A stretch of DNA of 64,000 bases from an uncultured Draconibacterium sp. (GTDB lineage Bacteria; Bacteroidota; Bacteroidia; Bacteroidales; Prolixibacteraceae), in NCBI RefSeq assembly GCF_963677155.1, contig NZ_OY781884.1, positions 1,668,501 through 1,732,500 on the forward strand, written 5' to 3'. Shown here in pieces: positions 1 through 64,000 of this stretch; position 1 is the stretch's first letter; every line of letters starts with the position of its first letter. Below the pieces are notes generated by a model. The model had not been told where the DNA came from. It saw only the letters and a program-made list of their open reading frames with translations, and did no database searches. The translations under genes and the position numbers were made by a program.

Positions 1-888
1 TTGTAAAACCGAAAGAAAATGATTCAGTGAATCGTCGGCAGCCGTAATTCCGTTCAATGTTAAACGATTATCGTGAAAATTCAAATCAAACTCACTCCAG
101 CTAGCGTAATCCCTTATTTTCAGCACATCACGTTTCAGGTTAATTCGGTCGGTTTCGCCAAATTCGTTTTCCTGCTTTTTAGTTGTTGCATTTAAAAAAT
201 TGGCCCAAAGCTCAGGGAATCGCCGGTGGTTAATATACCACGCCACTTCCGACTGGTTGGAAACCGTTTTGTTAACCAGTTTAAAATACTGATTATCGTT
301 AATACCGGGAACATTCAGTTGCCTGATGCATTTTTCAACCAAAATAACTTCGGGACTTATAATTACCAGATTACCGGCAACGCTAAAACTAAGTTTGTTG
401 CTCCCGTTTGAATCAACGACATCAATTACGGTATAACCATTATAGTTTCGTTTCTGAAATGAAGTACTCGCAATCCCGGTCAGCTTCTCAATTAATAACT
501 CAAACCCTTCACGCTCTTTTGCACTTTTTAGATTACCAATAATTACCGGATGTAATACGTTTTTCCCGACAAAATCAAGTGCCAGTACAACTGGTCGTTT
601 ACCGAGCTGATTCTGAATTTCAGGTTCACTTTCAATAACGTTCTGAATGTTCGACACCTGATTTAATAACTTATTAAACTCAGGAATTCCAGCTAACTCC
701 TGCACTATAGGATTATCCGCAGGAATGGCCTTTAGTCCATCGGCTTCGAGAAATACCGGCGCCGTTAGCGGAACTGCTTTATAAAGTGAAGATTCGTGTT
801 GAAATACAACTTTTTCTTTAGTAAAATACAGAAACCCGGCTACGGCCGCTGCCAAAATGATAAGTATGATTATGAGGTACCGCTTCAT
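1..888 (-). CDS. DUF3352-like membrane-anchored protein (C-terminus outside window)
   Basis: The frame is open from an ATG at 888 down to base 1, giving 296 codons without a stop, so the C-terminal part lies outside the window. The protein starts MKRYLIIILIILAAAVAGF, an uncleaved-looking N-terminal membrane anchor, followed by a soluble region with no cysteine clusters or enzymatic motif that I recognise. The pattern (a short anchor, then a region with statements such as RPVVLALDF and VVIGNLKSAKEREGFELL-like beta-alpha units) resembles DUF3352-type proteins of unknown function; this is a weak family guess. It sits downstream of the infB terminator and has its own -7 box, so it is probably a separate transcription unit. 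Function unknown. Confidence 0.7.
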   Translation of the reverse strand, partial: MKRYLIIILIILAAAVAGFLYFTKEKVVFQHESSLYKAVPLTAPVFLEADGLKAIPADNPIVQELAGIPEFNKLLNQVSNIQNVIESEPEIQNQLGKRPVVLALDFVGKNVLHPVIIGNLKSAKEREGFELLIEKLTGIASTSFQKRNYNGYTVIDVVDSNGSNKLSFSVAGNLVIISPEVILVEKCIRQLNVPGINDNQYFKLVNKTVSNQSEVAWYINHRRFPELWANFLNATTKKQENEFGETDRINLKRDVLKIRDYASWSEFDLNFHDNRLTLNGITAADDSLNHFLSVLQ

Positions 889-904
889 CTTTTATTCTTT
901 TTGT

Positions 905-912
905 CAAAAGTA
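905..912 (-). promoter_or_regulatory. -7 promoter box of the DUF3352-like gene
   Basis: On the minus strand TACTTTTG (912 to 905) matches the Bacteroidota -7 consensus TAnnTTTG exactly and lies 16 bases before the ATG at 888. No good TTTG -33 box is seen 19-21 bases upstream, so the call rests on the -7 box and its position. Confidence 0.45.
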
Positions 913-984
913 ATAAATAGCTAACGCTCCGAACTACCTTTTTCGTTTATGAAATTAAACATTGATTGTTAATATTTAAGGGGT

Positions 985-1013
985 AACAAAAAAGGCCGGG
1001 TTTCCCCAGCCTT
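985..1013 (-). terminator. Intrinsic terminator of the rimP-nusA-infB operon
   Basis: On the minus strand AAGGCTGGG, a loop of GAAA and CCCGGCCTT form a nine-pair stem with one G-T pair, followed by TTTTTTG. It starts about 20 bases after the infB stop codon. Confidence 0.85.
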
Positions 1014-1035
1014 CTCTTTTATAGAATAATCGTTT

Positions 1036-4002
1036 TTATAATGTCTTCGCTACCTCAACTTCATGGTAAGCTTCAACGTGGTCGCCAACCTTCATGTCGT
1101 TAAATTTCTCGATATTCAAACCGCACTCGTAGCCGTTTTTCACTTCTTTTACGTCTTCTTTAAAACGTTTTAGCGAACCTAATAAGCCATCGTAGATTAC
1201 AATTCCATCGCGAATTACACGAACTTTCGAATTACGTGTCACTTTTCCATCACGAACGATACAACCTGCAACGGTTCCCACTTTCGTGATTTTAAATACT
1301 TCCAGCACCTCTACAGTCCCGGTAATTTCCTCCTTAATTTCAGGAGAAAGCATACCCTCCATCGCGGCCTTAATCTCGTTAATCGCATCGTAAATAATCG
1401 AGTACAAACGAATATCAATTTGCTCTCTTTCTGCTATTTTACGGGCATTCAACGACGGGCGTACCTGGAAACCAACTACAATAGCTTCTGACGCTGCAGC
1501 CAGTGAAATATCAGATTCGGAAATCTGGCCCACTGCTTTATGAATGATATTGATCTGAATTTCTTCAGTTGATAACTTAATCAACGAGTCAGACAGTGCT
1601 TCGATAGATCCGTCAACGTCACCTTTAACAATAAGGTTCAACTCCTGGAAATTACCGATTGCAATACGACGTCCGATTTCATCAAGCGTAATGTGTTTCT
1701 GCGTACGCAATCCCTGCTCACGAGCCAGTTGCTCACGCTTATTGGTAATGCTTCGTGCTTCCCGCTCGCTTTCCATAACATTGAACTTATCACCAGCCTG
1801 TGGCGCACCGTTCAATCCAAGAATAATTGCAGGTTGCGCAGGCCCAACATTCATAATGTTTTGATTACGCTCGTTAAACATTGCTTTTACGTGACCGTAA
1901 TACTGACCGGCAATAATTATATCACCAACCTTTAATGTTCCACTTTCAACCAGCAAAGTTGATACGTATCCGCGACCTCGGTCAAGCTCTGATTCAATAA
2001 TTGTACCCTGAGCCTTTTTGTCTGCATTTGCTTTCAATTCAAGCATTTCTGCTTCAAGCAATACTTTTTCAAGAAGATCTTCAATCCCAATCCCATTTTT
2101 AGCCGAAATATCGTGCGACTGGTATTTACCACCCCACTCTTCAACCAGGTAATTCATATTGGCCAGTTCTTCTTTTATCTTTTCAGGATTTGCTCCCGGT
2201 TTATCGATTTTGTTAATTGCAAAAACAATAGGTACCCCTGCTGCCGATGCGTGATTGATTGCCTCAATAGTTTGTGGCATCACATTGTCGTCGGCTGCTA
2301 CAATAATAATTGCAATATCGGTTACCTGTGCACCACGCGCACGCATTGCGGTAAACGCCTCGTGACCTGGTGTATCAAGGAAAGTAATAACCCTGCCATC
2401 TTCCAGACTAACGTGGTATGCCCCAATATGCTGAGTAATACCACCAGCCTCTCCGGCAATTACGTTTGTACTACGAATATGGTCGAGCAGCGATGTTTTA
2501 CCGTGGTCAACGTGTCCCATAACGGTAACAATTGGCGGACGGGCTTTCAAATCTTCCGGGCTGTCTTCTTCTTCTTCAATCGCTTCTGCAATTTCAACAC
2601 TAACAAATTCTACTTTATACCCAAATTCCTCGGCAACTACAGCCAGTGTTTCTGCATCGAGACGCTGGTTGATAGAAACAAACAGACCGAGCGACATACA
2701 CGACGAAATAATTTCGTTTACACCAACATCCATCATGGTAGCCAATTCGGCAACAGTTACAAACTCTGTTACTTTCAGGATATTTTGATCCAGCATTTGC
2801 TGTTCCATATCTGCCTGCATTTTTTCGCTGGCAGCGGCACGTTTGTCGCGACGGTGTTTTGCTCCTTTTTTTGTTTTACCCTTAGTTGTTAAACGGGCAA
2901 GAGTATCTTTAATTTGCTTTTGTACGTCCTCTTCGTTAACCTCTTTTTTAAGTGGCCGTCTTTTCTTTCCTGCTGCTCCCTGTTTGTTTGCCTGAAATTT
3001 TCCTCTCGGACGATCACCAGGCTTTTGTTGTTGTTGTCTGTCAACACTAACCTTTCCAGTGTCCTTAGAAATACGCTTTCTGCGTTTTTTCCGGTTACCC
3101 TGATCTCCTGAATCCTGTTTCTTCTCAGGAAGATCGATTTTACCAAGAATAGTAGGGCCATTCAGCTTATTAGCTTTAGCCTTTATAACGGTTGGACTTT
3201 CTCTCTTACTATTATCTTGTCCCGGGCGCTCAGCAATTCTTTGCTTCTTGCGCTCCTGACGTTCTTTTTCGCGCTCTTCTTTTGATTTTTTGGCCGGGCG
3301 TGTTTTCTGATTCATATTGCTCAGATCAATCTTGCCCACTACTTTTATCTTATCTTCAGATTTTGACTCCTTTTTCTCGACAACTACTTTTTCCTCTTTC
3401 TTCGGAGTACTCTCAGCTTTCGGAGCAGCTTCCTCTTTTTCTACTTTCGGAGCAGCTTCTTCTTTCTTTTCAGCTACAGGAGTCTCTTTCACCTCTTCTT
3501 TTGCAGGTACTTCTTTTGCAGAAACCTCTTTTTCAGGCTTCTTCTCTTCTGCTTTAACTTCTACAGGTTTTTCTTCTATAGGTTTTTCCACCTTTTTCTT
3601 TGGCCTGTTTACCTCATCCAGATCAATCTTGTCGAGCACCTTAACTTTTACCTCAGGTTTTTTAATAACTTCTTCTGCTGGTTTTTCCTCAACCTTTTTC
3701 TCAGCAGCAGGCTCTTCACTTTTGGGTTCTTCTTTCTCCTGGTCTTCAGCTTCGGGCTCCATAGAAATCACTTCTTTCTTTGGACGCTGACTCTTCAGGT
3801 TCATTTTTTCCGACTCTTTCTTGATGGTAATATCTACTTTATATTCCTTTTCAAGAAGTTGCACGGCGTCTTCTGCAACTTTAGTATTAGGGTTTGAATC
3901 GATTTCGTACCCTTTTTTATGCAAGAACTCAACAATGGTATGAATACCTACGTTGAATTGCCTTGCAAGTTTACTAAGTCTTGTTGTTTTGCCTGCTACC
4001 AT
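1036..4002 (-). CDS. infB: Translation initiation factor IF-2
   Basis: IF-2 is the GTPase that places initiator fMet-tRNA on the 30S subunit and promotes subunit joining. At 988 residues it is a long form. The N-terminal IF2_N helical module (about 1-55) is followed by a low-complexity Glu/Lys/Pro/Ala region (about 60-410) typical of Bacteroidota. The G domain starts near residue 490 with GHVDHGKTS, then [17 protein letters not shown] near 545 and NKIDKPGAN near 595; the C-terminal beta-barrel and fMet-tRNA binding domains follow (conserved [11 protein letters not shown] near the end). It is the last gene of rimP-nusA-infB, a conserved operon. Many reading frames on the opposite strand over the repetitive region are shadows. 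Confidence 0.98.
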
Positions 4003-4067
4003 ATACTTCTTTATTTACTTTTCTAATTTGTATGAATAAAAACCAATCACGCTTACGATATGGGTTA

Positions 4068-5303
4068 TTATTCAAATTCTGAACTAAGAACCTTCAGAAC
4101 GTCGTCGATAGTTTCGTCTTCGAGGTCGGTTCTTTTAATCAATTCAGCACGCGGAATATTCAACACGTTTTTTGCGGTATCGCAACCGATTCCCTTTAAC
4201 GCATCAATTACCCAACTTTCTATTTCATCTGCAAACTCATCCAGGTTCACATCTTCATCATCTTCTTCCATCTCACGATAAACATCGATCTCGTATCCGG
4301 TTAACTGGCTGGCTAAACGAATATTTAACCCGCCTTTACCAATTGCCAACGACACCTCTTCTGGTTTCAGATAAACTTCTGCTTTCTTATCGTCTTCGAT
4401 AATTTTTATCGAATTAATTTTCGCAGGATTTAATGATCGTTTAATGAACAACTGAAGGTTTGACGAATAATTAATAACATCAATGTTTTCGTTACGCAAC
4501 TCACGAACAATTCCGTGAATTCTCGATCCCTTCATTCCCACACATGCTCCAACAGGATCGATACGTTCGTCGTACGATTCTACCGCTACTTTAGCACGCT
4601 CACCCGGTACACGAACAATTTTCTTGATGGTAATTAAACCATCGAAAATTTCCGGAATTTCCAACTCGAACAAACGCTCGAGAAAAGCCGGGGCTGTGCG
4701 CGACAAAATAATCAGCGGGTTGTTATTTCGTAATTCAACTTTATATACAATTGCACGAACGTTATCTCCTTTACGGAAATAATCTGATGGAATTTGCTCT
4801 GATTTTGGAAGGATCAATTCGTTACCTTCATCATCCAGAATTAGCATCTCCTTTTTCCAAACCTGATAAACTTCACCGGTTACAATGTCGCCAATTTTAT
4901 CTTTATATTTTCCGTAAATGTGGTCTTTTTCCAGTTCCAGAATTTTACTGGCCAGGTTCTGACGTAAATTCAAAATTGCACGGCGACCAAAATCGGCCAA
5001 TTTAACCTCGTCGGTAACTTCCTCGCCTACTTCGTAATCGTCGTCAATTTTCAGCGCATCGCTTAAAGTTATTTGCACATTCGGGTCTTCAATCTCGCCG
5101 TCTGCTACAACTTCGCGGTTTCTCCAAATTTCAAAGTCGCCCTTATCAATATTGATAATAACATCGAAGTTCTCATCAGTACCATACTGACGGATAAGCA
5201 CACTGCGGAAAACTTCTTCCAGCACACTCATCATTGTAACCCTGTCAATGTTTTTTAGCTCTTTAAATTCGGCAAAAGTATCTATCAGGTTAATATTTTC
5301 CAT
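4068..5303 (-). CDS. nusA: Transcription termination/antitermination factor NusA
   Basis: NusA binds RNA polymerase and nascent RNA and modulates pausing, termination and antitermination. The 411 residues show the N-terminal polymerase-binding domain (about 1-130), an S1 domain (about 135-200, GDIVTGEVYQVWKKEMLI), and two KH domains (about 210-345) containing the diagnostic DPVGACVGMKGSRI and SLAIGKGGLNIRLAS. The tail carries one short helix-hairpin-helix-like unit and an acidic stretch (EEDDEDVNLDE) rather than the two acidic repeats of E. coli NusA, normal for this phylum. It lies 11 bases after rimP and 65 bases before infB, within one operon. Confidence 0.98.
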   Translation of the reverse strand: MENINLIDTFAEFKELKNIDRVTMMSVLEEVFRSVLIRQYGTDENFDVIINIDKGDFEIWRNREVVADGEIEDPNVQITLSDALKIDDDYEVGEEVTDEVKLADFGRRAILNLRQNLASKILELEKDHIYGKYKDKIGDIVTGEVYQVWKKEMLILDDEGNELILPKSEQIPSDYFRKGDNVRAIVYKVELRNNNPLIILSRTAPAFLERLFELEIPEIFDGLITIKKIVRVPGERAKVAVESYDERIDPVGACVGMKGSRIHGIVRELRNENIDVINYSSNLQLFIKRSLNPAKINSIKIIEDDKKAEVYLKPEEVSLAIGKGGLNIRLASQLTGYEIDVYREMEEDDEDVNLDEFADEIESWVIDALKGIGCDTAKNVLNIPRAELIKRTDLEDETIDDVLKVLSSEFE

Positions 5304-5314
5304 CTTTCATCGCT

Positions 5315-5779
5315 TTATTTAAATGAAATAACCGCTTTCGCACTTTTTATTTCGTCGTATTTTAAAATATGTTTTTTTACTACCAATTGCTTTTTCTTGT
5401 GCCCCTCCACTTTTTCGCGCTTCGAAGTCTCAAGTACTATGCCATCCTCACTATTTTCCAAAAGCAGCCCTTTCAATTTCTCATTTTCGGCTGTTAAAAC
5501 CTCAATCTCTTTGCCGGTATATTTTTCGTATTGCTGCTTAACTTTAAAGCTTTCGGTTAGTCCCGGCGACGAAACCTGCAACGAAAAATCCTCTTCATCC
5601 CTGTCGAGATTGTGCTCTACGTTACGACTGACAGCAATACATTGTTCGATAGTGATGCCGTTAAATCCATCAACGTACACATTAATGTCGTTGGCCGAAC
5701 TTATTGCCACATCAATAATAAACATCTGATCATCAAGACGTTCATTTACCAAATCTATAATTCTTTGTTTTGCTATCAT
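5315..5779 (-). CDS. rimP: Ribosome maturation factor RimP
   Basis: RimP is needed for 30S subunit maturation. The longest open frame begins at 5878, but I choose the ATG at 5779 (protein starts MIAKQRIIDLVNER, 154 residues). This gives the usual family length, has purine-rich AGAGAA just upstream, and lies downstream of a very good promoter (5848-5879) whose start site would cut off the upstream ATG. The N-terminal alpha/beta domain carries DINVYVDGFNGITIEQC and the C-terminal Sm-like barrel carries the conserved SSPGL near its start. First gene of rimP-nusA-infB. Confidence 0.93.
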   Translation of the reverse strand: MIAKQRIIDLVNERLDDQMFIIDVAISSANDINVYVDGFNGITIEQCIAVSRNVEHNLDRDEEDFSLQVSSPGLTESFKVKQQYEKYTGKEIEVLTAENEKLKGLLLENSEDGIVLETSKREKVEGHKKKQLVVKKHILKYDEIKSAKAVISFK

Positions 5780-5847
5780 TTCTCTGTATGTAACAAAATA
5801 GGGAACCAACGGTCCCCTAAAAATTTCGCTTTTTAGAAAATTCTCGG

Positions 5848-5879
5848 CAAAAATAGTAATATTATCCAACATTAACAAA
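5848..5879 (-). promoter_or_regulatory. Promoter of rimP-nusA-infB
   Basis: On the minus strand TTTG (5879-5876), a 20-base spacer and TATTTTTG (5855-5848) match the Bacteroidota -33/-7 pattern perfectly. The expected start is near 5844, giving a 5' leader of about 65 bases before the rimP ATG at 5779. The long frame starting at 5878 would begin upstream of the transcript. Confidence 0.8.
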
Positions 5880-6088
5880 TATGCGCACTCACTTAAAATG
5901 CTGATTTTAAACTAAAAAATCATTAACCGCATTCTGTGCATAACAAATTCATTTTTACCTACCTTTAAGTTTTATTTTCTAAAAAAAACATGGTCATTTG
6001 TAATTATACCATAATTCGATGATTTATTCCGATACAATATGGTATTATAGAAAGTTTTGAAGTTTTAAACCAATAGAGAAACAGCTTT
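5880..6088. other. Divergent intergenic region with inverted repeat
   Basis: Together with the rimP leader this forms a 309-base stretch without a gene between rimP and the HD-domain gene. It is AT-rich. It contains the inverted repeat ATACCATA (6006-6013) and TATGGTAT (6038-6045), arms separated by 24 bases, which could be an operator or weak hairpin upstream of the HD gene. No convincing plus-strand -33/-7 pair was found. Confidence 0.35.
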
Positions 6089-7345
6089 GTGCAACAAATT
6101 CAACTCAATAAAAAGAAAATAATAAACGATCCCGTTTTTGGATTTATCAACCTGCAATCCGAAATTATATTCGACCTATTGGAACATCCAATATTTCAGC
6201 GTCTCCGTCATATCAAGCAACTAGGGATGTCTTATCTTGTTTTTCCGGGCGCAAACCACACGCGTTTTGAGCACGCTATAGGCACAGTACATTTAATGCG
6301 CCAGGCTATTTCTGTACTAAAAATTAAAGGGCATGAGATTACCGACGAAGAAGCAGAAGCTGTTACCATTGCCATTTTATTGCACGATATTGGACATGCT
6401 CCTTTTTCGCATGTACTGGAAAATACGTTGGTAAATATTTCGCACGAAGAAATCTCATTGATGCTGATGCAGGAACTGAACCGGCAATTTAGCGGAAAAC
6501 TGGATTTGGCCATCAAAGTCTTTACCAATAATTACAAAAAGCAGTTTTTACACCAACTTGTTGCCAGCCAACTAGATATGGATCGACTGGATTACCTAAG
6601 CCGCGATAGCTTTTTTACTGGCGTAGTTGAAGGAACCATTGGTATCGACCGCATTATAAAAATGCTAAATGTTCACAACGACCAGCTGGTAGTTGATGTA
6701 AAAGGAATTTACTCTATTGAAAAATTCCTGATCTCGCGACGACTGATGTACTGGCAGGTTTACCTCCACAAAACAGTTGTGGCTGCCGAGTTCTTACTAA
6801 TAAATGTATTAAAACGTGCGCGGGAAATTATTATAAACGGGGGTGAACTGTTTGTAACACCTACCTTAAAAGTTTTCTTAACAAATAACTTTACTCCTGA
6901 AGATTTTCGTTCAAACATTAAAATACAAGAGAAAAATGTATTGCAGTGGTATACGCTGCTCGACGACAACGACATTTTGATCTCGATAAAAGAATGGCAA
7001 AATCATCCTGATCCGGTTTTATCGGAAATGGCAAAAAATATAACAAACCGAAAATTACCCCGAACAAAATTCAGCGAGAAACCTATTTCTCCGACAAAAG
7101 AACAGAAGTATTTAAAGCAAATAGAGAACCAGATAATTTCCGATCCAGAACTGGCCAAATACTTCCTGATGACGGGCATTATAACCAACAACGCCTACAA
7201 CAAACACGATGAAAATATTTCGGTTTTATACAAGGATGGAACAGTGAAAGAAATTAACGATGCATCGGATATAAACCTGTCTGCACTATCGAAAACAGTG
7301 AAGAAGTATTTTGTGTGTTATCCTAAAGAATTGGACATTTACTAG
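6089..7345 (+). CDS. HD-domain phosphohydrolase (dGTPase-like)
   Basis: A 418-residue HD-superfamily metal-dependent phosphohydrolase of the COG1078 type. The visible metal-binding pattern is RFEHAIG (His near residue 58-60), HDIGHAPFSH (His-Asp near 110) and the downstream Asp in LDMDRLDYLSRDSFFTG (near 165), followed by a helical C-terminal region. Relatives hydrolyse (deoxy)nucleoside triphosphates, but the substrate of this branch is not established. The start is GTG at 6089, the only start that keeps the conserved DPVFGFI N-terminus, with purine-rich AGAGAAACAG before it. It lies directly upstream of the lpxD promoter; that promoter's -33 box is inside its last codons. Confidence 0.9.
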   Translation: MQQIQLNKKKIINDPVFGFINLQSEIIFDLLEHPIFQRLRHIKQLGMSYLVFPGANHTRFEHAIGTVHLMRQAISVLKIKGHEITDEEAEAVTIAILLHDIGHAPFSHVLENTLVNISHEEISLMLMQELNRQFSGKLDLAIKVFTNNYKKQFLHQLVASQLDMDRLDYLSRDSFFTGVVEGTIGIDRIIKMLNVHNDQLVVDVKGIYSIEKFLISRRLMYWQVYLHKTVVAAEFLLINVLKRAREIIINGGELFVTPTLKVFLTNNFTPEDFRSNIKIQEKNVLQWYTLLDDNDILISIKEWQNHPDPVLSEMAKNITNRKLPRTKFSEKPISPTKEQKYLKQIENQIISDPELAKYFLMTGIITNNAYNKHDENISVLYKDGTVKEINDASDINLSALSKTVKKYFVCYPKELDIY

Positions 7346-7361
7346 TTAAAACCTATATTTG
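7331..7361 (+). promoter_or_regulatory. Promoter of the lpxD-lpxC/fabZ-lpxA operon
   Basis: TTG (7331-7333), a 20-base spacer and TATATTTG (7354-7361) fit the Bacteroidota promoter pattern exactly. The -33 box lies inside the end of the HD-domain gene. The start site would be near 7365, about 17 bases before the lpxD ATG. Confidence 0.75.
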
Positions 7362-7381
7362 CATCGCCAAAAAAACAGATA

Positions 7382-8425
7382 ATGGATTTTAAAGCTACGG
7401 ATATCGCCTCTTTTTTGAATGGAGAAATTGTTGGTGATGGTGATGGTGATGCAAGAGTATCAAATGTTTCAAAGATAGAGGACGGAAAACCAGGCACATT
7501 GGCTTTCCTTGCCAATCCTAAATACGAGCACTACATTTACGAAACCAAAGCCTCGGTGGTATTGGTTAATAAAAGTTTTACTCCAAAGGAAAATATTTCT
7601 GCAACCCTTATAAAAGTCGACGATGCCTATCAGGCCTTTGCGTCGCTACTCGAGTTATATGTACAAGCGAAAGCCAGTATGAAACAGGGAATTGAGCAAC
7701 CTTGCTACATTGCCGAAAGTGCAACACGTGGCGAAGACGGTTACGTAGGGGCCTTTGCCTATATTGGTAATAACGCTAAAATCGGGAGTAACGTAAAAAT
7801 ATACCCACAGGTACATGTAGGCGACAATGTAAAAATTGGCGACGATTGTATATTGTACCCGGGTGCAAAAATTTACGACGATTGTGTTATCGGCAACCGC
7901 TGCATCATACACTCAGGAGCAGTAATCGGCGCCGATGGTTTTGGTTTTGCACCTCAGAAAGATGGAACTTACAAAAAGATCCACCAAATTGGCAACGCCG
8001 TTTTAGAAGACGATGTTGAAATTGGTGCCAACACCACTATCGACTGTGGCACAATGGAATCTACCATTATCAGAAAAGGTGTAAAACTCGACAACCTCAT
8101 TCAAATTGCACATAACGTTGAAGTTGGCGACAACACTGTAATGGCTGCACAAACCGGCGTTTCAGGATCGGCCAAAGTCGGTAAAAACTGTATGTTTGGT
8201 GGTCAGGTTGGTTTAGGCGGGCACATTACCATTGGCAACAATGTTACGCTTGGGGCTCAATCGGGCGTTGTTTCAAACTTAAAGAGCAACCAAACACTTC
8301 TTGGCTCTCCAGCCATTGAAATTAAAACAGCCATGCGCGCTTATGTACTTCTGAAAGACCTACCGGAAATTCGGCGCGATGTGCTTCAGCTCAAAAAAAC
8401 AATCAATACAGACAAAAAAAATTAA
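7382..8425 (+). CDS. lpxD: UDP-3-O-acylglucosamine N-acyltransferase
   Basis: LpxD transfers a 3-hydroxyacyl chain from acyl carrier protein to the 2-amino group of UDP-3-O-acylglucosamine, the third step of lipid A synthesis in the cytoplasm. The 347 residues have the N-terminal uridine-binding domain (about 1-100) and a long left-handed beta-helix of hexapeptide repeats (about 105-320, e.g. [17 protein letters not shown]). The catalytic His is in [11 protein letters not shown] (about residue 244). A C-terminal helix follows. First gene of an operon with lpxC/fabZ and lpxA. Confidence 0.98.
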
Positions 8426-8443
8426 GAAATATTTCACTTTTCA

Positions 8444-9823
8444 ATGGTTGTAAAACAAAAAACATTAGAAAACTCTTTTAAAATTGAGGGGAAAGGATTA
8501 CACACCGGTGTTAATGTAACAATGAATTTTTTGCCGGCCCCGGAGAATCATGGTTTTAAATTTAAACGTGTTGACCTGGAAAACCAGCCAATTATTGATG
8601 CTGACGTAGACCTTGTAATCGACACATCGCGCGGAACACTTCTTGAAAAAGACGGTGCGCGAATAGGAACAATCGAGCATGCACTTGCCGCATTGGTAGG
8701 AATGGATCTCGACAATGTTCTAATTGAAGTTAATAACGAAGAAGCTCCGATTATCGACGGGAGCTCGAAATATTTTGTTGAAGCCATTGAGAAAGCTGGC
8801 GTTGTTGAGCAGGAAGCTGAGCGCGACTATTTCGAAATCAGCGAAAAAGTCGAAATGTTCGACGAGAAATCAGGCTCGCACATTATTGCGCTGCCCGACA
8901 ACGATTACAGTTTAAATGTAATGATCTCGTTTCAGTCGGCAGTACTGAATAATCAATACGCTACGCTGGAATCGATCAAAGATTTCAAAACTGAAATTGC
9001 CGAGTGCAGAACATTTGTTTTTCTTCGAGAGATTGAATTTTTACTGAACCACAACCTCATAAAAGGTGGCGATCTGAATAATGCAATTGTTATTATCGAT
9101 AAAGAGATCAGCCAGGAAGAGCTCGACCGTTTAGCAGATCTTACCAATCATCCGCGAGTTGAAGTGAAACCGCAAGGTATTCTAAATAATCTTGATCTGC
9201 ATTTCAACAATGAATGTGCCCGCCACAAATTGCTCGATGTAGTTGGCGACCTGGCTCTGCTGGGCAAGCGCATAAAAGGTAGAATTATTGCATCGAAACC
9301 GGGACACGGGCCAAACACAATGTTTGCCGCTACCCTGAAAAAACAGTTGAAAAAAGAGGCTGACGCAGCTCCAAAATGCAATCCAAACGACGAGCCATTA
9401 ATGGACGTTAACCGAATAAGAGAACTGCTTCCGCATCGTTACCCGTTCTTACTGGTAGATAAAGTAGTTTGCATTCACGAAGACGAAATAGTTGGCGTTA
9501 AAAACGTTACGGTAAACGAACCCTTTTTTCAGGGACATTTCCCCAATGAGCCTATAATGCCGGGAGTTTTACTGGTTGAAGCAATGGCACAATGCGGTGG
9601 TTTGCTGGTACTCAACAAACAAGAGGGACAATTTTCAACCTATTTCATTCGAATTGATAATGTTAAATTCAGAAAGAAAGTTGTTCCTGGCGACACACTG
9701 ATTTTCAAATTAAAACTAACTTCGCCGATTAGAAGAGGAATTGCCAACATGAAAGGCACAACATATGTTGGCGATAAAATTGTTGCCGAAGGTGAATTTA
9801 TGGCACAAATTGTAAAAAAGTAG
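8444..9823 (+). CDS. lpxC/fabZ: Bifunctional LpxC deacetylase / FabZ dehydratase
   Basis: A 459-residue fusion of two enzymes. Residues 1 to about 308 are LpxC, the zinc deacetylase that commits UDP-3-O-acyl-GlcNAc to lipid A synthesis: the zinc ligands appear in TIEHALAAL and in HKLLDVVGDLALLG, and the catalytic His in KPGHGPNTMFAATL. Residues from about 318 are FabZ, a hotdog-fold 3-hydroxyacyl-ACP dehydratase with ELLPHRYPFLLVDKV and the catalytic GHFPNEPIMPGVLLVEAMAQ. The fusion is known from Bacteroidota. The linker DAAPKCNPNDEPLMD is short. Start at 8444, 18 bases after lpxD, with no alternative start before the conserved KTLENSF. Confidence 0.98.
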   Translation: MVVKQKTLENSFKIEGKGLHTGVNVTMNFLPAPENHGFKFKRVDLENQPIIDADVDLVIDTSRGTLLEKDGARIGTIEHALAALVGMDLDNVLIEVNNEEAPIIDGSSKYFVEAIEKAGVVEQEAERDYFEISEKVEMFDEKSGSHIIALPDNDYSLNVMISFQSAVLNNQYATLESIKDFKTEIAECRTFVFLREIEFLLNHNLIKGGDLNNAIVIIDKEISQEELDRLADLTNHPRVEVKPQGILNNLDLHFNNECARHKLLDVVGDLALLGKRIKGRIIASKPGHGPNTMFAATLKKQLKKEADAAPKCNPNDEPLMDVNRIRELLPHRYPFLLVDKVVCIHEDEIVGVKNVTVNEPFFQGHFPNEPIMPGVLLVEAMAQCGGLLVLNKQEGQFSTYFIRIDNVKFRKKVVPGDTLIFKLKLTSPIRRGIANMKGTTYVGDKIVAEGEFMAQIVKK

Positions 9824-9851
9824 ATAATTAAAGACAGTTAAAAAGTATAAA

Positions 9852-10634
9852 ATGAAACAACCATTAGCTTATGTCCATCCCGATGCAAAAGTTGCTGATA
9901 ATGTAGTTATCGAGCCTTTTGTTTCAATTGATCATGATGTTGAAATCGGCGAAGGGACAAGAATTGGTTCAAGCGTAACTATTTTACCCGGAACACGCAT
10001 TGGAAAGAATTGCAAGATTTTTCCGGGTGCTGTAATTGGTGCTGCACCTCAAGACTTAAAGTTCCAGGGAGAATATTCAACCGTTGAAATTGGCGACAAT
10101 AACACCATTCGCGAGTTTGTGACCATTAACAGAGGTACTTCGGCAAAAGGCAAAACTGTAATTGGTAATAACAACCTTTTAATGGCATACGTACACGTTG
10201 CTCACGATTGTAAAGTTGGTAACAACATTATTTTAGTGAACAATGTACAATTGGCTGGCGAAGTTCAGGTTGACGACTGGGCCATCCTTGGTGGTATGTC
10301 GGCTGTTCACCAGTTTGTAAGAATCGGATCGCACGTTATGATTTCGGGTGGATCGTTGGTTCGTAAAGACGTTCCTCCTTTTATTAAAGCAGGTCGCGAA
10401 CCACTTTCGTACGTTGGTATTAACTCGATTGGCTTACGTCGCCGTCAGTATAACAACGACAAAATTCGTGAAGTACAGGACATTTACCGTTACATCTACC
10501 AAAAAGGATTAAACACGGCACAGGCTGTTGAGATTATTGAGGCAGAAATGCCTGCAACTCCTGAGCGCGACGAAGTTCTTCTTTTTGTAAAAGACTCTAA
10601 ACGTGGTATTATTCGTGGTTATTTCCCGGATTAA
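9852..10634 (+). CDS. lpxA: UDP-N-acetylglucosamine 3-O-acyltransferase
   Basis: LpxA performs the first acylation of UDP-GlcNAc in lipid A synthesis. The 260 residues match the family length. Hexapeptide repeats run from about residue 10 to 190 (e.g. IGEGTRIGSSVTILPGTRIG), the catalytic His is in VHVAHDCKVG (about residue 118), and the helical C-terminus carries SIGLRRRQYNNDKI. Last gene of the lpxD operon, 28 bases after lpxC/fabZ and followed by a terminator. Confidence 0.98.
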   Translation: MKQPLAYVHPDAKVADNVVIEPFVSIDHDVEIGEGTRIGSSVTILPGTRIGKNCKIFPGAVIGAAPQDLKFQGEYSTVEIGDNNTIREFVTINRGTSAKGKTVIGNNNLLMAYVHVAHDCKVGNNIILVNNVQLAGEVQVDDWAILGGMSAVHQFVRIGSHVMISGGSLVRKDVPPFIKAGREPLSYVGINSIGLRRRQYNNDKIREVQDIYRYIYQKGLNTAQAVEIIEAEMPATPERDEVLLFVKDSKRGIIRGYFPD

Positions 10635-10655
10635 TAACCTTTGAAAACAATATTA

Positions 10656-10692
10656 AAAAATGCCATCCGTCAACTGACAGATGGCATTTTTT
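10656..10692 (+). terminator. Bidirectional terminator between lpxA and the thioredoxin-fold gene
   Basis: The arms AAAAATGCCAT (10656-10666) and ATGGCATTTTT (10681-10691) pair perfectly, with a short inner GTC/GAC pairing. T-runs follow on both strands, so it can end both lpxA and the convergent gene at 10707. A near-identical stem is found after sufS (19628-19669). Confidence 0.88.
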
Positions 10693-10706
10693 ATGCGGCT
10701 CATTTC

Positions 10707-13244
10707 CTAATAATTCTCCCTGAATATTTGTTTTAACCCTTCATTACTTAAGCCATGGGATAAATGCGGATTAACTACTTGTCCCTGTTTACCTACTAAT
10801 GTATAATGCGGAATACCTGTGATATTAAATTGCCCACACAAGTAATTCCATTCATCCTGAGAAACCCTGTAATGTTCTCCATCAATAGTTTTAATCATGT
10901 TATTGTAAGTTCCCTCAGGCGAACTTGGATTTGTGATGTAAACAAACACTACATCTTCATCTTTCAGCTCTTCTTTAAGAGGCGAAATACGTTGAATGGC
11001 CGAGCGGCAAGGTCCGCACCAGGTTGCCCAAAAGTCAACTAAAACTACATTTCCCCGGTACTTTTTCAGTATCGCATCAAAAATTTCCTCGGCTTTTGTC
11101 TTGGGAACATCGTTCACAATTGAATTCTCCCCATGTTTCGTATTATTGATTTTTTCAATTGTATTGTCATTCATCAATTGGATATAATCGGCTATAAAAG
11201 GTGTTGTAATCCGTTGCTTAGCTTCTTTTAAATTAGAATCAGAGAGAGGAGTTAACTCTTCCACTACCTTTCGGCAGACATCTTCGGATAAAAATACATC
11301 AGTAGCAAATCCCCGACCTACACCAAAATGTTTTTCCATATTTTCATTTCTCTGTTCTTCACGTTGTAAGTCGGCAAGCTTATTAAGTTCATCCTTTTTG
11401 GCTTTTGATAGCTCCTGTATGGCCTCAGAATTATCGGTATAAAATGCAGTACGCTTTTTGCCGTAATCCGATTCTGCAATCTTTTTTTGATTTGCAATAA
11501 GCCCCATCTCTGACTCAGAGAGCTTAAAGCCCTTTCCTCTTAAATATTCGGCAAATTTTTCAATGTCGTAATTCTGATTATTCTCTTTCGTGAATGTTTT
11601 CATTTCACTCGAATATTTACGATAAAAATCAACATTAGCATTCATTGTACTTCGCTCAAGTTCTTTGAGCCCCGAACTAACTCCCAATCTGTCAATTTCC
11701 TTTAATTGATTAATTAAAACTAATTCATCGGGCGTAAATTCGCTATCATCCATTTTCAGCAATAAATTTTCATGCACAATCATCTGGTTCTTTCTAAGTA
11801 GCGGAAGATACTTCAGACGGTTATAAAATGTATCGAAATTATTACTGATTACAGCAAAGGGATTTTCAATAATTTCAGGTGTAATAAAGTCATAATACGC
11901 TGCTTCCGGTTTTTCTATTTCTATACCTAAATCACGCTGAGACCGTGGAATTTTATTTTTTTCGCGATAAGCACTCTCATAATTCCAATCATATTCCATT
12001 GCATTGCTCATTGCATTATATTCAATATCAAATTTCTTTATTTGATATGCTTTTGCATTTATTTCACCGGCATTTTTTAGTCGATCAAGTTCCTGAAGTC
12101 CCTTTTCTGCAAACCCTAAACAATAAGCTTTATAAGCCTCCAAGTCCATATCCAGGATTTTCTTTTGCATTTCCCTATAATCCATTCGGGCCAGCTTAGT
12201 CACCTTTGCAAGATCAGTATTTACAGCAGCACAATCTCCCATAAAAACACCACCTTCTTTATTGGGTATAATTATATGAAACAGATGAGCCCCCGGTTCG
12301 AGATGAACGGAACTATAATAATTCGGCATTCTAACAAACACGCCATGCGGATAATAAAATGGAAAAGTAGTGGAAAACGAACCATCATCCTGGATTTCTA
12401 CTAAATATGTTTCTTGTGAGCCGGTAAGAATATTATTAACATATATATTACCGGTTTTTTGCCCGTAGCGAGGCTTGTAGTTTAACACACAGCCCGAGTA
12501 AGTAACTGAATCCAGATTAAAAACAGGAAGTGTATATTCTGAAACATCAGCTTTTACAGATGCAGTTTCATTTTTTGTATAAGGGTGAAGTGATTTCTTT
12601 GAATCTCCAATTAACACGTTTCCGTCCTTTTCTTGTTTCAGAAAAAGAGCTTTCTGTTCCTTACCATCTGAGATTGTCAACTCTCCCTTCTTTGCCGATC
12701 CATCAAAAGCCTGAATATTCCACAGGCACATATCAGTTACTACATTTTTCCCAGAAATATAATATTTCAGTTCACCACTTGTCGCATCAGTCCACGCACC
12801 AAAATAGTTATTGGGCAATAAATTATCTCCTGCTTCTGAAGAGAGGGCAATATCATACAAAAACCAAGAGCCGCCAGGATTTGCTTCGCCATAATCGATG
12901 GTTTTCACTGTATCAGCAATTGGAGGAAACACAAGCTGATAATGAACCGCTCCCGAATCGGGCATTATATACTGCTTATTAACCGGTATTCCTTCAGCAG
13001 AAGAAAGAAAAAGCTTTTCGCGGCCAACTGGCTGAATGTAGGATTCCTTGGGAATTAAAATCCATGTTCCCGGAGTCGCTTCAGTTCTAAAATCGATAAC
13101 GGTAGCTGTGTCACTTATCTCCAGGTTCTTAATGGAAACATTTGAAGTGCTACTAAAGCCTACTGCCGGGTTTTTAATAATTTTTTGTGCATGGGAATAA
13201 CATACAGTAAAAATGCATAGGGTAAAAAACATTAGTTTCTTCAT
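10707..13244 (-). CDS. Secreted protein with C-terminal thioredoxin (TlpA-like) domain
   Basis: An 845-residue protein with a signal peptide (MKKLMFFTLCIFTVCYSHAQ, cleavage probably near residue 19). The last about 130 residues are a thioredoxin/TlpA-like fold with the redox motif WATWCGPCRSAI (near residue 741) and the cis-Pro segment ITGIPHYTL. The first about 700 residues are not recognised; they include beta-rich stretches followed by a charged, helical region. Relatives with this layout are common in Bacteroidota and are thought to be periplasmic thiol-disulfide proteins. Substrates are unknown. It is 93 bases downstream of thiL on the same strand, and shares a terminator with lpxA. Confidence 0.8.
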   Translation of the reverse strand: MKKLMFFTLCIFTVCYSHAQKIIKNPAVGFSSTSNVSIKNLEISDTATVIDFRTEATPGTWILIPKESYIQPVGREKLFLSSAEGIPVNKQYIMPDSGAVHYQLVFPPIADTVKTIDYGEANPGGSWFLYDIALSSEAGDNLLPNNYFGAWTDATSGELKYYISGKNVVTDMCLWNIQAFDGSAKKGELTISDGKEQKALFLKQEKDGNVLIGDSKKSLHPYTKNETASVKADVSEYTLPVFNLDSVTYSGCVLNYKPRYGQKTGNIYVNNILTGSQETYLVEIQDDGSFSTTFPFYYPHGVFVRMPNYYSSVHLEPGAHLFHIIIPNKEGGVFMGDCAAVNTDLAKVTKLARMDYREMQKKILDMDLEAYKAYCLGFAEKGLQELDRLKNAGEINAKAYQIKKFDIEYNAMSNAMEYDWNYESAYREKNKIPRSQRDLGIEIEKPEAAYYDFITPEIIENPFAVISNNFDTFYNRLKYLPLLRKNQMIVHENLLLKMDDSEFTPDELVLINQLKEIDRLGVSSGLKELERSTMNANVDFYRKYSSEMKTFTKENNQNYDIEKFAEYLRGKGFKLSESEMGLIANQKKIAESDYGKKRTAFYTDNSEAIQELSKAKKDELNKLADLQREEQRNENMEKHFGVGRGFATDVFLSEDVCRKVVEELTPLSDSNLKEAKQRITTPFIADYIQLMNDNTIEKINNTKHGENSIVNDVPKTKAEEIFDAILKKYRGNVVLVDFWATWCGPCRSAIQRISPLKEELKDEDVVFVYITNPSSPEGTYNNMIKTIDGEHYRVSQDEWNYLCGQFNITGIPHYTLVGKQGQVVNPHLSHGLSNEGLKQIFRENY

Positions 13245-13337
13245 AACTTATTTTTGATTAATTAATAATGAGCCAGAAAGATAACCAAAAACAAATTACT
13301 ATTTTACATATATATTGTATTTAACATTTTATAAGGA

Positions 13338-14378
13338 TTATTTATTTCCATGATTCCAGCCCTGAGCTTCCAGCGGAATTGAAGAGCCTCCTGTTGTTTG
13401 CAGATTAACCCCTTCAGCCGCCTCTGTCATATGACCGATAACAGTGAAATCAGGATCATTTTTTATTTTCTCGTAATCATCAAGTGGCAGTGTAAACAAC
13501 AATTCGTAATCTTCGCCACCGTTTAAAGCTGCCACCAAAGGATTGATATTGAACTCCTCTGCCATTTGTTTGGTTTGGTAATCCATCGGCACCTTATCTT
13601 CAAACAAGCTACAACCAACACCCGAGTTTTTACACAAATGCATAATTTCCGACGACAAACCATCCGAAATATCAATCATTGAGGTAGGCTTTATTCCCAA
13701 ACGTTTAAAAGCGGCAATAATATCTCCCCTGGCCTCTGGTTTTAATTGACGTTCCAGAATATAATCATAACCATCCAGCTTGGGCTGCATGTTCTCATTC
13801 ACTTTAAAAACTTCATTTTCGCGCTCAAGTAACTGAAGTCCCATGTAGGCGCCACCCAAATCGCCCGACACACATAAAATGTCGTTCGGTTTTGCGCCAC
13901 TTCGCATCACAATATCGTCTTTTTCAGCTTCACCAATAGCGGTAATACTGAGCGTTAATCCTGTTAACGAACTGGTAGTATCCCCACCCACCAAATCAAC
14001 ATTATACTGCTCGCAGGCCAGGTGAATTCCTTCGTACAATTCCTCCAAAGCCTCCACCGAAAATTTTCCTGAAACGGCCATGCTTACCGTCACCTGTTTC
14101 GGGATGGCATTCATAGCAAGAATGTCCGACAAATTTACAACCACAGCCTTGTAACCAAGGTGTTTTAGCGGAACATACATCAGGTTAAAATGAATGCCTT
14201 CGGTCAGCAGATCAGAGGAAACAACTACTTGTTTTTCCTTAAAATCCAGAATCGCAGCATCATCGCCAATTCCTTTAATCGTACTGTCGTTTTTTATAGT
14301 AATGGCCTTAGTTAATCGGTCGATTAAACCAAACTCTCCCAGCTCTGAAATATTCGTTTGTTTTCTTTCTTTATCCAT
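13338..14378 (-). CDS. thiL: Thiamine-monophosphate kinase
   Basis: ThiL phosphorylates thiamine monophosphate to thiamine diphosphate with ATP. The 346 residues show the PurM-like fold: GIGDDAAILDF and VVVSSDLLTEGIHFNL at the N-terminus, LVGGDTTSS (metal/ATP site) near residue 122, and DISDGLSSEIMHLCKNSGVG and NGGEDYELLFTLP in the C-terminal half. The divergent promoter pair between 14422 and 14455 serves this gene and the suf operon. A thiamine pyrophosphokinase lies 7 kb away (21263), so the window holds enzymes for both the biosynthetic and the salvage route to thiamine diphosphate. Confidence 0.96.
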   Translation of the reverse strand: MDKERKQTNISELGEFGLIDRLTKAITIKNDSTIKGIGDDAAILDFKEKQVVVSSDLLTEGIHFNLMYVPLKHLGYKAVVVNLSDILAMNAIPKQVTVSMAVSGKFSVEALEELYEGIHLACEQYNVDLVGGDTTSSLTGLTLSITAIGEAEKDDIVMRSGAKPNDILCVSGDLGGAYMGLQLLERENEVFKVNENMQPKLDGYDYILERQLKPEARGDIIAAFKRLGIKPTSMIDISDGLSSEIMHLCKNSGVGCSLFEDKVPMDYQTKQMAEEFNINPLVAALNGGEDYELLFTLPLDDYEKIKNDPDFTVIGHMTEAAEGVNLQTTGGSSIPLEAQGWNHGNK

Positions 14379-14421
14379 TGTTAATAAAAGACTTCCTAGT
14401 CTGTTTTTATAAGCATTTCAC

Positions 14422-14455
14422 CTGCAAAAGTACCTATAGTTTTATATCTTTGCAA
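14422..14455. promoter_or_regulatory. Interlocked divergent promoters of thiL (minus) and the suf operon (plus)
   Basis: Minus strand: TTG (14455-14453), a 20-base spacer and TACTTTTG (14432-14425) form a full promoter for thiL, 47 bases before its ATG. Plus strand: TATCTTTG (14445-14452) is a perfect -7 box, with CTG (14422-14424) as a degenerate -33 box at a 20-base spacing. The -33 box of one overlaps or abuts the -7 box of the other, so the two polymerases cannot bind at the same time. The plus-strand transcript would start near 14456. Confidence 0.65.
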
Positions 14456-14648
14456 TTTATGCGTGAACAGGAACAAAAAAGTGTTGTTATTTAATCGAAA
14501 TTACTGTTATTTATAGTACGAGCATAGAGGGATTAATTGTGATGAAATACCAGCACAACGATTCCGCCGACAGAATTAAGATGAATAACAATCTTTAAAA
14601 GAGACGCAATTTTTTTAATCATTCAAGAGAGAGAAAGAGAGTCAGAAA
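14456..14648 (+). other. Long untranslated leader of the suf operon
   Basis: If the plus-strand promoter at 14445 is used, sufB has a 190-base leader. It begins almost exactly at an ATG (14459) opening an 11-codon frame ending at TAA (14492-14494), and ends with a purine-rich GAGAGAGAAAGAGAG tract just before the sufB ATG. No known riboswitch or regulator gene (such as an Rrf2/SufR homologue) is seen here. Confidence 0.35.
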
Positions 14649-16094
14649 ATGGAAGAACAAGATAAAATATTGAATGACGTAACGCAAGGCGAATATAAAT
14701 ACGGTTTTGTTACCGATATTGAAACTGATATTATCGAAAAAGGCCTTAATGAAGACGTAATTCGCTTGATATCTGCCAAAAAGGAAGAACCGGAATTTAT
14801 GTTGAATTTCAGGTTGGAAGCTTACCGGAAATGGCTAAAAATGAAAATGCCGAATTGGGCTTATTTAAAAGTTCCGCCCATTGATTTTCAAGCAATAAGT
14901 TATTACGCAGCCCCTAAAAATGGCCCAAAATATGAAAGTCTTGACGAGGTTGATCCGGAATTGATTGACACATTTAACAAACTGGGTATTCCGCTGGAAG
15001 AACAAAAACATTTGGCAGGAGTTGCCGTTGATGCTGTTATCGACTCGGTTTCTGTAAAAACAACTTTTAAAGAAACTTTAGCAGAAAAAGGAATTATATT
15101 CTGTTCGTTCTCGGAAGCAGTGAAAGAACATCCTGATTTGGTAAAAAAATACCTGGGACAGGCTGTTCCTGTAGCCGACAACTATTTTGCAGCTTTGAAT
15201 TCGGCCGTATTTAGCGACGGTTCGTTCTGTTACATTCCCAAAGGCGTTCGTTGCCCAATGGAATTATCAACGTACTTCAGAATTAACTCAGCCAACACCG
15301 GTCAATTTGAGCGAACACTTATTGTGGCCGACGACGATAGTTACGTAAGTTACCTCGAAGGTTGTACAGCTCCAATGCGCGACGAAAATCAGTTACACGC
15401 TGCGGTAGTTGAGATTATCACACTCGACCGTGCTGAAGTAAAATATTCAACTGTTCAGAACTGGTATCCGGGCGATAAAAACGGAAAAGGCGGTATTTAC
15501 AACTTTGTAACCAAACGTGGTATTTGCCGTGGTGTATCGTCAAAAATTAGCTGGACTCAGGTAGAAACCGGTTCGGCAATTACCTGGAAATACCCAAGTT
15601 GTATTCTGATGGGCGACAATTCTATTGGTGAATTCAACTCAGTGGCTGTAACCAATAATCATCAACAGGCCGATACCGGATCGAAAATGATCCACATTGG
15701 AAGGAATACCAAATCAACAATTATATCAAAAGGCATTTCGGCCGGTAAAAGCGAAAACTCGTACCGTGGGTTGGTAAAAGTAATGCCAAAGGCTACAAAC
15801 TCGCGAAACTTCTCGCAGTGTGATTCATTGTTGTTGAATGACACCTGTGGTGCACATACTTTCCCGTACATCGAAGTTGGAAACAAATCATCGGTTGTTG
15901 AGCACGAGGCTACAACGTCGAAAATTGGTGAAGACCAGATTTTTTACTGCAACCAGCGTGGAATCGATACAGAAACCGCAATTGGAATGATTGTTAACGG
16001 TTACGCCAAAGAAGTGCTAAACAAACTTCCAATGGAGTTTGCCGTTGAGGCGCAAAAGCTTCTGCAAATCAGTCTTGAAGGTAGTGTAGGATAA
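14649..16094 (+). CDS. sufB: Fe-S cluster assembly scaffold protein SufB
   Basis: SufB is the scaffold subunit of the SufBCD complex where sulfur and iron are assembled. The 481 residues match the family. The beta-helix core contains diagnostic segments such as [19 protein letters not shown] (near residue 195), [38 protein letters not shown] and the C-terminal [22 protein letters not shown]. Followed by sufC (63 bases) and sufD (1 base) in one operon. No SufA-type carrier or SufR/IscR regulator is adjacent. Confidence 0.98.
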
Positions 16095-16113
16095 ACAAAT
16101 TTTAAATAACTCA

Positions 16114-16137
16114 GGGCAAGAGTCCAAGCTCTTTCCC
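16114..16137 (+). other. Hairpin in the sufB-sufC spacer
   Basis: GGGCAAGAG (16114-16122) and CTCTTTCCC (16129-16137) form a nine-position stem with one C-T mismatch and a six-base loop. No T-run follows, so it is not a terminator; an mRNA processing or stability element is possible. Confidence 0.4.
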
Positions 16138-16157
16138 GCAACAGTATAGTAGTAAAG

Positions 16158-16910
16158 ATGTTAAAAATTAAAGATTTATATGCTTCCGTTGAAGGAATGG
16201 AAATCCTGAAGGGAATCAATCTTGAAGTTAAACCCGGCGAAGTTCACGCTATTATGGGACCTAACGGTTCAGGGAAAAGTACACTTGCAAACGTACTTGC
16301 CGGAAAAGAAGAATACGAAGTTACACGCGGAGAAGTTATTTACGAAGGAGAAGATCTTCTTGATAAATCTCCTGAAGAACGTGCTAAAGATGGTATCTTT
16401 TTAAGTTTCCAGTATCCCGTAGAAATTCCGGGTGTACCAATGGTGAACTTCCTGAAAACTTCAGTTAACGAACACCGGAAGCACAAAGGATTAAAAGAAC
16501 TTACTGCAGGCGAATTCCTGAAATTGATGCGTCAGAAAATGGATTTGGTTGACATGCATACCAAATTAACCAACCGCATGGTTAACGAAGGATTCTCTGG
16601 TGGTGAGAAAAAGAAAAACGAGATTTTCCAGATGGCACTGCTTGAGCCGAAATTAGCTATTCTTGACGAAACAGATTCTGGACTTGATATTGATGCATTA
16701 AAAACAGTAGCCAACGGAGTTAACGCGCTAAAATCGCCCGAAAGGTCGACAATTGTGGTAACCCACTACCAGCGCCTGCTCGATTATATTGTACCCGATT
16801 TTGTACATATTCTTTACCAGGGAAAAATTGTAAAAACTGCCGGAAAAGAACTGGCTTTACAACTGGAAGAAAAAGGGTACGACTGGATTAAATCAGAAAA
16901 CGGAAATTAA
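16158..16910 (+). CDS. sufC: Fe-S cluster assembly ATPase SufC
   Basis: SufC is the ABC-type ATPase that drives conformational change in SufBCD. The 250 residues carry Walker A GPNGSGKST (residues 34-42), the signature-like FSGGEKKKNE (about 147-156), Walker B LAILDETDSGLD (about 165-176) and the switch His in VVTHYQRLLDYI. Length and motifs match the family closely. It ends one base before the sufD start. Confidence 0.98.
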   Translation: MLKIKDLYASVEGMEILKGINLEVKPGEVHAIMGPNGSGKSTLANVLAGKEEYEVTRGEVIYEGEDLLDKSPEERAKDGIFLSFQYPVEIPGVPMVNFLKTSVNEHRKHKGLKELTAGEFLKLMRQKMDLVDMHTKLTNRMVNEGFSGGEKKKNEIFQMALLEPKLAILDETDSGLDIDALKTVANGVNALKSPERSTIVVTHYQRLLDYIVPDFVHILYQGKIVKTAGKELALQLEEKGYDWIKSENGN

Positions 16911-16911
16911 C

Positions 16912-18279
16912 ATGAGCGTTTTAGTTGACAAAGCAGATTTATCGCTAAAATATACCGCGCATTACAACGAAGTAAAAGACGAGCTTTTCGCAAACTCGTC
17001 CGATATTTTGAACGCTCAACGAAAAAAGGCGTTTCAAAACTTTGTTTTGCAGGGTATACCAACGCGAAAAAATGAAAATTATAAATACACCAACCTGAAT
17101 CCGGCATTTGTGCCTGATTTTAAATTCATCCATACAAGGGAGGAAAAGAAAGCCGATATGGGCGAGGTTTTTCGTTGCGATGTTCCGCAATTGAATACCA
17201 ATCTGGCCCTGGTTTTTAATGGTTGGTTCTACAAAAACGAAACAGAAAAGGGAGACCTGCCAGAAGGTGTTATTCTTGACAGCCTTGATAGTATTTCGAA
17301 AGAAAGACCTGAGCTGCTGGAAAAATATGCAAGCCTGGCCAATGTTGAAAAAGACCCAATGGTGGCACTGAATACAGCTTTTGCCAAAGATGGTTTTTTC
17401 CTTTATGTTCCGAAAAATGTAGTGGTTGAAAGTCCTATCCAGATTATTAATCTATTGCAGGACGAAAAAGATACATTCTCTACTCAACGGAATTTTATCC
17501 TTGTTGAGGATGGTGCTAAAGTTCAGATACTGTTATGCGATCATACGCTGAACCTGAACCAATACCTGAATAACTCGGTAACCGAGATTTTTGCCGGCAA
17601 TAATGCAGAAGTTGAGTTTTACACATTACAAAATCAGCACAACAAAGCCACAAATATCAATTCGGTATTTATCGATCAGCAGCGCGATTCGCGTGTTACA
17701 ACACACACCGCATCGTTACACGGCGGTTTAATTCGCAACAACCTGCAATTTGCATTGAATGGAGAAAACGCCGAGGCTCATATGTTTGGGATGGCCTTTA
17801 TGGACAAGAAACAACATGTGGATAATTTCACACAGGTTATTCATGCAGCACCGCATTGCGAAAGTAATCAAATTTACAAAAACGTACTCAACGAAAAATC
17901 AACGGGTGCTTTCTCTGGAAGAATACACGTAGTTCGCGATGCACAAAAAACAAATGCTTTCCAGCGCAACAACAACCTGTTGTTAACCGACGAAGCAACC
18001 ATGCAAACAAAACCTCAGCTGATTATTGATGCTGACGATGTAAAATGTAGTCACGGTGCAACAGTTGGCCAGATCGACGAAGAAGCACTGTTCTACCTGC
18101 GCGCCAGGGGAATTAACGAAGATCAGGCACGTTTGATGATGATGAATGCATTTGCCCACGAGGTAGTAAAAGAAATCAAACTGGAGCCCTTGCGCGACCG
18201 TATAGATGAACTGGTTGACAAACGCCTGAAAGGTGAAGTTGCCCGTTGTCACGATTGTGCTTACCAGTGCAATTGCTAA
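16912..18279 (+). CDS. sufD: Fe-S cluster assembly protein SufD
   Basis: SufD pairs with SufB in the scaffold complex. The 455 residues have an N-terminal helical part and a beta-helix core with typical ATVGQIDEEALFYLRARGI near the C-terminus (about residue 380-398) and the conserved KCSHGATVG His-containing segment. The final residues RCHDCAYQCNC contain four cysteines and a histidine, an extension beyond the classical SufD core that could bind metal. Start at 16912 directly after the sufC stop. Confidence 0.96.
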   Translation: MSVLVDKADLSLKYTAHYNEVKDELFANSSDILNAQRKKAFQNFVLQGIPTRKNENYKYTNLNPAFVPDFKFIHTREEKKADMGEVFRCDVPQLNTNLALVFNGWFYKNETEKGDLPEGVILDSLDSISKERPELLEKYASLANVEKDPMVALNTAFAKDGFFLYVPKNVVVESPIQIINLLQDEKDTFSTQRNFILVEDGAKVQILLCDHTLNLNQYLNNSVTEIFAGNNAEVEFYTLQNQHNKATNINSVFIDQQRDSRVTTHTASLHGGLIRNNLQFALNGENAEAHMFGMAFMDKKQHVDNFTQVIHAAPHCESNQIYKNVLNEKSTGAFSGRIHVVRDAQKTNAFQRNNNLLLTDEATMQTKPQLIIDADDVKCSHGATVGQIDEEALFYLRARGINEDQARLMMMNAFAHEVVKEIKLEPLRDRIDELVDKRLKGEVARCHDCAYQCNC

Positions 18280-18285
18280 ATATTT

Positions 18286-18357
18286 CTTTGCGAAACTTTG
18301 TAGGCCCGGAATAAGAACAAAGTTTTAAACTCCTGGCATGTGCAGAGTTTCGCAAAG
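18286..18357 (+). repeat. Inverted repeat between sufD and sufS
   Basis: CTTTGCGAAACT (18286-18297) and AGTTTCGCAAAG (18346-18357) are perfect reverse complements, and pairing can be extended inward to about 17 pairs with G-T pairs (arms 18286-18302 and 18341-18357). An alternative inner pairing (ACTTTGT with ACAAAGT, 18296-18324) overlaps the left arm. There is no T-run directly behind the stem. It could be a mobile palindromic element or an RNA switch between sufD and sufS. Confidence 0.6.
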
Positions 18358-18389
18358 CTTATTTTCTTTCTTATCGCTATCTTCGCTTT

Positions 18390-19607
18390 ATGAATTACGA
18401 TATCGAAAAAATCAGATCATATTTCCCCATTCTACAACAAAAAGTATACAATAAGCCGCTTGTTTATCTCGACACGGCTGCATCGGCGCAAAAGCCGGTT
18501 CAAGTGCTTTTAAAGCTTGAGCAGCTCCACAACGATTATTATGGCAACATCCACCGTGGAGCGCACTATATGGCTGATAAAGCAACGGTTGAGTACGAAG
18601 AGGTACGCGATAAAGTAAAAGAGTTTATTAATGCCGCTTCGCGAAAAGAAATAATTTTCACAAAAGGAACCACCGAAAGTATTAACCTGGTGGCAAGTAG
18701 CTTTTGTGAAAAGTATGTTTCGAAAGGCGATGAAATCATCGTTTCGGAAATGGAGCATCACTCAAACATTGTTCCGTGGCAAATTGCCGCCGAAAGACGA
18801 AATGCAAAAATTGTAAAACTTCCGTTTAACGACGCTGGTTTGCTTGAGATAGAAAAGTTGCCGGAATTGATTACTCCGAAGACAAAACTTATCGCTGTTA
18901 ATCACATCTCCAATGTATTGGGAACAATAAACCCGATTGCTGAGATTATTGAAATAGCCCACAAACACAATGTGGCTGTTTTGGTTGACGGAGCTCAGGC
19001 ATCGGCACACATGAAGATTGATGTGCAAAAACTCGACGTTGACTTTTACGCGTTCTCGGCGCACAAGGTTTATGGACCAAACGGAGTTGGTGTTTTATAC
19101 GGTAAAGAAAAGTGGCTGGAAGAGATTCCTCCATACCAGGGAGGCGGACAAATGATTTCAGAAGTATCGTTTGACGGCACTACGTTTAACGAATTACCCT
19201 ACAAATTTGAAGCAGGAACACCTAACATATCGGGACTGGCAGCTTTTGGTGCTGCAATTGATCTGGTAAACGAAATAGGCGTTGAAAATATTGGCCGCCA
19301 CGAACACGAGTTACTGGAGTATGCCACAGAAAAGCTAAAAGCCATCAAAGGATTGAAGATTTACGGTGAAGCGCCTCAAAAATCGGGAGTGATCTGTTTT
19401 AATATTGACGGAATTCACTCTTATGATCTGGGAATACTGATCGACAAAATGGGCATTGCCATTCGCACCGGACATCATTGCGCTCATCCAGTAATGCAGC
19501 ATTTTAAAATATCGGCCTGTGCACGCATATCGTTTGGAATGTACAACACAAAAGAAGAAATCGATATTTTTATGGAAGCTTTGAACAAAGCAATAATGAT
19601 GCTCTAA
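18390..19607 (+). CDS. sufS: Cysteine desulfurase SufS
   Basis: SufS is the PLP enzyme that removes sulfur from cysteine and passes it to SufE for cluster assembly. The 405 residues are the group II form. The PLP lysine is in SAHKVYGPNGVGVLYG (K226) and the persulfide cysteine in RTGHHCAHPVMQHF (C364). The N-terminus has LVYLDTAASAQKP. It is separated from sufD by 110 bases holding a long inverted repeat, but probably belongs to the same transcript. Confidence 0.97.
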   Translation: MNYDIEKIRSYFPILQQKVYNKPLVYLDTAASAQKPVQVLLKLEQLHNDYYGNIHRGAHYMADKATVEYEEVRDKVKEFINAASRKEIIFTKGTTESINLVASSFCEKYVSKGDEIIVSEMEHHSNIVPWQIAAERRNAKIVKLPFNDAGLLEIEKLPELITPKTKLIAVNHISNVLGTINPIAEIIEIAHKHNVAVLVDGAQASAHMKIDVQKLDVDFYAFSAHKVYGPNGVGVLYGKEKWLEEIPPYQGGGQMISEVSFDGTTFNELPYKFEAGTPNISGLAAFGAAIDLVNEIGVENIGRHEHELLEYATEKLKAIKGLKIYGEAPQKSGVICFNIDGIHSYDLGILIDKMGIAIRTGHHCAHPVMQHFKISACARISFGMYNTKEEIDIFMEALNKAIMML

Positions 19608-19627
19608 TATAGAAATCAAGTGAAAAG

Positions 19628-19669
19628 AAAATGCCATCCGGATTGAACAAACAATCGGATGGCATTTTT
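19628..19669 (+). terminator. Bidirectional terminator after sufS
   Basis: AAAATGCCATCCGGATT and AATCGGATGGCATTTTT pair with a single bulged G, loop GAACAAAC. It sits between the convergent genes sufS and rubrerythrin, with T/A runs on both sides. The stem shares AAATGCCATCCG with the terminator after lpxA. Confidence 0.88.
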
Positions 19670-19698
19670 AATAATTGGAAATTCCACTAAAAGTATTT

Positions 19699-20274
19699 CT
19701 AATAATTCGATTCTTTAATTTCGAAATAGGATTGTGGGTGCTGGCAAGCCGGACACAATTTCGGAGCCGCAGTTCCTTCGTGAATGAAACCACAATTACG
19801 GCATTTCCACACCACTTTATCGCCACGTTTAAATACTTTTCCTTCCTCAAGGTTATTGTACAAGGTGCGGTAGCGGTTTTCGTGCGCTTCTTCAACACGC
19901 GCAATAAGCTTAAAAGCCATAGCAATTTCTCTAAAACCTTCTTCCTCGGCTACTTTGGCAAATTCAGGGTAAAGTTCTGTCCATTCTTCGTTTTCACCTT
20001 CAGCTGATGCTTTTAGGTTTTCCATGGTAGTACCGATTTTTCCGGCGGGATAAGTGGCTGTAATTTCAACCATGTTGCCTTCTAAGAATTTAAAGAAACG
20101 TTTGGCATGCTCTTTTTCATTCAGTGCTGTTTCTTCAAATATAGCGGCTATTTGTTCCAATCCTTCTTTTTTGGCTTGTTTTGCAAAATAATCATAACGC
20201 ATACGTGCCTGAGACTCACCGGCAAATGCTTTTAATAAATTCTGTTCGGTTTTTGTACCTGCTAACTTTGTCAT
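19699..20274 (-). CDS. Rubrerythrin
   Basis: Rubrerythrin reduces hydrogen peroxide with electrons from NAD(P)H via rubredoxin-type partners, protecting anaerobic or microaerobic cells. The 191 residues comprise a diiron ferritin-like helical domain (about 1-145; first helix [23 protein letters not shown], ligands repeated in [15 protein letters not shown] and [15 protein letters not shown]) and a C-terminal rubredoxin domain with [10 protein letters not shown] and [12 protein letters not shown]. It lies between sufS and sufE on the opposite strand, a sensible neighbour because peroxide damages Fe-S clusters. Confidence 0.96.
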
Positions 20275-20386
20275 TTTTCTCCTGATTTTTAGTTTTTCTG
20301 TCGGGAGTTTAAAGATAATGATTTCGACATTTGTAAACTATACAAAAAGTTAGTTTTGAATTAGTCTGAATAAACAGTATCCATCA

Positions 20387-20416
20387 TTGCCATAAACAAG
20401 AAATTTACGATCTTTG
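20387..20416 (+). promoter_or_regulatory. Promoter of sufE and the SufT-like gene
   Basis: TTG (20387-20389), a 19-base spacer and GATCTTTG (20409-20416, seven of eight matches to TAnnTTTG) precede the sufE start by about 20 bases. Confidence 0.55.
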
Positions 20417-20438
20417 CTAACTCAGAAAAATGATATTT

Positions 20439-20861
20439 ATGAGCATAGAAGAAATTCAGCAGGAGATAATTGAAGAGTTTTCGATGTACGAAGACTGGAT
20501 GGACAAATATGCATACCTGATTGAATTGGGGAACGATTTGGAAGATCTTAACGCCAAAGATAAAAACGACCAAAACATTATTAAAGGATGCCAGTCGCGC
20601 GTGTGGTTGGTAGCCGAATTAAAAGATGGTAAAATATACTTCCGCGGCGAGAGTGATGCAGTAATCGTAAAAGGGTTGGTGGCCTTGTTACTACGTGTTG
20701 TATCGGGGCGTACACCAAAGGAACTACTTGAAACGGAACTGCACTTTATTGATGATCTGGGGCTGAAACAACACTTGTCGCCTACCCGTTCAAACGGTCT
20801 GCTTGCCATGGTAAAACAAATTCGTTTATACGCTGTTGCATATAGCAAGATTGCAGGATAA
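20439..20861 (+). CDS. sufE: Cysteine desulfuration protein SufE
   Basis: SufE accepts persulfide sulfur from SufS and hands it to SufB. The reading frame opens at 20430, but the start at 20439 (MSIEEIQQEIIEEF) puts the active cysteine, in NIIKGCQSRVWL, at C51, the same number as in E. coli SufE, and I prefer it. Length 140 residues. It is followed 12 bases later by the SufT-like gene, and together they form a second suf transcription unit beyond the opposite-strand rubrerythrin. Confidence 0.93.
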   Translation: MSIEEIQQEIIEEFSMYEDWMDKYAYLIELGNDLEDLNAKDKNDQNIIKGCQSRVWLVAELKDGKIYFRGESDAVIVKGLVALLLRVVSGRTPKELLETELHFIDDLGLKQHLSPTRSNGLLAMVKQIRLYAVAYSKIAG

Positions 20862-20873
20862 GAAGGGAACGAA

Positions 20874-21179
20874 ATGGATAAAAGAATAGACTTAATAATA
20901 AATAACCTGAAAGAGGTTTACGACCCGGAGATTCCGGTAAATGTATACGACTTGGGCCTGATTTACAATGTTGATGTTGACGAAAACAACCAGGCAAACA
21001 TTTTAATGACACTTACTGCGCCGGGCTGTCCGGTGGTTGATGTGCTGGTTGACGACATTACTCAAGCGGCCCAATCAGTTGATGGTGTAGAAAAAGTTGA
21101 TGTAGAATTAACGTTCGAACCGCCGTGGGATAAATCGATGATGAGCGAAGAAGCCCGACTTGAATTAGGATTCTTTTAA
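20874..21179 (+). CDS. SufT-like MIP18/DUF59 Fe-S assembly protein
   Basis: A 101-residue single-domain DUF59 (MIP18 family) protein. It has the family's DPEIPVNVYDLGLIYNVDV and TLTAPGCPVVDVLVDDI with the conserved Cys, followed by VDVELTFEPPWDKSMMSEEARLELGFF. Such proteins take part in Fe-S cluster maturation and are commonly linked to suf genes, sometimes called SufT. Adjacent to sufE with a 12-base gap. The exact client is not known. Confidence 0.92.
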   Translation: MDKRIDLIINNLKEVYDPEIPVNVYDLGLIYNVDVDENNQANILMTLTAPGCPVVDVLVDDITQAAQSVDGVEKVDVELTFEPPWDKSMMSEEARLELGFF

Positions 21180-21262
21180 CCGCTTAAAAATTTCGTTATC
21201 CGGTTTCAGAGGATTTGTACTCAATAGTATCATTCACCTTATTTTTGGTATTTTCGTTCCAC

Positions 21263-21898
21263 ATGAATCAGTTACCTTTTGAGTCAAAAACGGTTATACT
21301 TTGCGATGGATCTTTTCCAAAGCACCCCACTCCCTTGTCTGTATTAAAAAATGCACAACAGATTATTTGTTGCGATGGTGCCGCCGACAAGCTTATAGAA
21401 TATGGTATGGAACCAACTTTTATTGTTGGAGATATCGATTCTGTTTCGGAAAAGACAAAGACGAATTTCGCCGATCGCATTGTTTTAAATACCGACCAGG
21501 AAACCAACGACCAAACCAAAGCCGTTGAATTTGTACAAAATAGAGGCGCTAAAAATGTCATCATATTAGGCGCTACCGGAAAAAGAGAAGATCATACCAT
21601 TGGTAATATCTCCTTATTATTAGATTATGCCGAAAAACTTGAGGTACTCTCAATTAGTAATTCAGGTATTTTCCGACCAGTTCTTCAGTCTCAAACACTT
21701 CCCTCCTTCAAGGGGCAACAGGTTTCCATTTTCTCTTTGGGAACTCCTGCTGCTGTTACATCAAAAGATTTAAAATACCCTTTATCAAAAACCACTTTAA
21801 GTTCATGGTGGATGGGCACTTTAAACGAATGCCTAAGCGAATCATTTTCGCTTGAATTTGAAAAAGGGAAGCTGATTGTATTTCAAAAGTTTGAATAA
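21263..21898 (+). CDS. Thiamine pyrophosphokinase
   Basis: Transfers diphosphate from ATP to thiamine to give thiamine diphosphate. The frame is open from an ATG at 21215, but the first 16 residues look like non-coding sequence and the start at 21263 (MNQLPFESK) fits the family length (211 residues). Conserved segments are VILCDGSFP, CCDGAADKLIEYGMEPTFIVGDIDSV and the catalytic NTDQETNDQTKAVEF, then LGATGKREDHTIGNISLL. A terminator follows directly. Confidence 0.93.
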   Translation: MNQLPFESKTVILCDGSFPKHPTPLSVLKNAQQIICCDGAADKLIEYGMEPTFIVGDIDSVSEKTKTNFADRIVLNTDQETNDQTKAVEFVQNRGAKNVIILGATGKREDHTIGNISLLLDYAEKLEVLSISNSGIFRPVLQSQTLPSFKGQQVSIFSLGTPAAVTSKDLKYPLSKTTLSSWWMGTLNECLSESFSLEFEKGKLIVFQKFE

Positions 21899-21900
21899 AA

Positions 21901-21922
21901 AAAGGTGCCCGTAAGCACCTTT
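21901..21922 (-). terminator. Terminator between lon and thiamine pyrophosphokinase
   Basis: AAAGGTGC (21901-21908) and GCACCTTT (21915-21922) pair perfectly with a six-base loop. On the minus strand seven T residues follow, so it best fits termination of lon; it may also end the convergent plus-strand gene. Confidence 0.8.
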
Positions 21923-21946
21923 AATTTAATATATCTATCTTCGAAA

Positions 21947-24400
21947 TTATTCAATCTTCATCGAGTTATCCACTTTAACCTTCAACAGTGCAATATCCAG
22001 CACATCCATAATGGTATTTACAAAATGGAATTTTAACCCTTTAATATATGCCTCCTTAATATCTTCAAGGTTTTTCTTGTTCTGTTCCGAAAGAATGATC
22101 TCAGTAATTCCGGCACGTTTAGCGGCAAGAATTTTTTCCTTAATCCCTCCTACCGGAAGTACTTTTCCTCGTAAAGTAATTTCACCAGTCATTGCCAGGT
22201 TTTTCTTCACTTTGCGCTGTGTAAATGCCGATGCCAGCGATGTTACCATAGTTACTCCAGCCGACGGACCATCTTTGGGAATAGCGCCTTCAGGAACGTG
22301 AACGTGTACATTCCATTTTTCAAAAACTTCGGGGTTCAGATTTAACTCATCAGCGTGTGATTTCAAATATTCATGAGCCAGCATTGCCGACTCTTTCATT
22401 ACATCGCCAAGATTCCCGGTAAGCGTAAGTGCTCCTTTTCCTTTGCTCAGACTGGTTTCTACAAACAGAATCTCACCACCAACAGCTGTCCAGGCTAAAC
22501 CGGTTACTACCCCGGCAAAATCATTCCCCTGATATTTTTCTTTCGAATACTCGGTTACTCCAAGGTATTCGCGTACATCAACTTTAGTAAGTTTTTTATT
22601 GTACGATTCCTCAAAAGCAATTTTCTTGGCAACACGACGAATCAGTTTTGCCAGCTTTTTATCCAGCTCACGCACTCCGCTCTCTCGGGTATATCCATCA
22701 ATAATCAACTCAATAATATCTTTCGGAAAAGTGATATCTGATTTCTTCAAACCATGGTTTTCTAGCTGCTTTGGAATAAGGTGCCTTTTTGCAATCTCAA
22801 TTTTTTCCTCAACCAGGTAACCACTTACCTCTATTAGCTCCAAACGGTCGCGTAGAGGTGGTGCAATTGTACTCAGCGAATTAGCTGTGGCAATAAACAT
22901 AACCTTCGACAAGTCGTAATCATGCTCAATGTAGTTATCATGAAATTCTCCGTTTTGTTCCGGATCAAGGACCTCAAGCAAGGCAGAAGCAGGGTCACCA
23001 TGAAAATGTTTCGACACCTTATCAATCTCATCCAGGATAAACACCGGATTCGACGATTTTGACTTTTTAATATTCTGAATAATACGTCCCGGCATTGCTC
23101 CGATGTAAGTTTTACGGTGTCCGCGAATCTCCGACTCATCGTGTAAACCACCTAAACTCATTCGTGCATATTTGCGGCCTAAAGCGCGTGCTACCGATTT
23201 CCCCAACGATGTTTTTCCAACTCCCGGAGGACCGTACAAACAAAGGATCGGCGCTTTCATATCGTTTTTTAATTTCAACACAGCCAGGTGCTCCAAAATC
23301 CGTTCTTTCACCTTCTCCAGTCCGTAGTGGTCTTCGTCCAACACTTTGTTGGCATGTTTCAGGTCGAAATTATCTTCAGTGTATTCATCCCAAGGCAAAT
23401 CGAGCAAAGTCTCGCAGAACGTAAACTGTACCGAATATTCACCGGCTGCCGGGTTTAAACGGCCCAGTTTTTCCACCTCGCGGTGGAAAAATTCATCCAC
23501 ATCTTTGTTCCACTTTTTCTCTTTTGCCTTCTCTTTTAATGCATTAATTTCCTGCTCCACAGGATTTCCGCCCAGCTCATCCTGAATGGTTTTCATTTGC
23601 TGGTTTAACATGAACTCGCGTTGTTGCTTATCCATGTCGGTTTTCACCTTTTTCTGAATGTCCTGTTTCAACTCCAGCATCTGCACTTCTTTCACCAAAA
23701 AACTAATGGCTTGCACACCACGGTCTTTCAGGCTTTCAATCTCCAGCAGCTTTTGTTTGTCGTCAACACTAATGTCAGTATTCGAGCAAATAAAGTTGAT
23801 CAGGAAAGTAGAGTTCTCGATATTTTTAACGGCAAAAGTGGCTTCAGGTGGCACATTAGCCGAGAATTGAGCAACCTTAATCGACAGGTCTTTCAGCGAA
23901 CCAACAATGGCATTAAACTCATTGTCATCTTTCGAAGTAATATCGGTTAACGGTTCAATCGATGCTTTAAAATAGGGTTCTTCGCTAACGATCTCGTTTA
24001 TCCTAAAACGGCGTTTCCCCTGAATGATTACAGAAGTTGATCCGTCGGGCATTTCCAGTACCTTCATAATTTCGGCCACTGTACCAATTTCGTACAAATC
24101 GCCTGCTTCGGGTTTGTCAACCGTATAATCTTTTTGAGCCACAGTACCCAGCAATTTGCTTCCCTGGTTTACATCGCGAATGAGCTTCAACGATCGCTCG
24201 CGGCCAACGGTAATTGGCAAAACCACACCCGGGAACAAAACCGTGTTGCGCAGCGGCAAAATCGGAAGAACCGATGGCACTTCCACATTCTTTAAATCCT
24301 TGTCATCGCCATCGGCAATAATTGGAAGAAAATCTGATTCGTTATCCATCATTCCCGATCCGAACATTGTTTGAAAAGCTGTATTTCTATATTTACCCAT
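21947..24400 (-). CDS. lon: ATP-dependent Lon protease
   Basis: Lon is the cytoplasmic AAA+ serine protease of protein quality control. The 817 residues contain the N-terminal substrate domain (about 40-250, starting VLPILPLRNTVLFPGVVLP), a coiled-coil region, the AAA+ module with Walker A GPPGVGKTS near residue 392 and Walker B VFILDEIDK, and the proteolytic domain with the Ser of PKDGPSAGVTMVTSL near 713 and the Lys in ILAAKRAGI near 756. A sigma-54-like promoter and an inverted repeat lie in the 5' region, suggesting controlled expression. Confidence 0.98.
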   Translation of the reverse strand: MGKYRNTAFQTMFGSGMMDNESDFLPIIADGDDKDLKNVEVPSVLPILPLRNTVLFPGVVLPITVGRERSLKLIRDVNQGSKLLGTVAQKDYTVDKPEAGDLYEIGTVAEIMKVLEMPDGSTSVIIQGKRRFRINEIVSEEPYFKASIEPLTDITSKDDNEFNAIVGSLKDLSIKVAQFSANVPPEATFAVKNIENSTFLINFICSNTDISVDDKQKLLEIESLKDRGVQAISFLVKEVQMLELKQDIQKKVKTDMDKQQREFMLNQQMKTIQDELGGNPVEQEINALKEKAKEKKWNKDVDEFFHREVEKLGRLNPAAGEYSVQFTFCETLLDLPWDEYTEDNFDLKHANKVLDEDHYGLEKVKERILEHLAVLKLKNDMKAPILCLYGPPGVGKTSLGKSVARALGRKYARMSLGGLHDESEIRGHRKTYIGAMPGRIIQNIKKSKSSNPVFILDEIDKVSKHFHGDPASALLEVLDPEQNGEFHDNYIEHDYDLSKVMFIATANSLSTIAPPLRDRLELIEVSGYLVEEKIEIAKRHLIPKQLENHGLKKSDITFPKDIIELIIDGYTRESGVRELDKKLAKLIRRVAKKIAFEESYNKKLTKVDVREYLGVTEYSKEKYQGNDFAGVVTGLAWTAVGGEILFVETSLSKGKGALTLTGNLGDVMKESAMLAHEYLKSHADELNLNPEVFEKWNVHVHVPEGAIPKDGPSAGVTMVTSLASAFTQRKVKKNLAMTGEITLRGKVLPVGGIKEKILAAKRAGITEIILSEQNKKNLEDIKEAYIKGLKFHFVNTIMDVLDIALLKVKVDNSMKIE

Positions 24401-24423
24401 ATTTCTTATTTATAATAATGACA

Positions 24424-24445
24424 TTCTGTCGCGAAACAGACAGAA
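24424..24445 (-). promoter_or_regulatory. Inverted repeat in the lon leader
   Basis: TTCTGT (24424-24429) and ACAGAA (24440-24445) are inverted around CGCGAAACAG-like sequence, 24 to 45 bases before the lon start. A possible operator or RNA hairpin. Confidence 0.3.
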
Positions 24446-24485
24446 CAGGCAAAACATTGCCGGTTTTATGTGCAGGGTACTATAA

Positions 24486-24501
24486 CGCAATTGCCATGCC
24501 A
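24486..24501 (-). promoter_or_regulatory. Candidate sigma-54 promoter of lon
   Basis: On the minus strand TGGCATGGCAATTGCG has GG and GC separated by exactly ten bases and matches the sigma-54 consensus TGGCACGNNNNTTGCA except at two positions. The start would be near 24475, giving a leader of about 75 bases before lon. It is in the right place and orientation; RpoN and its activators are not encoded in this window. Confidence 0.4.
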
Positions 24502-24610
24502 TTAAAACAGACTGCTTACATTGTGGGATTGTTCACCGGAATTCGGGAAATAACCCGACAAAATTGCATTAATACGTTTTGGGGGACGACATTTCTGAAC
24601 TTCTAGAAAT

Positions 24611-24641
24611 AAAAAAAGCATTCATCAAAACGACGAATGCT
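24611..24641 (-). terminator. Terminator of rpmE2
   Basis: On the minus strand AGCATTCGTC and GATGAATGCT form a ten-pair stem with one G-T pair, loop GTTTT, followed by seven T residues. It lies 24 bases after the rpmE2 stop. Confidence 0.88.
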
Positions 24642-24664
24642 CTTCTCTATATCGGTAAGAAATA

Positions 24665-24928
24665 TTATTTCTTTCTGTTTTCCATGTGTTTTCCGTAACG
24701 GCTCATGAATTTATCAACACGTCCTGCAGTATCCACAAGTTTAGTTTTACCAGTGTAAAACGGGTGCGAAGTATTAGAAATCTCCAGTTTGTAAACTGGG
24801 TATTCAACACCGTCGATAGTCTCTGTTTCTTTTGTATCAACAGTAGAGCGAGTAATAAAAGTATGTCCGTTCGACATATCTTTAAATGCTACCAATCTGT
24901 ATTCCGTTGGATGAATGTCTTTTTTCAT
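24665..24928 (-). CDS. rpmE2: 50S ribosomal protein L31 type B
   Basis: The 87 residues begin MKKDIHPTEYRLVAFKDMSN and contain STVDTKET and ISNTSHPFYTGKTKLVDTAGRVDKF. There are no zinc-binding cysteines, which marks the zinc-independent C- form (type B). L31 sits on the outside of the 50S central protuberance and helps bridge the subunits. It has its own promoter (25013-25043) and terminator. In this phylum it is often the only L31; whether a zinc-containing paralogue exists elsewhere cannot be judged here. Confidence 0.97.
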   Translation of the reverse strand: MKKDIHPTEYRLVAFKDMSNGHTFITRSTVDTKETETIDGVEYPVYKLEISNTSHPFYTGKTKLVDTAGRVDKFMSRYGKHMENRKK

Positions 24929-25012
24929 TTTGCTTTATTTTATTATTGAATGGTTACACTCTTTTGTGCAATCCATTCGAAAATTTATATTTCTACTCTA
25001 AATTTCGGGCTG

Positions 25013-25043
25013 CAAAGATATATATAGTTTGCAACTTTCCAAA
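25013..25043 (-). promoter_or_regulatory. Promoter of rpmE2
   Basis: Minus strand: TTTG (25043-25040), a 19-base spacer and TATCTTTG (25020-25013), a full match to the Bacteroidota pattern. The leader would be about 80 bases, long enough for an autoregulatory ribosomal-protein site, though none was identified. Confidence 0.7.
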
Positions 25044-25084
25044 AACTTATTCTATTTATTTGCTTATTAAACAAGTTGTTAAAA

Positions 25085-26251
25085 CTAAGAAATCAACGGT
25101 GCTTTCACTACCTGCTTACTCCGGTCGAACATATACCGCATGGTGTAGTGCGTTTTGGCCTTTTTTGCGCCTGTTGCTTCGTAAATAGCAATAATTTTGG
25201 GGTTAAAACCACCGGCCCACGACAACTCAACTTCGGTGTAATGTTGGTGCGATTTCTTTTTCATAATCTGCTCCTGATGCCAGAAAATTCCAGATTCGAT
25301 ACCTGCACGCTGATATTTGGGATCAACCCCCATCAGAAAGATCCGGGTTCTATTCATTACCTTTTTCTTTTTGTAATAAAAGAACTTTAAAATACCGGGC
25401 AAATTCAGTTTGCCGTTTAGTTTTATCAGTAGCTGATTGATATCCGGAATCATTACAAACATAGCAATCGGCTTATCCCCGGCATATGCAAACCAGATCA
25501 TCTCGGGATCAAGAATTGCTTTCGACTCGGTAAGAAAATCATACAAATCGTCAGGATCTAGTGGTTTGTAATGCTCGTGAAACGACCAGGCTGCATCATA
25601 GATCTCGCAGAAATCTTTTACAAACTTATCGGCTTGTTTAAAATCAAAATGTTTGAACTGATATTGTGGTTTTTTAGCCACCCAGCCGGCAATTTTCCAA
25701 AAACGTTCGGGAAACGGCACTGTGTAATCCAGGTGAAAAGAATACTGTTCGAAATACACCTCGAAACCAAATCCACGAAACAGCTTTTCGTAATACTTTG
25801 GATTGTAAGGCATACCAAAACCCTGTGGCATAAAACCATCAACCAGCAAGCCCCAGTTTACGTAGTTCTCACCAAAGTTTATCGGTCCATCCATGGCTTC
25901 CATACCATTTTCCTTGTTCCAGTTGGCTGCCGCTTTAAAAAGGTTATTGGCTGCTTCCTGATCATCGATGCATTCAAAAAAACCACAGCCACCCGTTGGT
26001 TGCTCGTATGTTTTTGCCAGATTAAAATTTATAAATGCAGCAATCCGGCCAATCAGGTTGCCATTATCGTCAATCAAAATCCAACGAATGGCTTTTCCGT
26101 TCCGAAAAGTTTTGTTCTTTTTCGGATCGAAAATTCCCTCAACCATCCCCTGTAAAGGAGCGGCCCAGTTCGGATCATTCTTATAAATGATGTGTGGTAC
26201 CTGGTGAAACTGTTTCTTTGTCTTTTTGTCAACGACTTCTAGTAGTTGCAT
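25085..26251 (-). CDS. GNAT-like acyltransferase family protein (paralogue 1)
   Basis: A 388-residue protein resembling the YghO-type acetyltransferase-like proteins of Bacteroidota. Shared family segments are IGRIAAFINFN, PTGGCGFFECIDDQEAANNLF, MEAMDGPINFGENYVNWGLLVDGF and, toward the C-terminus, the GNAT-like FLMGVDPKYQRAGIESGIFWH (cofactor-binding loop) and EVELSWAGGFNPKIIAIYEATGA. The next gene upstream is a clear paralogue with the same layout. The acceptor substrate is unknown; an acyl-CoA or acyl-ACP donor is an inference from the fold. Confidence 0.75.
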   Translation of the reverse strand: MQLLEVVDKKTKKQFHQVPHIIYKNDPNWAAPLQGMVEGIFDPKKNKTFRNGKAIRWILIDDNGNLIGRIAAFINFNLAKTYEQPTGGCGFFECIDDQEAANNLFKAAANWNKENGMEAMDGPINFGENYVNWGLLVDGFMPQGFGMPYNPKYYEKLFRGFGFEVYFEQYSFHLDYTVPFPERFWKIAGWVAKKPQYQFKHFDFKQADKFVKDFCEIYDAAWSFHEHYKPLDPDDLYDFLTESKAILDPEMIWFAYAGDKPIAMFVMIPDINQLLIKLNGKLNLPGILKFFYYKKKKVMNRTRIFLMGVDPKYQRAGIESGIFWHQEQIMKKKSHQHYTEVELSWAGGFNPKIIAIYEATGAKKAKTHYTMRYMFDRSKQVVKAPLIS

Positions 26252-26301
26252 CTTTCAAATTTGTGGCAATGATAGTTTAAAAATAATAATAAGCACCAAT
26301 T

Positions 26302-27465
26302 TTATTCAATAATCGGAGCTCGTACAAATTCTTTCTCCCGATTGAACAAATAACGAAGCGTACGGTGAGTTTGTGTGCGATCGGCGCCAAACGATTTAAA
26401 CAAGGCATTCATTTTCGGATTAAAATCACCGATCCAGCTCATTTCCATATCGTCGTACCACGATTTTCGTAGCATTACTTTCTTCAGATGATAAAAAATT
26501 GCCGATTCAATTCCCTTGCCCTGGTAGCCGGGCACCACCCCCAAAACAACAACCCGACATCGCGTAATCGTTTTGCGCTTTTTCAAATACAACAATTTTA
26601 ATCCCTGCCAAAAACTCAATTTCCCGGTTTTTAGTTTTTGTAGAATCTGGTTCAAATCCAATATCTGCATAAAAAAAGCTATAGGTTTTCCATTGTGGTA
26701 TGCATACCAGATAAATTCCTCATCGAGAATAATTTTTGCACCCGACAGTAGATCCTTTAGCAACTGAAATTTGATCGGCTTATAATTATCATGATTTCCC
26801 CAGGCCTTTTCATGAATCTCGATAAAGTCGCGAATAAACTTATCCTGATTTTTAAACGAAAAATGTTCAAACGAATAACCCGGTTTTTTGGCCACCCATT
26901 CTGCAATCTTCCAAAACCGGTCGGGCAAATCGGGATTGGTTATGTCCAGCGAATAACTGTATTGTTCGTAATAGGTTTTAAAACCGTAGGCGGCAAATAG
27001 ATCGTTGTAGTACAGAGGATTGTAGTTCATTCCAAAAGTTTGTGGTCTAAATCCATCTTTTAGCAATCCCCAAAAAAAGAAATTCTCATCGAAATTTACC
27101 GGGCCATCCATGGCTTCCATGCCTTTTTCTTTCAACCAATCACGAGCCGTATCAAACAGTTTAAATGCTGCCTCTTCGTTATTCTCACACTCGAAAAAGC
27201 CACAACATCCTGTGGGCTGATCGTAGCCCGAAGAATAATCATCGTCGTAAAATGCGGCAATCCGACCAATAAGTTTTTCATCTTTTTTTAATACCCAACG
27301 CCGTGCATCGCCCTTTTTGAAACGGCCATTTTTTGCCGGATTAAAAGTATCTTCGATCATCGATCGTAGCTGGGGAATCCAATTGCGATCCTTCTTGTAA
27401 ATTATTTCCGGTACTTTATGAAAATCATCAACCAGGTTTTTACCGGTAACCTGTATAACCTCCAT
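26302..27465 (-). CDS. GNAT-like acyltransferase family protein (paralogue 2)
   Basis: A 387-residue paralogue of the gene at 25085, aligning over the whole length: IGRIAAFYDDD, PTGCCGFFECENNEEAAFKLF, MEAMDGPVNFDENFFFWGLLKDGF, VVLGVVPGYQGKGIESAIFYH, and MEMSWIGDFNPKMNALFKSFGADR at the end. The two genes are in tandem on the minus strand, 50 bases apart, and the pair looks like an old duplication since many positions differ. The function is not known beyond the acyltransferase-like fold. Confidence 0.75.
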   Translation of the reverse strand: MEVIQVTGKNLVDDFHKVPEIIYKKDRNWIPQLRSMIEDTFNPAKNGRFKKGDARRWVLKKDEKLIGRIAAFYDDDYSSGYDQPTGCCGFFECENNEEAAFKLFDTARDWLKEKGMEAMDGPVNFDENFFFWGLLKDGFRPQTFGMNYNPLYYNDLFAAYGFKTYYEQYSYSLDITNPDLPDRFWKIAEWVAKKPGYSFEHFSFKNQDKFIRDFIEIHEKAWGNHDNYKPIKFQLLKDLLSGAKIILDEEFIWYAYHNGKPIAFFMQILDLNQILQKLKTGKLSFWQGLKLLYLKKRKTITRCRVVVLGVVPGYQGKGIESAIFYHLKKVMLRKSWYDDMEMSWIGDFNPKMNALFKSFGADRTQTHRTLRYLFNREKEFVRAPIIE

Positions 27466-27523
27466 AGCCTTTCTGGTTTATGCTTTAAAAATATTCGAAA
27501 ATAATACTTCGTGGCTAAAAATG

Positions 27524-27565
27524 AAAAGAGGACCTACCCTTTTCATTCAGAATAAGTCCTCTTTT
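27524..27565 (-). terminator. Terminator of the Bax inhibitor-1 family gene
   Basis: AAAAGAGGAC (27524-27533) and GTCCTCTTTT (27556-27565) form a perfect ten-pair stem with a 22-base loop between the Bax inhibitor-1 gene and the paralogue 2 gene. A T-run following on the minus strand is short (TTTTCATTTTT). Confidence 0.65.
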
Positions 27566-27583
27566 AAAATTGAATTGAGGTAT

Positions 27584-28354
27584 CTAATTTCTACTTGCTA
27601 ATTTCGATAACAAACGCAAAATTTCGAGGTACAACCAAATTAACGTTACCATTAATCCGAAAGCGCCATACCACTCCATATATTTTGGAGCACCCGACTC
27701 GGCTGCCCGCTCGATAAAAGAAAAATCGAGCACCAGGTTTAATGCTGCAACAGCAACAACAACCAAACTAATTCCGATACTAAGATTCGAATTACCATAT
27801 AGAAACGACATTTCGGCACCAAACATTCCGGCAATAAAACTGACAAAATATACCAACGCAATACCGGCAGTTGCAGCAAAAACGCCCATCATGAATTTTT
27901 GTGTGACCTTAATAATTCCCGAGCGATACAAAAACAGCATCACCATAAAAACGGCCAGCGTAAGCATTACTGCACGCATTACAACTCCGGGATATTGCAT
28001 CTCGAACACAGCTGATATTCCCCCCAGGAAAAGACCTTCGAAAACAGCATAAATTGGTGCTGATATTCCAGAACTCTGTGGACGAAACACTGTTACCAGA
28101 ACCGTTATAAAACCACCGATTCCACCAATGGCCAACCACGGCCCCACTGCTGCCAAACCAGCTTCAGGATTTGTGGCAACAACATCAAAAAACTTATTCC
28201 AGGTAAAAACCGCACCGGCAATTACCAACAGCAACATTAGAGCTGTTTTATTTATTGTTCCGTTTACAGTCATTACATCCGACTGTGCAGTATAATCTCT
28301 GCTAAAGAATTTTTCTTTTAATACAGGATTTGAAGATTTTGAAAGATTCATCAT
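27584..28354 (-). CDS. Bax inhibitor-1 / YccA family membrane protein
   Basis: A 256-residue integral membrane protein with about seven transmembrane segments and the conserved family C-terminus. The N-terminal 35 residues are soluble (MNLSKSSNPVLKEKFFSRDY). Segments such as VTVFRPQSSGISAPIYAVFEGLFLGGISAVFE and LNLVLDFSFIERAAESGAPKYMEWYGAFGL, with the acid-bearing loop before the last membrane segment, match this family (Bacteroidota members are often longer at the N-terminus). The family includes pH-sensitive calcium leak channels; the role here is unknown. A minus-strand TATTTTTG box (28415-28408) could be its promoter. Confidence 0.9.
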   Translation of the reverse strand: MMNLSKSSNPVLKEKFFSRDYTAQSDVMTVNGTINKTALMLLLVIAGAVFTWNKFFDVVATNPEAGLAAVGPWLAIGGIGGFITVLVTVFRPQSSGISAPIYAVFEGLFLGGISAVFEMQYPGVVMRAVMLTLAVFMVMLFLYRSGIIKVTQKFMMGVFAATAGIALVYFVSFIAGMFGAEMSFLYGNSNLSIGISLVVVAVAALNLVLDFSFIERAAESGAPKYMEWYGAFGLMVTLIWLYLEILRLLSKLASRN

Positions 28355-28537
28355 TTTATTTCAATTAAATGTTCAATGCCCAGTTTTTTATTTTTACTGA
28401 GACGTGTCAAAAATAACAAACAACTTGCCACGAAGTTTCGCACTGACAGCTTTGCAGTTAAAGAAAGTTAATTGATCAAGTTATAAATAGCGAGTTACAA
28501 GACGCAAGTCGCAAGTATCCAGAATCAAATTCCAAAC

Positions 28538-29242
28538 TTATTTCTCAAATTGTTCCTGAAAATACTCACTGGTTAACTCCTCGAATAAACTCTCGCCAAG
28601 CTGCACCGCATTTTCCGATTCGCTCAACTGAAACTCTTTGGCCAACTCTATACACTGTTCATTCAACTTTTTCGAGCGGCTTCCCATTCCAATTACCGAA
28701 CGATGGATTGGGGTATATAATTTTTTGTCTTTGGCCAGCGTTGTCAGTTCCTCGAAAAAAGGCTCAAACATTTCGTCGATGGCTTTTTTGTCAGTAATTG
28801 CCAGTCGCCCAACCAGGTGAACTCCTGTGAAACGTACCAGGTGCTTTTTGCCTCGGCACCACTCCAGCGCTTTTACAAAAGCAAACTTGCTTTTCACCCA
28901 TAAATTGGTTGAAGCTTGTTCGGCAATCTCACTATTCTCGAAACTTTTTGTCCAGAAATCCATTTGCTCTTCGGTCACTTCAGCCGGATTATCAATCAGC
29001 GTAGCCAAAATCATCGTTTCGCGCCACTGTTTGTTCCAAAGTTTTAGTGCCAGCAAATGATCGGCATCGTACGACTGGGCAATTTCGCGTAAATCGAGCA
29101 AAGAAACACCCCAATTCAATTTATAGGATATTCCGCGTTCATTCATTGCTGCAGCAACTTCTCCGCTCTGTCGAAGACGAATCACTTTTATCAGCTGCTG
29201 AAATTTCTTTTCCGTTTCGTGGTTATCGAGAATAAAATCCAT
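28538..29242 (-). CDS. AlkD-like DNA alkylation repair protein
   Basis: A 234-residue all-helical protein with the features of the AlkC/AlkD HEAT-repeat DNA glycosylases: MNERGISYKLNWGVSLLDLREIAQ, LWNKQWRETMILATLID, a tryptophan-bearing NLWVKSKFAFVKALEWCRGK, and a GMGSRSKKLNEQ loop close to the end. These enzymes remove positively charged alkylated bases. The sequence is divergent, so catalytic activity is not certain; an Asp needed for AlkD catalysis was not securely placed. It starts 3 bases after the flippase stop, so the two are cotranscribed. Confidence 0.75.
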   Translation of the reverse strand: MDFILDNHETEKKFQQLIKVIRLRQSGEVAAAMNERGISYKLNWGVSLLDLREIAQSYDADHLLALKLWNKQWRETMILATLIDNPAEVTEEQMDFWTKSFENSEIAEQASTNLWVKSKFAFVKALEWCRGKKHLVRFTGVHLVGRLAITDKKAIDEMFEPFFEELTTLAKDKKLYTPIHRSVIGMGSRSKKLNEQCIELAKEFQLSESENAVQLGESLFEELTSEYFQEQFEK

Positions 29243-29245
29243 GTA

Positions 29246-30544
29246 TTAAAAAATTAGTTCGGCAAAAATAAAAATTACAATTATTCCGGCCGAATAGATA
29301 AAGAAAAAACGTTTTGGCAAATATGCCCACAATGATATATGTAAATGTTGTTTTACAACTACCGCCAAGTAAATTTTCTCAAACAGGTAGGCCACCAAAG
29401 TAGCCATTGCAATTCCAGCAATTCCCCAAAATCGTGCAAAAACAAAACTTAGCAGCACATTTATCATCAGCTCAAACAAAGAAGCCAGCATTATTGGTTT
29501 TGAAATCCTCAATCCGTTTAAAATTGTTTGCGGGAGCATTAATCTACTGATAATTAACAGCAGATATATATTAAAGATGGTAGAACTCTCCTCAAAACCG
29601 GCATTAAATACCAAGGGGAACAACGGTTTTGAAACCAGCAGTAAAATTGCGGTTAGCGGAAAAAGCAGGTGCATTAGTTTTTGTAAGCTCAATTTCAATT
29701 GATGCAGATTCTCTGTCAACCTTTCTTTATCGACAAAAACAGGCAGCATGGCATTGCTTAAAGCATTAGCCAACAGCATAGCCAACGGAAGTTCGCGGGC
29801 ACCATAACGAAACACGGCAAAGGTAGCTTCATCAAATCTGGAAGTAACAATAAAACCATCGACAAACTGTGCAGAGCCGCCTAATAAAGCTGCCACAATC
29901 AGTGGCAATCCCAGTTTTAAATACTCGCGAACAAATGACATGGAAAACACGAATTCACGGCTGGCAGCAAGCGTAATTATTAGCCATAAATAGCGCAAAC
30001 ATGCACTTAACAACAAGCCCTTAATGGCCAGCTGTACACCATACCCCAACAACACAGGCAAAACAACAAAAATAAATTGTACCGCAAAAGAAACCAACGC
30101 ATAAATCACAATCGCATTGTTTCGCTTTTTTATCAGATAGTAATATTCTACCAGATTTGATGCGGGCCCAATAACAACAAAAACCAACAGTAAAACAAGC
30201 TCGGGAACCGATTTGCCATTTAATAATACACTTGAAAAAAAAGATTGAAAGACAAATAAAAGCAATGCAACCAGCAAGCTAAAACTCTGTATAACAACCA
30301 ATGCACTAAAAACATTGGTCTTGTTGCTAGTCTTATCTAATCCAACTGGCAATAAAGCCTTTAACAACCCATTCAACCAAAAAAAACTTACTGCACCAGC
30401 CAAAAAAACAAAGGTTTCGTACTCTCCAATTGCTTTTTGCGTTAACGTAGTTTTGGTAAAAACAATTCCAACCAAGATCAAAGTTGAATATCGCACCAAC
30501 TGAAAGCTCTGGAAGGCAGAAATACTATTTAGGTATTTTTTCAC
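29246..30544 (-). CDS. Polysaccharide flippase (Wzx/MATE-like)
   Basis: A 432-residue membrane protein with about 12-14 hydrophobic segments, typical of lipid-linked polysaccharide exporters of the MOP superfamily. Characteristic features are the N-terminal MKKYLNSISAFQSFQLVRYST, the ELPLAMLLANALSNAMLPVF segment near residue 245, and the C-terminal half with VFARFWGIAGIAMATLVAYLFEK. No glycosyltransferase genes are nearby, so it is an orphan flippase. Possible roles are capsule, O-antigen or peptidoglycan precursor transport. Confidence 0.82.
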   Translation of the reverse strand: MKKYLNSISAFQSFQLVRYSTLILVGIVFTKTTLTQKAIGEYETFVFLAGAVSFFWLNGLLKALLPVGLDKTSNKTNVFSALVVIQSFSLLVALLLFVFQSFFSSVLLNGKSVPELVLLLVFVVIGPASNLVEYYYLIKKRNNAIVIYALVSFAVQFIFVVLPVLLGYGVQLAIKGLLLSACLRYLWLIITLAASREFVFSMSFVREYLKLGLPLIVAALLGGSAQFVDGFIVTSRFDEATFAVFRYGARELPLAMLLANALSNAMLPVFVDKERLTENLHQLKLSLQKLMHLLFPLTAILLLVSKPLFPLVFNAGFEESSTIFNIYLLLIISRLMLPQTILNGLRISKPIMLASLFELMINVLLSFVFARFWGIAGIAMATLVAYLFEKIYLAVVVKQHLHISLWAYLPKRFFFIYSAGIIVIFIFAELIF

Positions 30545-30642
30545 AAATCAGATTTGGATTTAAAAGTATAAAAATTGTAATACTTGCAAGCACTAAAGCA
30601 AATGACTTCCCAAACGCAAAAATTTTGAACCAATAAATCCAT

Positions 30643-30650
30643 TATATTTG
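30643..30650 (+). promoter_or_regulatory. -7 promoter box of the AI-2E family gene
   Basis: TATATTTG (30643-30650) matches the -7 consensus exactly and lies 16 bases before the ATG at 30667. A -33 box is not clear. Confidence 0.5.
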
Positions 30651-30666
30651 TTAAAAACGAATAAAA

Positions 30667-31797
30667 ATGATTCAACTTAAAGGCTGGACACGCAATACCC
30701 TTTTTATTGTCGGACTTATTTTTATCATTTTTCTGTTGTGGTATTTTAGTGCCATAGTCACCTATATTCTTATTTCGGTGGTGCTATCGTTTATTGGCCG
30801 CCCGCTAACCCGCTGGCTGGTAAAAATTCGATACAAACGATTTAAAGTCCCCAAAGGTCTGGCAGCCTTTGCAACACTGGTTAGCTTATGGATTGTTTTT
30901 ATTTCCTTTTTCAGATTTATTATACCACTCTTACTTAGCGAGGTAGAAACCCTTTCACAAATCGACTTTACACTGGTTCTGGATTCAATAGAAGAACCAC
31001 TGCTAAACCTCATGCACATTTTTCATAAAGATGCTGTTAGTATTGAATCGCAAAATTTTATTGATATTGTTACAGAAAGTTTAGGTGCTGAAATTGACTT
31101 CTCGCAGGTGTCTAACTGGTTCGGGCTGGTTGCCGGAACAATCGGCGAATTGTTAATTGGGTTCTTTTCTGTCTCCTTTATCACCTTTTTCTTTTTAAAA
31201 GAAGAAAACATGTTTAGCACTTTCATCATACTACTGGTTCCTACCCATTTAGAAGAAAAAGTTGCCCACATACTCAATTCCATTTCTTACCTGCTACGGC
31301 GATACTTTATCGGCCTTCTGCTGGAAGTTTTGATGGTAATGCTACTCGATACCGTTGGGCTTACCATCGTGGGTATAGGATTCAACCACGCGGTTGTAAT
31401 TGGGTTGTTTTGCGGAATGTTTAACGTTATTCCATATCTCGGTCCGTGGATGGGGGCAGCACTCGGCTTACTTATCGGAGCAGCTTTACATATTAATCTC
31501 GATTTTATGAACGACGTATTACCAATTCTGGGGTGGATGACCGTAGTTTTTCTTTCTGTTCAGATAATCGACAATGTTCTTTTTCAACCACTTATTTATT
31601 CCAGCAGCGTAAAAGCGCACCCCCTTGAGATTTTTCTTGTAATTATGGCCGCCGGAAGTATGGCCGGAATTATCGGAATGATCCTCGCTATTCCGGTATA
31701 CACCATCCTCAGGGTAATTGCTGCCGAATTTTTCGAGAACATGAAACTCGTGAAAAAGCTTACCAAACACCTCGAAAAAGAAAAAACTGAAGGCTGA
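30667..31797 (+). CDS. AI-2E family transporter
   Basis: A 376-residue membrane protein of the AI-2E/UPF0118 family (PerM type). It has two N-terminal membrane segments (VGLIFIIFLLWYFSAIVTYIL), a soluble segment with LDSIEEPLLNLM, and a C-terminal membrane cluster carrying the signature GMFNVIPYLGPWMGAALGLLIGA and DNVLFQPLIYSSSVKAHPLEIFLVI. Members transport autoinducer-2, sodium or other small solutes; substrate here unknown. It is a stand-alone gene. Confidence 0.88.
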   Translation: MIQLKGWTRNTLFIVGLIFIIFLLWYFSAIVTYILISVVLSFIGRPLTRWLVKIRYKRFKVPKGLAAFATLVSLWIVFISFFRFIIPLLLSEVETLSQIDFTLVLDSIEEPLLNLMHIFHKDAVSIESQNFIDIVTESLGAEIDFSQVSNWFGLVAGTIGELLIGFFSVSFITFFFLKEENMFSTFIILLVPTHLEEKVAHILNSISYLLRRYFIGLLLEVLMVMLLDTVGLTIVGIGFNHAVVIGLFCGMFNVIPYLGPWMGAALGLLIGAALHINLDFMNDVLPILGWMTVVFLSVQIIDNVLFQPLIYSSSVKAHPLEIFLVIMAAGSMAGIIGMILAIPVYTILRVIAAEFFENMKLVKKLTKHLEKEKTEG

Positions 31798-32016
31798 AAA
31801 TTCCACTTTCAATCGATATTGGAAATCGAAAAATCATTTTCCATAAATGTAACCAATCGCGTTTTTCAAACATTATCAGCTATTTAACGTAAAAAAATTA
31901 ATTCTTTTAGAACCTTAAGGTCTTTTTATTGTTAATAGGATAAGTCCGGATAAATAGGCCTTTATTTTAATACTAAACTTAACAGAATGAGAGAACACTT
32001 CTTTTGGGGAGGTTTC

Positions 32017-33147
32017 ATGAAAAAAACACAAATTTTCATATCCCTGTTCGCATTTGTTACCTGTATTTTACTATCCAATAATTTGTACGCCAATTCTTCA
32101 GAATCTGTTGTAAACGAAGGACATTCGCACGAAGATGTAAAACGTGGCGAACGTTTTTTTAAAGGCTTATTACCCTTCGACCGTGAATATTCGTCATGTG
32201 TATCCTGTCATAATTTAAATCGTGTCGACACACTGAACTGGAATCCTTCAGCAATGGACATTGCAATAAAATATGTGGATAAGGATTTTGAATCGTTTCA
32301 AGCCACGGTAATGAACCCGGTTGGCATAAAAATGGAAGCTTCGCATGTTAATTTTGATATTTCAGAAGAAGATCTGAAAACAGTAAAAATTTATCTCGAC
32401 AATCTAGCACATACCGGAGTTCCTCCGGCAAAACCAACACATTACAATCTTATTCTGTTCCTGTTTTTAGGATTACTTATTACCTGGGCAGTTATTGAAC
32501 TGATCTTTATCCGAAAAATAAAATTAAAATTCATTCCACTGATAATATTACTTGGCGCTTTTGGCTGGCAGGTAAAAATGATCGTTACCGATGCCATTAA
32601 ATTAGGACGTCAGGAAAATTATGCTCCCGATCAACCCATAAAATTCTCGCATAAAGTACATGTCGACGAAAACGGAATTGATTGTATGTATTGCCATACC
32701 ACGGCTGAACAAAGTAAATCGGCGGGTATTCCTGCCACTAATCTTTGTATGAATTGCCACATCTTGATTCGCGAAGGAACAAACAGTGGCAAATTTGAAA
32801 TTGCCAAAGTGGTTGATGCCGCAGAAAACGGGCACTCAATTGAATGGAAAAGGATTCACAATCTTCCAGACCATGTTTATTTCAGTCATGCTGTGCACGT
32901 TGGTTCGGGAAAACTCGACTGTATGCAATGTCACGGCCCTGTTGACGAAATGGATATTATGGAGCAATACAGCGACCTTTCGATGGGCTGGTGTGTTAAC
33001 TGCCACCGCGATACCGAGGTAGATTTTGGAAATAATGGCTACTACGAACATTACGTAAAATTGCACGAGGAACTGAAATCAGGAGCAATCGACTCCGTAA
33101 AAGCTGTTGATATTGGTGCTAACGATTGTATGCGCTGCCACTATTAA
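32017..33147 (+). CDS. actA: Alternative complex III multiheme cytochrome c subunit
   Basis: ActA is the multiheme cytochrome c of alternative complex III, which oxidises menaquinol and passes electrons to a c-type cytochrome or oxidase. I start at 32017 (MKKTQIFISLFAFV, signal peptide) because GGGGAGG (32006-32012) is a rare strong ribosome binding site directly upstream. The protein has a CXXCH motif before the membrane part (CVSCH, near residue 60), two membrane segments (YNLILFLFLGLLITWAVIELIF and IPLIILLGAFGWQVKMI), and then five more heme motifs: CMYCH, CMNCH, CMQCH, CVNCH, CMRCH. That is six in total. First gene of the act operon. Confidence 0.9.
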   Translation: MKKTQIFISLFAFVTCILLSNNLYANSSESVVNEGHSHEDVKRGERFFKGLLPFDREYSSCVSCHNLNRVDTLNWNPSAMDIAIKYVDKDFESFQATVMNPVGIKMEASHVNFDISEEDLKTVKIYLDNLAHTGVPPAKPTHYNLILFLFLGLLITWAVIELIFIRKIKLKFIPLIILLGAFGWQVKMIVTDAIKLGRQENYAPDQPIKFSHKVHVDENGIDCMYCHTTAEQSKSAGIPATNLCMNCHILIREGTNSGKFEIAKVVDAAENGHSIEWKRIHNLPDHVYFSHAVHVGSGKLDCMQCHGPVDEMDIMEQYSDLSMGWCVNCHRDTEVDFGNNGYYEHYVKLHEELKSGAIDSVKAVDIGANDCMRCHY

Positions 33148-33179
33148 TCATTGAAGTTTAAAGCAGAATCAAACAAACT

Positions 33180-36119
33180 ATGACAAAGTATTGGAAAAGT
33201 TTAGACGAGTTAAATAATCCGGCAGAGTTTAAACAAAACGAAATTAAACTGGAACTGGATGCCAAACGTGCCATAATGAAAAAGGCCTCCGGCTCATCAC
33301 GTCGCGATTTTCTTAAGACTTTTGGATTTAGCGTTGCAGCCGCAGCAGTTGTGGCCAGCTGTAAAAGGCCTGTCGACAAAGCCATTCCTTACCTGGTAAA
33401 ACCGGAAGAAGTAACTCCAGGAATGGCCAACTATTACGCTTCAAGCTATTTTGAAGCCAACGAATACTGCAGCGTTTTAGTAAAAGTGCGCGACGGCCGC
33501 CCCATAAAAATAGAAGGCAACGACCTCTCACCAATTTCACAAAAAGGAACTTCTGCGCGAGTTCAGGCATCGGTTCTCGATTTATATGATGATGCCCGTT
33601 TTAAAACACCACTAAAAAGAGGCGAGGCAACAACCTGGGAAGAAGCAGACAGCTACATAATCAGAAAATTGGAGCAGCTAAATAACGACAACAACAAAGT
33701 TGTTCTGCTCACGTCGAGTATCATTTCTCCAACAACAACAAAAGTAATTGCACGCTTCCAGGAAAAGTACCCCAATGTAGAGTGGCTAAAATATGATGCT
33801 GTTTCGGCAAGTGGAATTTTGGAGGCCAACCAACAAAGTTTTGGAACGGCATTGATTCCTGACTACCGGTTCGAACGCGCAAAAGTAATTGCCAGCTTTG
33901 GAGCCGACTTCCTGGGTACCTGGCTTTCTTCAACCGAATATACAAAAGGCTACGCCGCTGGCAGAAAAGTGCTGGAAAAAGGCGATGAAATGAGCCGTCA
34001 TTACCAGTTTGAGTCGGGAATGACTTTGACCGGTTCAAATGCCGATGTTCGCGTCCCAATAAAACCTTCCGAAGAAAAGACAATTTTAGCAGCGCTGTAT
34101 TATCAATTATTGCAGGCTAAAGGAGAAATGACCATTGCCGCTCCCGCAAGTCCGGTTGATATAACCGGATTGGCTGAAGACCTGCTGGCCAATGAAGGAA
34201 AATCACTGGTAATCTCAGGCAGCAACGACGTAAACATTCAGTTGCTCATAAATGCCATCAATAACCTTCTGGGAAATTATGGTTCAACGATATTATTAGA
34301 TAGACCATTAAATACGCATCAGGCAGTAGATGCAGATTTAGAAAAAGAAATTACGGGATTAAAAAACAAAGAAATTGCCGGAATACTTTGCTGGGGCGTA
34401 AATCCGGTTTATAATCATCCGAAAGGACAAGAATTAAAAGAGCTGATTTTGGCCTCAGAACTTTCGGTCTCGTTTTCCGACAGAAAAGACGAAACAACTG
34501 CAGCTTGTCATTGGGTGTGCCCTGCGCCACATTACCTCGAAGCATGGAACGACGCCGAACCGAAGAAAGGACTTTTTAGTTTGTCGCAACCTACTATTTC
34601 AAGATTGTTTGACAGCCGTCAGGTACAGGAAACGCTGTTAAAATGGACTGGCGAAGAACAGCCAAATTATTACGAAATTTTAAAAGCCAACTGGGAAGAG
34701 AACTTCTCCGGATTGCAATCAAAATATTCCGATTCCCGATTATTCTGGAACGATGTTTTGCAGAAAGGTGTATTCGAAACGGAGCTAACCGCCGAGACAC
34801 CAGTCTATAGCGAGAATGGATTAGCAAATGCTTTACAACTTGGCGATCAACAATCGCAAGGATGGGAAATTGTTTTCTACCAGAGTGTGGCTTTGAAAGA
34901 CGGAAGTTCTGCCAACAATCCTTGGTTACAGGAATTACCCGATCCGGTTGCAAAAATCAGCTGGGATAATTTTGCTGCTGTTCCGGTAAAATGGGCCGAA
35001 GAAAATGGCGTTCAGAATGAATCGGTGATTACAATAAACGGTATTGAAATGCCGGTTTTTGTGCAGCCCGGACAAGCACCTGGTACTATTTCGGTGGCAT
35101 TGGGTTACGGCCGCGAAGTTGCCGGGAAAGTTGGCGACGGCGTTGGTAAAAATATGTACGCACTGACATCGATACAAAACAATGCCAAACAACTTTGGTT
35201 AAGTGGCGCCGATGTGCAGACAACGGCAAAAACATTCGAACTGGCACTGTCGCAAACACACCATTCAATGGAGGGCCGGCCAATTGTTCGCGAAACCAAT
35301 TTCGACAAATGGCAGCTTGATCCGGCTTCAGGAAATGAAATTCGCGAAGAGCATATGGAACACCATGTTTCCTTGTATCCTGAACAGGAATTCAAAGGGC
35401 ATCATTGGGCAATGGCTGTTGACCTGGGAAGCTGTGTGGGATGTGGGAACTGCTCCATCTCGTGCCAGGCCGAAAACAACGTGCAGGTAATTGGAAAAGA
35501 ACAGGTGCGCAACCGCCGGATCATGCATTGGATTCGTGTTGACCGCTATTTCTCGAACGATGCAGAAAACCCGGATGTGTATCATCAGCCGGTAATGTGC
35601 CAGCATTGCGATAATGCACCTTGCGAAAATGTTTGTCCGGTATCGGCAACACCACACAGCGAGGAAGGTTTGAACCAAATGGCTTACAACCGCTGCGTAG
35701 GAACCAAATATTGTGTGAACAACTGCCCATATAAAGTGCGTCGTTTTAACTGGTTTCAGTATGTAAAAAATCCGGAGTTTGATTACGCATCAAACAGCGA
35801 TTTGGGACGTATGGTTCTAAATCCCGATGTTACCGTCCGTTCGCGTGGTGTGGTTGAAAAATGCTCGTTCTGTGTGCAACGTATTCAGGAGAAAAAAGCA
35901 GAAGCAAAAGTTGCCGGAAGAATGCTAAAGGATGGAGAAGTTCAACCGGCCTGTGTTCAATCGTGCCCGGCCGATGCGCTGGTATTTGGCGATCTGAATG
36001 ATGAAAACAGCAAAATCAACAAGCTCTTTAAGAACGAGCGCAATTACCATTTGCTGGAAGAATTGCACACGCTACCATCGGTAGGATATTTAACGAAGGT
36101 TAGGAATAAGAAAAGTTAA
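33180..36119 (+). CDS. actB: Alternative complex III iron-sulfur/molybdopterin-like subunit
   Basis: ActB combines a molybdopterin-oxidoreductase-like domain (without the cofactor in characterised complexes) and an iron-sulfur domain. The 979 residues start with a TAT-like leader SRRDFLKTFGFSVAAAAVV preceding a lipobox-like VASC (residues about 39-60), and continue with a large alpha/beta domain. The Fe-S part near residues 745-955 has CVGCGNCSISCQ, CQHCDNAPCENVC, CVGTKYCVNNCPYKVRRF and CSFCVQRI with CVQSCPADAL, enough ligands for four clusters. It is 32 bases after actA. Confidence 0.95.
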   Translation: MTKYWKSLDELNNPAEFKQNEIKLELDAKRAIMKKASGSSRRDFLKTFGFSVAAAAVVASCKRPVDKAIPYLVKPEEVTPGMANYYASSYFEANEYCSVLVKVRDGRPIKIEGNDLSPISQKGTSARVQASVLDLYDDARFKTPLKRGEATTWEEADSYIIRKLEQLNNDNNKVVLLTSSIISPTTTKVIARFQEKYPNVEWLKYDAVSASGILEANQQSFGTALIPDYRFERAKVIASFGADFLGTWLSSTEYTKGYAAGRKVLEKGDEMSRHYQFESGMTLTGSNADVRVPIKPSEEKTILAALYYQLLQAKGEMTIAAPASPVDITGLAEDLLANEGKSLVISGSNDVNIQLLINAINNLLGNYGSTILLDRPLNTHQAVDADLEKEITGLKNKEIAGILCWGVNPVYNHPKGQELKELILASELSVSFSDRKDETTAACHWVCPAPHYLEAWNDAEPKKGLFSLSQPTISRLFDSRQVQETLLKWTGEEQPNYYEILKANWEENFSGLQSKYSDSRLFWNDVLQKGVFETELTAETPVYSENGLANALQLGDQQSQGWEIVFYQSVALKDGSSANNPWLQELPDPVAKISWDNFAAVPVKWAEENGVQNESVITINGIEMPVFVQPGQAPGTISVALGYGREVAGKVGDGVGKNMYALTSIQNNAKQLWLSGADVQTTAKTFELALSQTHHSMEGRPIVRETNFDKWQLDPASGNEIREEHMEHHVSLYPEQEFKGHHWAMAVDLGSCVGCGNCSISCQAENNVQVIGKEQVRNRRIMHWIRVDRYFSNDAENPDVYHQPVMCQHCDNAPCENVCPVSATPHSEEGLNQMAYNRCVGTKYCVNNCPYKVRRFNWFQYVKNPEFDYASNSDLGRMVLNPDVTVRSRGVVEKCSFCVQRIQEKKAEAKVAGRMLKDGEVQPACVQSCPADALVFGDLNDENSKINKLFKNERNYHLLEELHTLPSVGYLTKVRNKKS

Positions 36120-36160
36120 GAAATTTGAGATAAGAATAATCAACATTAAAAACAGGGAAC

Positions 36161-36219
36161 GTCATTCCGAACTTGTTTCGGAATCTATAAAAAAGATGCT
36201 GAAACAAGTTCAGCATGAC
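36161..36219 (+). repeat. REP-like inverted repeat in the actB-actC spacer
   Basis: The arm starting GTCATTCCGAACTTGTTTCG (36161-36180) is almost the reverse complement of the arm ending GAAACAAGTTCAGCATGAC (36201-36219). The two carry GTCAT/ATGAC ends, typical of intergenic palindromic elements of Bacteroidota. It lies in the 157-base gap between actB and actC. Confidence 0.75.
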
Positions 36220-36276
36220 GTGAAACCACTTTAAGGTGTTGAAGATTAAGTAAGAAACAAAAAAGCATAAACGCCT

Positions 36277-37662
36277 ATGTTTAATTCAGCCGTAAGGGGA
36301 AAGCTAATTGATGGCGACAAATCGTTCAGCCAGATATCGAAGCAGATATTAGCGCCCATCCATGACAAAACGCCACTGTGGTGGTATGCAGCCATGCTGG
36401 TGAGCTTGGGCATGTTTGGATTTGGTTTGTATTGCAAATACATCACCGTTTCAACCGGAATTGGTACCTGGGGAGTAAACAACTCGGTAGCCTGGGGGTG
36501 GGCCATCATCAACTTTGTTTGGTGGATTGGTATCGGACATGCCGGAACCGCATTTTCCATTTTCCTGCTCATTTTACGGCAGAAATGGAGAACCGCCATT
36601 AACCGCGCCGCCGAAGCAATGACCGTTGTTGCAGTATTCTGTGCCAGCCTTTTCCCGCTGCTGCACATGGGACGTCCGTGGTTATTTTTCTTCATTTTCC
36701 CTTATCCGAATACACGAGGTCCGCTTTGGGTAAATTTTAATTCACCGCTTTTCTGGGACTTTGTGGCTATTTCAGCTTACCTGCTTATATCAGCAAGTTT
36801 CTGGTATTTTGGCATGGTGCCTGATTTTGCAACCATTCGCGACACGGCAAAATCAAAAATAAAAAAAGCGATATACGGATTCTTTTCTTTTGGATGGACC
36901 GGATCGAGCCGCGAGTGGCTGCGTTTTGAAGGCCTGAGTTTTGTGCTTGGCGGAATTGCTGCAGTATTGGTAGTTTCGGTACACTCAATTGTGGCCACCG
37001 ACTTTGCCGTTTCGGTACAGGCGGGCTGGCATACGACAATCTTCCCACCGTACTTTGTAATTGGAGCAATTTTCTCGGGATTTGCCATGGTGCTCACACT
37101 GGTAATTACCATGCGTGCCCTGTACAAAATGAATGACTTTATTACCGACCGGCACGTGGATGCAATTTGCCGGATTCTGATATTTATTTCGCTCATTATG
37201 GGAACTGCCTATATGACCGAAATCTTTATCGCCTGGTATTCGGCTTCGGAATACGAAACCTATATGTTCTTCAAAAACCGATTATTTGGTGATTATGCCT
37301 TCCAGTTTTGGGCCATGTTTACAGCCAACGCTGTAATTCCTCAGTTGTTTTGGTTTAAAGCGGTGCGCAAACGCATGTGGATGGTTTTTATCATATCCAT
37401 TATCATCAATATAGGTATGTGGTTCGAGCGTTTTAACATTGTGGTTACCACCCTTAGCCGCGATTATTTACCGGCCAACTGGGCTAACTATTCGCCCACC
37501 TACGTTGAAATAGGATTCTTTATCGGTACACTCGGAATGTTTTTGGCCGGAGTACTATTGTTCTTCCGCTACATTCCAATGATTGCCATTTCGGAATTAA
37601 AAAGTGTGGCAAAATTCGACAAACCAAATAACGGACAACTAAAAGCAAAGAGTCATGAGTAA
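36277..37662 (+). CDS. actC: Alternative complex III quinol-oxidising membrane subunit (NrfD family)
   Basis: ActC is an NrfD/PsrC-like membrane protein with about ten segments and carries the quinol site next to ActB. The 461 residues contain segments such as WGWAIINFVWWIGIGHAGTA (near residue 70-90), FPLLHMGRPWLFFF and WMFWAMFTANAVIPQL-like stretches further on; the Gly-His and membrane Asp/Glu positions match the family. The start ATG at 36277 follows the REP-like element, with AAAAAAGCATAAACGCCT upstream and no Shine-Dalgarno site. It overlaps actD by 8 bases. Confidence 0.93.
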   Translation: MFNSAVRGKLIDGDKSFSQISKQILAPIHDKTPLWWYAAMLVSLGMFGFGLYCKYITVSTGIGTWGVNNSVAWGWAIINFVWWIGIGHAGTAFSIFLLILRQKWRTAINRAAEAMTVVAVFCASLFPLLHMGRPWLFFFIFPYPNTRGPLWVNFNSPLFWDFVAISAYLLISASFWYFGMVPDFATIRDTAKSKIKKAIYGFFSFGWTGSSREWLRFEGLSFVLGGIAAVLVVSVHSIVATDFAVSVQAGWHTTIFPPYFVIGAIFSGFAMVLTLVITMRALYKMNDFITDRHVDAICRILIFISLIMGTAYMTEIFIAWYSASEYETYMFFKNRLFGDYAFQFWAMFTANAVIPQLFWFKAVRKRMWMVFIISIIINIGMWFERFNIVVTTLSRDYLPANWANYSPTYVEIGFFIGTLGMFLAGVLLFFRYIPMIAISELKSVAKFDKPNNGQLKAKSHE

Positions 37663-38152
37663 AAAATATATCCTTGGCGTTTTTGACGACGAAGCTACAT
37701 TGGTTGACGCTTTTGAGAAATTAAAAGACAAAGGAGTAATGCCGGTTGAGGTTTACACGCCTTACCCGGTACACGAGATATTGGAGGGAATGCCCATAAA
37801 AACACGCATTACACATGCAGCTTTCTTTTACGGATTGTTTGCGGCGCTGGGTATTCTAGGATTTCTGACTTATGCAGCCTCCATTAGTTGGCCTTTACAC
37901 TACGGAGGAAAACCATTCAATGCATTCCCGTCGTTTATTGTGGTTACTATTGTGGCCACCATTCTTTCCATAACGCTGCTTACACTCTTTACCTTTTCAG
38001 TACGGGCAAAAGTATTCCCCGGCAAAAAAGCAGAGATATTTCACGAGCGGGCCACCGACGATAAGTTTGTTATGGTGTTCGACGAAGCCGGAATTGAAAA
38101 CGATCGTGAATCGTTAAAAGCAATTCTAACTGAACATGGTAAAATTGAATAA
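37655..38152 (+). CDS. actD: Alternative complex III subunit ActD (DUF3341)
   Basis: A 165-residue DUF3341 protein, subunit ActD of alternative complex III. A soluble N-terminal part (MSKKYILGVFDDEATLVDAF) is followed by two transmembrane segments (FFYGLFAALGILGFLTYAAS and FIVVTIVATILSITLLTLFT) and a cytoplasmic C-terminus. Its start overlaps the actC stop by 8 bases, which suggests translational coupling. Confidence 0.92.
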   Translation: MSKKYILGVFDDEATLVDAFEKLKDKGVMPVEVYTPYPVHEILEGMPIKTRITHAAFFYGLFAALGILGFLTYAASISWPLHYGGKPFNAFPSFIVVTIVATILSITLLTLFTFSVRAKVFPGKKAEIFHERATDDKFVMVFDEAGIENDRESLKAILTEHGKIE

Positions 38153-38165
38153 TAGATTTAGAGCT

Positions 38166-38765
38166 ATGAGCATTGAGAAAAACAGATATAAAATAAAAGA
38201 CAAAAATATAAAGCAAAGCCGAACTTTTGCCTTTGTACTTTTAACTTTTGCCCTACTAACTTCGTGCGATTATAGCCGCCGAACTACAGGCTGGCAGTAT
38301 TTCGATGACATGGTTACTTCGCCAGCTTACGAGAGCTATACGTCTAATCCCAATTTTGCAGATGGAAAAACCATGCAACCACCTGTTCCGGGGACAATCC
38401 CGAGGGGTATAATCCCTTACGCTTACCAAAAAACCGATGAAGACCGGGCACTGGCTGCTGCCACACTGGTAAACGAGTTGGAACCAAGCAAAGAAAACCT
38501 GGAACGCGGCGAAAAAATGTATGGCATTTACTGTATGCAATGCCACGGCGAAAAAGGCAACGGACAGGGGCGATTGTATATAAGTAAAAAATATACTTAC
38601 CCTCCGGCCAGTTTGCTTAGCGAAAAAATGATGGCCAATCCCGAAGCTGATATCTACCATGTTATTACCGTAGGCTTTGGAATTATGGGCGAGCACGGTT
38701 CGATGATTAAACCAGACGACCGCTGGAAAATTGCGATGTATGTAAAAGAGGTATTACAGAATTGA
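38166..38765 (+). CDS. actE: Alternative complex III monoheme cytochrome c lipoprotein
   Basis: ActE carries one heme c and is anchored by an N-terminal lipid. The longest frame opens at 38136 inside actD, but the start at 38166 (MSIEKNRYKIKDKN) is preferred: it clears the actD stop by 13 bases and gives a lipoprotein signal ending in the lipobox LLTSC. The heme motif is MYGIYCMQCHGEKGNGQG (near residue 125), and the axial Met is probably in GFGIMGEHGSM further on. Length 199 residues. Confidence 0.92.
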   Translation: MSIEKNRYKIKDKNIKQSRTFAFVLLTFALLTSCDYSRRTTGWQYFDDMVTSPAYESYTSNPNFADGKTMQPPVPGTIPRGIIPYAYQKTDEDRALAAATLVNELEPSKENLERGEKMYGIYCMQCHGEKGNGQGRLYISKKYTYPPASLLSEKMMANPEADIYHVITVGFGIMGEHGSMIKPDDRWKIAMYVKEVLQN

Positions 38766-38832
38766 AAATTTTATGATGAGAATTCATCTAAAATATCATG
38801 GGCATAAAAATTAGGAAGCAGAATATAAAGCT

Positions 38833-38906
38833 GTCATTTCGACGAAGAATGAGGAGAAATCTGTCTCATGAATAAGATTTCTCAGTCGTACCTCCTTCGA
38901 AATGAC
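38833..38906 (+). repeat. REP-like inverted repeat upstream of actF
   Basis: The arms begin GTCATTTCGACGAAGAATGA (38833-38852) and end CTCCTTCGAAATGAC (38892-38906), nearly reverse complementary with GTCAT/ATGAC ends and AAATCT/AGATTT-like inner pairing. It occupies most of the gap between actE and actF and contains the most upstream ATG (38902) of the actF frame. Confidence 0.75.
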
Positions 38907-38958
38907 AACTATGAATGATTTGAACGATAAACAAAGAAGAACAAAAGAAACAACAGAT

Positions 38959-40119
38959 ATGGAAGACCGATTAACACTTTCCAATAAGTTTAAAATACTC
39001 ACCTATGCGCTAATAGGTGTTGGTGTAGTTTCGTTTGCGCTGGGTTTTGTTTTCGATGCCGAGCGCACCTGGGCGAACTACCTTTTAAACAACTACTATT
39101 TTGTGTCGCTGGCCATTGGCGCCGCCTTTTTTGCCGCCATCCAGTACATTACACAATCGGGCTGGTCGGCCATGTTTAAACGTGTACCCGAAGCGATGGT
39201 AGCCTATCTTCCGTTTGCTGCGGTATTCTTCATCATCCTGTATTTTGGTATGCATTCGGTTTTCGAGTGGACTCACCACGAAGTTGTTTCGCACGATCAT
39301 ATTTTGCAACATAAATCGCCCTATTTAAACGAACCGTTCTTTTTTGCGCGCGTAATTGTATTTTTTGCTGCGTGGATCATCCTCACTAAAGTTCTGCGCA
39401 AATTCTCGTTAAAAGAAGACGAAGTTGGCGGTATGGTTTATTTCGAAAAATCGGAGTTCTATTCCAAGATCCTGATATTTGTTCTGGCACTTTCATTCAG
39501 CCTGTTTTCAGTTGATATGTTAATGTCGCTCGAACCCCACTGGTTCAGCACCATGTTTGCAGGAAAAAGTTTTATGGCAGGAGTTTTACATGCCTCATCA
39601 ATAATTGCATTGATTGTAATAATACTATCGAAACAAGGTAAATTCCCTTTGCTTAACCACAGTCACCTGCACGATTTTACCCGCTATATTTTTATGTCGA
39701 GCATTGTTTGGGGTTACTTCAATTTTGCCGAATTCATGTTAATCTGGTACGGTAATATTCCCGAAGAAACATCGTTTTTTGTACATCGCTGGCACGGCGC
39801 TTATAAAATCCTCTTCTTTGCCAATATCGTTATCAACTGGGGAATCCCGTTTTTGGTACTTATGCCACGAAAAAGTTCACGAAGCAAACTGTTTATGGTA
39901 CCGGTGATTCTACTTCTGATAATCGGACAATACACCGAACTGTACTACATCATCTGGCCGGCAACGGTTCACGAAGCTAAGTTTGGCCTACTCGAAATCG
40001 GTACTTTTCTGGGTTATGCCGGATTATTTTCGTGGGTAGTTGGCACAACACTTACCAAAGCCAGTCTGATACCGAAAAACCATCCTTATCTGGAAGAAAG
40101 TATTCAGCATCATTTCTAA
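38959..40119 (+). CDS. actF: Alternative complex III membrane subunit ActF
   Basis: ActF is the second NrfD-like membrane subunit of alternative complex III, with about ten membrane segments. The frame opens at 38902 inside a REP-like element; I use 38959 (MEDRLTLSNKFKILTYALIG) because the sequence after it resembles the family N-terminus; 38911 is an alternative. Typical segments are AVFFIILYFGMHSVFEWTHHE, SLFSVDMLMSLEPHWFSTMFAGKSFMAG (near residue 195) and FAEFMLIWYGNIPEETSFF. Last gene of the act operon; no cytochrome oxidase genes follow. Confidence 0.92.
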   Translation: MEDRLTLSNKFKILTYALIGVGVVSFALGFVFDAERTWANYLLNNYYFVSLAIGAAFFAAIQYITQSGWSAMFKRVPEAMVAYLPFAAVFFIILYFGMHSVFEWTHHEVVSHDHILQHKSPYLNEPFFFARVIVFFAAWIILTKVLRKFSLKEDEVGGMVYFEKSEFYSKILIFVLALSFSLFSVDMLMSLEPHWFSTMFAGKSFMAGVLHASSIIALIVIILSKQGKFPLLNHSHLHDFTRYIFMSSIVWGYFNFAEFMLIWYGNIPEETSFFVHRWHGAYKILFFANIVINWGIPFLVLMPRKSSRSKLFMVPVILLLIIGQYTELYYIIWPATVHEAKFGLLEIGTFLGYAGLFSWVVGTTLTKASLIPKNHPYLEESIQHHF

Positions 40120-40247
40120 ATATGTTTTTATACGATCGCATTTAGAAATCGTCATTTTGCCTATAAAAATCCTCCAATCCCAAAATATTAAATTGGAATA
40201 ATTAAGTTTATGTTTACTTTTAAAACAGAAAACCAATACTAATTCCA

Positions 40248-40850
40248 ATGTTATTAAATTCAATTCTCCCTAATTGGTCGGAAATCAGTGTATTCGAACA
40301 AGCTTTCTGGATCATAGCAATTCCGGCAACCGTCTTTTTCCTTCTGCTATTAGTTCTAACCATATTTGGTGGAGATGCCGATACCGATGTGGATGTTGAC
40401 ACAGATGTTGACGGTGACATCGCTGATGGCGATTCAATTCCTTTCCAATTTATTTCATTAAAAAACATTGTTGCCTTTTTTACTGTATTTGGCTGGTCAG
40501 GTATTGGCTTTATAAATATGGGATTAGGCCCCGGGCAAGTGATCCTTTTCTCCACCCTATGTGGTCTGACTATGATGTTTTTAATGGCCTCGCTGTTCTA
40601 TTTCATGTCGAAACTGGCTGAAAACGGAACATTACGTATGGGAAACGCCATTGACAAATTAGGTGAGGTTTACCTTATAATTCCGGCCAAACGCGGTGGG
40701 ATGGGCAAAGTTCAACTTAATGTTCAGGGCTCGATGCGAACACTCGATGCCATTACCGATGATGAAGAACCGATCCCTACTTCTTCAATAGTTCAGGTAA
40801 TAAATGTAATTGACGATCATATTCTCCTTGTTCAAAAACAAGGCAATTAA
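40248..40850 (+). CDS. NfeD/YqiJ-like membrane protein, flotillin partner
   Basis: A 200-residue membrane protein with three hydrophobic segments, followed by a C-terminal OB-fold-like region (about 125-200, GEVYLIIPAKRGGMGKVQLNVQG). Between segments one and two is a striking aspartate repeat, DADTDVDVDTDVDGD. Encoded 21 bases upstream of a flotillin, the usual partner arrangement of NfeD and YqiJ proteins. The fit to a specific family (YqiJ) is plausible but not certain. Confidence 0.75.
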   Translation: MLLNSILPNWSEISVFEQAFWIIAIPATVFFLLLLVLTIFGGDADTDVDVDTDVDGDIADGDSIPFQFISLKNIVAFFTVFGWSGIGFINMGLGPGQVILFSTLCGLTMMFLMASLFYFMSKLAENGTLRMGNAIDKLGEVYLIIPAKRGGMGKVQLNVQGSMRTLDAITDDEEPIPTSSIVQVINVIDDHILLVQKQGN

Positions 40851-40871
40851 TAACCCTTTTAATTAAATTTT

Positions 40872-42320
40872 ATGAACGATTATTTTGTTATTCTTCTAAG
40901 CATTGCTGCTCTTTTTGTATTTATCATCATTGTAGCCATGATGCGGCGTTACAAACGTTGTCCTTCGGATCGGATTTTGGTTGTTTACGGTAAAGTAGGC
41001 AAAGGAGCAAACAGCGAAAGCCGCTCTGCTAAATGTATTCACGGCGGTGCAGCCTTTATCTGGCCGATCATTCATTCTTATTCATTTTTAGATTTAACTC
41101 CGATTTCTATTGAAATTAATCTGACAAATGCTCTGAGTAAACAAAACATCCGTGTTGATGTGCCCTCACGTTTTACTGTAGGTGTTTCTACCGAACCGAA
41201 CATTATGAACAATGCCGCCGAACGCTTACTCGGACTTTCGCAAGAATCGATAAGCAACCTGGCAAAAGACATTATTTTTGGTCAGTTGCGTTTGGTTGTT
41301 GCCACAATGGATATCGAGGAAATTAATAGCAACCGAGACAAGTTCCTTGCTGCTGTTTCATCGAATGTTGAGGCTGAATTGAAAAAAATTGGTCTGAAAC
41401 TGATCAACGTAAATGTTACCGATATCAACGATGAATCGGGATACATTGAAGCACTTGGAAAAGAAGCTGCGGCAAAAGCCATTAACGATGCTAAAAAGAG
41501 CGTGGCCGAAAAAAACCGCGATGGAGAAATTGGTCAGGCAGAAGCGATGCAAGACCAACGTGTGCAAGTTGCAGGTGCTGATGCAACGGCTGTTGAAGGA
41601 GAGAACATTGCTAAAGTAACAATCGCAAACTCCGATGCAGACAGACGTGAAAAAGAAGCTGAGGCAAACCGACGTGCTGTAGCTGCCGAAAAAGTAACTG
41701 ATGCAAAAGCGCTGGAAGAGGCATATGCTGCAGAAAAGCTGGCAGAACAGGTTCGTGCTGAAAGAGATAAGGCAACACAAGTTGCGAATATTATAATTCC
41801 TGCAGAGATTGATAAAGAAAAAGTTCAGATTGAAGCCGAAGCGGTGGCAGAACAAAAACGCAGAATTGCAAAAGGTGAAGCTGATGCAATCTTCATGAAA
41901 ATGGAAGCTGAAGGTAAAGGTACCTTTGAGATACTGAGCAAACAAGCCGAAGGTTTCGACCAACTTGTGAAAGCAGCTGGCAACGACGCCCAAAAAGCAG
42001 TACTCATGATGATTGCAGACAAATTACCGGAATTAGTTGCAACCCAGGTTGAAGCCATTAAGAACATTAAAATTGACAAAGTTACTGTTTGGGAAACCGG
42101 AAACGGGAAAGACGGAAAAACATCAACAGCTAACTTTATGCAAGGAATGCTTGGTTCCATCCCTCCTCTCGACGATATTTTTAAATCTGCAGGAATGGAA
42201 CTTCCCAACTATTTAAAAGGTGATAATAAAGCAGAGGAATCGGTTACTGATGAATCCAAAGTTTCAGCAAACCACGACTCTGATTTTGAAGAGCCAGAAG
42301 TAATTGACCCTGAAAAATAG
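40872..42320 (+). CDS. Flotillin (SPFH domain) family protein
   Basis: A 482-residue flotillin: one N-terminal membrane segment (VILLSIAALFVFIIIVAMM), an SPFH domain (about 30-200, with RILVVYGKVGKGANSESRSAKCIHGGAAFIWP) and a long Ala/Glu-rich coiled coil (about 205-380) rich in AEA repeats. The C-terminus has a glycine-poor NANFMQGMLGSIPPLDDIF-like segment and an acidic tail. Flotillins form membrane microdomain scaffolds. It is in an operon with the NfeD-like gene and followed by a terminator. Confidence 0.93.
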   Translation: MNDYFVILLSIAALFVFIIIVAMMRRYKRCPSDRILVVYGKVGKGANSESRSAKCIHGGAAFIWPIIHSYSFLDLTPISIEINLTNALSKQNIRVDVPSRFTVGVSTEPNIMNNAAERLLGLSQESISNLAKDIIFGQLRLVVATMDIEEINSNRDKFLAAVSSNVEAELKKIGLKLINVNVTDINDESGYIEALGKEAAAKAINDAKKSVAEKNRDGEIGQAEAMQDQRVQVAGADATAVEGENIAKVTIANSDADRREKEAEANRRAVAAEKVTDAKALEEAYAAEKLAEQVRAERDKATQVANIIIPAEIDKEKVQIEAEAVAEQKRRIAKGEADAIFMKMEAEGKGTFEILSKQAEGFDQLVKAAGNDAQKAVLMMIADKLPELVATQVEAIKNIKIDKVTVWETGNGKDGKTSTANFMQGMLGSIPPLDDIFKSAGMELPNYLKGDNKAEESVTDESKVSANHDSDFEEPEVIDPEK

Positions 42321-42347
42321 GCATTCATATAGAAAAATGTTTGCTTC

Positions 42348-42377
42348 ACCGGTTTTCTTTCGGAAACCGGTTTTTTT
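42348..42377 (+). terminator. Terminator of the flotillin operon
   Basis: ACCGGTTT (42348-42355), loop TCTTTCGG and AAACCGGT (42364-42371), followed by a T-run. A perfect eight-pair stem 28 bases after the flotillin stop. Confidence 0.85.
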
Positions 42378-42406
42378 ATATTTTCTTTTAATCATTTTTA
42401 AAACCA

Positions 42407-42427
42407 AACCCGTAATTTGCACGGGTT
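42407..42427 (+). promoter_or_regulatory. Inverted repeat upstream of the NatA-like gene
   Basis: AACCCGT (42407-42413), spacer AATTTGC and ACGGGTT (42421-42427) form a symmetric site 27 bases before the NatA-like ATG. The spacer with its flank reads TAATTTGC, a partial match to the -7 box, so the palindrome may be an operator over the promoter. Confidence 0.4.
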
Positions 42428-42453
42428 AATTCTTACTATTCAATAAAAACAAT

Positions 42454-43377
42454 ATGGAATTATTCGAAGCGCGCAATGTAAACAAGGTTTTTGCCAGCAC
42501 ACAGGCCTTAACCGATGTTAGCATTTCGGTGAAAGAACAAAGCATTTTTGGTTTGCTCGGGCCTAATGGAGCAGGCAAAACCACCCTCATCCGCATTATT
42601 AACCAGATTACCGCCCCCGACAGTGGTGAGATATTTCTGAACGGAAGAAAAATGAACCGGAAAGATATTTCGCAAATCGGTTACCTGCCCGAAGAACGCG
42701 GACTCTACAAAAAAATGAAAATTGGCGAGCAGGCGATTTACCTGGCTCAACTAAAAGGCATGTCGCAGCGCGATGCATCGAGAAACCTGAAACAGTGGTT
42801 TGAAAAATTCGACATTATGCCCTGGTGGAATAAAAAAGTAGAAGAGCTGTCGAAAGGTATGCAGCAAAAAGTACAATTTATTACCACCGTTGTTCATCAG
42901 CCCAAACTGCTGATCTTTGATGAACCTTTTAGCGGTTTCGACCCGATTAATGCCAACTTGTTGAAGAAGGAAATTCTGAACCTGAAGGCTGAAGGGGCCA
43001 CGATTATCTTCTCAACCCACAACATGGGATCGGTAGAAGAACTGTGCGACCACATTGCGCTGATCAACAAATCGAAAAAGATTGAAGACGGGCCAACCGA
43101 CGAGATTCGCATGAAATACAAAACCAATATTTTCGACATAAAATACCGGGGAGATTTCAGAGCTATTGACCTGGCTTTGGGCACCGATTACAAAATCATC
43201 AGTCACGATGAATCAGAAAAGGCGAACACCCTAAAAGTTCAGTATATGAACGGAAAATCGAATAATGAATTATTGTCGGCGATTATGCCGGCTGCCGAAA
43301 TTTTGGCATTCGAAGAGCTTATTCCGAGCATGAACGATGTATTTATTAATGCCGTTGAGGAGTCGAACAAAAACTAA
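42454..43377 (+). CDS. ABC transporter ATP-binding protein (NatA-like)
   Basis: A 307-residue ATPase subunit of an ABC exporter of the NatA/ABC-2 group. Walker A is GPNGAGKTT (residues 36-44), the signature is ELSKGMQQKVQF, Walker B LLIFDEPFSGFD (near 155) and the switch STHNMGSVEEL (near 189). The last about 90 residues form the C-terminal domain typical of this subfamily, with DIKYRGDF and LAFEELIPSMNDVFINAV. It is followed by the permease with an 11-base gap. Sodium or drug export is possible; the substrate is not shown. Confidence 0.93.
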   Translation: MELFEARNVNKVFASTQALTDVSISVKEQSIFGLLGPNGAGKTTLIRIINQITAPDSGEIFLNGRKMNRKDISQIGYLPEERGLYKKMKIGEQAIYLAQLKGMSQRDASRNLKQWFEKFDIMPWWNKKVEELSKGMQQKVQFITTVVHQPKLLIFDEPFSGFDPINANLLKKEILNLKAEGATIIFSTHNMGSVEELCDHIALINKSKKIEDGPTDEIRMKYKTNIFDIKYRGDFRAIDLALGTDYKIISHDESEKANTLKVQYMNGKSNNELLSAIMPAAEILAFEELIPSMNDVFINAVEESNKN

Positions 43378-43387
43378 ACAAGCCGTC

Positions 43388-44731
43388 ATGAACAACACAT
43401 TGCTAATATTAAAACAAGAATACCTGAAACGGGTTAAAAAGAAATCGTTTATCATACTAACCATCCTGATGCCGTTTTTAATAGCCGGCGTTTACGGACT
43501 GGTCATCTATTTCACGATAAAAGACGACACTGAAGAGCGCACCATAGCGGTTTACGATGCCACCAATCTATTTCTTGGCGAATTCAGCGACGAAGGAGCA
43601 ACAAGCTATCATTTTATTCCGAAAGAAGAATATACAGAGTTAAAAACGAATCTAAAAGGAAGTGGTTATTACGGCCTTCTTTTTATTCCATCCGACATTT
43701 ATTCGAACAACCAGGCACAACTTTTCTCCGAGAAACAATTGCCATTTGAATTGACCGAGCAAATTGAACGCAAACTAAGCCGCTTTATCGAAAACGACAA
43801 ACGACAAAAAGTAATAGCAGATTCGGGCATCCCCGATCTGGAGGAACGTTTGAGTAAAACGCGCACCAGTGTAACCCTTAGTACGTTAAAAGTTTCGCAA
43901 TCGGGCGAAACCAAGAAAAGCTCGTCGGTAGTGGCCTTTATTGCCAGTTACGCCATGGGATTTATTATTTATTTCTTTGTGTTTATGTATGGCGCCATGG
44001 TAATGCGGAGTGTAATGGAAGAAAAGAAAAGCCGTATTATCGAAGTAATTATTTCATCGGTAAAACCCAGCCAGCTGATGGCCGGAAAAATTATAGGAAC
44101 GGCACTGGTTGGCCTCACGCAGGTTGCGATATGGTTGGGTTTAGGAGGCATTGGATTGGTAGTTGTGCAGAGTTTCTTTTTCTCACCCGAGTCGGCACAA
44201 CAAATAGGACAAAGCATTATGGAATCGCAGGGACAAATGAATCCGGTAGCTATGCAGGCCACACATTCGAACCAGGCAATGGAAGTTATGGAAATGATTG
44301 GCAACCTGAATCTGCCGCTAATTCTTTTCTCATTCGTGTTCTATTTCCTGGCAGGCTATTTAATGTACAGTGCTTTATTGGGAGCAGTTGGCGCTGCTGT
44401 CGACAACGACGAAGATTCGCAGCAAATGATATTCCCGGTAACTTTCCCGTTGATACTTTCCATTATGTTGCTATTTCCCATTGCTAAAAACCCCGAAGGT
44501 CCGCTGGCATTTTGGTGTTCTATTATTCCTTTCACATCGCCGGTAGCCATGATGGCCCGTATTCCTTACGAACTGCCCACCTGGGAGCTCTTACTTTCAA
44601 TGGGCCTACTTGTACTTACAACCATCGTGTGTATTATGGCTGCTGCCAAAATCTACCGCATTGGGTTGCTTATGTATGGTAAAAAAGTAAATATCAAAGA
44701 ACTAATTAAATGGCTTAGATATAAAGGCTAG
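43388..44731 (+). CDS. ABC-2 type permease (NatB-like)
   Basis: A 447-residue permease, partner of the ATPase immediately upstream. I start at 43388 (MNNTLLILKQEYLKRVKKKSF), the typical ABC-2 start; the longer frame (43337) would overlap the ATPase gene. Membrane segments flank a large periplasmic part (about 50-195) and cluster at 200-440 with the signature MVMRSVMEEKKSRIIEVIISSVKPSQLMAGKIIG. The NatB family layout is clear. Confidence 0.92.
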   Translation: MNNTLLILKQEYLKRVKKKSFIILTILMPFLIAGVYGLVIYFTIKDDTEERTIAVYDATNLFLGEFSDEGATSYHFIPKEEYTELKTNLKGSGYYGLLFIPSDIYSNNQAQLFSEKQLPFELTEQIERKLSRFIENDKRQKVIADSGIPDLEERLSKTRTSVTLSTLKVSQSGETKKSSSVVAFIASYAMGFIIYFFVFMYGAMVMRSVMEEKKSRIIEVIISSVKPSQLMAGKIIGTALVGLTQVAIWLGLGGIGLVVVQSFFFSPESAQQIGQSIMESQGQMNPVAMQATHSNQAMEVMEMIGNLNLPLILFSFVFYFLAGYLMYSALLGAVGAAVDNDEDSQQMIFPVTFPLILSIMLLFPIAKNPEGPLAFWCSIIPFTSPVAMMARIPYELPTWELLLSMGLLVLTTIVCIMAAAKIYRIGLLMYGKKVNIKELIKWLRYKG

Positions 44732-44864
44732 TAACGAAAAGAATGAGTTCAGGATGACGAAACAAAATCTTTTAGACAGCCTCATAAATACCAAGATTTC
44801 TTAACAAAAAAGACAAAAACATGATTTTTTTCATATTTACTATTTAGAATAAATAAAAATTGCA

Positions 44865-44871
44865 TATCTTG
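44865..44871 (+). promoter_or_regulatory. Candidate -7 box for the cysK leader transcript
   Basis: TATCTTG (44865-44871) resembles the -7 box TAnnTTTG and lies 8 bases before the leader ATG. No TTTG -33 box is seen 19-21 bases upstream. If real, transcription would start near 44876, leaving almost no untranslated sequence before the leader ATG. Confidence 0.35.
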
Positions 44872-44879
44872 CACCTAGT

Positions 44880-44960
44880 ATGAAAAAGAAAAACACCTGT
44901 AACAATATGATGATGTGTTGTTGTTTCCTAAAAAAAGGGAAAGGTGTTGTAGTGTTTTAA
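44880..44960 (+). CDS. Sulfur-amino-acid leader peptide of cysK
   Basis: A 26-codon open frame starting ATG at 44880 and ending TAA at 44958-44960. It starts MKKKNTCNN, then has three Met codons (44907-44915) and three Cys codons TGT TGT TGT (44916-44924), followed by FLKKGKGVVVF. Four of 26 residues are Cys and four, counting the start, are Met. It lies 101 bases before cysK and directly ahead of a strong terminator, the classic layout of a transcription attenuator. It is too short for standard gene calling. A role as a functional peptide is not needed; sensing by ribosome pausing is the proposed function. Confidence 0.75.
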   Translation: MKKKNTCNNMMMCCCFLKKGKGVVVF

Positions 44961-44996
44961 CTTGAACTTAATTGCATGATTATACAAGGCCTTTCC
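44892..44996 (+). promoter_or_regulatory. Alternative RNA pairings of the cysK attenuator
   Basis: GGAAAGG (44938-44944, within codons after the Cys run) can pair with CCTTTCC (44990-44996), the 5' arm of the terminator, acting as antiterminator. AACACCT (44892-44898) can pair with AGGTGTT (44942-44948), and TTTCC (44924-44928) with GGAAA (44938-44942); both would free the terminator. Thus region 1:2, 2:3 and 3:4 pairings are all present. Found by eye; energies were not calculated. Confidence 0.6.
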
Positions 44997-45019
44997 GTGA
45001 ACGGGAAGGCCTTTTTTTT
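44986..45019 (+). terminator. Attenuator terminator upstream of cysK
   Basis: AAGGCCTTTCCG (44986-44997), loop TGAA and CGGGAAGGCCTT (45002-45013) give twelve pairs, one of them G-T, followed by eight T residues from 45012. It is a textbook intrinsic terminator placed between the leader frame and cysK. Confidence 0.92.
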
Positions 45020-45061
45020 GTTTAAAGAAATAATACCGAAATAACTCATAAATTAAAAAGA

Positions 45062-45973
45062 ATGAAAGCAAAGAACATTTTAGAAACCATTGGCAACACG
45101 CCACATGTGAAAATTAACCGCCTCTACCCAGAGGACTACGAAGTTTGGGTAAAAGTTGAAAAAACAAATCCAGGAGGGAGCATAAAAGACCGTATTGCAC
45201 TCGCAATGGTAGAGGATGCGGAAAAGAAAGGGATATTAAAAGAAGGTTCAGTAATTATTGAACCTACATCGGGAAATACCGGAATTGGACTGGCATTGGT
45301 AGCAGCGGTGAAAGGTTACCGTTTAATTCTTACTATGCCAGAGTCAATGTCGCTGGAAAGAAGAAGAGCATTAAAAGCATTTGGTGCCGAACTGGAATTA
45401 ACACCAAAAGAAAAAGGAATGAAAGGTGCCATTGCCAAAGCCGAAGAACTGGCTGCCCAACTGGGAAATGCCTGGATTCCACAACAGTTTAACAATCCGG
45501 CAAACGTTACCGCACACCGCGATTTTACTGCTCAGGAAATTTTAAAAGATTTCCCTGAAGGTTTCGACTACCTGATTACCGGTGTTGGTACCGGGGGGCA
45601 CATAAGCGGAGTTGCCGAAGTTTTAAAAGCAAAATTTCCGAAACTGAAAGTTTTTGCTGTTGAACCGGATTCAAGCCCGGTAATTGGCGGTAAAGATCCT
45701 GGTCCTCATGGAATTCAGGGAATTGGTGCCGGTTTTATTCCGAACAACCTGAATACTGATCTGCTTGACGGAACAGTAGAAATAAGTAAAGACGAAGCTT
45801 TCGAGTATGCACAAAAAGCAGCAAGAGAAGAAGGTTTATTTGTTGGGATTTCATCGGGAGCATCTTTTGCAGCCGTTGCCAAAAAGATAAAAGAACTACC
45901 TAAAGGTTCACGAATTCTTACTTTCTCGTACGACCACGGCGAGCGCTACTTATCAATTGAAGGATTGTATTAA
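45062..45973 (+). CDS. cysK: O-acetylserine sulfhydrylase (cysteine synthase)
   Basis: CysK makes L-cysteine from O-acetylserine and sulfide with PLP. The 303 residues begin [21 protein letters not shown]; the PLP lysine is in [14 protein letters not shown] (K42), the substrate loop is [13 protein letters not shown] (near 68-80), and the phosphate loop is [15 protein letters not shown] (near 175-190). The C-terminal segment [14 protein letters not shown] is conserved. It is preceded by a leader peptide and a terminator (44880-45019) and followed by its own terminator. Cysteine made here is the substrate of SufS encoded 26 kb away. Confidence 0.96.
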
Positions 45974-45987
45974 CGTCAATATAAAGT

Positions 45988-46020
45988 AAGGGAGTCATTC
46001 GAATGAGCGGCTCCCTTTTT
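45988..46020 (+). terminator. Terminator of cysK
   Basis: AAGGGAGTC (45988-45996) and GGCTCCCTT (46009-46017) form a nine-pair stem with one G-T pair, followed by a T-run. It begins 15 bases after the cysK stop. Confidence 0.85.
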
Positions 46021-46111
46021 TATTTTCTATGCATCTAAGCACTATCAAGCAAATCTATCAAACAAAAGGTTGCTGTATGTTGTTTCTTTCTGTAAATTAA
46101 CGCAACTAATA

Positions 46112-46582
46112 ATGAAAGGATTAACTATGTTTTTAACCGGACTTATTGCAGGCATACTTCTAACCGTAATTGTATTGATTGTTGTAATGCCCAAACAAAT
46201 GTTTGTGGTAAACGAAAGTAAACTGAGTTTTGATGAAACCGTTGCCGCAATTGAACAATCGGCAAAAGACCACAACTGGAGCATGCCACATTTATATGAT
46301 CTGCAGGCAACCATGAAGAAACATAATTTTGACGTAAAGCCGGTGAAAGTATTTTCGCTGTGCAAGCCCGATCATGCCTACCAGATTTTAAGCAGCGATC
46401 AGGAACGTGTGGTTTCAGCACTAATGCCCTGCCGCGTTGCTGTTTACGAACGCAATGGCAAAACCTATGTTTCTATGTTGAACTCAGGCCTGTTCTCAAG
46501 ATTTATGGGGAACAAAGTTAAAACCGTAATGGGAGCAGCCAGCGAAGAAAACAAACAGATACTTTCCCCCGTTATTCGATAA
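46112..46582 (+). CDS. DUF302 domain membrane-anchored protein
   Basis: A 156-residue protein with one N-terminal membrane segment (MFLTGLIAGILLTVIVLIVVM) and a DUF302 domain (about 35-150). The frame opens at 46070, but the start at 46112 (MKGLTMFLT) begins right before the membrane segment. The soluble part contains FDETVAAIEQSAKDHNWSMP and KVFSLCKPDHAYQIL, and ends RFMGNKVKTVMGAASEEN. DUF302 proteins are of unknown function and often sit near metal or sulfur genes. It is followed by an HMA-domain lipoprotein. Confidence 0.85.
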   Translation: MKGLTMFLTGLIAGILLTVIVLIVVMPKQMFVVNESKLSFDETVAAIEQSAKDHNWSMPHLYDLQATMKKHNFDVKPVKVFSLCKPDHAYQILSSDQERVVSALMPCRVAVYERNGKTYVSMLNSGLFSRFMGNKVKTVMGAASEENKQILSPVIR

Positions 46583-46606
46583 GTAACATTAAAAACAAAA
46601 AATACC

Positions 46607-46915
46607 ATGAAGAAACTATTTTATCTATTTATTCTTTTCGGATTTATTGCCTGTAATTCGGGAACAAAAAAAAGTACTGAAGTAGCTCAACCGGAGCAAA
46701 TTGTTGAAGCCACTATTGATATTGGCGGATTACATTGCAATGCCTGTGTTGCCTCGGTAGAAAAAGGAGTAAATTCCCTAAATGGGATAGAATCGGTAAA
46801 AGTGACACTCGCCGACTCAACTGCCATTGTAACATACAACGCTTCGGCCGTGTCGATTGATGAAATTGAAAAAAGTATTGAAAAGCGCGGATACTCGATA
46901 AAAGCAGTGAATTAA
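46607..46915 (+). CDS. Heavy-metal-associated (HMA) domain lipoprotein
   Basis: A 102-residue secreted protein: lipoprotein signal MKKLFYLFILFGFIAC with a C-terminal lipobox Cys at residue 16, then an HMA domain (about 33-102) with the metal-binding pair GGLHCNACVASVEKG. It probably binds copper or another soft metal in the periplasm. The residue before the first Cys is His, instead of the more frequent Met-x-Cys pattern. Encoded 24 bases after DUF302, probably cotranscribed. Confidence 0.88.
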   Translation: MKKLFYLFILFGFIACNSGTKKSTEVAQPEQIVEATIDIGGLHCNACVASVEKGVNSLNGIESVKVTLADSTAIVTYNASAVSIDEIEKSIEKRGYSIKAVN

Positions 46916-47027
46916 GTCTCTAAAACAGTTAAACAACTACTGTTCACAATGTTCTGGCAATAAAGAAAAGGGGTTTCGGCATAATATTTGTAAAAAATCC
47001 GTACATTGTAGAAAAGCCATATAAACG

Positions 47028-47180
47028 ATGAAAGACAATTTTAAAAACGGAAAACCGGAATTACAAGAGACAGGGCCAGTATGGAGCGTTGAAGTTGACA
47101 TTCCAACTGCCGTTTCTGAAGATTCCATCAGGCTTTATAAAAAAGCCAGAATATTGAAACTAAAAGTAATTTTGAATTAA
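47028..47180 (+). CDS. Small hypothetical protein (50 residues)
   Basis: An open frame from ATG 47028 to TAA 47178-47180, starting MKDNFKNGKPELQETGPVW and ending ARILKLKVILN. It is basic and has no membrane segment. A strong terminator starts 3 bases behind the stop codon, which supports a real transcript, and AATATTTG (46993-47000 area) is a partial -7 box upstream. No homology can be claimed. Confidence 0.45.
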   Translation: MKDNFKNGKPELQETGPVWSVEVDIPTAVSEDSIRLYKKARILKLKVILN

Positions 47181-47182
47181 AT

Positions 47183-47220
47183 AAAAAGCTTTGACCAATA
47201 CAGGTTCAAAGCTTTTTTTT
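47183..47220 (+). terminator. Bidirectional terminator before the permease gene
   Basis: AAAAAGCTTTGACC and GGTTCAAAGCTTTTT pair with one bulged base, with T/A runs on both strands. It separates the 50-residue gene from the convergent permease gene at 47244 and can end both. Confidence 0.85.
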
Positions 47221-47243
47221 ATCTTATTTTATTACTTCAACCT

Positions 47244-48443
47244 TCACTTTCTTATTTTCCCAGTATATAACCGAATATAGAAATATACAATTGTCAGAAA
47301 AGCATAACTTCCTGCCTGAAAATATAACTTTAACACCTCTGACTTTACCTCAGTAATTCCGACACCCATTGTGCGTAAACGCAAATAGGCTGGTACAGCT
47401 GTTGTTCCGGGCAGAATTTTGGATAAGCCCACCAGCCAGTCGGGCATAGCAGATACCGGCCAGGAAATACCGCTTAAGAACAAGGCAATCGGCGATAAAA
47501 ACATCATAAATACAATGGCCGACTCGCGATGTTTAAATAAGGTTGACAAACCAATTCCGAAAAATATTACCGACAATAAGAATGGGAATAATAACATCAG
47601 CACATCAAACATATTCCCCTTGTCGGGATAGTTGAACCAGTGGTGAATTATTATCAGCGCAAGGCAAATATTAAATGCAGAAATGAGCAAATAAGCTCCT
47701 ACTCTACCAAATACTAACGGAATAATTTCGCGTCTGCGCTTGTTTTCCGGTAATTTGAACGGAGAAGCTTTTGATTCGGAAAAGGTCCCACCCATAATTC
47801 CAATACCAATCAAAAGCGTTTGCTGAATAATAATTAATATTAACCCAGGCATAATAAAACTGCCATACGAACCTGCAGGGATGTAGAGCATATGCGTTTG
47901 TATACTCAAAGGACTGGCAGAAACTTTTGCCTGTCGTAACGATTTTCCTTCAACCAGGTAATGTTTTACTCCTACCCCTGCCCCAAAATAAGCATTAACG
48001 GTTTGTGCCGCCGTATAAAATGTTTTGTATTTTAACAGATAACTGCCATCGGCATAAACCGCAACATTGGCTTGCTTTGTGGACAATACGTTTTTCTGAA
48101 ATCCTTCTGGAATAAGTAAAACGCCGTCAATTTTATTTTCCAGAAAAAGCTGTTCAGCCTCCTCCAAACTCTGTGGGTTATATGTAACCTGTGCTTCACG
48201 CGAGGCATCAAGCATATTGGTGTATTTTCTACTGGTAGCTGTTTGATCTAAATCAACAACACCAACCGGCAAGTTGGTAAGCACCTCGTTAAAATATCCA
48301 AACGAGTATAACAGCGGATATATCAATAGCGCTCCCACCAGAATCAATACAGCTCCACTATCTGTAAAAATAGCTTTCAATTCATTTTTAAAATGAATGG
48401 CCATTAACTCGAAGCTGTTTATTTTATTTTTGTCTTTTGTCAT
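47244..48443 (-). CDS. ABC-2 type permease (second subunit)
   Basis: A 399-residue ABC-2 type permease, similar to YhhJ/YbhR proteins. The first membrane segment is near residues 28-48 (DSGAVLILVGALLIYPLLYS), followed by a large extracytoplasmic part (about 50-190) and five membrane segments from about 190. It is the last gene of the TetR-headed export operon, 5 bases after the other permease gene. No ATP-binding gene lies in this cluster. Confidence 0.9.
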   Translation of the reverse strand: MTKDKNKINSFELMAIHFKNELKAIFTDSGAVLILVGALLIYPLLYSFGYFNEVLTNLPVGVVDLDQTATSRKYTNMLDASREAQVTYNPQSLEEAEQLFLENKIDGVLLIPEGFQKNVLSTKQANVAVYADGSYLLKYKTFYTAAQTVNAYFGAGVGVKHYLVEGKSLRQAKVSASPLSIQTHMLYIPAGSYGSFIMPGLILIIIQQTLLIGIGIMGGTFSESKASPFKLPENKRRREIIPLVFGRVGAYLLISAFNICLALIIIHHWFNYPDKGNMFDVLMLLFPFLLSVIFFGIGLSTLFKHRESAIVFMMFLSPIALFLSGISWPVSAMPDWLVGLSKILPGTTAVPAYLRLRTMGVGITEVKSEVLKLYFQAGSYAFLTIVYFYIRLYTGKIRK

Positions 48444-48448
48444 AGTTC

Positions 48449-49630
48449 CTATTGTTTTCCCCAGTGTTTAGGATCGCTCAAACTTTTCTTATACAGATTA
48501 AATGCAGCCATACCCGACAGCATAAAAATGATAATGTAGCACAAATACGGCAATACTTCTTTTATTGGAGCTCCACGTAACGATTGCGAAATAAAAAGTT
48601 TCTCCCACCAGGTAAAAGGGAAAATGGCTGTAAGTACTTTTACAAAAGGCATCATTCCTTCTACCGGAAAAGTAAGGCCGGAAAATGTTATTCCCATCAT
48701 TATATAGGCACTCCCCACCGACAGCGACAAACGCAGGTTTTTGGTTAAAGCAACAAATATTAATCCCAGCATTTGGTAGGCAAGAATTGTAATAAACTGA
48801 CCGCAAAAGATGATTACGAAACTGCCATTTAAGGGCATCCCTTCAACCACATAAAGCAGGTAAGCAATTAACATTGCAAAACCAGAATAAATAACAGTGT
48901 ACGGAAACAGTTTACCAACAATTGCCATTCGCACGCTGTTGTTTCCGGCTTCCAAAAGACTTAGCCCTGTTCCTCGTTTCAGTTCATTGCCGAAGGTGTA
49001 AACCGAACTCATAAAAGCAAACAAAAACAAGGTAAAATACATCATTGCCGAGTTAAGAAAGTAGGCATAATTTGTATACGGATTGAACAAGACATGCTTT
49101 TGAATTTTCACAGGGACAACACGGGCCATCGCTTTTTGTGCATTGTTCCCATTAAATGCCAGTTTTTTTAGCTGAATTCCGGCCGACAAGGTATTTAGTG
49201 TGGTTAAAACCGAACGTTGTACAACTCCGGCAACCGTTACATTTGTTCCGTTTATATAAACCGGAACAGGGGCTTCAACTCCCTGCAATACTTTTTTCTC
49301 CAAATCGTTGGGCAATACAACAATTGCCTGAACAAGACCTTGTTTTAACCACTCCCGCGCCAGAAAGATATCCGGTGAACCGGTCACAATTTGCACATCG
49401 GGTGAAGCGTTTAATGCATTTCCTACTTTTTCGGAAAGTGATGAATTATCCTGATCGACCAAAGCAATCGGTAATCGTTTTGCCGCTCCTTGCTGAAAGA
49501 TAAAAAAGAGCAGCAGAATACCCGTGATTGGCCCGATTAACAGCAGAAACCGATAAGCAGGATTTTGCTGAATCCGCCTGGCCTCACGGACCATGACTTC
49601 AAAAATAGGATGTCTCTTTTTCCCGTCCAT
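48449..49630 (-). CDS. ABC-2 type permease (first subunit)
   Basis: A 393-residue ABC-2 permease related to the second one but divergent. N-terminal cytoplasmic start MDGKKRHPIFEVMVREARRI, membrane segment near 27-45 (LLLIGPITGILLLFFIF), large periplasmic part, then membrane segments including SVYTFGNELKRGTGLSLLEAG and LFPYTVIYSGFAMLIAYLLY. It follows the HlyD-like gene at once (1 base gap). Confidence 0.9.
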   Translation of the reverse strand: MDGKKRHPIFEVMVREARRIQQNPAYRFLLLIGPITGILLLFFIFQQGAAKRLPIALVDQDNSSLSEKVGNALNASPDVQIVTGSPDIFLAREWLKQGLVQAIVVLPNDLEKKVLQGVEAPVPVYINGTNVTVAGVVQRSVLTTLNTLSAGIQLKKLAFNGNNAQKAMARVVPVKIQKHVLFNPYTNYAYFLNSAMMYFTLFLFAFMSSVYTFGNELKRGTGLSLLEAGNNSVRMAIVGKLFPYTVIYSGFAMLIAYLLYVVEGMPLNGSFVIIFCGQFITILAYQMLGLIFVALTKNLRLSLSVGSAYIMMGITFSGLTFPVEGMMPFVKVLTAIFPFTWWEKLFISQSLRGAPIKEVLPYLCYIIIFMLSGMAAFNLYKKSLSDPKHWGKQ

Positions 49631-49631
49631 T

Positions 49632-50618
49632 TTATTTCATTTCGGGTAAGGTTACAACGGCAGTCATTCCCGGACGCAAACCTTCTATTTTATTCACCGG
49701 ACGCGCCTCTATTTCAAACGATTTTAAATCGAACTGCCCCGAAGTTTTTGTTGCATTCCATCGCGCAAAATCGGCTGACGGACTAATGTATTTTACTTTG
49801 AAATCGAACTCCTGTCCCTCCAGTCCGGGGATTTCAGCTTTAAACACACTTCCCATTTTAAAATGAGTCATATAATCTTCGCGAATGTAAAATGTAACCC
49901 AAATATCATTCAAATCGAGAATGGTAACTACCGGAAAACCTGTTGAAACTAACTCGCCTTCTTCAACATTTACGCCAGATACTTCGCCATCGGCAATAGC
50001 ATTAATTGTTGTTTCTTTCAGGTAAGCTTCCACTTCGGCAATGGCAGCATCGGCACGTTTTACCATTGCAGCGGCGGCGGTTTTATCTTCTTCGCGAGCC
50101 CCTTTTTCTGCTTTCTGCCAAATGGCTTTTGCTGCATTTGCCGTTTCACGGGCTGCTTTCATTTGCGTTTCAACTTCATCGCGTTTTTGTGCCGGCACCA
50201 CTCCTTCATCATATAAATTCTGAATTCGTGCAAACGTTTTTTCGGCAAACTGGGCAGCTGCTTCAGCTTTTACGTAGGTGCTGTAGGCTGCAGTAATATC
50301 TTCTTGTTGCGCTCCGTTTTGGGCCTTCCGGCTTTGTGCACTCGCAGCAGTGCGCGCAGCAGTTGCATTGGCCAGTTTTGCATTAATCTCGGGGCTATCG
50401 ATAGAAAAAATAAAGTCGCCCTTTTTAACTGTCTGTCCGCGATCAACAGCAACTTTTTGTATTCTGCCCGGAACTTTTGAGGCAATGTTGTATTGCTGAG
50501 CCTCAACCTCTCCTTGCAGAATTACGGGCTTGGGTTTTGTTACAACAATAAATGTGTACACTATAAATGCTACGATAGCTACAAGTACAACTATTGAGCT
50601 TAACGTCTTCTTGTTCAT
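49632..50618 (-). CDS. HlyD family membrane fusion protein
   Basis: A 328-residue periplasmic adaptor with an N-terminal membrane segment (VVLVAIVAFIVYTFIVV), a biotinyl-lipoyl-like half (ASKVPGRIQKVAVDRGQTVKKGDFIF), a coiled coil (about 80-190), and a C-terminal barrel with EGELVSTGFPVVTILDLNDIWV and LRPGMTAVVTLPEMK. It joins the ABC-2 permeases to the TolC encoded upstream. The second gene group of this window (63304) has an RND-type adaptor. Confidence 0.93.
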   Translation of the reverse strand: MNKKTLSSIVVLVAIVAFIVYTFIVVTKPKPVILQGEVEAQQYNIASKVPGRIQKVAVDRGQTVKKGDFIFSIDSPEINAKLANATAARTAASAQSRKAQNGAQQEDITAAYSTYVKAEAAAQFAEKTFARIQNLYDEGVVPAQKRDEVETQMKAARETANAAKAIWQKAEKGAREEDKTAAAAMVKRADAAIAEVEAYLKETTINAIADGEVSGVNVEEGELVSTGFPVVTILDLNDIWVTFYIREDYMTHFKMGSVFKAEIPGLEGQEFDFKVKYISPSADFARWNATKTSGQFDLKSFEIEARPVNKIEGLRPGMTAVVTLPEMK

Positions 50619-50645
50619 GATGTTTCTTTTTTGCTTTTGTTTTTC

Positions 50646-52169
50646 TTAAAGTGATTCAGTTACGGTATTATCTCCACTTGAGAAATCGATGTATTGTTCG
50701 GGAACACCCGCTGTTTGAAGGAAATTTGCCAATCCAACATCATAATTGTATAAAACACTTAGTCGCAGTGTTCTCACCTGCAATACTTTTGTGTTGGCCT
50801 CAACCACATCTGTTGATGTTGCAAATCCTTCGTTAAATGCTTTTTCTGTACTCTGGCGGTATTCGTTTGCCAACTCAAGCGTTGTTTCCAATTCAGTTTT
50901 TTGCTCCATTTGCATTTGCAATTCGTTGTAGAGCTTTACCAGGTAGGCTTCCAAATCGTTATTGGCTTTTTGTTCTGCGTATTCCACCTGGTTGCGCAAA
51001 GTTTCGCTAGCCAGAATGTTGTTCCTGCGGCTCATTCCCTCAAACAAGTTCCACTTCATTCCAATTCCGAGTTCCCATTCGGGCATGTATTGTGAAAAGT
51101 TTTTATCGGCAATGTTGTAATTTCCCATTGCTGCAATAGTTGGTAAATATTCGTTTTTTTCTACCCGGTGTTTTATTTCAACAAGCTCCTTTTTCCCCTT
51201 TATTTGTTTCAACTGAGGGTTTAACTCTTTGGCCCTGTCTAACCAGGCAGCCAGACCTGTTAATTCGTTATTTATAAATAAATTATTGGCAGGAATAACC
51301 TGGCCTAGTGAGTCGGTAGCCAATGTTGCCTTTAGACCGGTTCGTAATATTTCAACATTCCGAACGGCCTGCTTAACTTCGCGTTCGGCCTCACTTTTTG
51401 CCACTTCGGCATGAAGCAATTCTACTTTTGCAATCATTCCGTTATCGTAAAGTTTTTTGGCATCGTTGTAATGGTTCTCCATACTTTTCAGCATCTCTTT
51501 ACGAAGCTTTTCCACCTGTAGCCCAAGCGCAAGACCATAATAACGTGTCACCAACTCGGTTAACAGAACGCCTTCGGTATGGCGCAATTCCTGCTGACTA
51601 ATATCCAGATTTACTTCGGCAGCCTGGTTAGCGCCGTTTATTTTGCTTCCGGCATAAATGGGCAAGGCAAAACTCGCTGTTAACAAGGCAAAACTTTTAT
51701 CCTGAATAATCTCATCCCAATCGTGGGAAGCAATCTCTTTACCTCCGTCAAGTAATTGTTGACGTACAATTTGCGTACTCATGTCGTCGCTTAAATAGGG
51801 ATGAACCGCATTGGTTGCCGGATCGGGATTTGGAACGCCGCTAAAAACACCATAAGTACCAAGCGTTTCGTACAACGGACTAATGGCTTCTCCTACCGGA
51901 GTTAAATCCAGGTGCAAAGGATCGGACATGGTCATTGCTGTGGCATTTAGCGAAACCTGTGGCAAACGCATGCCTTTCTTCGACTTGATCTCGTATTCTT
52001 TTTGCCGAATCTCTTCTTTTTGTCGTAATAGTGCCGGGTTTTGTTCCTGCATTATTTGCATCGCCTGATCAAACGACAACAACTGGTCCTGAGACTGGCC
52101 CTGAACCGTTATTCCAACTGCCAGCAGCAAGAATAATAGAACTGTTTTTTGTTGTTTAATTGCTTTCAT
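50646..52169 (-). CDS. TolC family outer membrane efflux protein
   Basis: A 507-residue outer membrane channel of the TolC family with a signal peptide (MKAIKQQKTVLLFLLLAVGITVQG) and the repeated coiled-coil/beta-barrel pattern of the family: two halves, each with long helices such as LLHAEVAKSEAEREVKQAVRN (about 235-260) and LETTLELANEYRQSTEKAFNEGFATSTDVVEA near 420. Forms the outer part of the TetR-controlled export system. Confidence 0.92.
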   Translation of the reverse strand: MKAIKQQKTVLLFLLLAVGITVQGQSQDQLLSFDQAMQIMQEQNPALLRQKEEIRQKEYEIKSKKGMRLPQVSLNATAMTMSDPLHLDLTPVGEAISPLYETLGTYGVFSGVPNPDPATNAVHPYLSDDMSTQIVRQQLLDGGKEIASHDWDEIIQDKSFALLTASFALPIYAGSKINGANQAAEVNLDISQQELRHTEGVLLTELVTRYYGLALGLQVEKLRKEMLKSMENHYNDAKKLYDNGMIAKVELLHAEVAKSEAEREVKQAVRNVEILRTGLKATLATDSLGQVIPANNLFINNELTGLAAWLDRAKELNPQLKQIKGKKELVEIKHRVEKNEYLPTIAAMGNYNIADKNFSQYMPEWELGIGMKWNLFEGMSRRNNILASETLRNQVEYAEQKANNDLEAYLVKLYNELQMQMEQKTELETTLELANEYRQSTEKAFNEGFATSTDVVEANTKVLQVRTLRLSVLYNYDVGLANFLQTAGVPEQYIDFSSGDNTVTESL

Positions 52170-52229
52170 TTTTATTATTGTAAGCTGTATTTTGTTGTAT
52201 TACTAATTCCACTTTTACAGGAATTTCTC

Positions 52230-52808
52230 CTATTTTAGAAACTTAAAAATCAGTCTTAGTAAGTGCTGAATATCCTCTTCTGCAATGATTCCCTTGCTAT
52301 GGTATTTGTATTTTTGATTGATAAACTGAATACTGGTTATAATTAATATCAGGTACAAGTCGCTAACATTAAGTGCCTTGTCCAAATCGTTGCCCGACCG
52401 TCCCAGCTCCATAAGTTCTTCAAGCCGCATCTGTGTATTTTCCTGGATATGTTTATCGATTACAAAATTGTAATCGTTGGTAAGCACGTTTAAGAATTTC
52501 ACCCGAATGGGCTCCTTGTTTGCCAGTTCTACAAATTGGCGAATTATATTTTCAATAGTCACACGAAATGGCTTGCCTTGCTTGATAAATTTCTCGAACA
52601 TGTCGAACACTTCGGAATAGACCTCTTGTAATAAAGTGTTTACCAGCTCGTATTTACCTTTGTAATGCAGATAAAAATAGCCAGAAGCCACTTGTGCATC
52701 TTTTGAAATAAGTGCAACCGAAGCTCCTCCAAAACCATTATCAACTACCATCTTCATGGTCGACTGTTTTAACCTTTCAATTTTTGTTTGATCAGTAATT
52801 CGCGCCAT
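52230..52808 (-). CDS. TetR/AcrR family transcriptional regulator
   Basis: A 192-residue TetR-type repressor: helix-turn-helix in the first 50 residues (KIERLKQSTMKMVVDNGFGGASVALISKDAQV) with YFYLHYKGKYELVNTLLQE, then a helical ligand-binding domain. It heads the operon tetR-tolC-hlyD-permease-permease on the minus strand and is preceded by a palindrome that overlaps the promoter region (52824-52853), so autoregulation and control of the exporter are likely. Confidence 0.93.
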   Translation of the reverse strand: MARITDQTKIERLKQSTMKMVVDNGFGGASVALISKDAQVASGYFYLHYKGKYELVNTLLQEVYSEVFDMFEKFIKQGKPFRVTIENIIRQFVELANKEPIRVKFLNVLTNDYNFVIDKHIQENTQMRLEELMELGRSGNDLDKALNVSDLYLILIITSIQFINQKYKYHSKGIIAEEDIQHLLRLIFKFLK

Positions 52809-52823
52809 TTCCCTGAATTAATA

Positions 52824-52853
52824 AATGAATATTCATTCATTAACACAAATGTA
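52824..52853 (-). promoter_or_regulatory. TetR operator and promoter of the export operon
   Basis: AATGAATATTCATT (52824-52837) is a perfect 14-base palindrome 16 bases before the tetR ATG. Just upstream, on the minus strand, TACATTTG (52853-52846) matches the -7 consensus, placing the transcription start next to the palindrome. Typical for an autoregulated TetR gene. Confidence 0.6.
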
Positions 52854-52928
52854 ATTGCTTTTTGGAAATAACAGGTGGTTCTTTTACCGAAATGATGAAA
52901 ATTGAGGATGAAATAACATAAAAAAGTA

Positions 52929-52960
52929 CAAAAAAACCGGATTCAAATGAACCCGATTTT
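52929..52960 (-). terminator. Terminator of the sugar isomerase-like gene
   Basis: Minus strand: AATCGGGTTCA, loop TT and TGAATCCGGTT make an 11-pair stem with two G-T pairs, then seven T residues. It lies 20 bases after the stop of the gene at 52980. Confidence 0.85.
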
Positions 52961-52979
52961 TAGCTAAAATATCATTCGG

Positions 52980-53918
52980 TTATACAAATATCTTCGTTTT
53001 AACATTGTCGATACTTACCTTTACTCCTTCAAAAGGTTTTCCATTCCCCTGATTGTCGTCTTCAACAAAGAAGTATTTCATACCAGCAATTTCGCGTGCA
53101 TCGTAAATACGTTTGTAATCAGCAACACCAGCGCCAACAGAAACAATATCGTCTTTGTCTACTGTATAAAATGGTTCAACAACCTTGTCGCCCATACCTT
53201 TAAAGTGAAGCAACTGAAAACGTCCCGGATATTTGTTGAACATTTCAACAGGATCCTGCCCTGCTTTCATTGCCCAATAACAATCCAACTCCATAGTAAT
53301 TAGGTCCGCATCCATTTCTTTCAGAAATATATCATAGTAAGGCACCATTCCATCGGTTGGTTTAAACTCGAAATTATGGTTGTGGTAACCAAACTGAATA
53401 CCTACACTTTTCATTATCTCGCCAACTTTATTCCACTCGGCAATCATTCTTTTGTAAGTATCTATCTGACGGTCTTTTTCTTCTATCCAGGGCTGAACAC
53501 AATATTCAATACCAATTTCGGCATGTGCATCAGCCATTTTCTGTGCACTTGCTGTAGTAATTCCTTCAGCTTCAACACTGGTATGGCTGCTTACGACTTT
53601 CATACCATTGTCTTCCACCATTTTTTGGAATTCTTTAGGAGCAACGCCATAAAATTTACCATCAGCATACGAAGCCATTTCAAGAAACTTGTAGCCCATA
53701 TCGGCAATTTTCTTTAACGAACCTGCCGCATCAGCTGCCATAGCATCGCGAATACTGTACAATTGCAGGCCAACTCCCATTCCGGTAGCCGCCTTAACCG
53801 CCTCTGTTGCCTGTTTTACCGGCTTTTTACCGCCCGAGCCACAAGCATATGTTCCTATTGCTAAAACACCTACTGTACCTGCCGTAGAAATTCTCAGAAA
53901 CTCTCTTCTATTCTTCAT
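52980..53918 (-). CDS. Sugar phosphate isomerase/epimerase-like lipoprotein
   Basis: A 312-residue AP endonuclease family 2/xylose isomerase-like TIM-barrel protein. It begins with a TAT-like leader (MKNRREFLRISTAGTVGVLAIG) ending in a lipobox-like TYAC, so it is probably an exported lipoprotein. The barrel shows conserved metal-site segments such as GYHNHNFEF (near 175), MELDCYWAMKAG (near 205) and LLHFKGMGD (near 230). Such proteins take part in sugar or inositol metabolism; the substrate is unknown. It is a single gene. Confidence 0.9.
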   Translation of the reverse strand: MKNRREFLRISTAGTVGVLAIGTYACGSGGKKPVKQATEAVKAATGMGVGLQLYSIRDAMAADAAGSLKKIADMGYKFLEMASYADGKFYGVAPKEFQKMVEDNGMKVVSSHTSVEAEGITTASAQKMADAHAEIGIEYCVQPWIEEKDRQIDTYKRMIAEWNKVGEIMKSVGIQFGYHNHNFEFKPTDGMVPYYDIFLKEMDADLITMELDCYWAMKAGQDPVEMFNKYPGRFQLLHFKGMGDKVVEPFYTVDKDDIVSVGAGVADYKRIYDAREIAGMKYFFVEDDNQGNGKPFEGVKVSIDNVKTKIFV

Positions 53919-54128
53919 AACTTTTGCTTTAGTTGGTTATACTGTATGAAATTTATTTAGCTTAAAAACTCTAAAAATAATTAGTTATTCTTTTGAAAGC
54001 CACTAAAATTATAAAGATTTTGTAGAATAATACCAAAAACGGGCAAATATGTCACTTTAACACAAAAGCAATCTCTGCTTATTAATTTGCTTCTTTTAAA
54101 CCTACTATTCGGTTAAGCTACCGAAGAT

Positions 54129-56429
54129 TTAAAACGGAAATCCGAGGCTAAAATGAAAACGCGATTCGCTATCCTGATTATTTCCCGAAACCAGCAATTG
54201 AACGGGCCCCAGAAAAGAATCGTATTTCAATCCGAAACTATAGCCCCAAATGTTATTCCCAAATGGCTCAGAGGTGAGGTGATCAAACAAATCTTCGTAA
54301 GTATCGGACGTGGCAGCCACATTCACTTTGGTAGCGATATATAATCCTGAAGCGATTTCCCAACTTAATGACGATTTTGCAACCGCATAGTTGTAAGCGT
54401 AAATTTCGGCAAAATTAAAACCGGTTAAACCTTTAAACTGTAGCTTCCCTGTACCAAATTGCGATCCGCCTAACATATAAAGTCCGTTGGCTCCTGAATT
54501 CTCGGTACTAAAACCGGCTCCCACCTCGAAATGATAAGTAAACTTACGGGCAAATGTTTCATACCAGCTATGCTCGATCGTTAAAGTTGCATAAGGATCA
54601 TTAATTTCCCCGATTAAATAATCTCTCGGTTCTGTCGTATTTAAGCTCATTTTGCTGTTGGCCGACAAAATATGCTGGAATCCAATATTCAGTTTTATAC
54701 CTCGTTTCGGGAAATAAAGATCGTCGGTGGTATTTACCTTGTAGTATAACTGATATCCCCAATCGCGCGATTTCAGGAAATCGAAATCAGTTTCCTGATA
54801 AATAGATTGCAGATCAGCCCGCGGTGTAAAACGGTTGTATTTCAAAAATGCATTGCCCCCAAATTGATGATTTAAACCAAACAAATACTCCAGCCCGTAG
54901 CCGCCACTAAAATAGCCTCGTTTGTAATTCCCCAAACGTTTCCCGTCATCGTAAAACGGAAGTTTATAGCTGTAGGTATTCATAAAGAAATAATCGGACA
55001 GGCGCTGGTTTTTCCCGATGAACCTATTTAGCTTACTTTCCATACCCGGATTTTCAGCAATGTTAAACGAGAGCAACATACGTGTTGCCGGGGCAATCAT
55101 ATTTCGCAAGGTAAAATTGGTGGTAATTCCTACGCCCAGATCATCGTCGTAACGCGGAGCCAGTTTCAACATGGCCCTTGGCCTTTCTTTTACATGAAAA
55201 ACAAGAATATATCCTTCGCTGTTCCAATCTCTTTTTAACGAATAAGTCAGTTTCCGAAAATGCATGGAACCATACATAAAGTCGATGGCTTCCTTAACAT
55301 CTTTAGTGCTCACCATATCGCCAATTTCTATCCCCGATTTCGACAAAACAAAATTCTTGCTCAAATAATCCAGGCCTGTTACTTCAATTCCGGTTATCCT
55401 GATTTTTTCAGGTTGCGAAATTCGATTTACTGCCTCAGATTTCAAATTGTATTTTTCGGCAAGAGTCTTTATTTCATTCCATTTTTCGCGAGCAGCATCT
55501 TCGCCAATCTGCTGAATTTCCTGCCCTTTCACAAAATCGGCTGCTGAATAATTATGTAGATCCGGGATAATCAATACATCGCATTTTGAAAACTGTTCTT
55601 TGGCGTCAACAATTCCTCCAAGAGCTATCGACCGTTGCAGAATATCCGTCATCGACCTGATGTCGTCAACCGTTACATCCTCCTGAAAACCAACATAAAC
55701 ACCAATAATAATATCGGCTCCCATGTTTATAGCTTCCTGCACCGGAAAATTACGCGTAACTCCCCCATCAACCAAAAGCATTGAGTCCATTTGAACGGGT
55801 GAAAAAACAGTTGGAATAGACATACTTGCACGAATCGATTTCACCAAATCACCAGAGCTGTGTTCAATGGTTTTTCCCGATATCATATCAACCGACATAC
55901 AATGAAACGGAACGGGCAGCTGATTAAAATCTTCTTCCTCAGTTAGCGGCCAGAGTAGTTCGGAGAAATAAGCTTCAAGATGTTGCCCATTAATAACACC
56001 CGCCGGCAGGTTGATCTTCTTTTCACGAATGGGAATCTCGAAAAGGTATTTCTTGGTTTCATCCTTTTCGTCCATGGCCACACTCAACAGCCTTTCTTTA
56101 TCGGTCAGCAACAAATCCCAGTTGGCATTTTTATTGATATCAGAAAGTTCATCGGCGGTATAGCCAACAGCGTATAAACTCCCCATAATACTGCCCATAC
56201 TGGTTCCGGTAATAATATCGGGGCGTATTCCGGCCTCCTCAAGTACTTTAAGCACTCCAATATGTGCCAGACCTTTTGCACCTCCACCGCTTAAAACCAA
56301 TGCGATTTTGGGTTTTTCAGTCTTATTTTCTTCTTGTGAATAAACGGGAAAAGCAGCCAGTAGAAAAAATACAATGGCTACGATTTGATAAGTTGTTAGG
56401 ATAGAGTTTTTCATGCCCGAATGGCTCAT
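54129..56429 (-). CDS. Patatin-like phospholipase with Omp85-type barrel
   Basis: A 766-residue outer membrane protein of the PlpD-like type. After a signal peptide (MKNSILTTYQIVAIVFFLLA) comes a patatin domain with the oxyanion GGGAKGLAHIGVL, the nucleophile in GTSMGSIMGS and the Asp in DGGVTRNFP, then a POTRA-like segment (about 350-430, ITGIEVTGLDYLSKNFVLSKSGIE) and a C-terminal 16-strand Omp85-like barrel. The start at 56429 has AAGGAAA as ribosome binding site; a start at 56414 would also give a good signal peptide. Predicted to release or display a lipase at the cell surface. Confidence 0.93.
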   Translation of the reverse strand: MSHSGMKNSILTTYQIVAIVFFLLAAFPVYSQEENKTEKPKIALVLSGGGAKGLAHIGVLKVLEEAGIRPDIITGTSMGSIMGSLYAVGYTADELSDINKNANWDLLLTDKERLLSVAMDEKDETKKYLFEIPIREKKINLPAGVINGQHLEAYFSELLWPLTEEEDFNQLPVPFHCMSVDMISGKTIEHSSGDLVKSIRASMSIPTVFSPVQMDSMLLVDGGVTRNFPVQEAINMGADIIIGVYVGFQEDVTVDDIRSMTDILQRSIALGGIVDAKEQFSKCDVLIIPDLHNYSAADFVKGQEIQQIGEDAAREKWNEIKTLAEKYNLKSEAVNRISQPEKIRITGIEVTGLDYLSKNFVLSKSGIEIGDMVSTKDVKEAIDFMYGSMHFRKLTYSLKRDWNSEGYILVFHVKERPRAMLKLAPRYDDDLGVGITTNFTLRNMIAPATRMLLSFNIAENPGMESKLNRFIGKNQRLSDYFFMNTYSYKLPFYDDGKRLGNYKRGYFSGGYGLEYLFGLNHQFGGNAFLKYNRFTPRADLQSIYQETDFDFLKSRDWGYQLYYKVNTTDDLYFPKRGIKLNIGFQHILSANSKMSLNTTEPRDYLIGEINDPYATLTIEHSWYETFARKFTYHFEVGAGFSTENSGANGLYMLGGSQFGTGKLQFKGLTGFNFAEIYAYNYAVAKSSLSWEIASGLYIATKVNVAATSDTYEDLFDHLTSEPFGNNIWGYSFGLKYDSFLGPVQLLVSGNNQDSESRFHFSLGFPF

Positions 56430-56503
56430 TTAATTTCCTTGTTTCCTTTGTTAAAATAATTCAGGCTCCGAAACAATTCAATAAAATCCGGCCCCGGTTT
56501 ATT

Positions 56504-56680
56504 TTAATCGCATGAATTTAAGAAATTAACCAATTCATACACGTCTTTTTTCGAAGAAAAAGGATAACCGCCTTTGGTTTGTAAAGAGTAAATATTGTGA
56601 TATAAAATACTCTCCTTGTGTGGAGTAGCATCTTCAATCATTGCAATCGCTTCCTTGTATAACTGATCTCTGTATTTCAT
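56504..56680 (-). CDS. Small hypothetical protein (58 residues)
   Basis: An open frame from ATG 56680 to TAA at 56504-56506, starting MKYRDQLYKEAIAMIEDATP and ending VYELVNFLNSCD. It is soluble and of mixed charge. A perfect -7 box TATATTTG (56708-56701, minus strand) lies 20 bases before the ATG, which supports a real gene. It sits between the patatin-like protein and the LytTR regulator. No family recognised. Confidence 0.55.
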   Translation of the reverse strand: MKYRDQLYKEAIAMIEDATPHKESILYHNIYSLQTKGGYPFSSKKDVYELVNFLNSCD

Positions 56681-56700
56681 TTTTATTTGTGTTTAACCGA

Positions 56701-56708
56701 CAAATATA
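56701..56708 (-). promoter_or_regulatory. -7 promoter box of the 58-residue gene
   Basis: TATATTTG on the minus strand (56708 to 56701), full match to TAnnTTTG. The -33 position has only GTG. Confidence 0.5.
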
Positions 56709-56740
56709 TTATAATCTTATAGATAGCACGGTTATTTTGC

Positions 56741-57511
56741 TTATTTCCCTACCCATTCTTTAAACTCGGTTGCCTTTAACCGACTAATTGTAATTGGTTC
56801 TTCAAAAGGTGGAACCAATCTCAGAATTAACTTTCCGCCAAAATGATTTTCGAATTTCCGGATGGCATTAATATGCACAATCGAGCTTCGGTTGGTACGA
56901 AAAAACAGATCCGGGTCGAGCTGCTCTTCGAGCTTTTCAATGGTTAAATCAATTACATGCTCTTTACCCTGAAAAGTAACAGCTGTTGTAACCCGGTTTT
57001 CGGTATAAAACCAGGCCACATCTTCCACACCAAGTTTGAAATACGATGTTGCCCCGCTAATGAGAAAACGCTTTCTGTATTTCTTTTCTCCGGATGTAAT
57101 TGCCTGTAGCAACTCTTTGTAATCGGGAGCACTTTCGGACTTTTCGTATGATGCTGCTACCATGTGCTCGAATTTCTCGATGGATGAACGCAGCTTCTCT
57201 TCCTTAATCGGTTTTAGTAAATAGTCGATACTGTTAACCTGAAAAGCACGCAAAGCATATTCGTCGTATGCCGTAGTAAATATTACCATACTGGTTACAT
57301 TTGCCTGGTCGAATATGGAAAAACTAATACCATCGGTTAGCTGAATATCCATAAAGATCAGGTCGGGTGCCGGATTACTGTTCAACCAGGCTACCGTGCT
57401 CTTCACACTTTCAAACCATTCAACAATTTGCCAGTTGGGACGTAGTTTCTCAACCATTCCACGTAGCAAACGATAGTTATGTAACTCATCTTCAACAATA
57501 ATAACTCTCAC
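56741..57511 (-). CDS. LytTR response regulator
   Basis: A 256-residue response regulator: receiver domain (about 1-125) with the acidic pair VEDE (E7-D8-E9), phosphorylation site Asp55 in DLIFMDIQLTDG and the Lys in LLKPIKEEKL, then a LytTR DNA-binding domain (about 150-250) with TENRVTTAVTFQGKEHVIDLTIEKLEEQLDP and FFRTNRSSIVHINAIRKFE. It follows the LytS-like kinase by 97 bases and is the last gene of the RND efflux cluster, so it likely controls the pump. Confidence 0.95.
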   Translation of the reverse strand: MRVIIVEDELHNYRLLRGMVEKLRPNWQIVEWFESVKSTVAWLNSNPAPDLIFMDIQLTDGISFSIFDQANVTSMVIFTTAYDEYALRAFQVNSIDYLLKPIKEEKLRSSIEKFEHMVAASYEKSESAPDYKELLQAITSGEKKYRKRFLISGATSYFKLGVEDVAWFYTENRVTTAVTFQGKEHVIDLTIEKLEEQLDPDLFFRTNRSSIVHINAIRKFENHFGGKLILRLVPPFEEPITISRLKATEFKEWVGK

Positions 57512-57607
57512 ATTATGCGTTTTAAATTATTCAATTAGCTTCGTATACACCATTTTGTACGCAATATTCTGAGCTATAATTTATTCTTTTTGCAACTCAA
57601 ATCGCGT

Positions 57608-58678
57608 TCACAATAACGGTACTTTTACTTCAAAACATTTCTCGTCGTACTGAACAACTATTTCTCTTTCTGTTAATATCTCGTAACGTTTCACAAGGTT
57701 TTTTAATCCTGTTTTTGTGGAATAGGAAGCTTCTCTTCTATTTAAACTATTTAATACCACCAAATTATCATCCTCCACAAAAACTTTTATATCCAAAGGT
57801 GTTTCGCGGCTTGTTATGTTATGCTTAATGGCATTTTCAACCAACAACTGACCGGTTAACGGTGCAATTTCCCTATCTAAACAAGTATTTGGCAACTGGC
57901 ATTCAATATTAATTCCATCGCCCAGCCGTTCTTTGTGCAGGGCAAAGTATGCTTTCAAGAAATCAAGTTCCTCGCCTAACTTCACCAGCCTTTTGTCTTT
58001 GCTTTGCAGCACATACCGATACACATCGGTAAAGTTTTCGGTAAACTCCACGGCCACATCCGGATCGTAAATAATGAGCGATTTTAACACACTCAGGTTG
58101 TTAAACAGAAAATGTGGATTTAACTGATCTTGCAACGAATTATAATCCATGCGCAACTTTTCGCGTTTCATTTCAGCAATTTGCTCCTGTGTGTCGAGCC
58201 ATTTTTGAGTAAAACGTGCAATTGTAAGCGAATTGGCCACCATTTGCACAAATACCAAACCAGTTATCATGCCCATAATTACTCCCGATCGCGATTCCTG
58301 AGGCGTTAGTTTTGGTTCGATAAAAAACATTATAGCCCGGTGGGCAAAGTATAGGAACAGTATGCCCACAGTCACCTGCAAAAAAAGTCGCAATTTTATT
58401 TTTTTGGGCACAGGTAGAAAACGTTCCAGAATGTTATCGAGGATAATTTGCAACTCGGCAGCAGTATTAAAAGCCAAAATTACTACCCCGTAAATAATAA
58501 ACGGAATTTTAACATGTGGTTCTGTAGGTATACTCGTTACATATGAAATAAAATGTATCACCATAACAGCAATAATGCTGGTGATAACAAAGCGCCCCAG
58601 CATACTAAGAGGTTCGTAGCTGGGTAACCTCATTACAAGGGTTGGCTTCTTTTTGCTATGTAATTCTAAACACTTCAT
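57608..58678 (-). CDS. LytS-like sensor histidine kinase
   Basis: A 356-residue membrane kinase with four membrane segments in the first 160 residues, a short coiled coil, and the His_kinase domain with DQLNPHFLFNNLSVLKSL (phospho-acceptor His near 190) followed by a HATPase region with LLVENAIKHN and a degraded G box (SYSTKTGLKNLVKRYEIL). It lacks a periplasmic sensor domain. It lies 16 bases after the TolC gene of the same cluster, suggesting it forms a two-component system with the LytTR regulator downstream. The start may also be at 58633 (MRLPSYEP). Confidence 0.93.
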   Translation of the reverse strand: MKCLELHSKKKPTLVMRLPSYEPLSMLGRFVITSIIAVMVIHFISYVTSIPTEPHVKIPFIIYGVVILAFNTAAELQIILDNILERFLPVPKKIKLRLFLQVTVGILFLYFAHRAIMFFIEPKLTPQESRSGVIMGMITGLVFVQMVANSLTIARFTQKWLDTQEQIAEMKREKLRMDYNSLQDQLNPHFLFNNLSVLKSLIIYDPDVAVEFTENFTDVYRYVLQSKDKRLVKLGEELDFLKAYFALHKERLGDGINIECQLPNTCLDREIAPLTGQLLVENAIKHNITSRETPLDIKVFVEDDNLVVLNSLNRREASYSTKTGLKNLVKRYEILTEREIVVQYDEKCFEVKVPLL

Positions 58679-58694
58679 TCCTTTTTAAACGGTA

Positions 58695-60089
58695 CTAATT
58701 TTCGTCTTCAGGCATATATAAGTTTCCGGTTACACTTTTCCATCTGGTTTTAAGCACCTCGAAACTGGCAATGGTTTGCGTTAACTGCGCTTTAGCCTGA
58801 ACCCACTGTGCCTGTGCATTCAACAAATCAGTGATTGTATTTAACCCTACCTCGAAACTGGCCTCGGTTTCGCTCATGCTTTCCTCGGCCTCTGCAACAC
58901 TTTTTTGCGCCAAAAGAATGGATTCGTAAGCTTCCTCAACCTGCACCTTTACCTGCATCACCTCAAGATTAATCAAATCATTTGTATGTTGCAAATCGGT
59001 TTCGGCCTGTTGTACCTTTAATTGGGCTGCACGTTGTTTCTTTTTTCCTTGCCCCCACTGAAAAATAGGAATGGAAACCTGCGCCGCCAGCATAGGTTGA
59101 AAATCAATTTCCTCGTACAAATCTTTTACCCAGAAGCTGGTGTATTGTGCACTAACGCCAATGGTTGGCAAATAATCGGCACGTGTAATTTTGGCATCCA
59201 ATTCTGAAATCTCTTTTTGTTTTTCAAGAATTTTGAGCTCGTTTCGTTTGTTACTGGCCTGTACTAATCCGTCTTCCAGGTTAAACAATTTTACTTCGGG
59301 ATTAACATCGCGGCTTATTTTAATTTCAGTATCCAATGGCTGACCTAAAATCTGGTTCAGGTACATTTTGGCCACTTTTAATCCATTTCGGGCTTTTAAG
59401 AGGTTTAAATCGGCTTCGTTTTTCTTTACAGTTACCCGCAATTTTTCACTTGCCGGCTGTAATCCCACTTCGTACATCGCCGTCATTTGCTCTTCCAGCT
59501 CGGTAAGCATTTTAATATATTCTTCGGCAATTATAATATTCTCTTCAACGGTTGCTACCTGCCAGAATGCTTTATCAGTCTCTTCAATCACTTCCGAATA
59601 TTTCATATTCAAAGCCATATCAGCAATAGTAACTCCGGCATCGGCCTGCTTATTCGAGTAGCGTATTTTTCCACCGGCATAAATTGCCTGAGTAACTTCG
59701 AAACCGCTATTTATAAGCGTTAAGCTTCCCAAATCAATATTAATTCCAGGACTCCACACATTGCTGGTTCCTGAAAAATCACCATTCAAAGCAGCATCTT
59801 CGCTGTCGGCAGTTGGTAAAAAATGCCCCGGCATGTTTATCGCATCCATTCCCGGACGATGCATTAAGGATGACGAGAAGGCAACCGAAGGTAAATAAGC
59901 CGTTCTGGCCACCTCCTGATTTACCTGTGCTTCGCGGTTTTGTAAAGCTGCATTTTTTAATTCTTTATTGAACGCAATGGCTTGCTCGCGGCAATCTTCC
60001 AGTGTCATTACTTTTTGTGCGAAGGTGTTGCCAAACACTGCAAACAAAAAGAAAACTGTACCGACTATATATTTTATTGATTGATTCAT
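58695..60089 (-). CDS. TolC family outer membrane protein (RND cluster)
   Basis: A 464-residue TolC-like channel with signal peptide (MNQSIKYIVGTVFFLFAVFGNTFA) and the family's two helical-barrel halves: YIKMLTELEEQMTAMYEVGL near 190 and EAEESMSETEASFEVGLNTITDLLNAQAQW near 405. It serves as the outer membrane exit of the RND pump encoded upstream. The gap of 158 bases to the pump gene contains an inverted repeat. Confidence 0.93.
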   Translation of the reverse strand: MNQSIKYIVGTVFFLFAVFGNTFAQKVMTLEDCREQAIAFNKELKNAALQNREAQVNQEVARTAYLPSVAFSSSLMHRPGMDAINMPGHFLPTADSEDAALNGDFSGTSNVWSPGINIDLGSLTLINSGFEVTQAIYAGGKIRYSNKQADAGVTIADMALNMKYSEVIEETDKAFWQVATVEENIIIAEEYIKMLTELEEQMTAMYEVGLQPASEKLRVTVKKNEADLNLLKARNGLKVAKMYLNQILGQPLDTEIKISRDVNPEVKLFNLEDGLVQASNKRNELKILEKQKEISELDAKITRADYLPTIGVSAQYTSFWVKDLYEEIDFQPMLAAQVSIPIFQWGQGKKKQRAAQLKVQQAETDLQHTNDLINLEVMQVKVQVEEAYESILLAQKSVAEAEESMSETEASFEVGLNTITDLLNAQAQWVQAKAQLTQTIASFEVLKTRWKSVTGNLYMPEDEN

Positions 60090-60133
60090 CTTTTTAACTT
60101 TTTAGATTGAATTCATTCTTTACATTTTTCCAG

Positions 60134-60216
60134 AAAAGTTGACCCCGATTTTCATCTAACCGCAATGGTTAAAAACTGTCGTCCCCCAGCGACATCTAAA
60201 AAACGGGGCAACTTTT
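60134..60216 (-). terminator. Inverted repeat and hairpin between RND pump and TolC genes
   Basis: The outer arms AAAAGTTGACCCCG (60134-60147) and CGGGGCAACTTTT (60204-60216) pair with one bulge. Inside, on the minus strand, TGTCG, loop CTGGGGGA and CGACA are followed by GTTTTT, a weak intrinsic-terminator-like hairpin. It may reduce transcription of tolC and the LytTR pair relative to the pump. Confidence 0.45.
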
Positions 60217-60247
60217 TCAACTCTCGATATACATTGCACAATCACAA

Positions 60248-63200
60248 TTATGCCTTTGTCTCTAATTCGTTTAATTTACTCCCGTCAACACCGTACAAAA
60301 CAGTGTAAAGTACCGGAACAACTACAAGGGTAATTATCGAACCAACAGCCAAACCAAACATGATTACGATAGCTGTTGAGTTAAACATCGAATCGGTAAT
60401 AAGCGGCGCCATACCTAAGATTGTTGTTAGCGAGGCCATCATTACCGGACGTAAACGCGATAACGCAGCGTCGATCGTTGCTTTTAACCGATCTTTTCCT
60501 CCTTTGATGTTCTGGTTTATCTCATCGAGTAGAACCACGGCATTTTTAATCATCATACCAATTAATCCTAAAGCACCAATAATACCGGCAAACGTGAGGT
60601 ATACACCCGTTGTTGCCAGACCAAGAACAATACCCACAAATGCAAATGGCACCACAAGGAATATAATGATAGGCTGTTTTAGGTTATTAAATAAGCCGAT
60701 GATAATAATTGCCATCAACCCGATTGCCAGCGGCAGAAACATAAACAGCGCCGAGTTGGCTTCACCGGAACGGGCAGTAGATCCCTCCCAGTTTAATTCG
60801 TAACCGTCGGGCAAAGGAATGGCTTCAACTTTATCCTGAAACTTCGCCTGCACTTCGGCAGCGGTGTAACCATCAGCAGCATCGCATTGTGCTTTAATAG
60901 CCCGCTTGTTATCTAAACGATGAACAAGTTCGTAGTCCCATGTTACTTTCATGGTATCAACAATTTGCGAAAGCGGCACACTTGCGCGGCTTTGTTGCCC
61001 CCAAACCGGAATATTGAGCAGTTGCTCCATATTTTCAGCTACCTTATTATCGGTACGCAATACAATAGGCAGCATTTTATCGCCTTCGTAAATGGCTCCA
61101 ATTGGGCGTCCGTCAGTGGCTACCAAAATGGAGTTACCCATATCAGCACGCGACAAGCCCAAAGGTTGTGCCCGTTCAACCGAATAAGAAGGAACAATTT
61201 TTTTAGTTTGATTTTTCCAGTCGTCGGTAACATTTATAGCCGATGGTTCTTCTAAAAAGATACGTTTTGCCTGATTAGCCAAATCCTTCAAAACCGCAGG
61301 ATCGGGGCCAATAAACTGTGCCTCAATATCGGCATCGGCAAATGCGGCACCATACTCCAACACCCTGAAAAAGGCATCCGGATAATTCGTATTTAGGTAG
61401 TTTTCAATCTCTGGAATAAGCGTTTCAACGCGGTCTGTATTTTCTGTTTCAACAATAAGGTCGGCATAATTTGAGCCGCCAGTTGGCATATGGCGCATTA
61501 ACAGGTAGCGGGCCGCCGGACGACCAACAGCAGCTGTAATCGATTCCACTCCGTCCATTTTCAGAACATCTTCCTGAATTTGTTTAATATCGGCCTCAAC
61601 CGCCTCAATATCGGCGCCCTGTGGCAAAAAATACTCGATAAAAAACTGATCGTAATCGATTTTCGACATAAAGTCGACTTTTACGAAGCGGAACGACCAG
61701 AAGGCAAAAATCAGGATGCCAAACGAACCAAGAGCAAACATATATTTATTACGAACTGCCCATTTTAAAAATCTACCAAAAACCTTGTACAGTCCGGTGT
61801 CGTATGTTTCAGCATGTTCGCCTTTTGGCCTTTCCTTGCGGTAAAAATACCTGGCATTAAAAGGTGTTTGTATCATGGCAAATACCCAGCTTAAAGTAAG
61901 CGAGATAATCAGCACGGTAAATAATGAAGAAAGAAATTCGCCGGCCTCATCAGGCGACATACGCAGTGGCAGAAATGCCAGAATGGCAACGGCTGTAGCT
62001 CCCAGCAGTGGCAGAGCTGTTTTTTTTGCAGTGTTTACAAAAGCTTTGCTTCTATCCATCCCCGACTTCAGGTCGACCAGAATTCCATCGGCAACAACAA
62101 TAGCGTTGTCAACCAACATCCCCATGGCCAGGATAATGGCTGCCAGCGTTACCCGATGCAATGGTAAGCCAATGGCCAACATTATAATCAAAGTTCCCAG
62201 AATGGTAAAAATTAAACCACTTGAGATTAATAAGCCCGAACGGTAGCCCATGGCGAACATGAGTACTATTATTACAATACCCACCGACATAGCCAGGTTA
62301 AACATAAAATCCTTCACGGCATCATCAACACGATCAGGTTGATAATAAACCTGACTAATTTCAATTCCAACGGGCAATTCTTTTTGTAGTTCGGCCAACT
62401 TTTTATCCAGTCGTTCGCCCAATTTTACTACGTTAATTCCACTTTCGTTCGACAAGCCTAGTGTTAAACCGGCTTTATCGTTGTAAAAAAGCGCCTCTGT
62501 TTGTGGCTCCAGATAAGATCTTTTTATTATTGCAATATCGCCCAAACGAAAGTTACCTCCGCCCGGAACTTGTATCAAAAGATTTTCAATTTCTTCAATC
62601 GAAGTAATTTTTTTGCCCACTCCAACACGAATCGACTCGTCGCCGGTAACAATAGAACCGGGATTGATAATAGCCGTTTCGTTTTGAATAGCCGCAGCAA
62701 TATAAAGCGGATTTACGTTGAGACCCGCCAGTTTTTCAGGCGAGAAGACAATGTCGATGGATTCAGTTTGTTCTCCAAAGATTTGCGAGCGACGAACACC
62801 ATTAACACTTAACAGCTCGCGTTCGATGTATTCGGTGTATTTTTCCAACTCATGACGCGAATATCCATCGGCGGTAATCGCGTATAAAATTCCGTACACA
62901 TCGGCAAAATCATCGTTTACTATCGGCTCCATGGCACCCACCGGCAACGAACCTTTTGCATCATTTACCTTTCGTCTAAGATGATCCCAAAGTTGCGGCA
63001 ACTGCGGTGTTTTAACCGCTGGTTGAATGTAAACGGTAATTAACGACAGACCGGGCCGCGAAACTGATTTTATCTCATCGATATTTTCTAGTTTCTGAAT
63101 GGCTTTTTCAAGCGGGTCGGTAATTTCCAGTTCAACTTCGTGTGCTGTGGCTCCCTGATAAACGGTCATTACGGTGGCCGCCTTAATCGGAATTTCAGCA

Positions 63201-63304
63201 TCCTCCAATTTTCCAATATTATTGTAAGCAATTATTCCTCCCAACAATACTGCTACCAGTATGGTGGAAATCATTGCTTTCTGATTCAGTAACTTTTCCA
63301 GCAT
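60248..63304 (-). CDS. RND family efflux pump permease
   Basis: A 1018-residue inner membrane drug/solute pump of the RND superfamily. Twelve membrane segments in two repeats, each with a large periplasmic loop; the central segment four carries LAMGMLVDNAIVVADGIL (near residue 395-410), the proton-relay region. The C-terminal half ends with LGMAPLITDSMFNSTAIVIMFGLAVGSI. It resembles the acriflavine-resistance/hydrophobe efflux group. The adaptor gene upstream ends one base into it (TAATG overlap). Confidence 0.95.
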   Translation of the reverse strand: MLEKLLNQKAMISTILVAVLLGGIIAYNNIGKLEDAEIPIKAATVMTVYQGATAHEVELEITDPLEKAIQKLENIDEIKSVSRPGLSLITVYIQPAVKTPQLPQLWDHLRRKVNDAKGSLPVGAMEPIVNDDFADVYGILYAITADGYSRHELEKYTEYIERELLSVNGVRRSQIFGEQTESIDIVFSPEKLAGLNVNPLYIAAAIQNETAIINPGSIVTGDESIRVGVGKKITSIEEIENLLIQVPGGGNFRLGDIAIIKRSYLEPQTEALFYNDKAGLTLGLSNESGINVVKLGERLDKKLAELQKELPVGIEISQVYYQPDRVDDAVKDFMFNLAMSVGIVIIVLMFAMGYRSGLLISSGLIFTILGTLIIMLAIGLPLHRVTLAAIILAMGMLVDNAIVVADGILVDLKSGMDRSKAFVNTAKKTALPLLGATAVAILAFLPLRMSPDEAGEFLSSLFTVLIISLTLSWVFAMIQTPFNARYFYRKERPKGEHAETYDTGLYKVFGRFLKWAVRNKYMFALGSFGILIFAFWSFRFVKVDFMSKIDYDQFFIEYFLPQGADIEAVEADIKQIQEDVLKMDGVESITAAVGRPAARYLLMRHMPTGGSNYADLIVETENTDRVETLIPEIENYLNTNYPDAFFRVLEYGAAFADADIEAQFIGPDPAVLKDLANQAKRIFLEEPSAINVTDDWKNQTKKIVPSYSVERAQPLGLSRADMGNSILVATDGRPIGAIYEGDKMLPIVLRTDNKVAENMEQLLNIPVWGQQSRASVPLSQIVDTMKVTWDYELVHRLDNKRAIKAQCDAADGYTAAEVQAKFQDKVEAIPLPDGYELNWEGSTARSGEANSALFMFLPLAIGLMAIIIIGLFNNLKQPIIIFLVVPFAFVGIVLGLATTGVYLTFAGIIGALGLIGMMIKNAVVLLDEINQNIKGGKDRLKATIDAALSRLRPVMMASLTTILGMAPLITDSMFNSTAIVIMFGLAVGSIITLVVVPVLYTVLYGVDGSKLNELETKA

Positions 63305-64000
63305 TACAATAACCCTCCAATGTTAGTTACTGATGGAGTTTTAATGGGTTGAACCTTTTGGCCTTCCACCAGGTAATGCACTCCGGCAGTTACAACCTGT
63401 TCGCCGTTGTTTACCCCCGAAACAATATTTACACGCCCCTTACTTCCGTCGAGCGCAACTTTAATTTCACGCTTTTCAACCTTTTTTGTTGAAGGATTAA
63501 ATACCCAAACGTAAGAGCTAGTTTTTTCGTGGAAAATTGCCGAAGCTGAAACCGAAAGTTGATTTTTATTGGCTGTATTATAAACGGTTACTTCTGCGGT
63601 CATTCCCGGAGCCACTTGCAAATCCTTTTTATTCTCGAACAAAAATTTCACCTCGTATAAACCATCCTGCATAGCTTTCTCACCAACGCTAAACAGTTTT
63701 ACCGGGAAGTTACTAATACCTGCATTATCCACGCTCAGGTAACTTTCTTTATTGTTTTTTACAAGCTTTAGCTGACTTTCAGAAACCGATACAACAGCTT
63801 CAAGATGCGAGTTGTCGATAATGGAAACAATCGGTGTTCCGGCGCCAACTGTTTGAAAATTCTCTACAAATTTCTCGTAGATATAACCAGAAAAAGGTGC
63901 TCTTAGCTCGGTGTCGCGCAATTGATTTTGTGCATTTTCGTAAGCTGTTTTTGTCATCAGGTATCCCGACTTAATCTTTTCAAAAGTATTTTCCGGAATT
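63304..64000 (-). CDS. RND periplasmic adaptor (N-terminus outside window)
   Basis: The frame is open from the end of the window (64000) to its stop at 63304, with no start codon needed inside; the first complete methionine (63957) lies within the coiled coil, so this is a C-terminal fragment of a longer adaptor. It contains TELRAPFSGYIYEKFVENFQTVGAGTP (the lipoyl-like half and the hinge), the barrel LQVAPGMTAEVTVYN and the membrane-proximal NIVSGVNNGEQVVTAGVHYLVEGQKV. It joins the RND pump to its TolC. About one third of a normal adaptor lies outside. Confidence 0.93.
   Translation of the reverse strand, partial: IPENTFEKIKSGYLMTKTAYENAQNQLRDTELRAPFSGYIYEKFVENFQTVGAGTPIVSIIDNSHLEAVVSVSESQLKLVKNNKESYLSVDNAGISNFPVKLFSVGEKAMQDGLYEVKFLFENKKDLQVAPGMTAEVTVYNTANKNQLSVSASAIFHEKTSSYVWVFNPSTKKVEKREIKVALDGSKGRVNIVSGVNNGEQVVTAGVHYLVEGQKVQPIKTPSVTNIGGLL

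Follow-up and report, generated by a model that had tools for sequence, protein, structure and literature searches.

A predicted cysteine attenuator with adjoining methionine codons upstream of cysK in Draconibacterium and similar leaders of sulfur genes in Bacteroidia

Several classical attenuators, such as those of thr and ilv, read more than one amino acid. The polycysteine attenuator of mycobacteria works at translation and is not known to have an intrinsic terminator. Canestrari 2020 is said to have described polycysteine leaderless sORFs of mycobacteria as cysteine-responsive attenuators. The trp, his, leu and thr leader-peptide attenuators of Gammaproteobacteria are named in PMC1183508. 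The mycobacterial polycysteine sORFs are termed translation attenuation in PMC13236596, and those of Canestrari 2020 are also mentioned in PMC9094748. Cys leader peptides were predicted before cys/cbs operons of Actinobacteria (PMC1262725). The uORFC-8-2 motif, found upstream of cysS in Rhodobacterales, comprises a short ORF with two tandem Cys codons, usually its positions 14-15, and an intrinsic terminator, and stalling for lack of Cys-tRNA was proposed for it (PMC8632094). For a Flavobacterium, PMC9723704 reports hints that leader peptides attenuate amino-acid operons; its main text mentions cysteine only as a protease.

No Cys or Met/Cys leader in Bacteroidota was described in the titles and abstract starts listed by our searches, with subscription journals mostly outside the search. 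Lopatovskaya 2010 is said to be a comparative survey of attenuators and might mention Bacteroidota.

The locus studied here lies in a stretch of 64,000 nucleotides (the window) from the 5.27 Mb genome of an uncultured Draconibacterium sp. An initial annotation had described a 26-codon frame with a Met-Met-Met-Cys-Cys-Cys run, two complementary segments, a perfect 12-pair terminator with eight Ts directly behind it, and cysK as the next gene. The features of the locus are listed below in window coordinates. A1 designates the alignment of 29 cysK leaders of the same genus (28 distinct rows).

44865..44872, + strand: promoter -7-like element TATCTTGC, assigned by sequence, 7 nt 5' of the leader ATG
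44880..44960, + strand: leader ORF MKKKNTCNNMMMCCCFLKKGKGVVVF with stop codon, 26 codons, from the ORF list and the conserved Cys-run frame
44892..44898, + strand: 5' arm of the outer stem, pairing with 44942-44948 in the MFE fold (75.5% of A1 cells paired)
44900..44908, + strand: 5' arm of the Cys-codon hairpin; its 3' arm (44915-44923) takes up almost the whole Cys run (80.2% of A1 cells)
44907..44915, + strand: Met-Met-Met codons, candidate control codons (MMMCCC in 16/29 leaders; Met enriched beside Cys elsewhere)
44916..44924, + strand: Cys-Cys-Cys codons, main candidate control codons (CCC in 27/29 leaders, MCCC in 26/29)
44924..44929, + strand: 5' arm of the protector hairpin, pairing with 44936-44941 (77.8% of A1 cells)
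44938..44944, + strand: segment 2, GGAAAGG, 5' arm of the antiterminator (12 pairs, 91.9% of A1 cells paired)
44986..45013, + strand: intrinsic terminator hairpin, stem 44986-44997 / 45002-45013, 12 pairs, from fold and alignment
44990..44996, + strand: segment 3, CCTTTCC, 3' arm of the antiterminator inside the 5' arm of the terminator, from complementarity and alignment
45012..45019, + strand: terminator T run, eight Ts, by sequence
45062..45973, + strand: cysK, cysteine synthase A, the predicted controlled gene (TIGR01139, 406.5 bits against a cut-off of 350.95)

The frame is real, and codon 7 is an additional Cys. Both complementary segments lie where the initial annotation had placed them, and the domain score bears out cysK as the next gene; it is the sole full-length match in this genome. 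The terminator needs two corrections: its stem does have 12 pairs, but one of them is G-U, and all eight Ts are present, but two of them sit inside the stem rather than behind it. The gene 5' of the leader is on the same strand, ends at 44731 and looks by eye like an ABC-transporter-like protein. The promoter-like element, which we take to resemble the Bacteroidota TAnnTTTG element, has the counterpart TATATTGC in many relatives. With its end only 7 nt 5' of the ATG, it may give an mRNA that is nearly leaderless. Beyond cysK, the window contains a small lipoprotein-like ORF (46607-46915) with a GGLHCNACVASVEKGV stretch that by eye resembles a heavy-metal-binding domain.

The leader folds with -41.1 kcal/mol (z = -4.92; 0/200 shuffles equally stable). 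The MFE fold is a three-way junction, formed by the outer stem, the Cys-codon hairpin and the protector hairpin, followed by the terminator. The alternative pairing of GGAAAGG with CCTTTCC, extended by UUGUA:UACAA, has -19.9 kcal/mol when folded on its own stretch.

We regard the cysK leader as very probably a ribosome-mediated transcription attenuator that reads the supply of cysteinyl-tRNA. Within this reading we lean towards methionyl-tRNA supply being read too. What the sequences themselves contain is the frame and its codons, two competing pairings that are conserved and covary, and the spacing from codons to segment. The attenuator reading of the initial annotation draws its support from conservation of the Cys run, from covariation in the 2:3 and 3:4 pairings, and from a codon-to-segment geometry compatible with stalling. 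Translation of the frame, stalling, termination and a response to Cys and Met we infer, as follows. A ribosome following RNA polymerase would translate the 26-codon leader. If Cys and Met are in sufficient supply, it would pass MMMCCC, cover segment 2 and reach the stop; segment 3 would then pair with segment 4, the terminator would act at 45019, and cysK would be off. A ribosome stalled on the Met or Cys codons would break the junction that sequesters segment 2. The freed segment 2 would pair with segment 3 once the latter is made, no terminator would form, and cysK would be transcribed.

The initial annotation had made its proposal depend on conservation of the frame and of the Cys/Met runs in close relatives. 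In the same genus (Draconibacterium/Maribellus), 31 of 37 genomes have cysK at E 1e-60 or better, and 30 of the 32 cysK matches, including the window locus, were taken for an upstream scan. A short frame with a Cys run lies 157-266 nt upstream of cysK in 29 of these 30 loci, and such conservation is thus present; second, unrelated Cys ORFs of two loci (L019 and L027) were set aside from the count. The one scanned locus without a Cys-run frame is L032. The 31st genome has a leader with MCYCC (L034). The Cys codons of the 29 aligned leaders show synonymous exchange between TGT and TGC, and nucleotide conservation is concentrated in these codons and in the switching arms. In L016-L019 an indel 3' of the Cys run alters the C-terminal frame of the peptide, and GGAAAGG is retained. 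Between terminator and cysK, three of these loci have a stretch resembling segment 2: GGGAAAGGTGG in L016 and AAAGGAAAGGTGG in L017 and L018.

In an order-wide sample, cysK was matched in 84 of 247 genomes. We scanned 600 nt upstream of 40 listed cysK places, with weaker places mostly left out and G177 and G263 excluded for want of upstream sequence. Cys-run frames were found at five places and at none of the other 35. One of the five is L034 of the same genus, and another, L033, is a five-Cys frame (SCCCCC) with a terminator in another family, with no internal Met before its Cys run. The remaining three (L035, L045, L072) have a Cys run without leader/terminator architecture. By eye, an upstream frame resembles cysE in L035, L036, L037, L039 and L041. 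A further stretch was seen before cysK in two families (L012:2441-2498, - strand; L037:512-572, + strand); it starts with ATGAAACGAGCAT, ends with GCGAGTTCCATC and resembles a small repeated element.

The initial annotation had also called for covarying pairings in relatives, and both 2:3 and 3:4 were found on A1. The antiterminator pairs in a larger share of A1 cells than every slid control. It has 32 cells changed on both sides against 11.8 +/- 2.3 in shuffles (0/500 as high). By two other counts it is not above shuffles: five of its pairs have both-side changes (shuffles 4.4, reached by 227/500), and its pair types number 14 (shuffles 14.3). The four helices of the alternative, terminator state pair in 85.1% of A1 cells. 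They have 48 both-side-changed cells (shuffles 17.4 +/- 4.5) and both-side changes in 13 pairs (7.8 +/- 1.6; 2/500 as high). Among them, the terminator is paired in 99.0% of cells and has both-side changes in five of its 11 counted pairs. The three leader helices reach 75-80%, the protector hairpin having both-side changes in 4/6 pairs. All these alignment figures come from one clade, the genus, and so are not probabilities. Matching column changes run across segments 2, 3 and 4 (pairs 64:123 and 123:142). RNAalifold on A1 found the terminator alone; the remaining stems were therefore assigned manually, with the MFE fold of the window leader as guide, and the helix counts lean towards that sequence. 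The outer stem is re-formed in a shifted register in distant relatives and is undercounted by A1.

The geometry was assessed with a model in which the RNA up to segment 3 is folded with a 29-nt ribosome footprint at each codon. For the window leader, a ribosome placed anywhere up to and including the Met run gives the antiterminator a probability of 0.93-0.94. The value rises to 0.99 over the Cys codons and 1.00 at codon 16, falls to 0.41 at codon 17, and is 0.00 for codon 18 and all later positions as far as the stop. When RNA 5' of the ribosome is barred from pairing, codons 17 and 18 have 0.54 and 0.12. The claim that a stalled ribosome exposes the antiterminator holds in this model. The value is equally high before the Met run, so the model locates the loss of the antiterminator and gives no special Met effect; a ribosome stalled at Met should, by this model, push the switch the same way as one stalled at Cys. 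Without a ribosome, the antiterminator has 0.92 at the segment-3 stage. The full-length RNA favours the terminator (0.92-0.97) at every ribosome position, so the switch must be kinetic, and kinetics are outside this model. The trp attenuation model is likewise a kinetic switch.

Averaged over 28 cysK leaders, the modelled value falls from 0.85 at Cys to 0.23 at the stop; L027, which has no terminator by the rule used, was left out. In 22 of the 28 the Cys value is more than twice the stop value, and it is in the model only that a stall leaves segment 2 free and a ribosome at the stop covers it. The other six (L017, L018, L020-L023) have no twofold difference between Cys and stop. The modelled drop comes a median of two codons past the last Cys in cysK leaders and three in the sulfite-operon leaders described below.

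A second Met/Cys leader with a terminator occurs in the same genome (L162:1471-1560). It reads MVNTFSKITMMKMTCMMCMCCDVIVVQRN with stop codon, with the core MMKMTCMMCMCC, and precedes a sulfite-reductase operon assigned by domain matches (L214:1569-7798, that is C1:3654068-3660297, outside the window). The operon encodes DUF2061, NAD_binding_7 (siroheme-synthase type), flavodoxin/FAD/NAD (CysJ type) and NIR_SIR (CysI type) proteins, and further an NAD-binding protein (weak, below the curated cut-off) and TP_methylase (CobA type). With the covariance model R1 the second leader has 34.7 bits, inside the noise, and it was accepted on other grounds: the peptide, the operon behind it and conservation within the genus. 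It is present in 21 of 24 same-genus genomes with a DUF2061 orthologue and absent from L193-L195. Its core is like M(T/A)CMMCMCC, with CMMCMCC or a near form retained across the genus, and by eye in the alignment its GCAGAAG/GCAGAGG can pair with CTTCTGC/T of the terminator. In the footprint model the Cys value is more than twice the stop value in 21/21 of these leaders, with the antiterminator at Cys only 0.53 on average and below 0.25 in 6/21. Elsewhere in this genome, no leader of this type accompanies the best cysE match (L339) or either of two PAPS_reduct loci (L337, L338); one three-Cys frame lies 856 nt upstream at L338, without leader architecture.

For R1, the window leader has 143.4 bits and the other matches in its genome at most 37.3 bits. 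Five of the latter were examined; L162 and the His leader L161 are among them, and the rest look like plain terminators. Class-wide, R1 has matches at E 0.05 in 226/396 genomes, which we treated as mostly noise; about half of 19 class-wide loci besides the window have Cys-rich frames and served as leads only. The His leader, MTGRTLHHGHHWKNQPSGRL with stop codon and terminator (L161), lies upstream of hisG (C1:4541728-4542192, - strand), and His attenuation in this genome is probable from its sequence. The same genome contains a large tandem repeat at C1:369241-373731, where TGTTGCTGC recurs 18 times with a spacing of 249 bases (one of 498).

A contig scan for ATG before three Cys codons gave 56 pattern matches. 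In 24 of them the next ORF by BLAST is cysK; outside Draconibacterium/Maribellus, such leaders come from Sunxiuqinia, Gaoshiqia, Mangrovibacterium and several MAGs. Four precede sulfur genes (L074, L077, L109, L127), and three (L081, L097, L124) are leaders of the same kind whose next gene lies outside the sequence examined. Most of the remaining 25 look like chance by eye. Like leaders precede cysE-cysK in L127 and L175. Single cases are a Met/Cys leader ending in NHMMVYCCMPLYRNFRS before a MetN-type ATPase with an NIL domain (L170:1465-1569) and one ending in MMCCEMCI before homoserine dehydrogenase (L169:1477-1548). The Cys leader before a sulfite-reductase-like gene in an Ignavibacteria MAG (L074:5230-5307, + strand) extends the Cys-leader theme outside Bacteroidota. 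At L109 the leader is followed by a 132-aa ORF that matches no Pfam family, and then by a sulfite-reductase domain. Upstream of that leader is an Rrf2-family regulator gene (L109:1399-1842, - strand).

The role of Met was assessed on sulfite-reductase loci only, in a sample that was not selected for leaders. Such a protein is found at 1e-120 in 93 of 396 Bacteroidia genomes, and 92 upstream stretches were read (G869, at a contig end, was left out; L234 and L272 are incomplete). By one terminator rule, 43 of the 92 have an intrinsic-terminator-like hairpin upstream; many of the others may be inside operons. A short frame with Cys-Cys precedes the terminator in 34 of the 43, i.e., 34/92 loci (35/92 with a looser filter), from 14 families and 17 genera. 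The next most frequent doubled residues are Met-Met (18) and Asn-Asn (12). Seven loci (L215, L221, L225, L244, L249, L265, L283) have two Cys/Met leaders in series, each with a terminator. An earlier phylum-wide sample had given four Cys leaders in 30 sulfite-reductase loci (L130, L131, L132, L136); several of its genomes recur here.

Met makes up 126 of the 1044 non-start residues (12.1%) in the 41 Cys leaders of this sample, selected on CC, and 11.5% at one leader per family. Their ATG triplets fall in frames 0/1/2 as 126/9/4, and 88 Met have a Cys no more than two residues away (31.9 +/- 4.5 after shuffling). Every one of the 41 has an internal Met, which touches a Cys in 38. As a control, 30 hisG loci were taken from 89 genomes with a match; 21 have a terminator, and 19 have an HH frame before it. 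In these 19 His leaders of the same class Met is 9/392 (2.3%), ATG frames are 9/13/4, and five Met are within two residues of a His (shuffled 3.1 +/- 1.4). The sulfite-reductase sample has 25 further short frames that precede terminators, some of which may be leaders without CC, as in L234; in these 25, Met is 21/508 (4.1%) and ATG frames are 21/10/5. Met is therefore no general habit of Bacteroidia leaders. The contig pattern demands ATG and R1 was built from ATG-rich leaders, so neither was used here. The enrichment fits a reading of both sulfur amino acids. AUG as such may also play a role, e.g., as restart sites, and selection on Met is inseparable from selection on AUG because Met codons have no synonym. 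The joint Met/Cys sensing proposed initially is thus favoured by in-frame Met beside Cys in the 41 Cys leaders compared with the 19 His leaders, but the triple Met itself occurs in only 16 of 29 relatives.

These counts bear directly on an explanation in which cysteine alone is read and the Met codons are passengers, kept as internal AUG starts or for structural needs. It is a variant inside the attenuator explanation, and the probability we give it is not exclusive with that one; we consider it possible though doubtful. MCCC is better kept than MMMCCC (26/29 against 16/29), and the L033 leader does without an internal Met before its Cys run, both as this explanation would have it. It is harder to reconcile with the constant presence, position and frame of Met in the Cys leaders of sulfite-reductase loci, with His leaders that show neither Met bias, and with the CMMCMCC core, or a near form, kept in the second leader of the genus.

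Other explanations do without attenuation. Cys and Met are metal-binding residues, and a functional Cys/Met-rich small protein, e.g., metal- or cofactor-binding, that stands by chance before a terminator and cysK would account for the conserved MCCC core. We hold this to be very improbable: in L016-L019 the C-terminal frame is altered while the RNA segment is kept, segment 2 lies at a distance from the Cys codons that suits a ribosome footprint, and in 14 families sulfite-reductase genes are preceded by peptides that differ yet have the same codons. A ligand-binding riboswitch made of the three-way junction and the terminator, with an incidental frame, is suggested by the junction with outer stem that folds in many of the 29 leaders. 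Against it, the 17 Rfam matches at E up to 10 in 44700-45200 include none at gathering score, the conserved nucleotides are mainly Cys codons and switching arms, the outer stem shifts register among relatives, and like leaders have an in-frame Met/Cys bias; this explanation is very unlikely. Alternatively, the hairpin might be the ordinary terminator of the upstream gene, which has the same orientation and ends at 44731, with a chance frame in front of the hairpin and cysK served by its own downstream promoter. Conservation of the frame, covariation and the promoter-like element directly before the leader make this scarcely credible.

We therefore keep to ribosome-mediated attenuation as the preferred explanation of the cysK leader. 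For its wider reach the balance is even: a widespread family of bivalent attenuators for Cys- and Met-tRNA might control sulfur assimilation in Bacteroidota and at least one Ignavibacteria genome, replacing a dedicated protein regulator. Its members would stand before cysK, cysE-cysK and sulfite reductase and, in single cases, before homoserine dehydrogenase and a Met-transporter-type ATPase; the tandem members would be two switches in series. If so, the sulfur-control circuit of Bacteroidota would be built from RNA and a short frame, some 20-35 residues long, and cysteine synthesis and sulfite reduction would be coupled to the charging of two tRNAs at once. Such coupling would make sense because methionine takes its sulfur from cysteine. 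Tandem leaders would permit series logic, and many short frames before sulfur genes would have to be re-annotated.

With the trp, his, leu and thr attenuators the cysK leader has in common control codons for the end product, competing antiterminator and terminator, and a biosynthetic gene downstream. As in the trp/his type, a short leader ORF carries control codons for the product of the pathway, an intrinsic terminator lies between this ORF and the structural gene, and the antiterminator is mutually exclusive with the terminator and conserved with covariation. Unlike these attenuators, it combines Cys and Met codons with cysK or sulfite-reductase genes in Bacteroidota and with a three-way junction, and some relatives have tandem leaders. 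It shares tandem Cys codons, a short ORF and an intrinsic terminator with uORFC-8-2, which differs in belonging to Alphaproteobacteria and to cysS only, with no Met run mentioned in the available part of the source (PMC8632094); here the gene is cysK and the relatives are Bacteroidales, not cysS in Rhodobacterales. The Actinobacteria leaders before cys/cbs operons likewise have Cys-codon runs in short frames before sulfur genes, whereas in Mycobacterium no conserved terminator hairpins were found, Rho was suggested, and the Cys runs are near the stop codon (PMC1262725). A poly-Cys short ORF is also common to the mycobacterial sORFs, but in place of translation-level control lacking an intrinsic terminator, the terminator here is present and conserved. 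Attenuation of this kind is familiar; what sets the present leaders apart is the phylum, the genes involved, the pairing of Met with Cys codons and, in some relatives, the arrangement in tandem.
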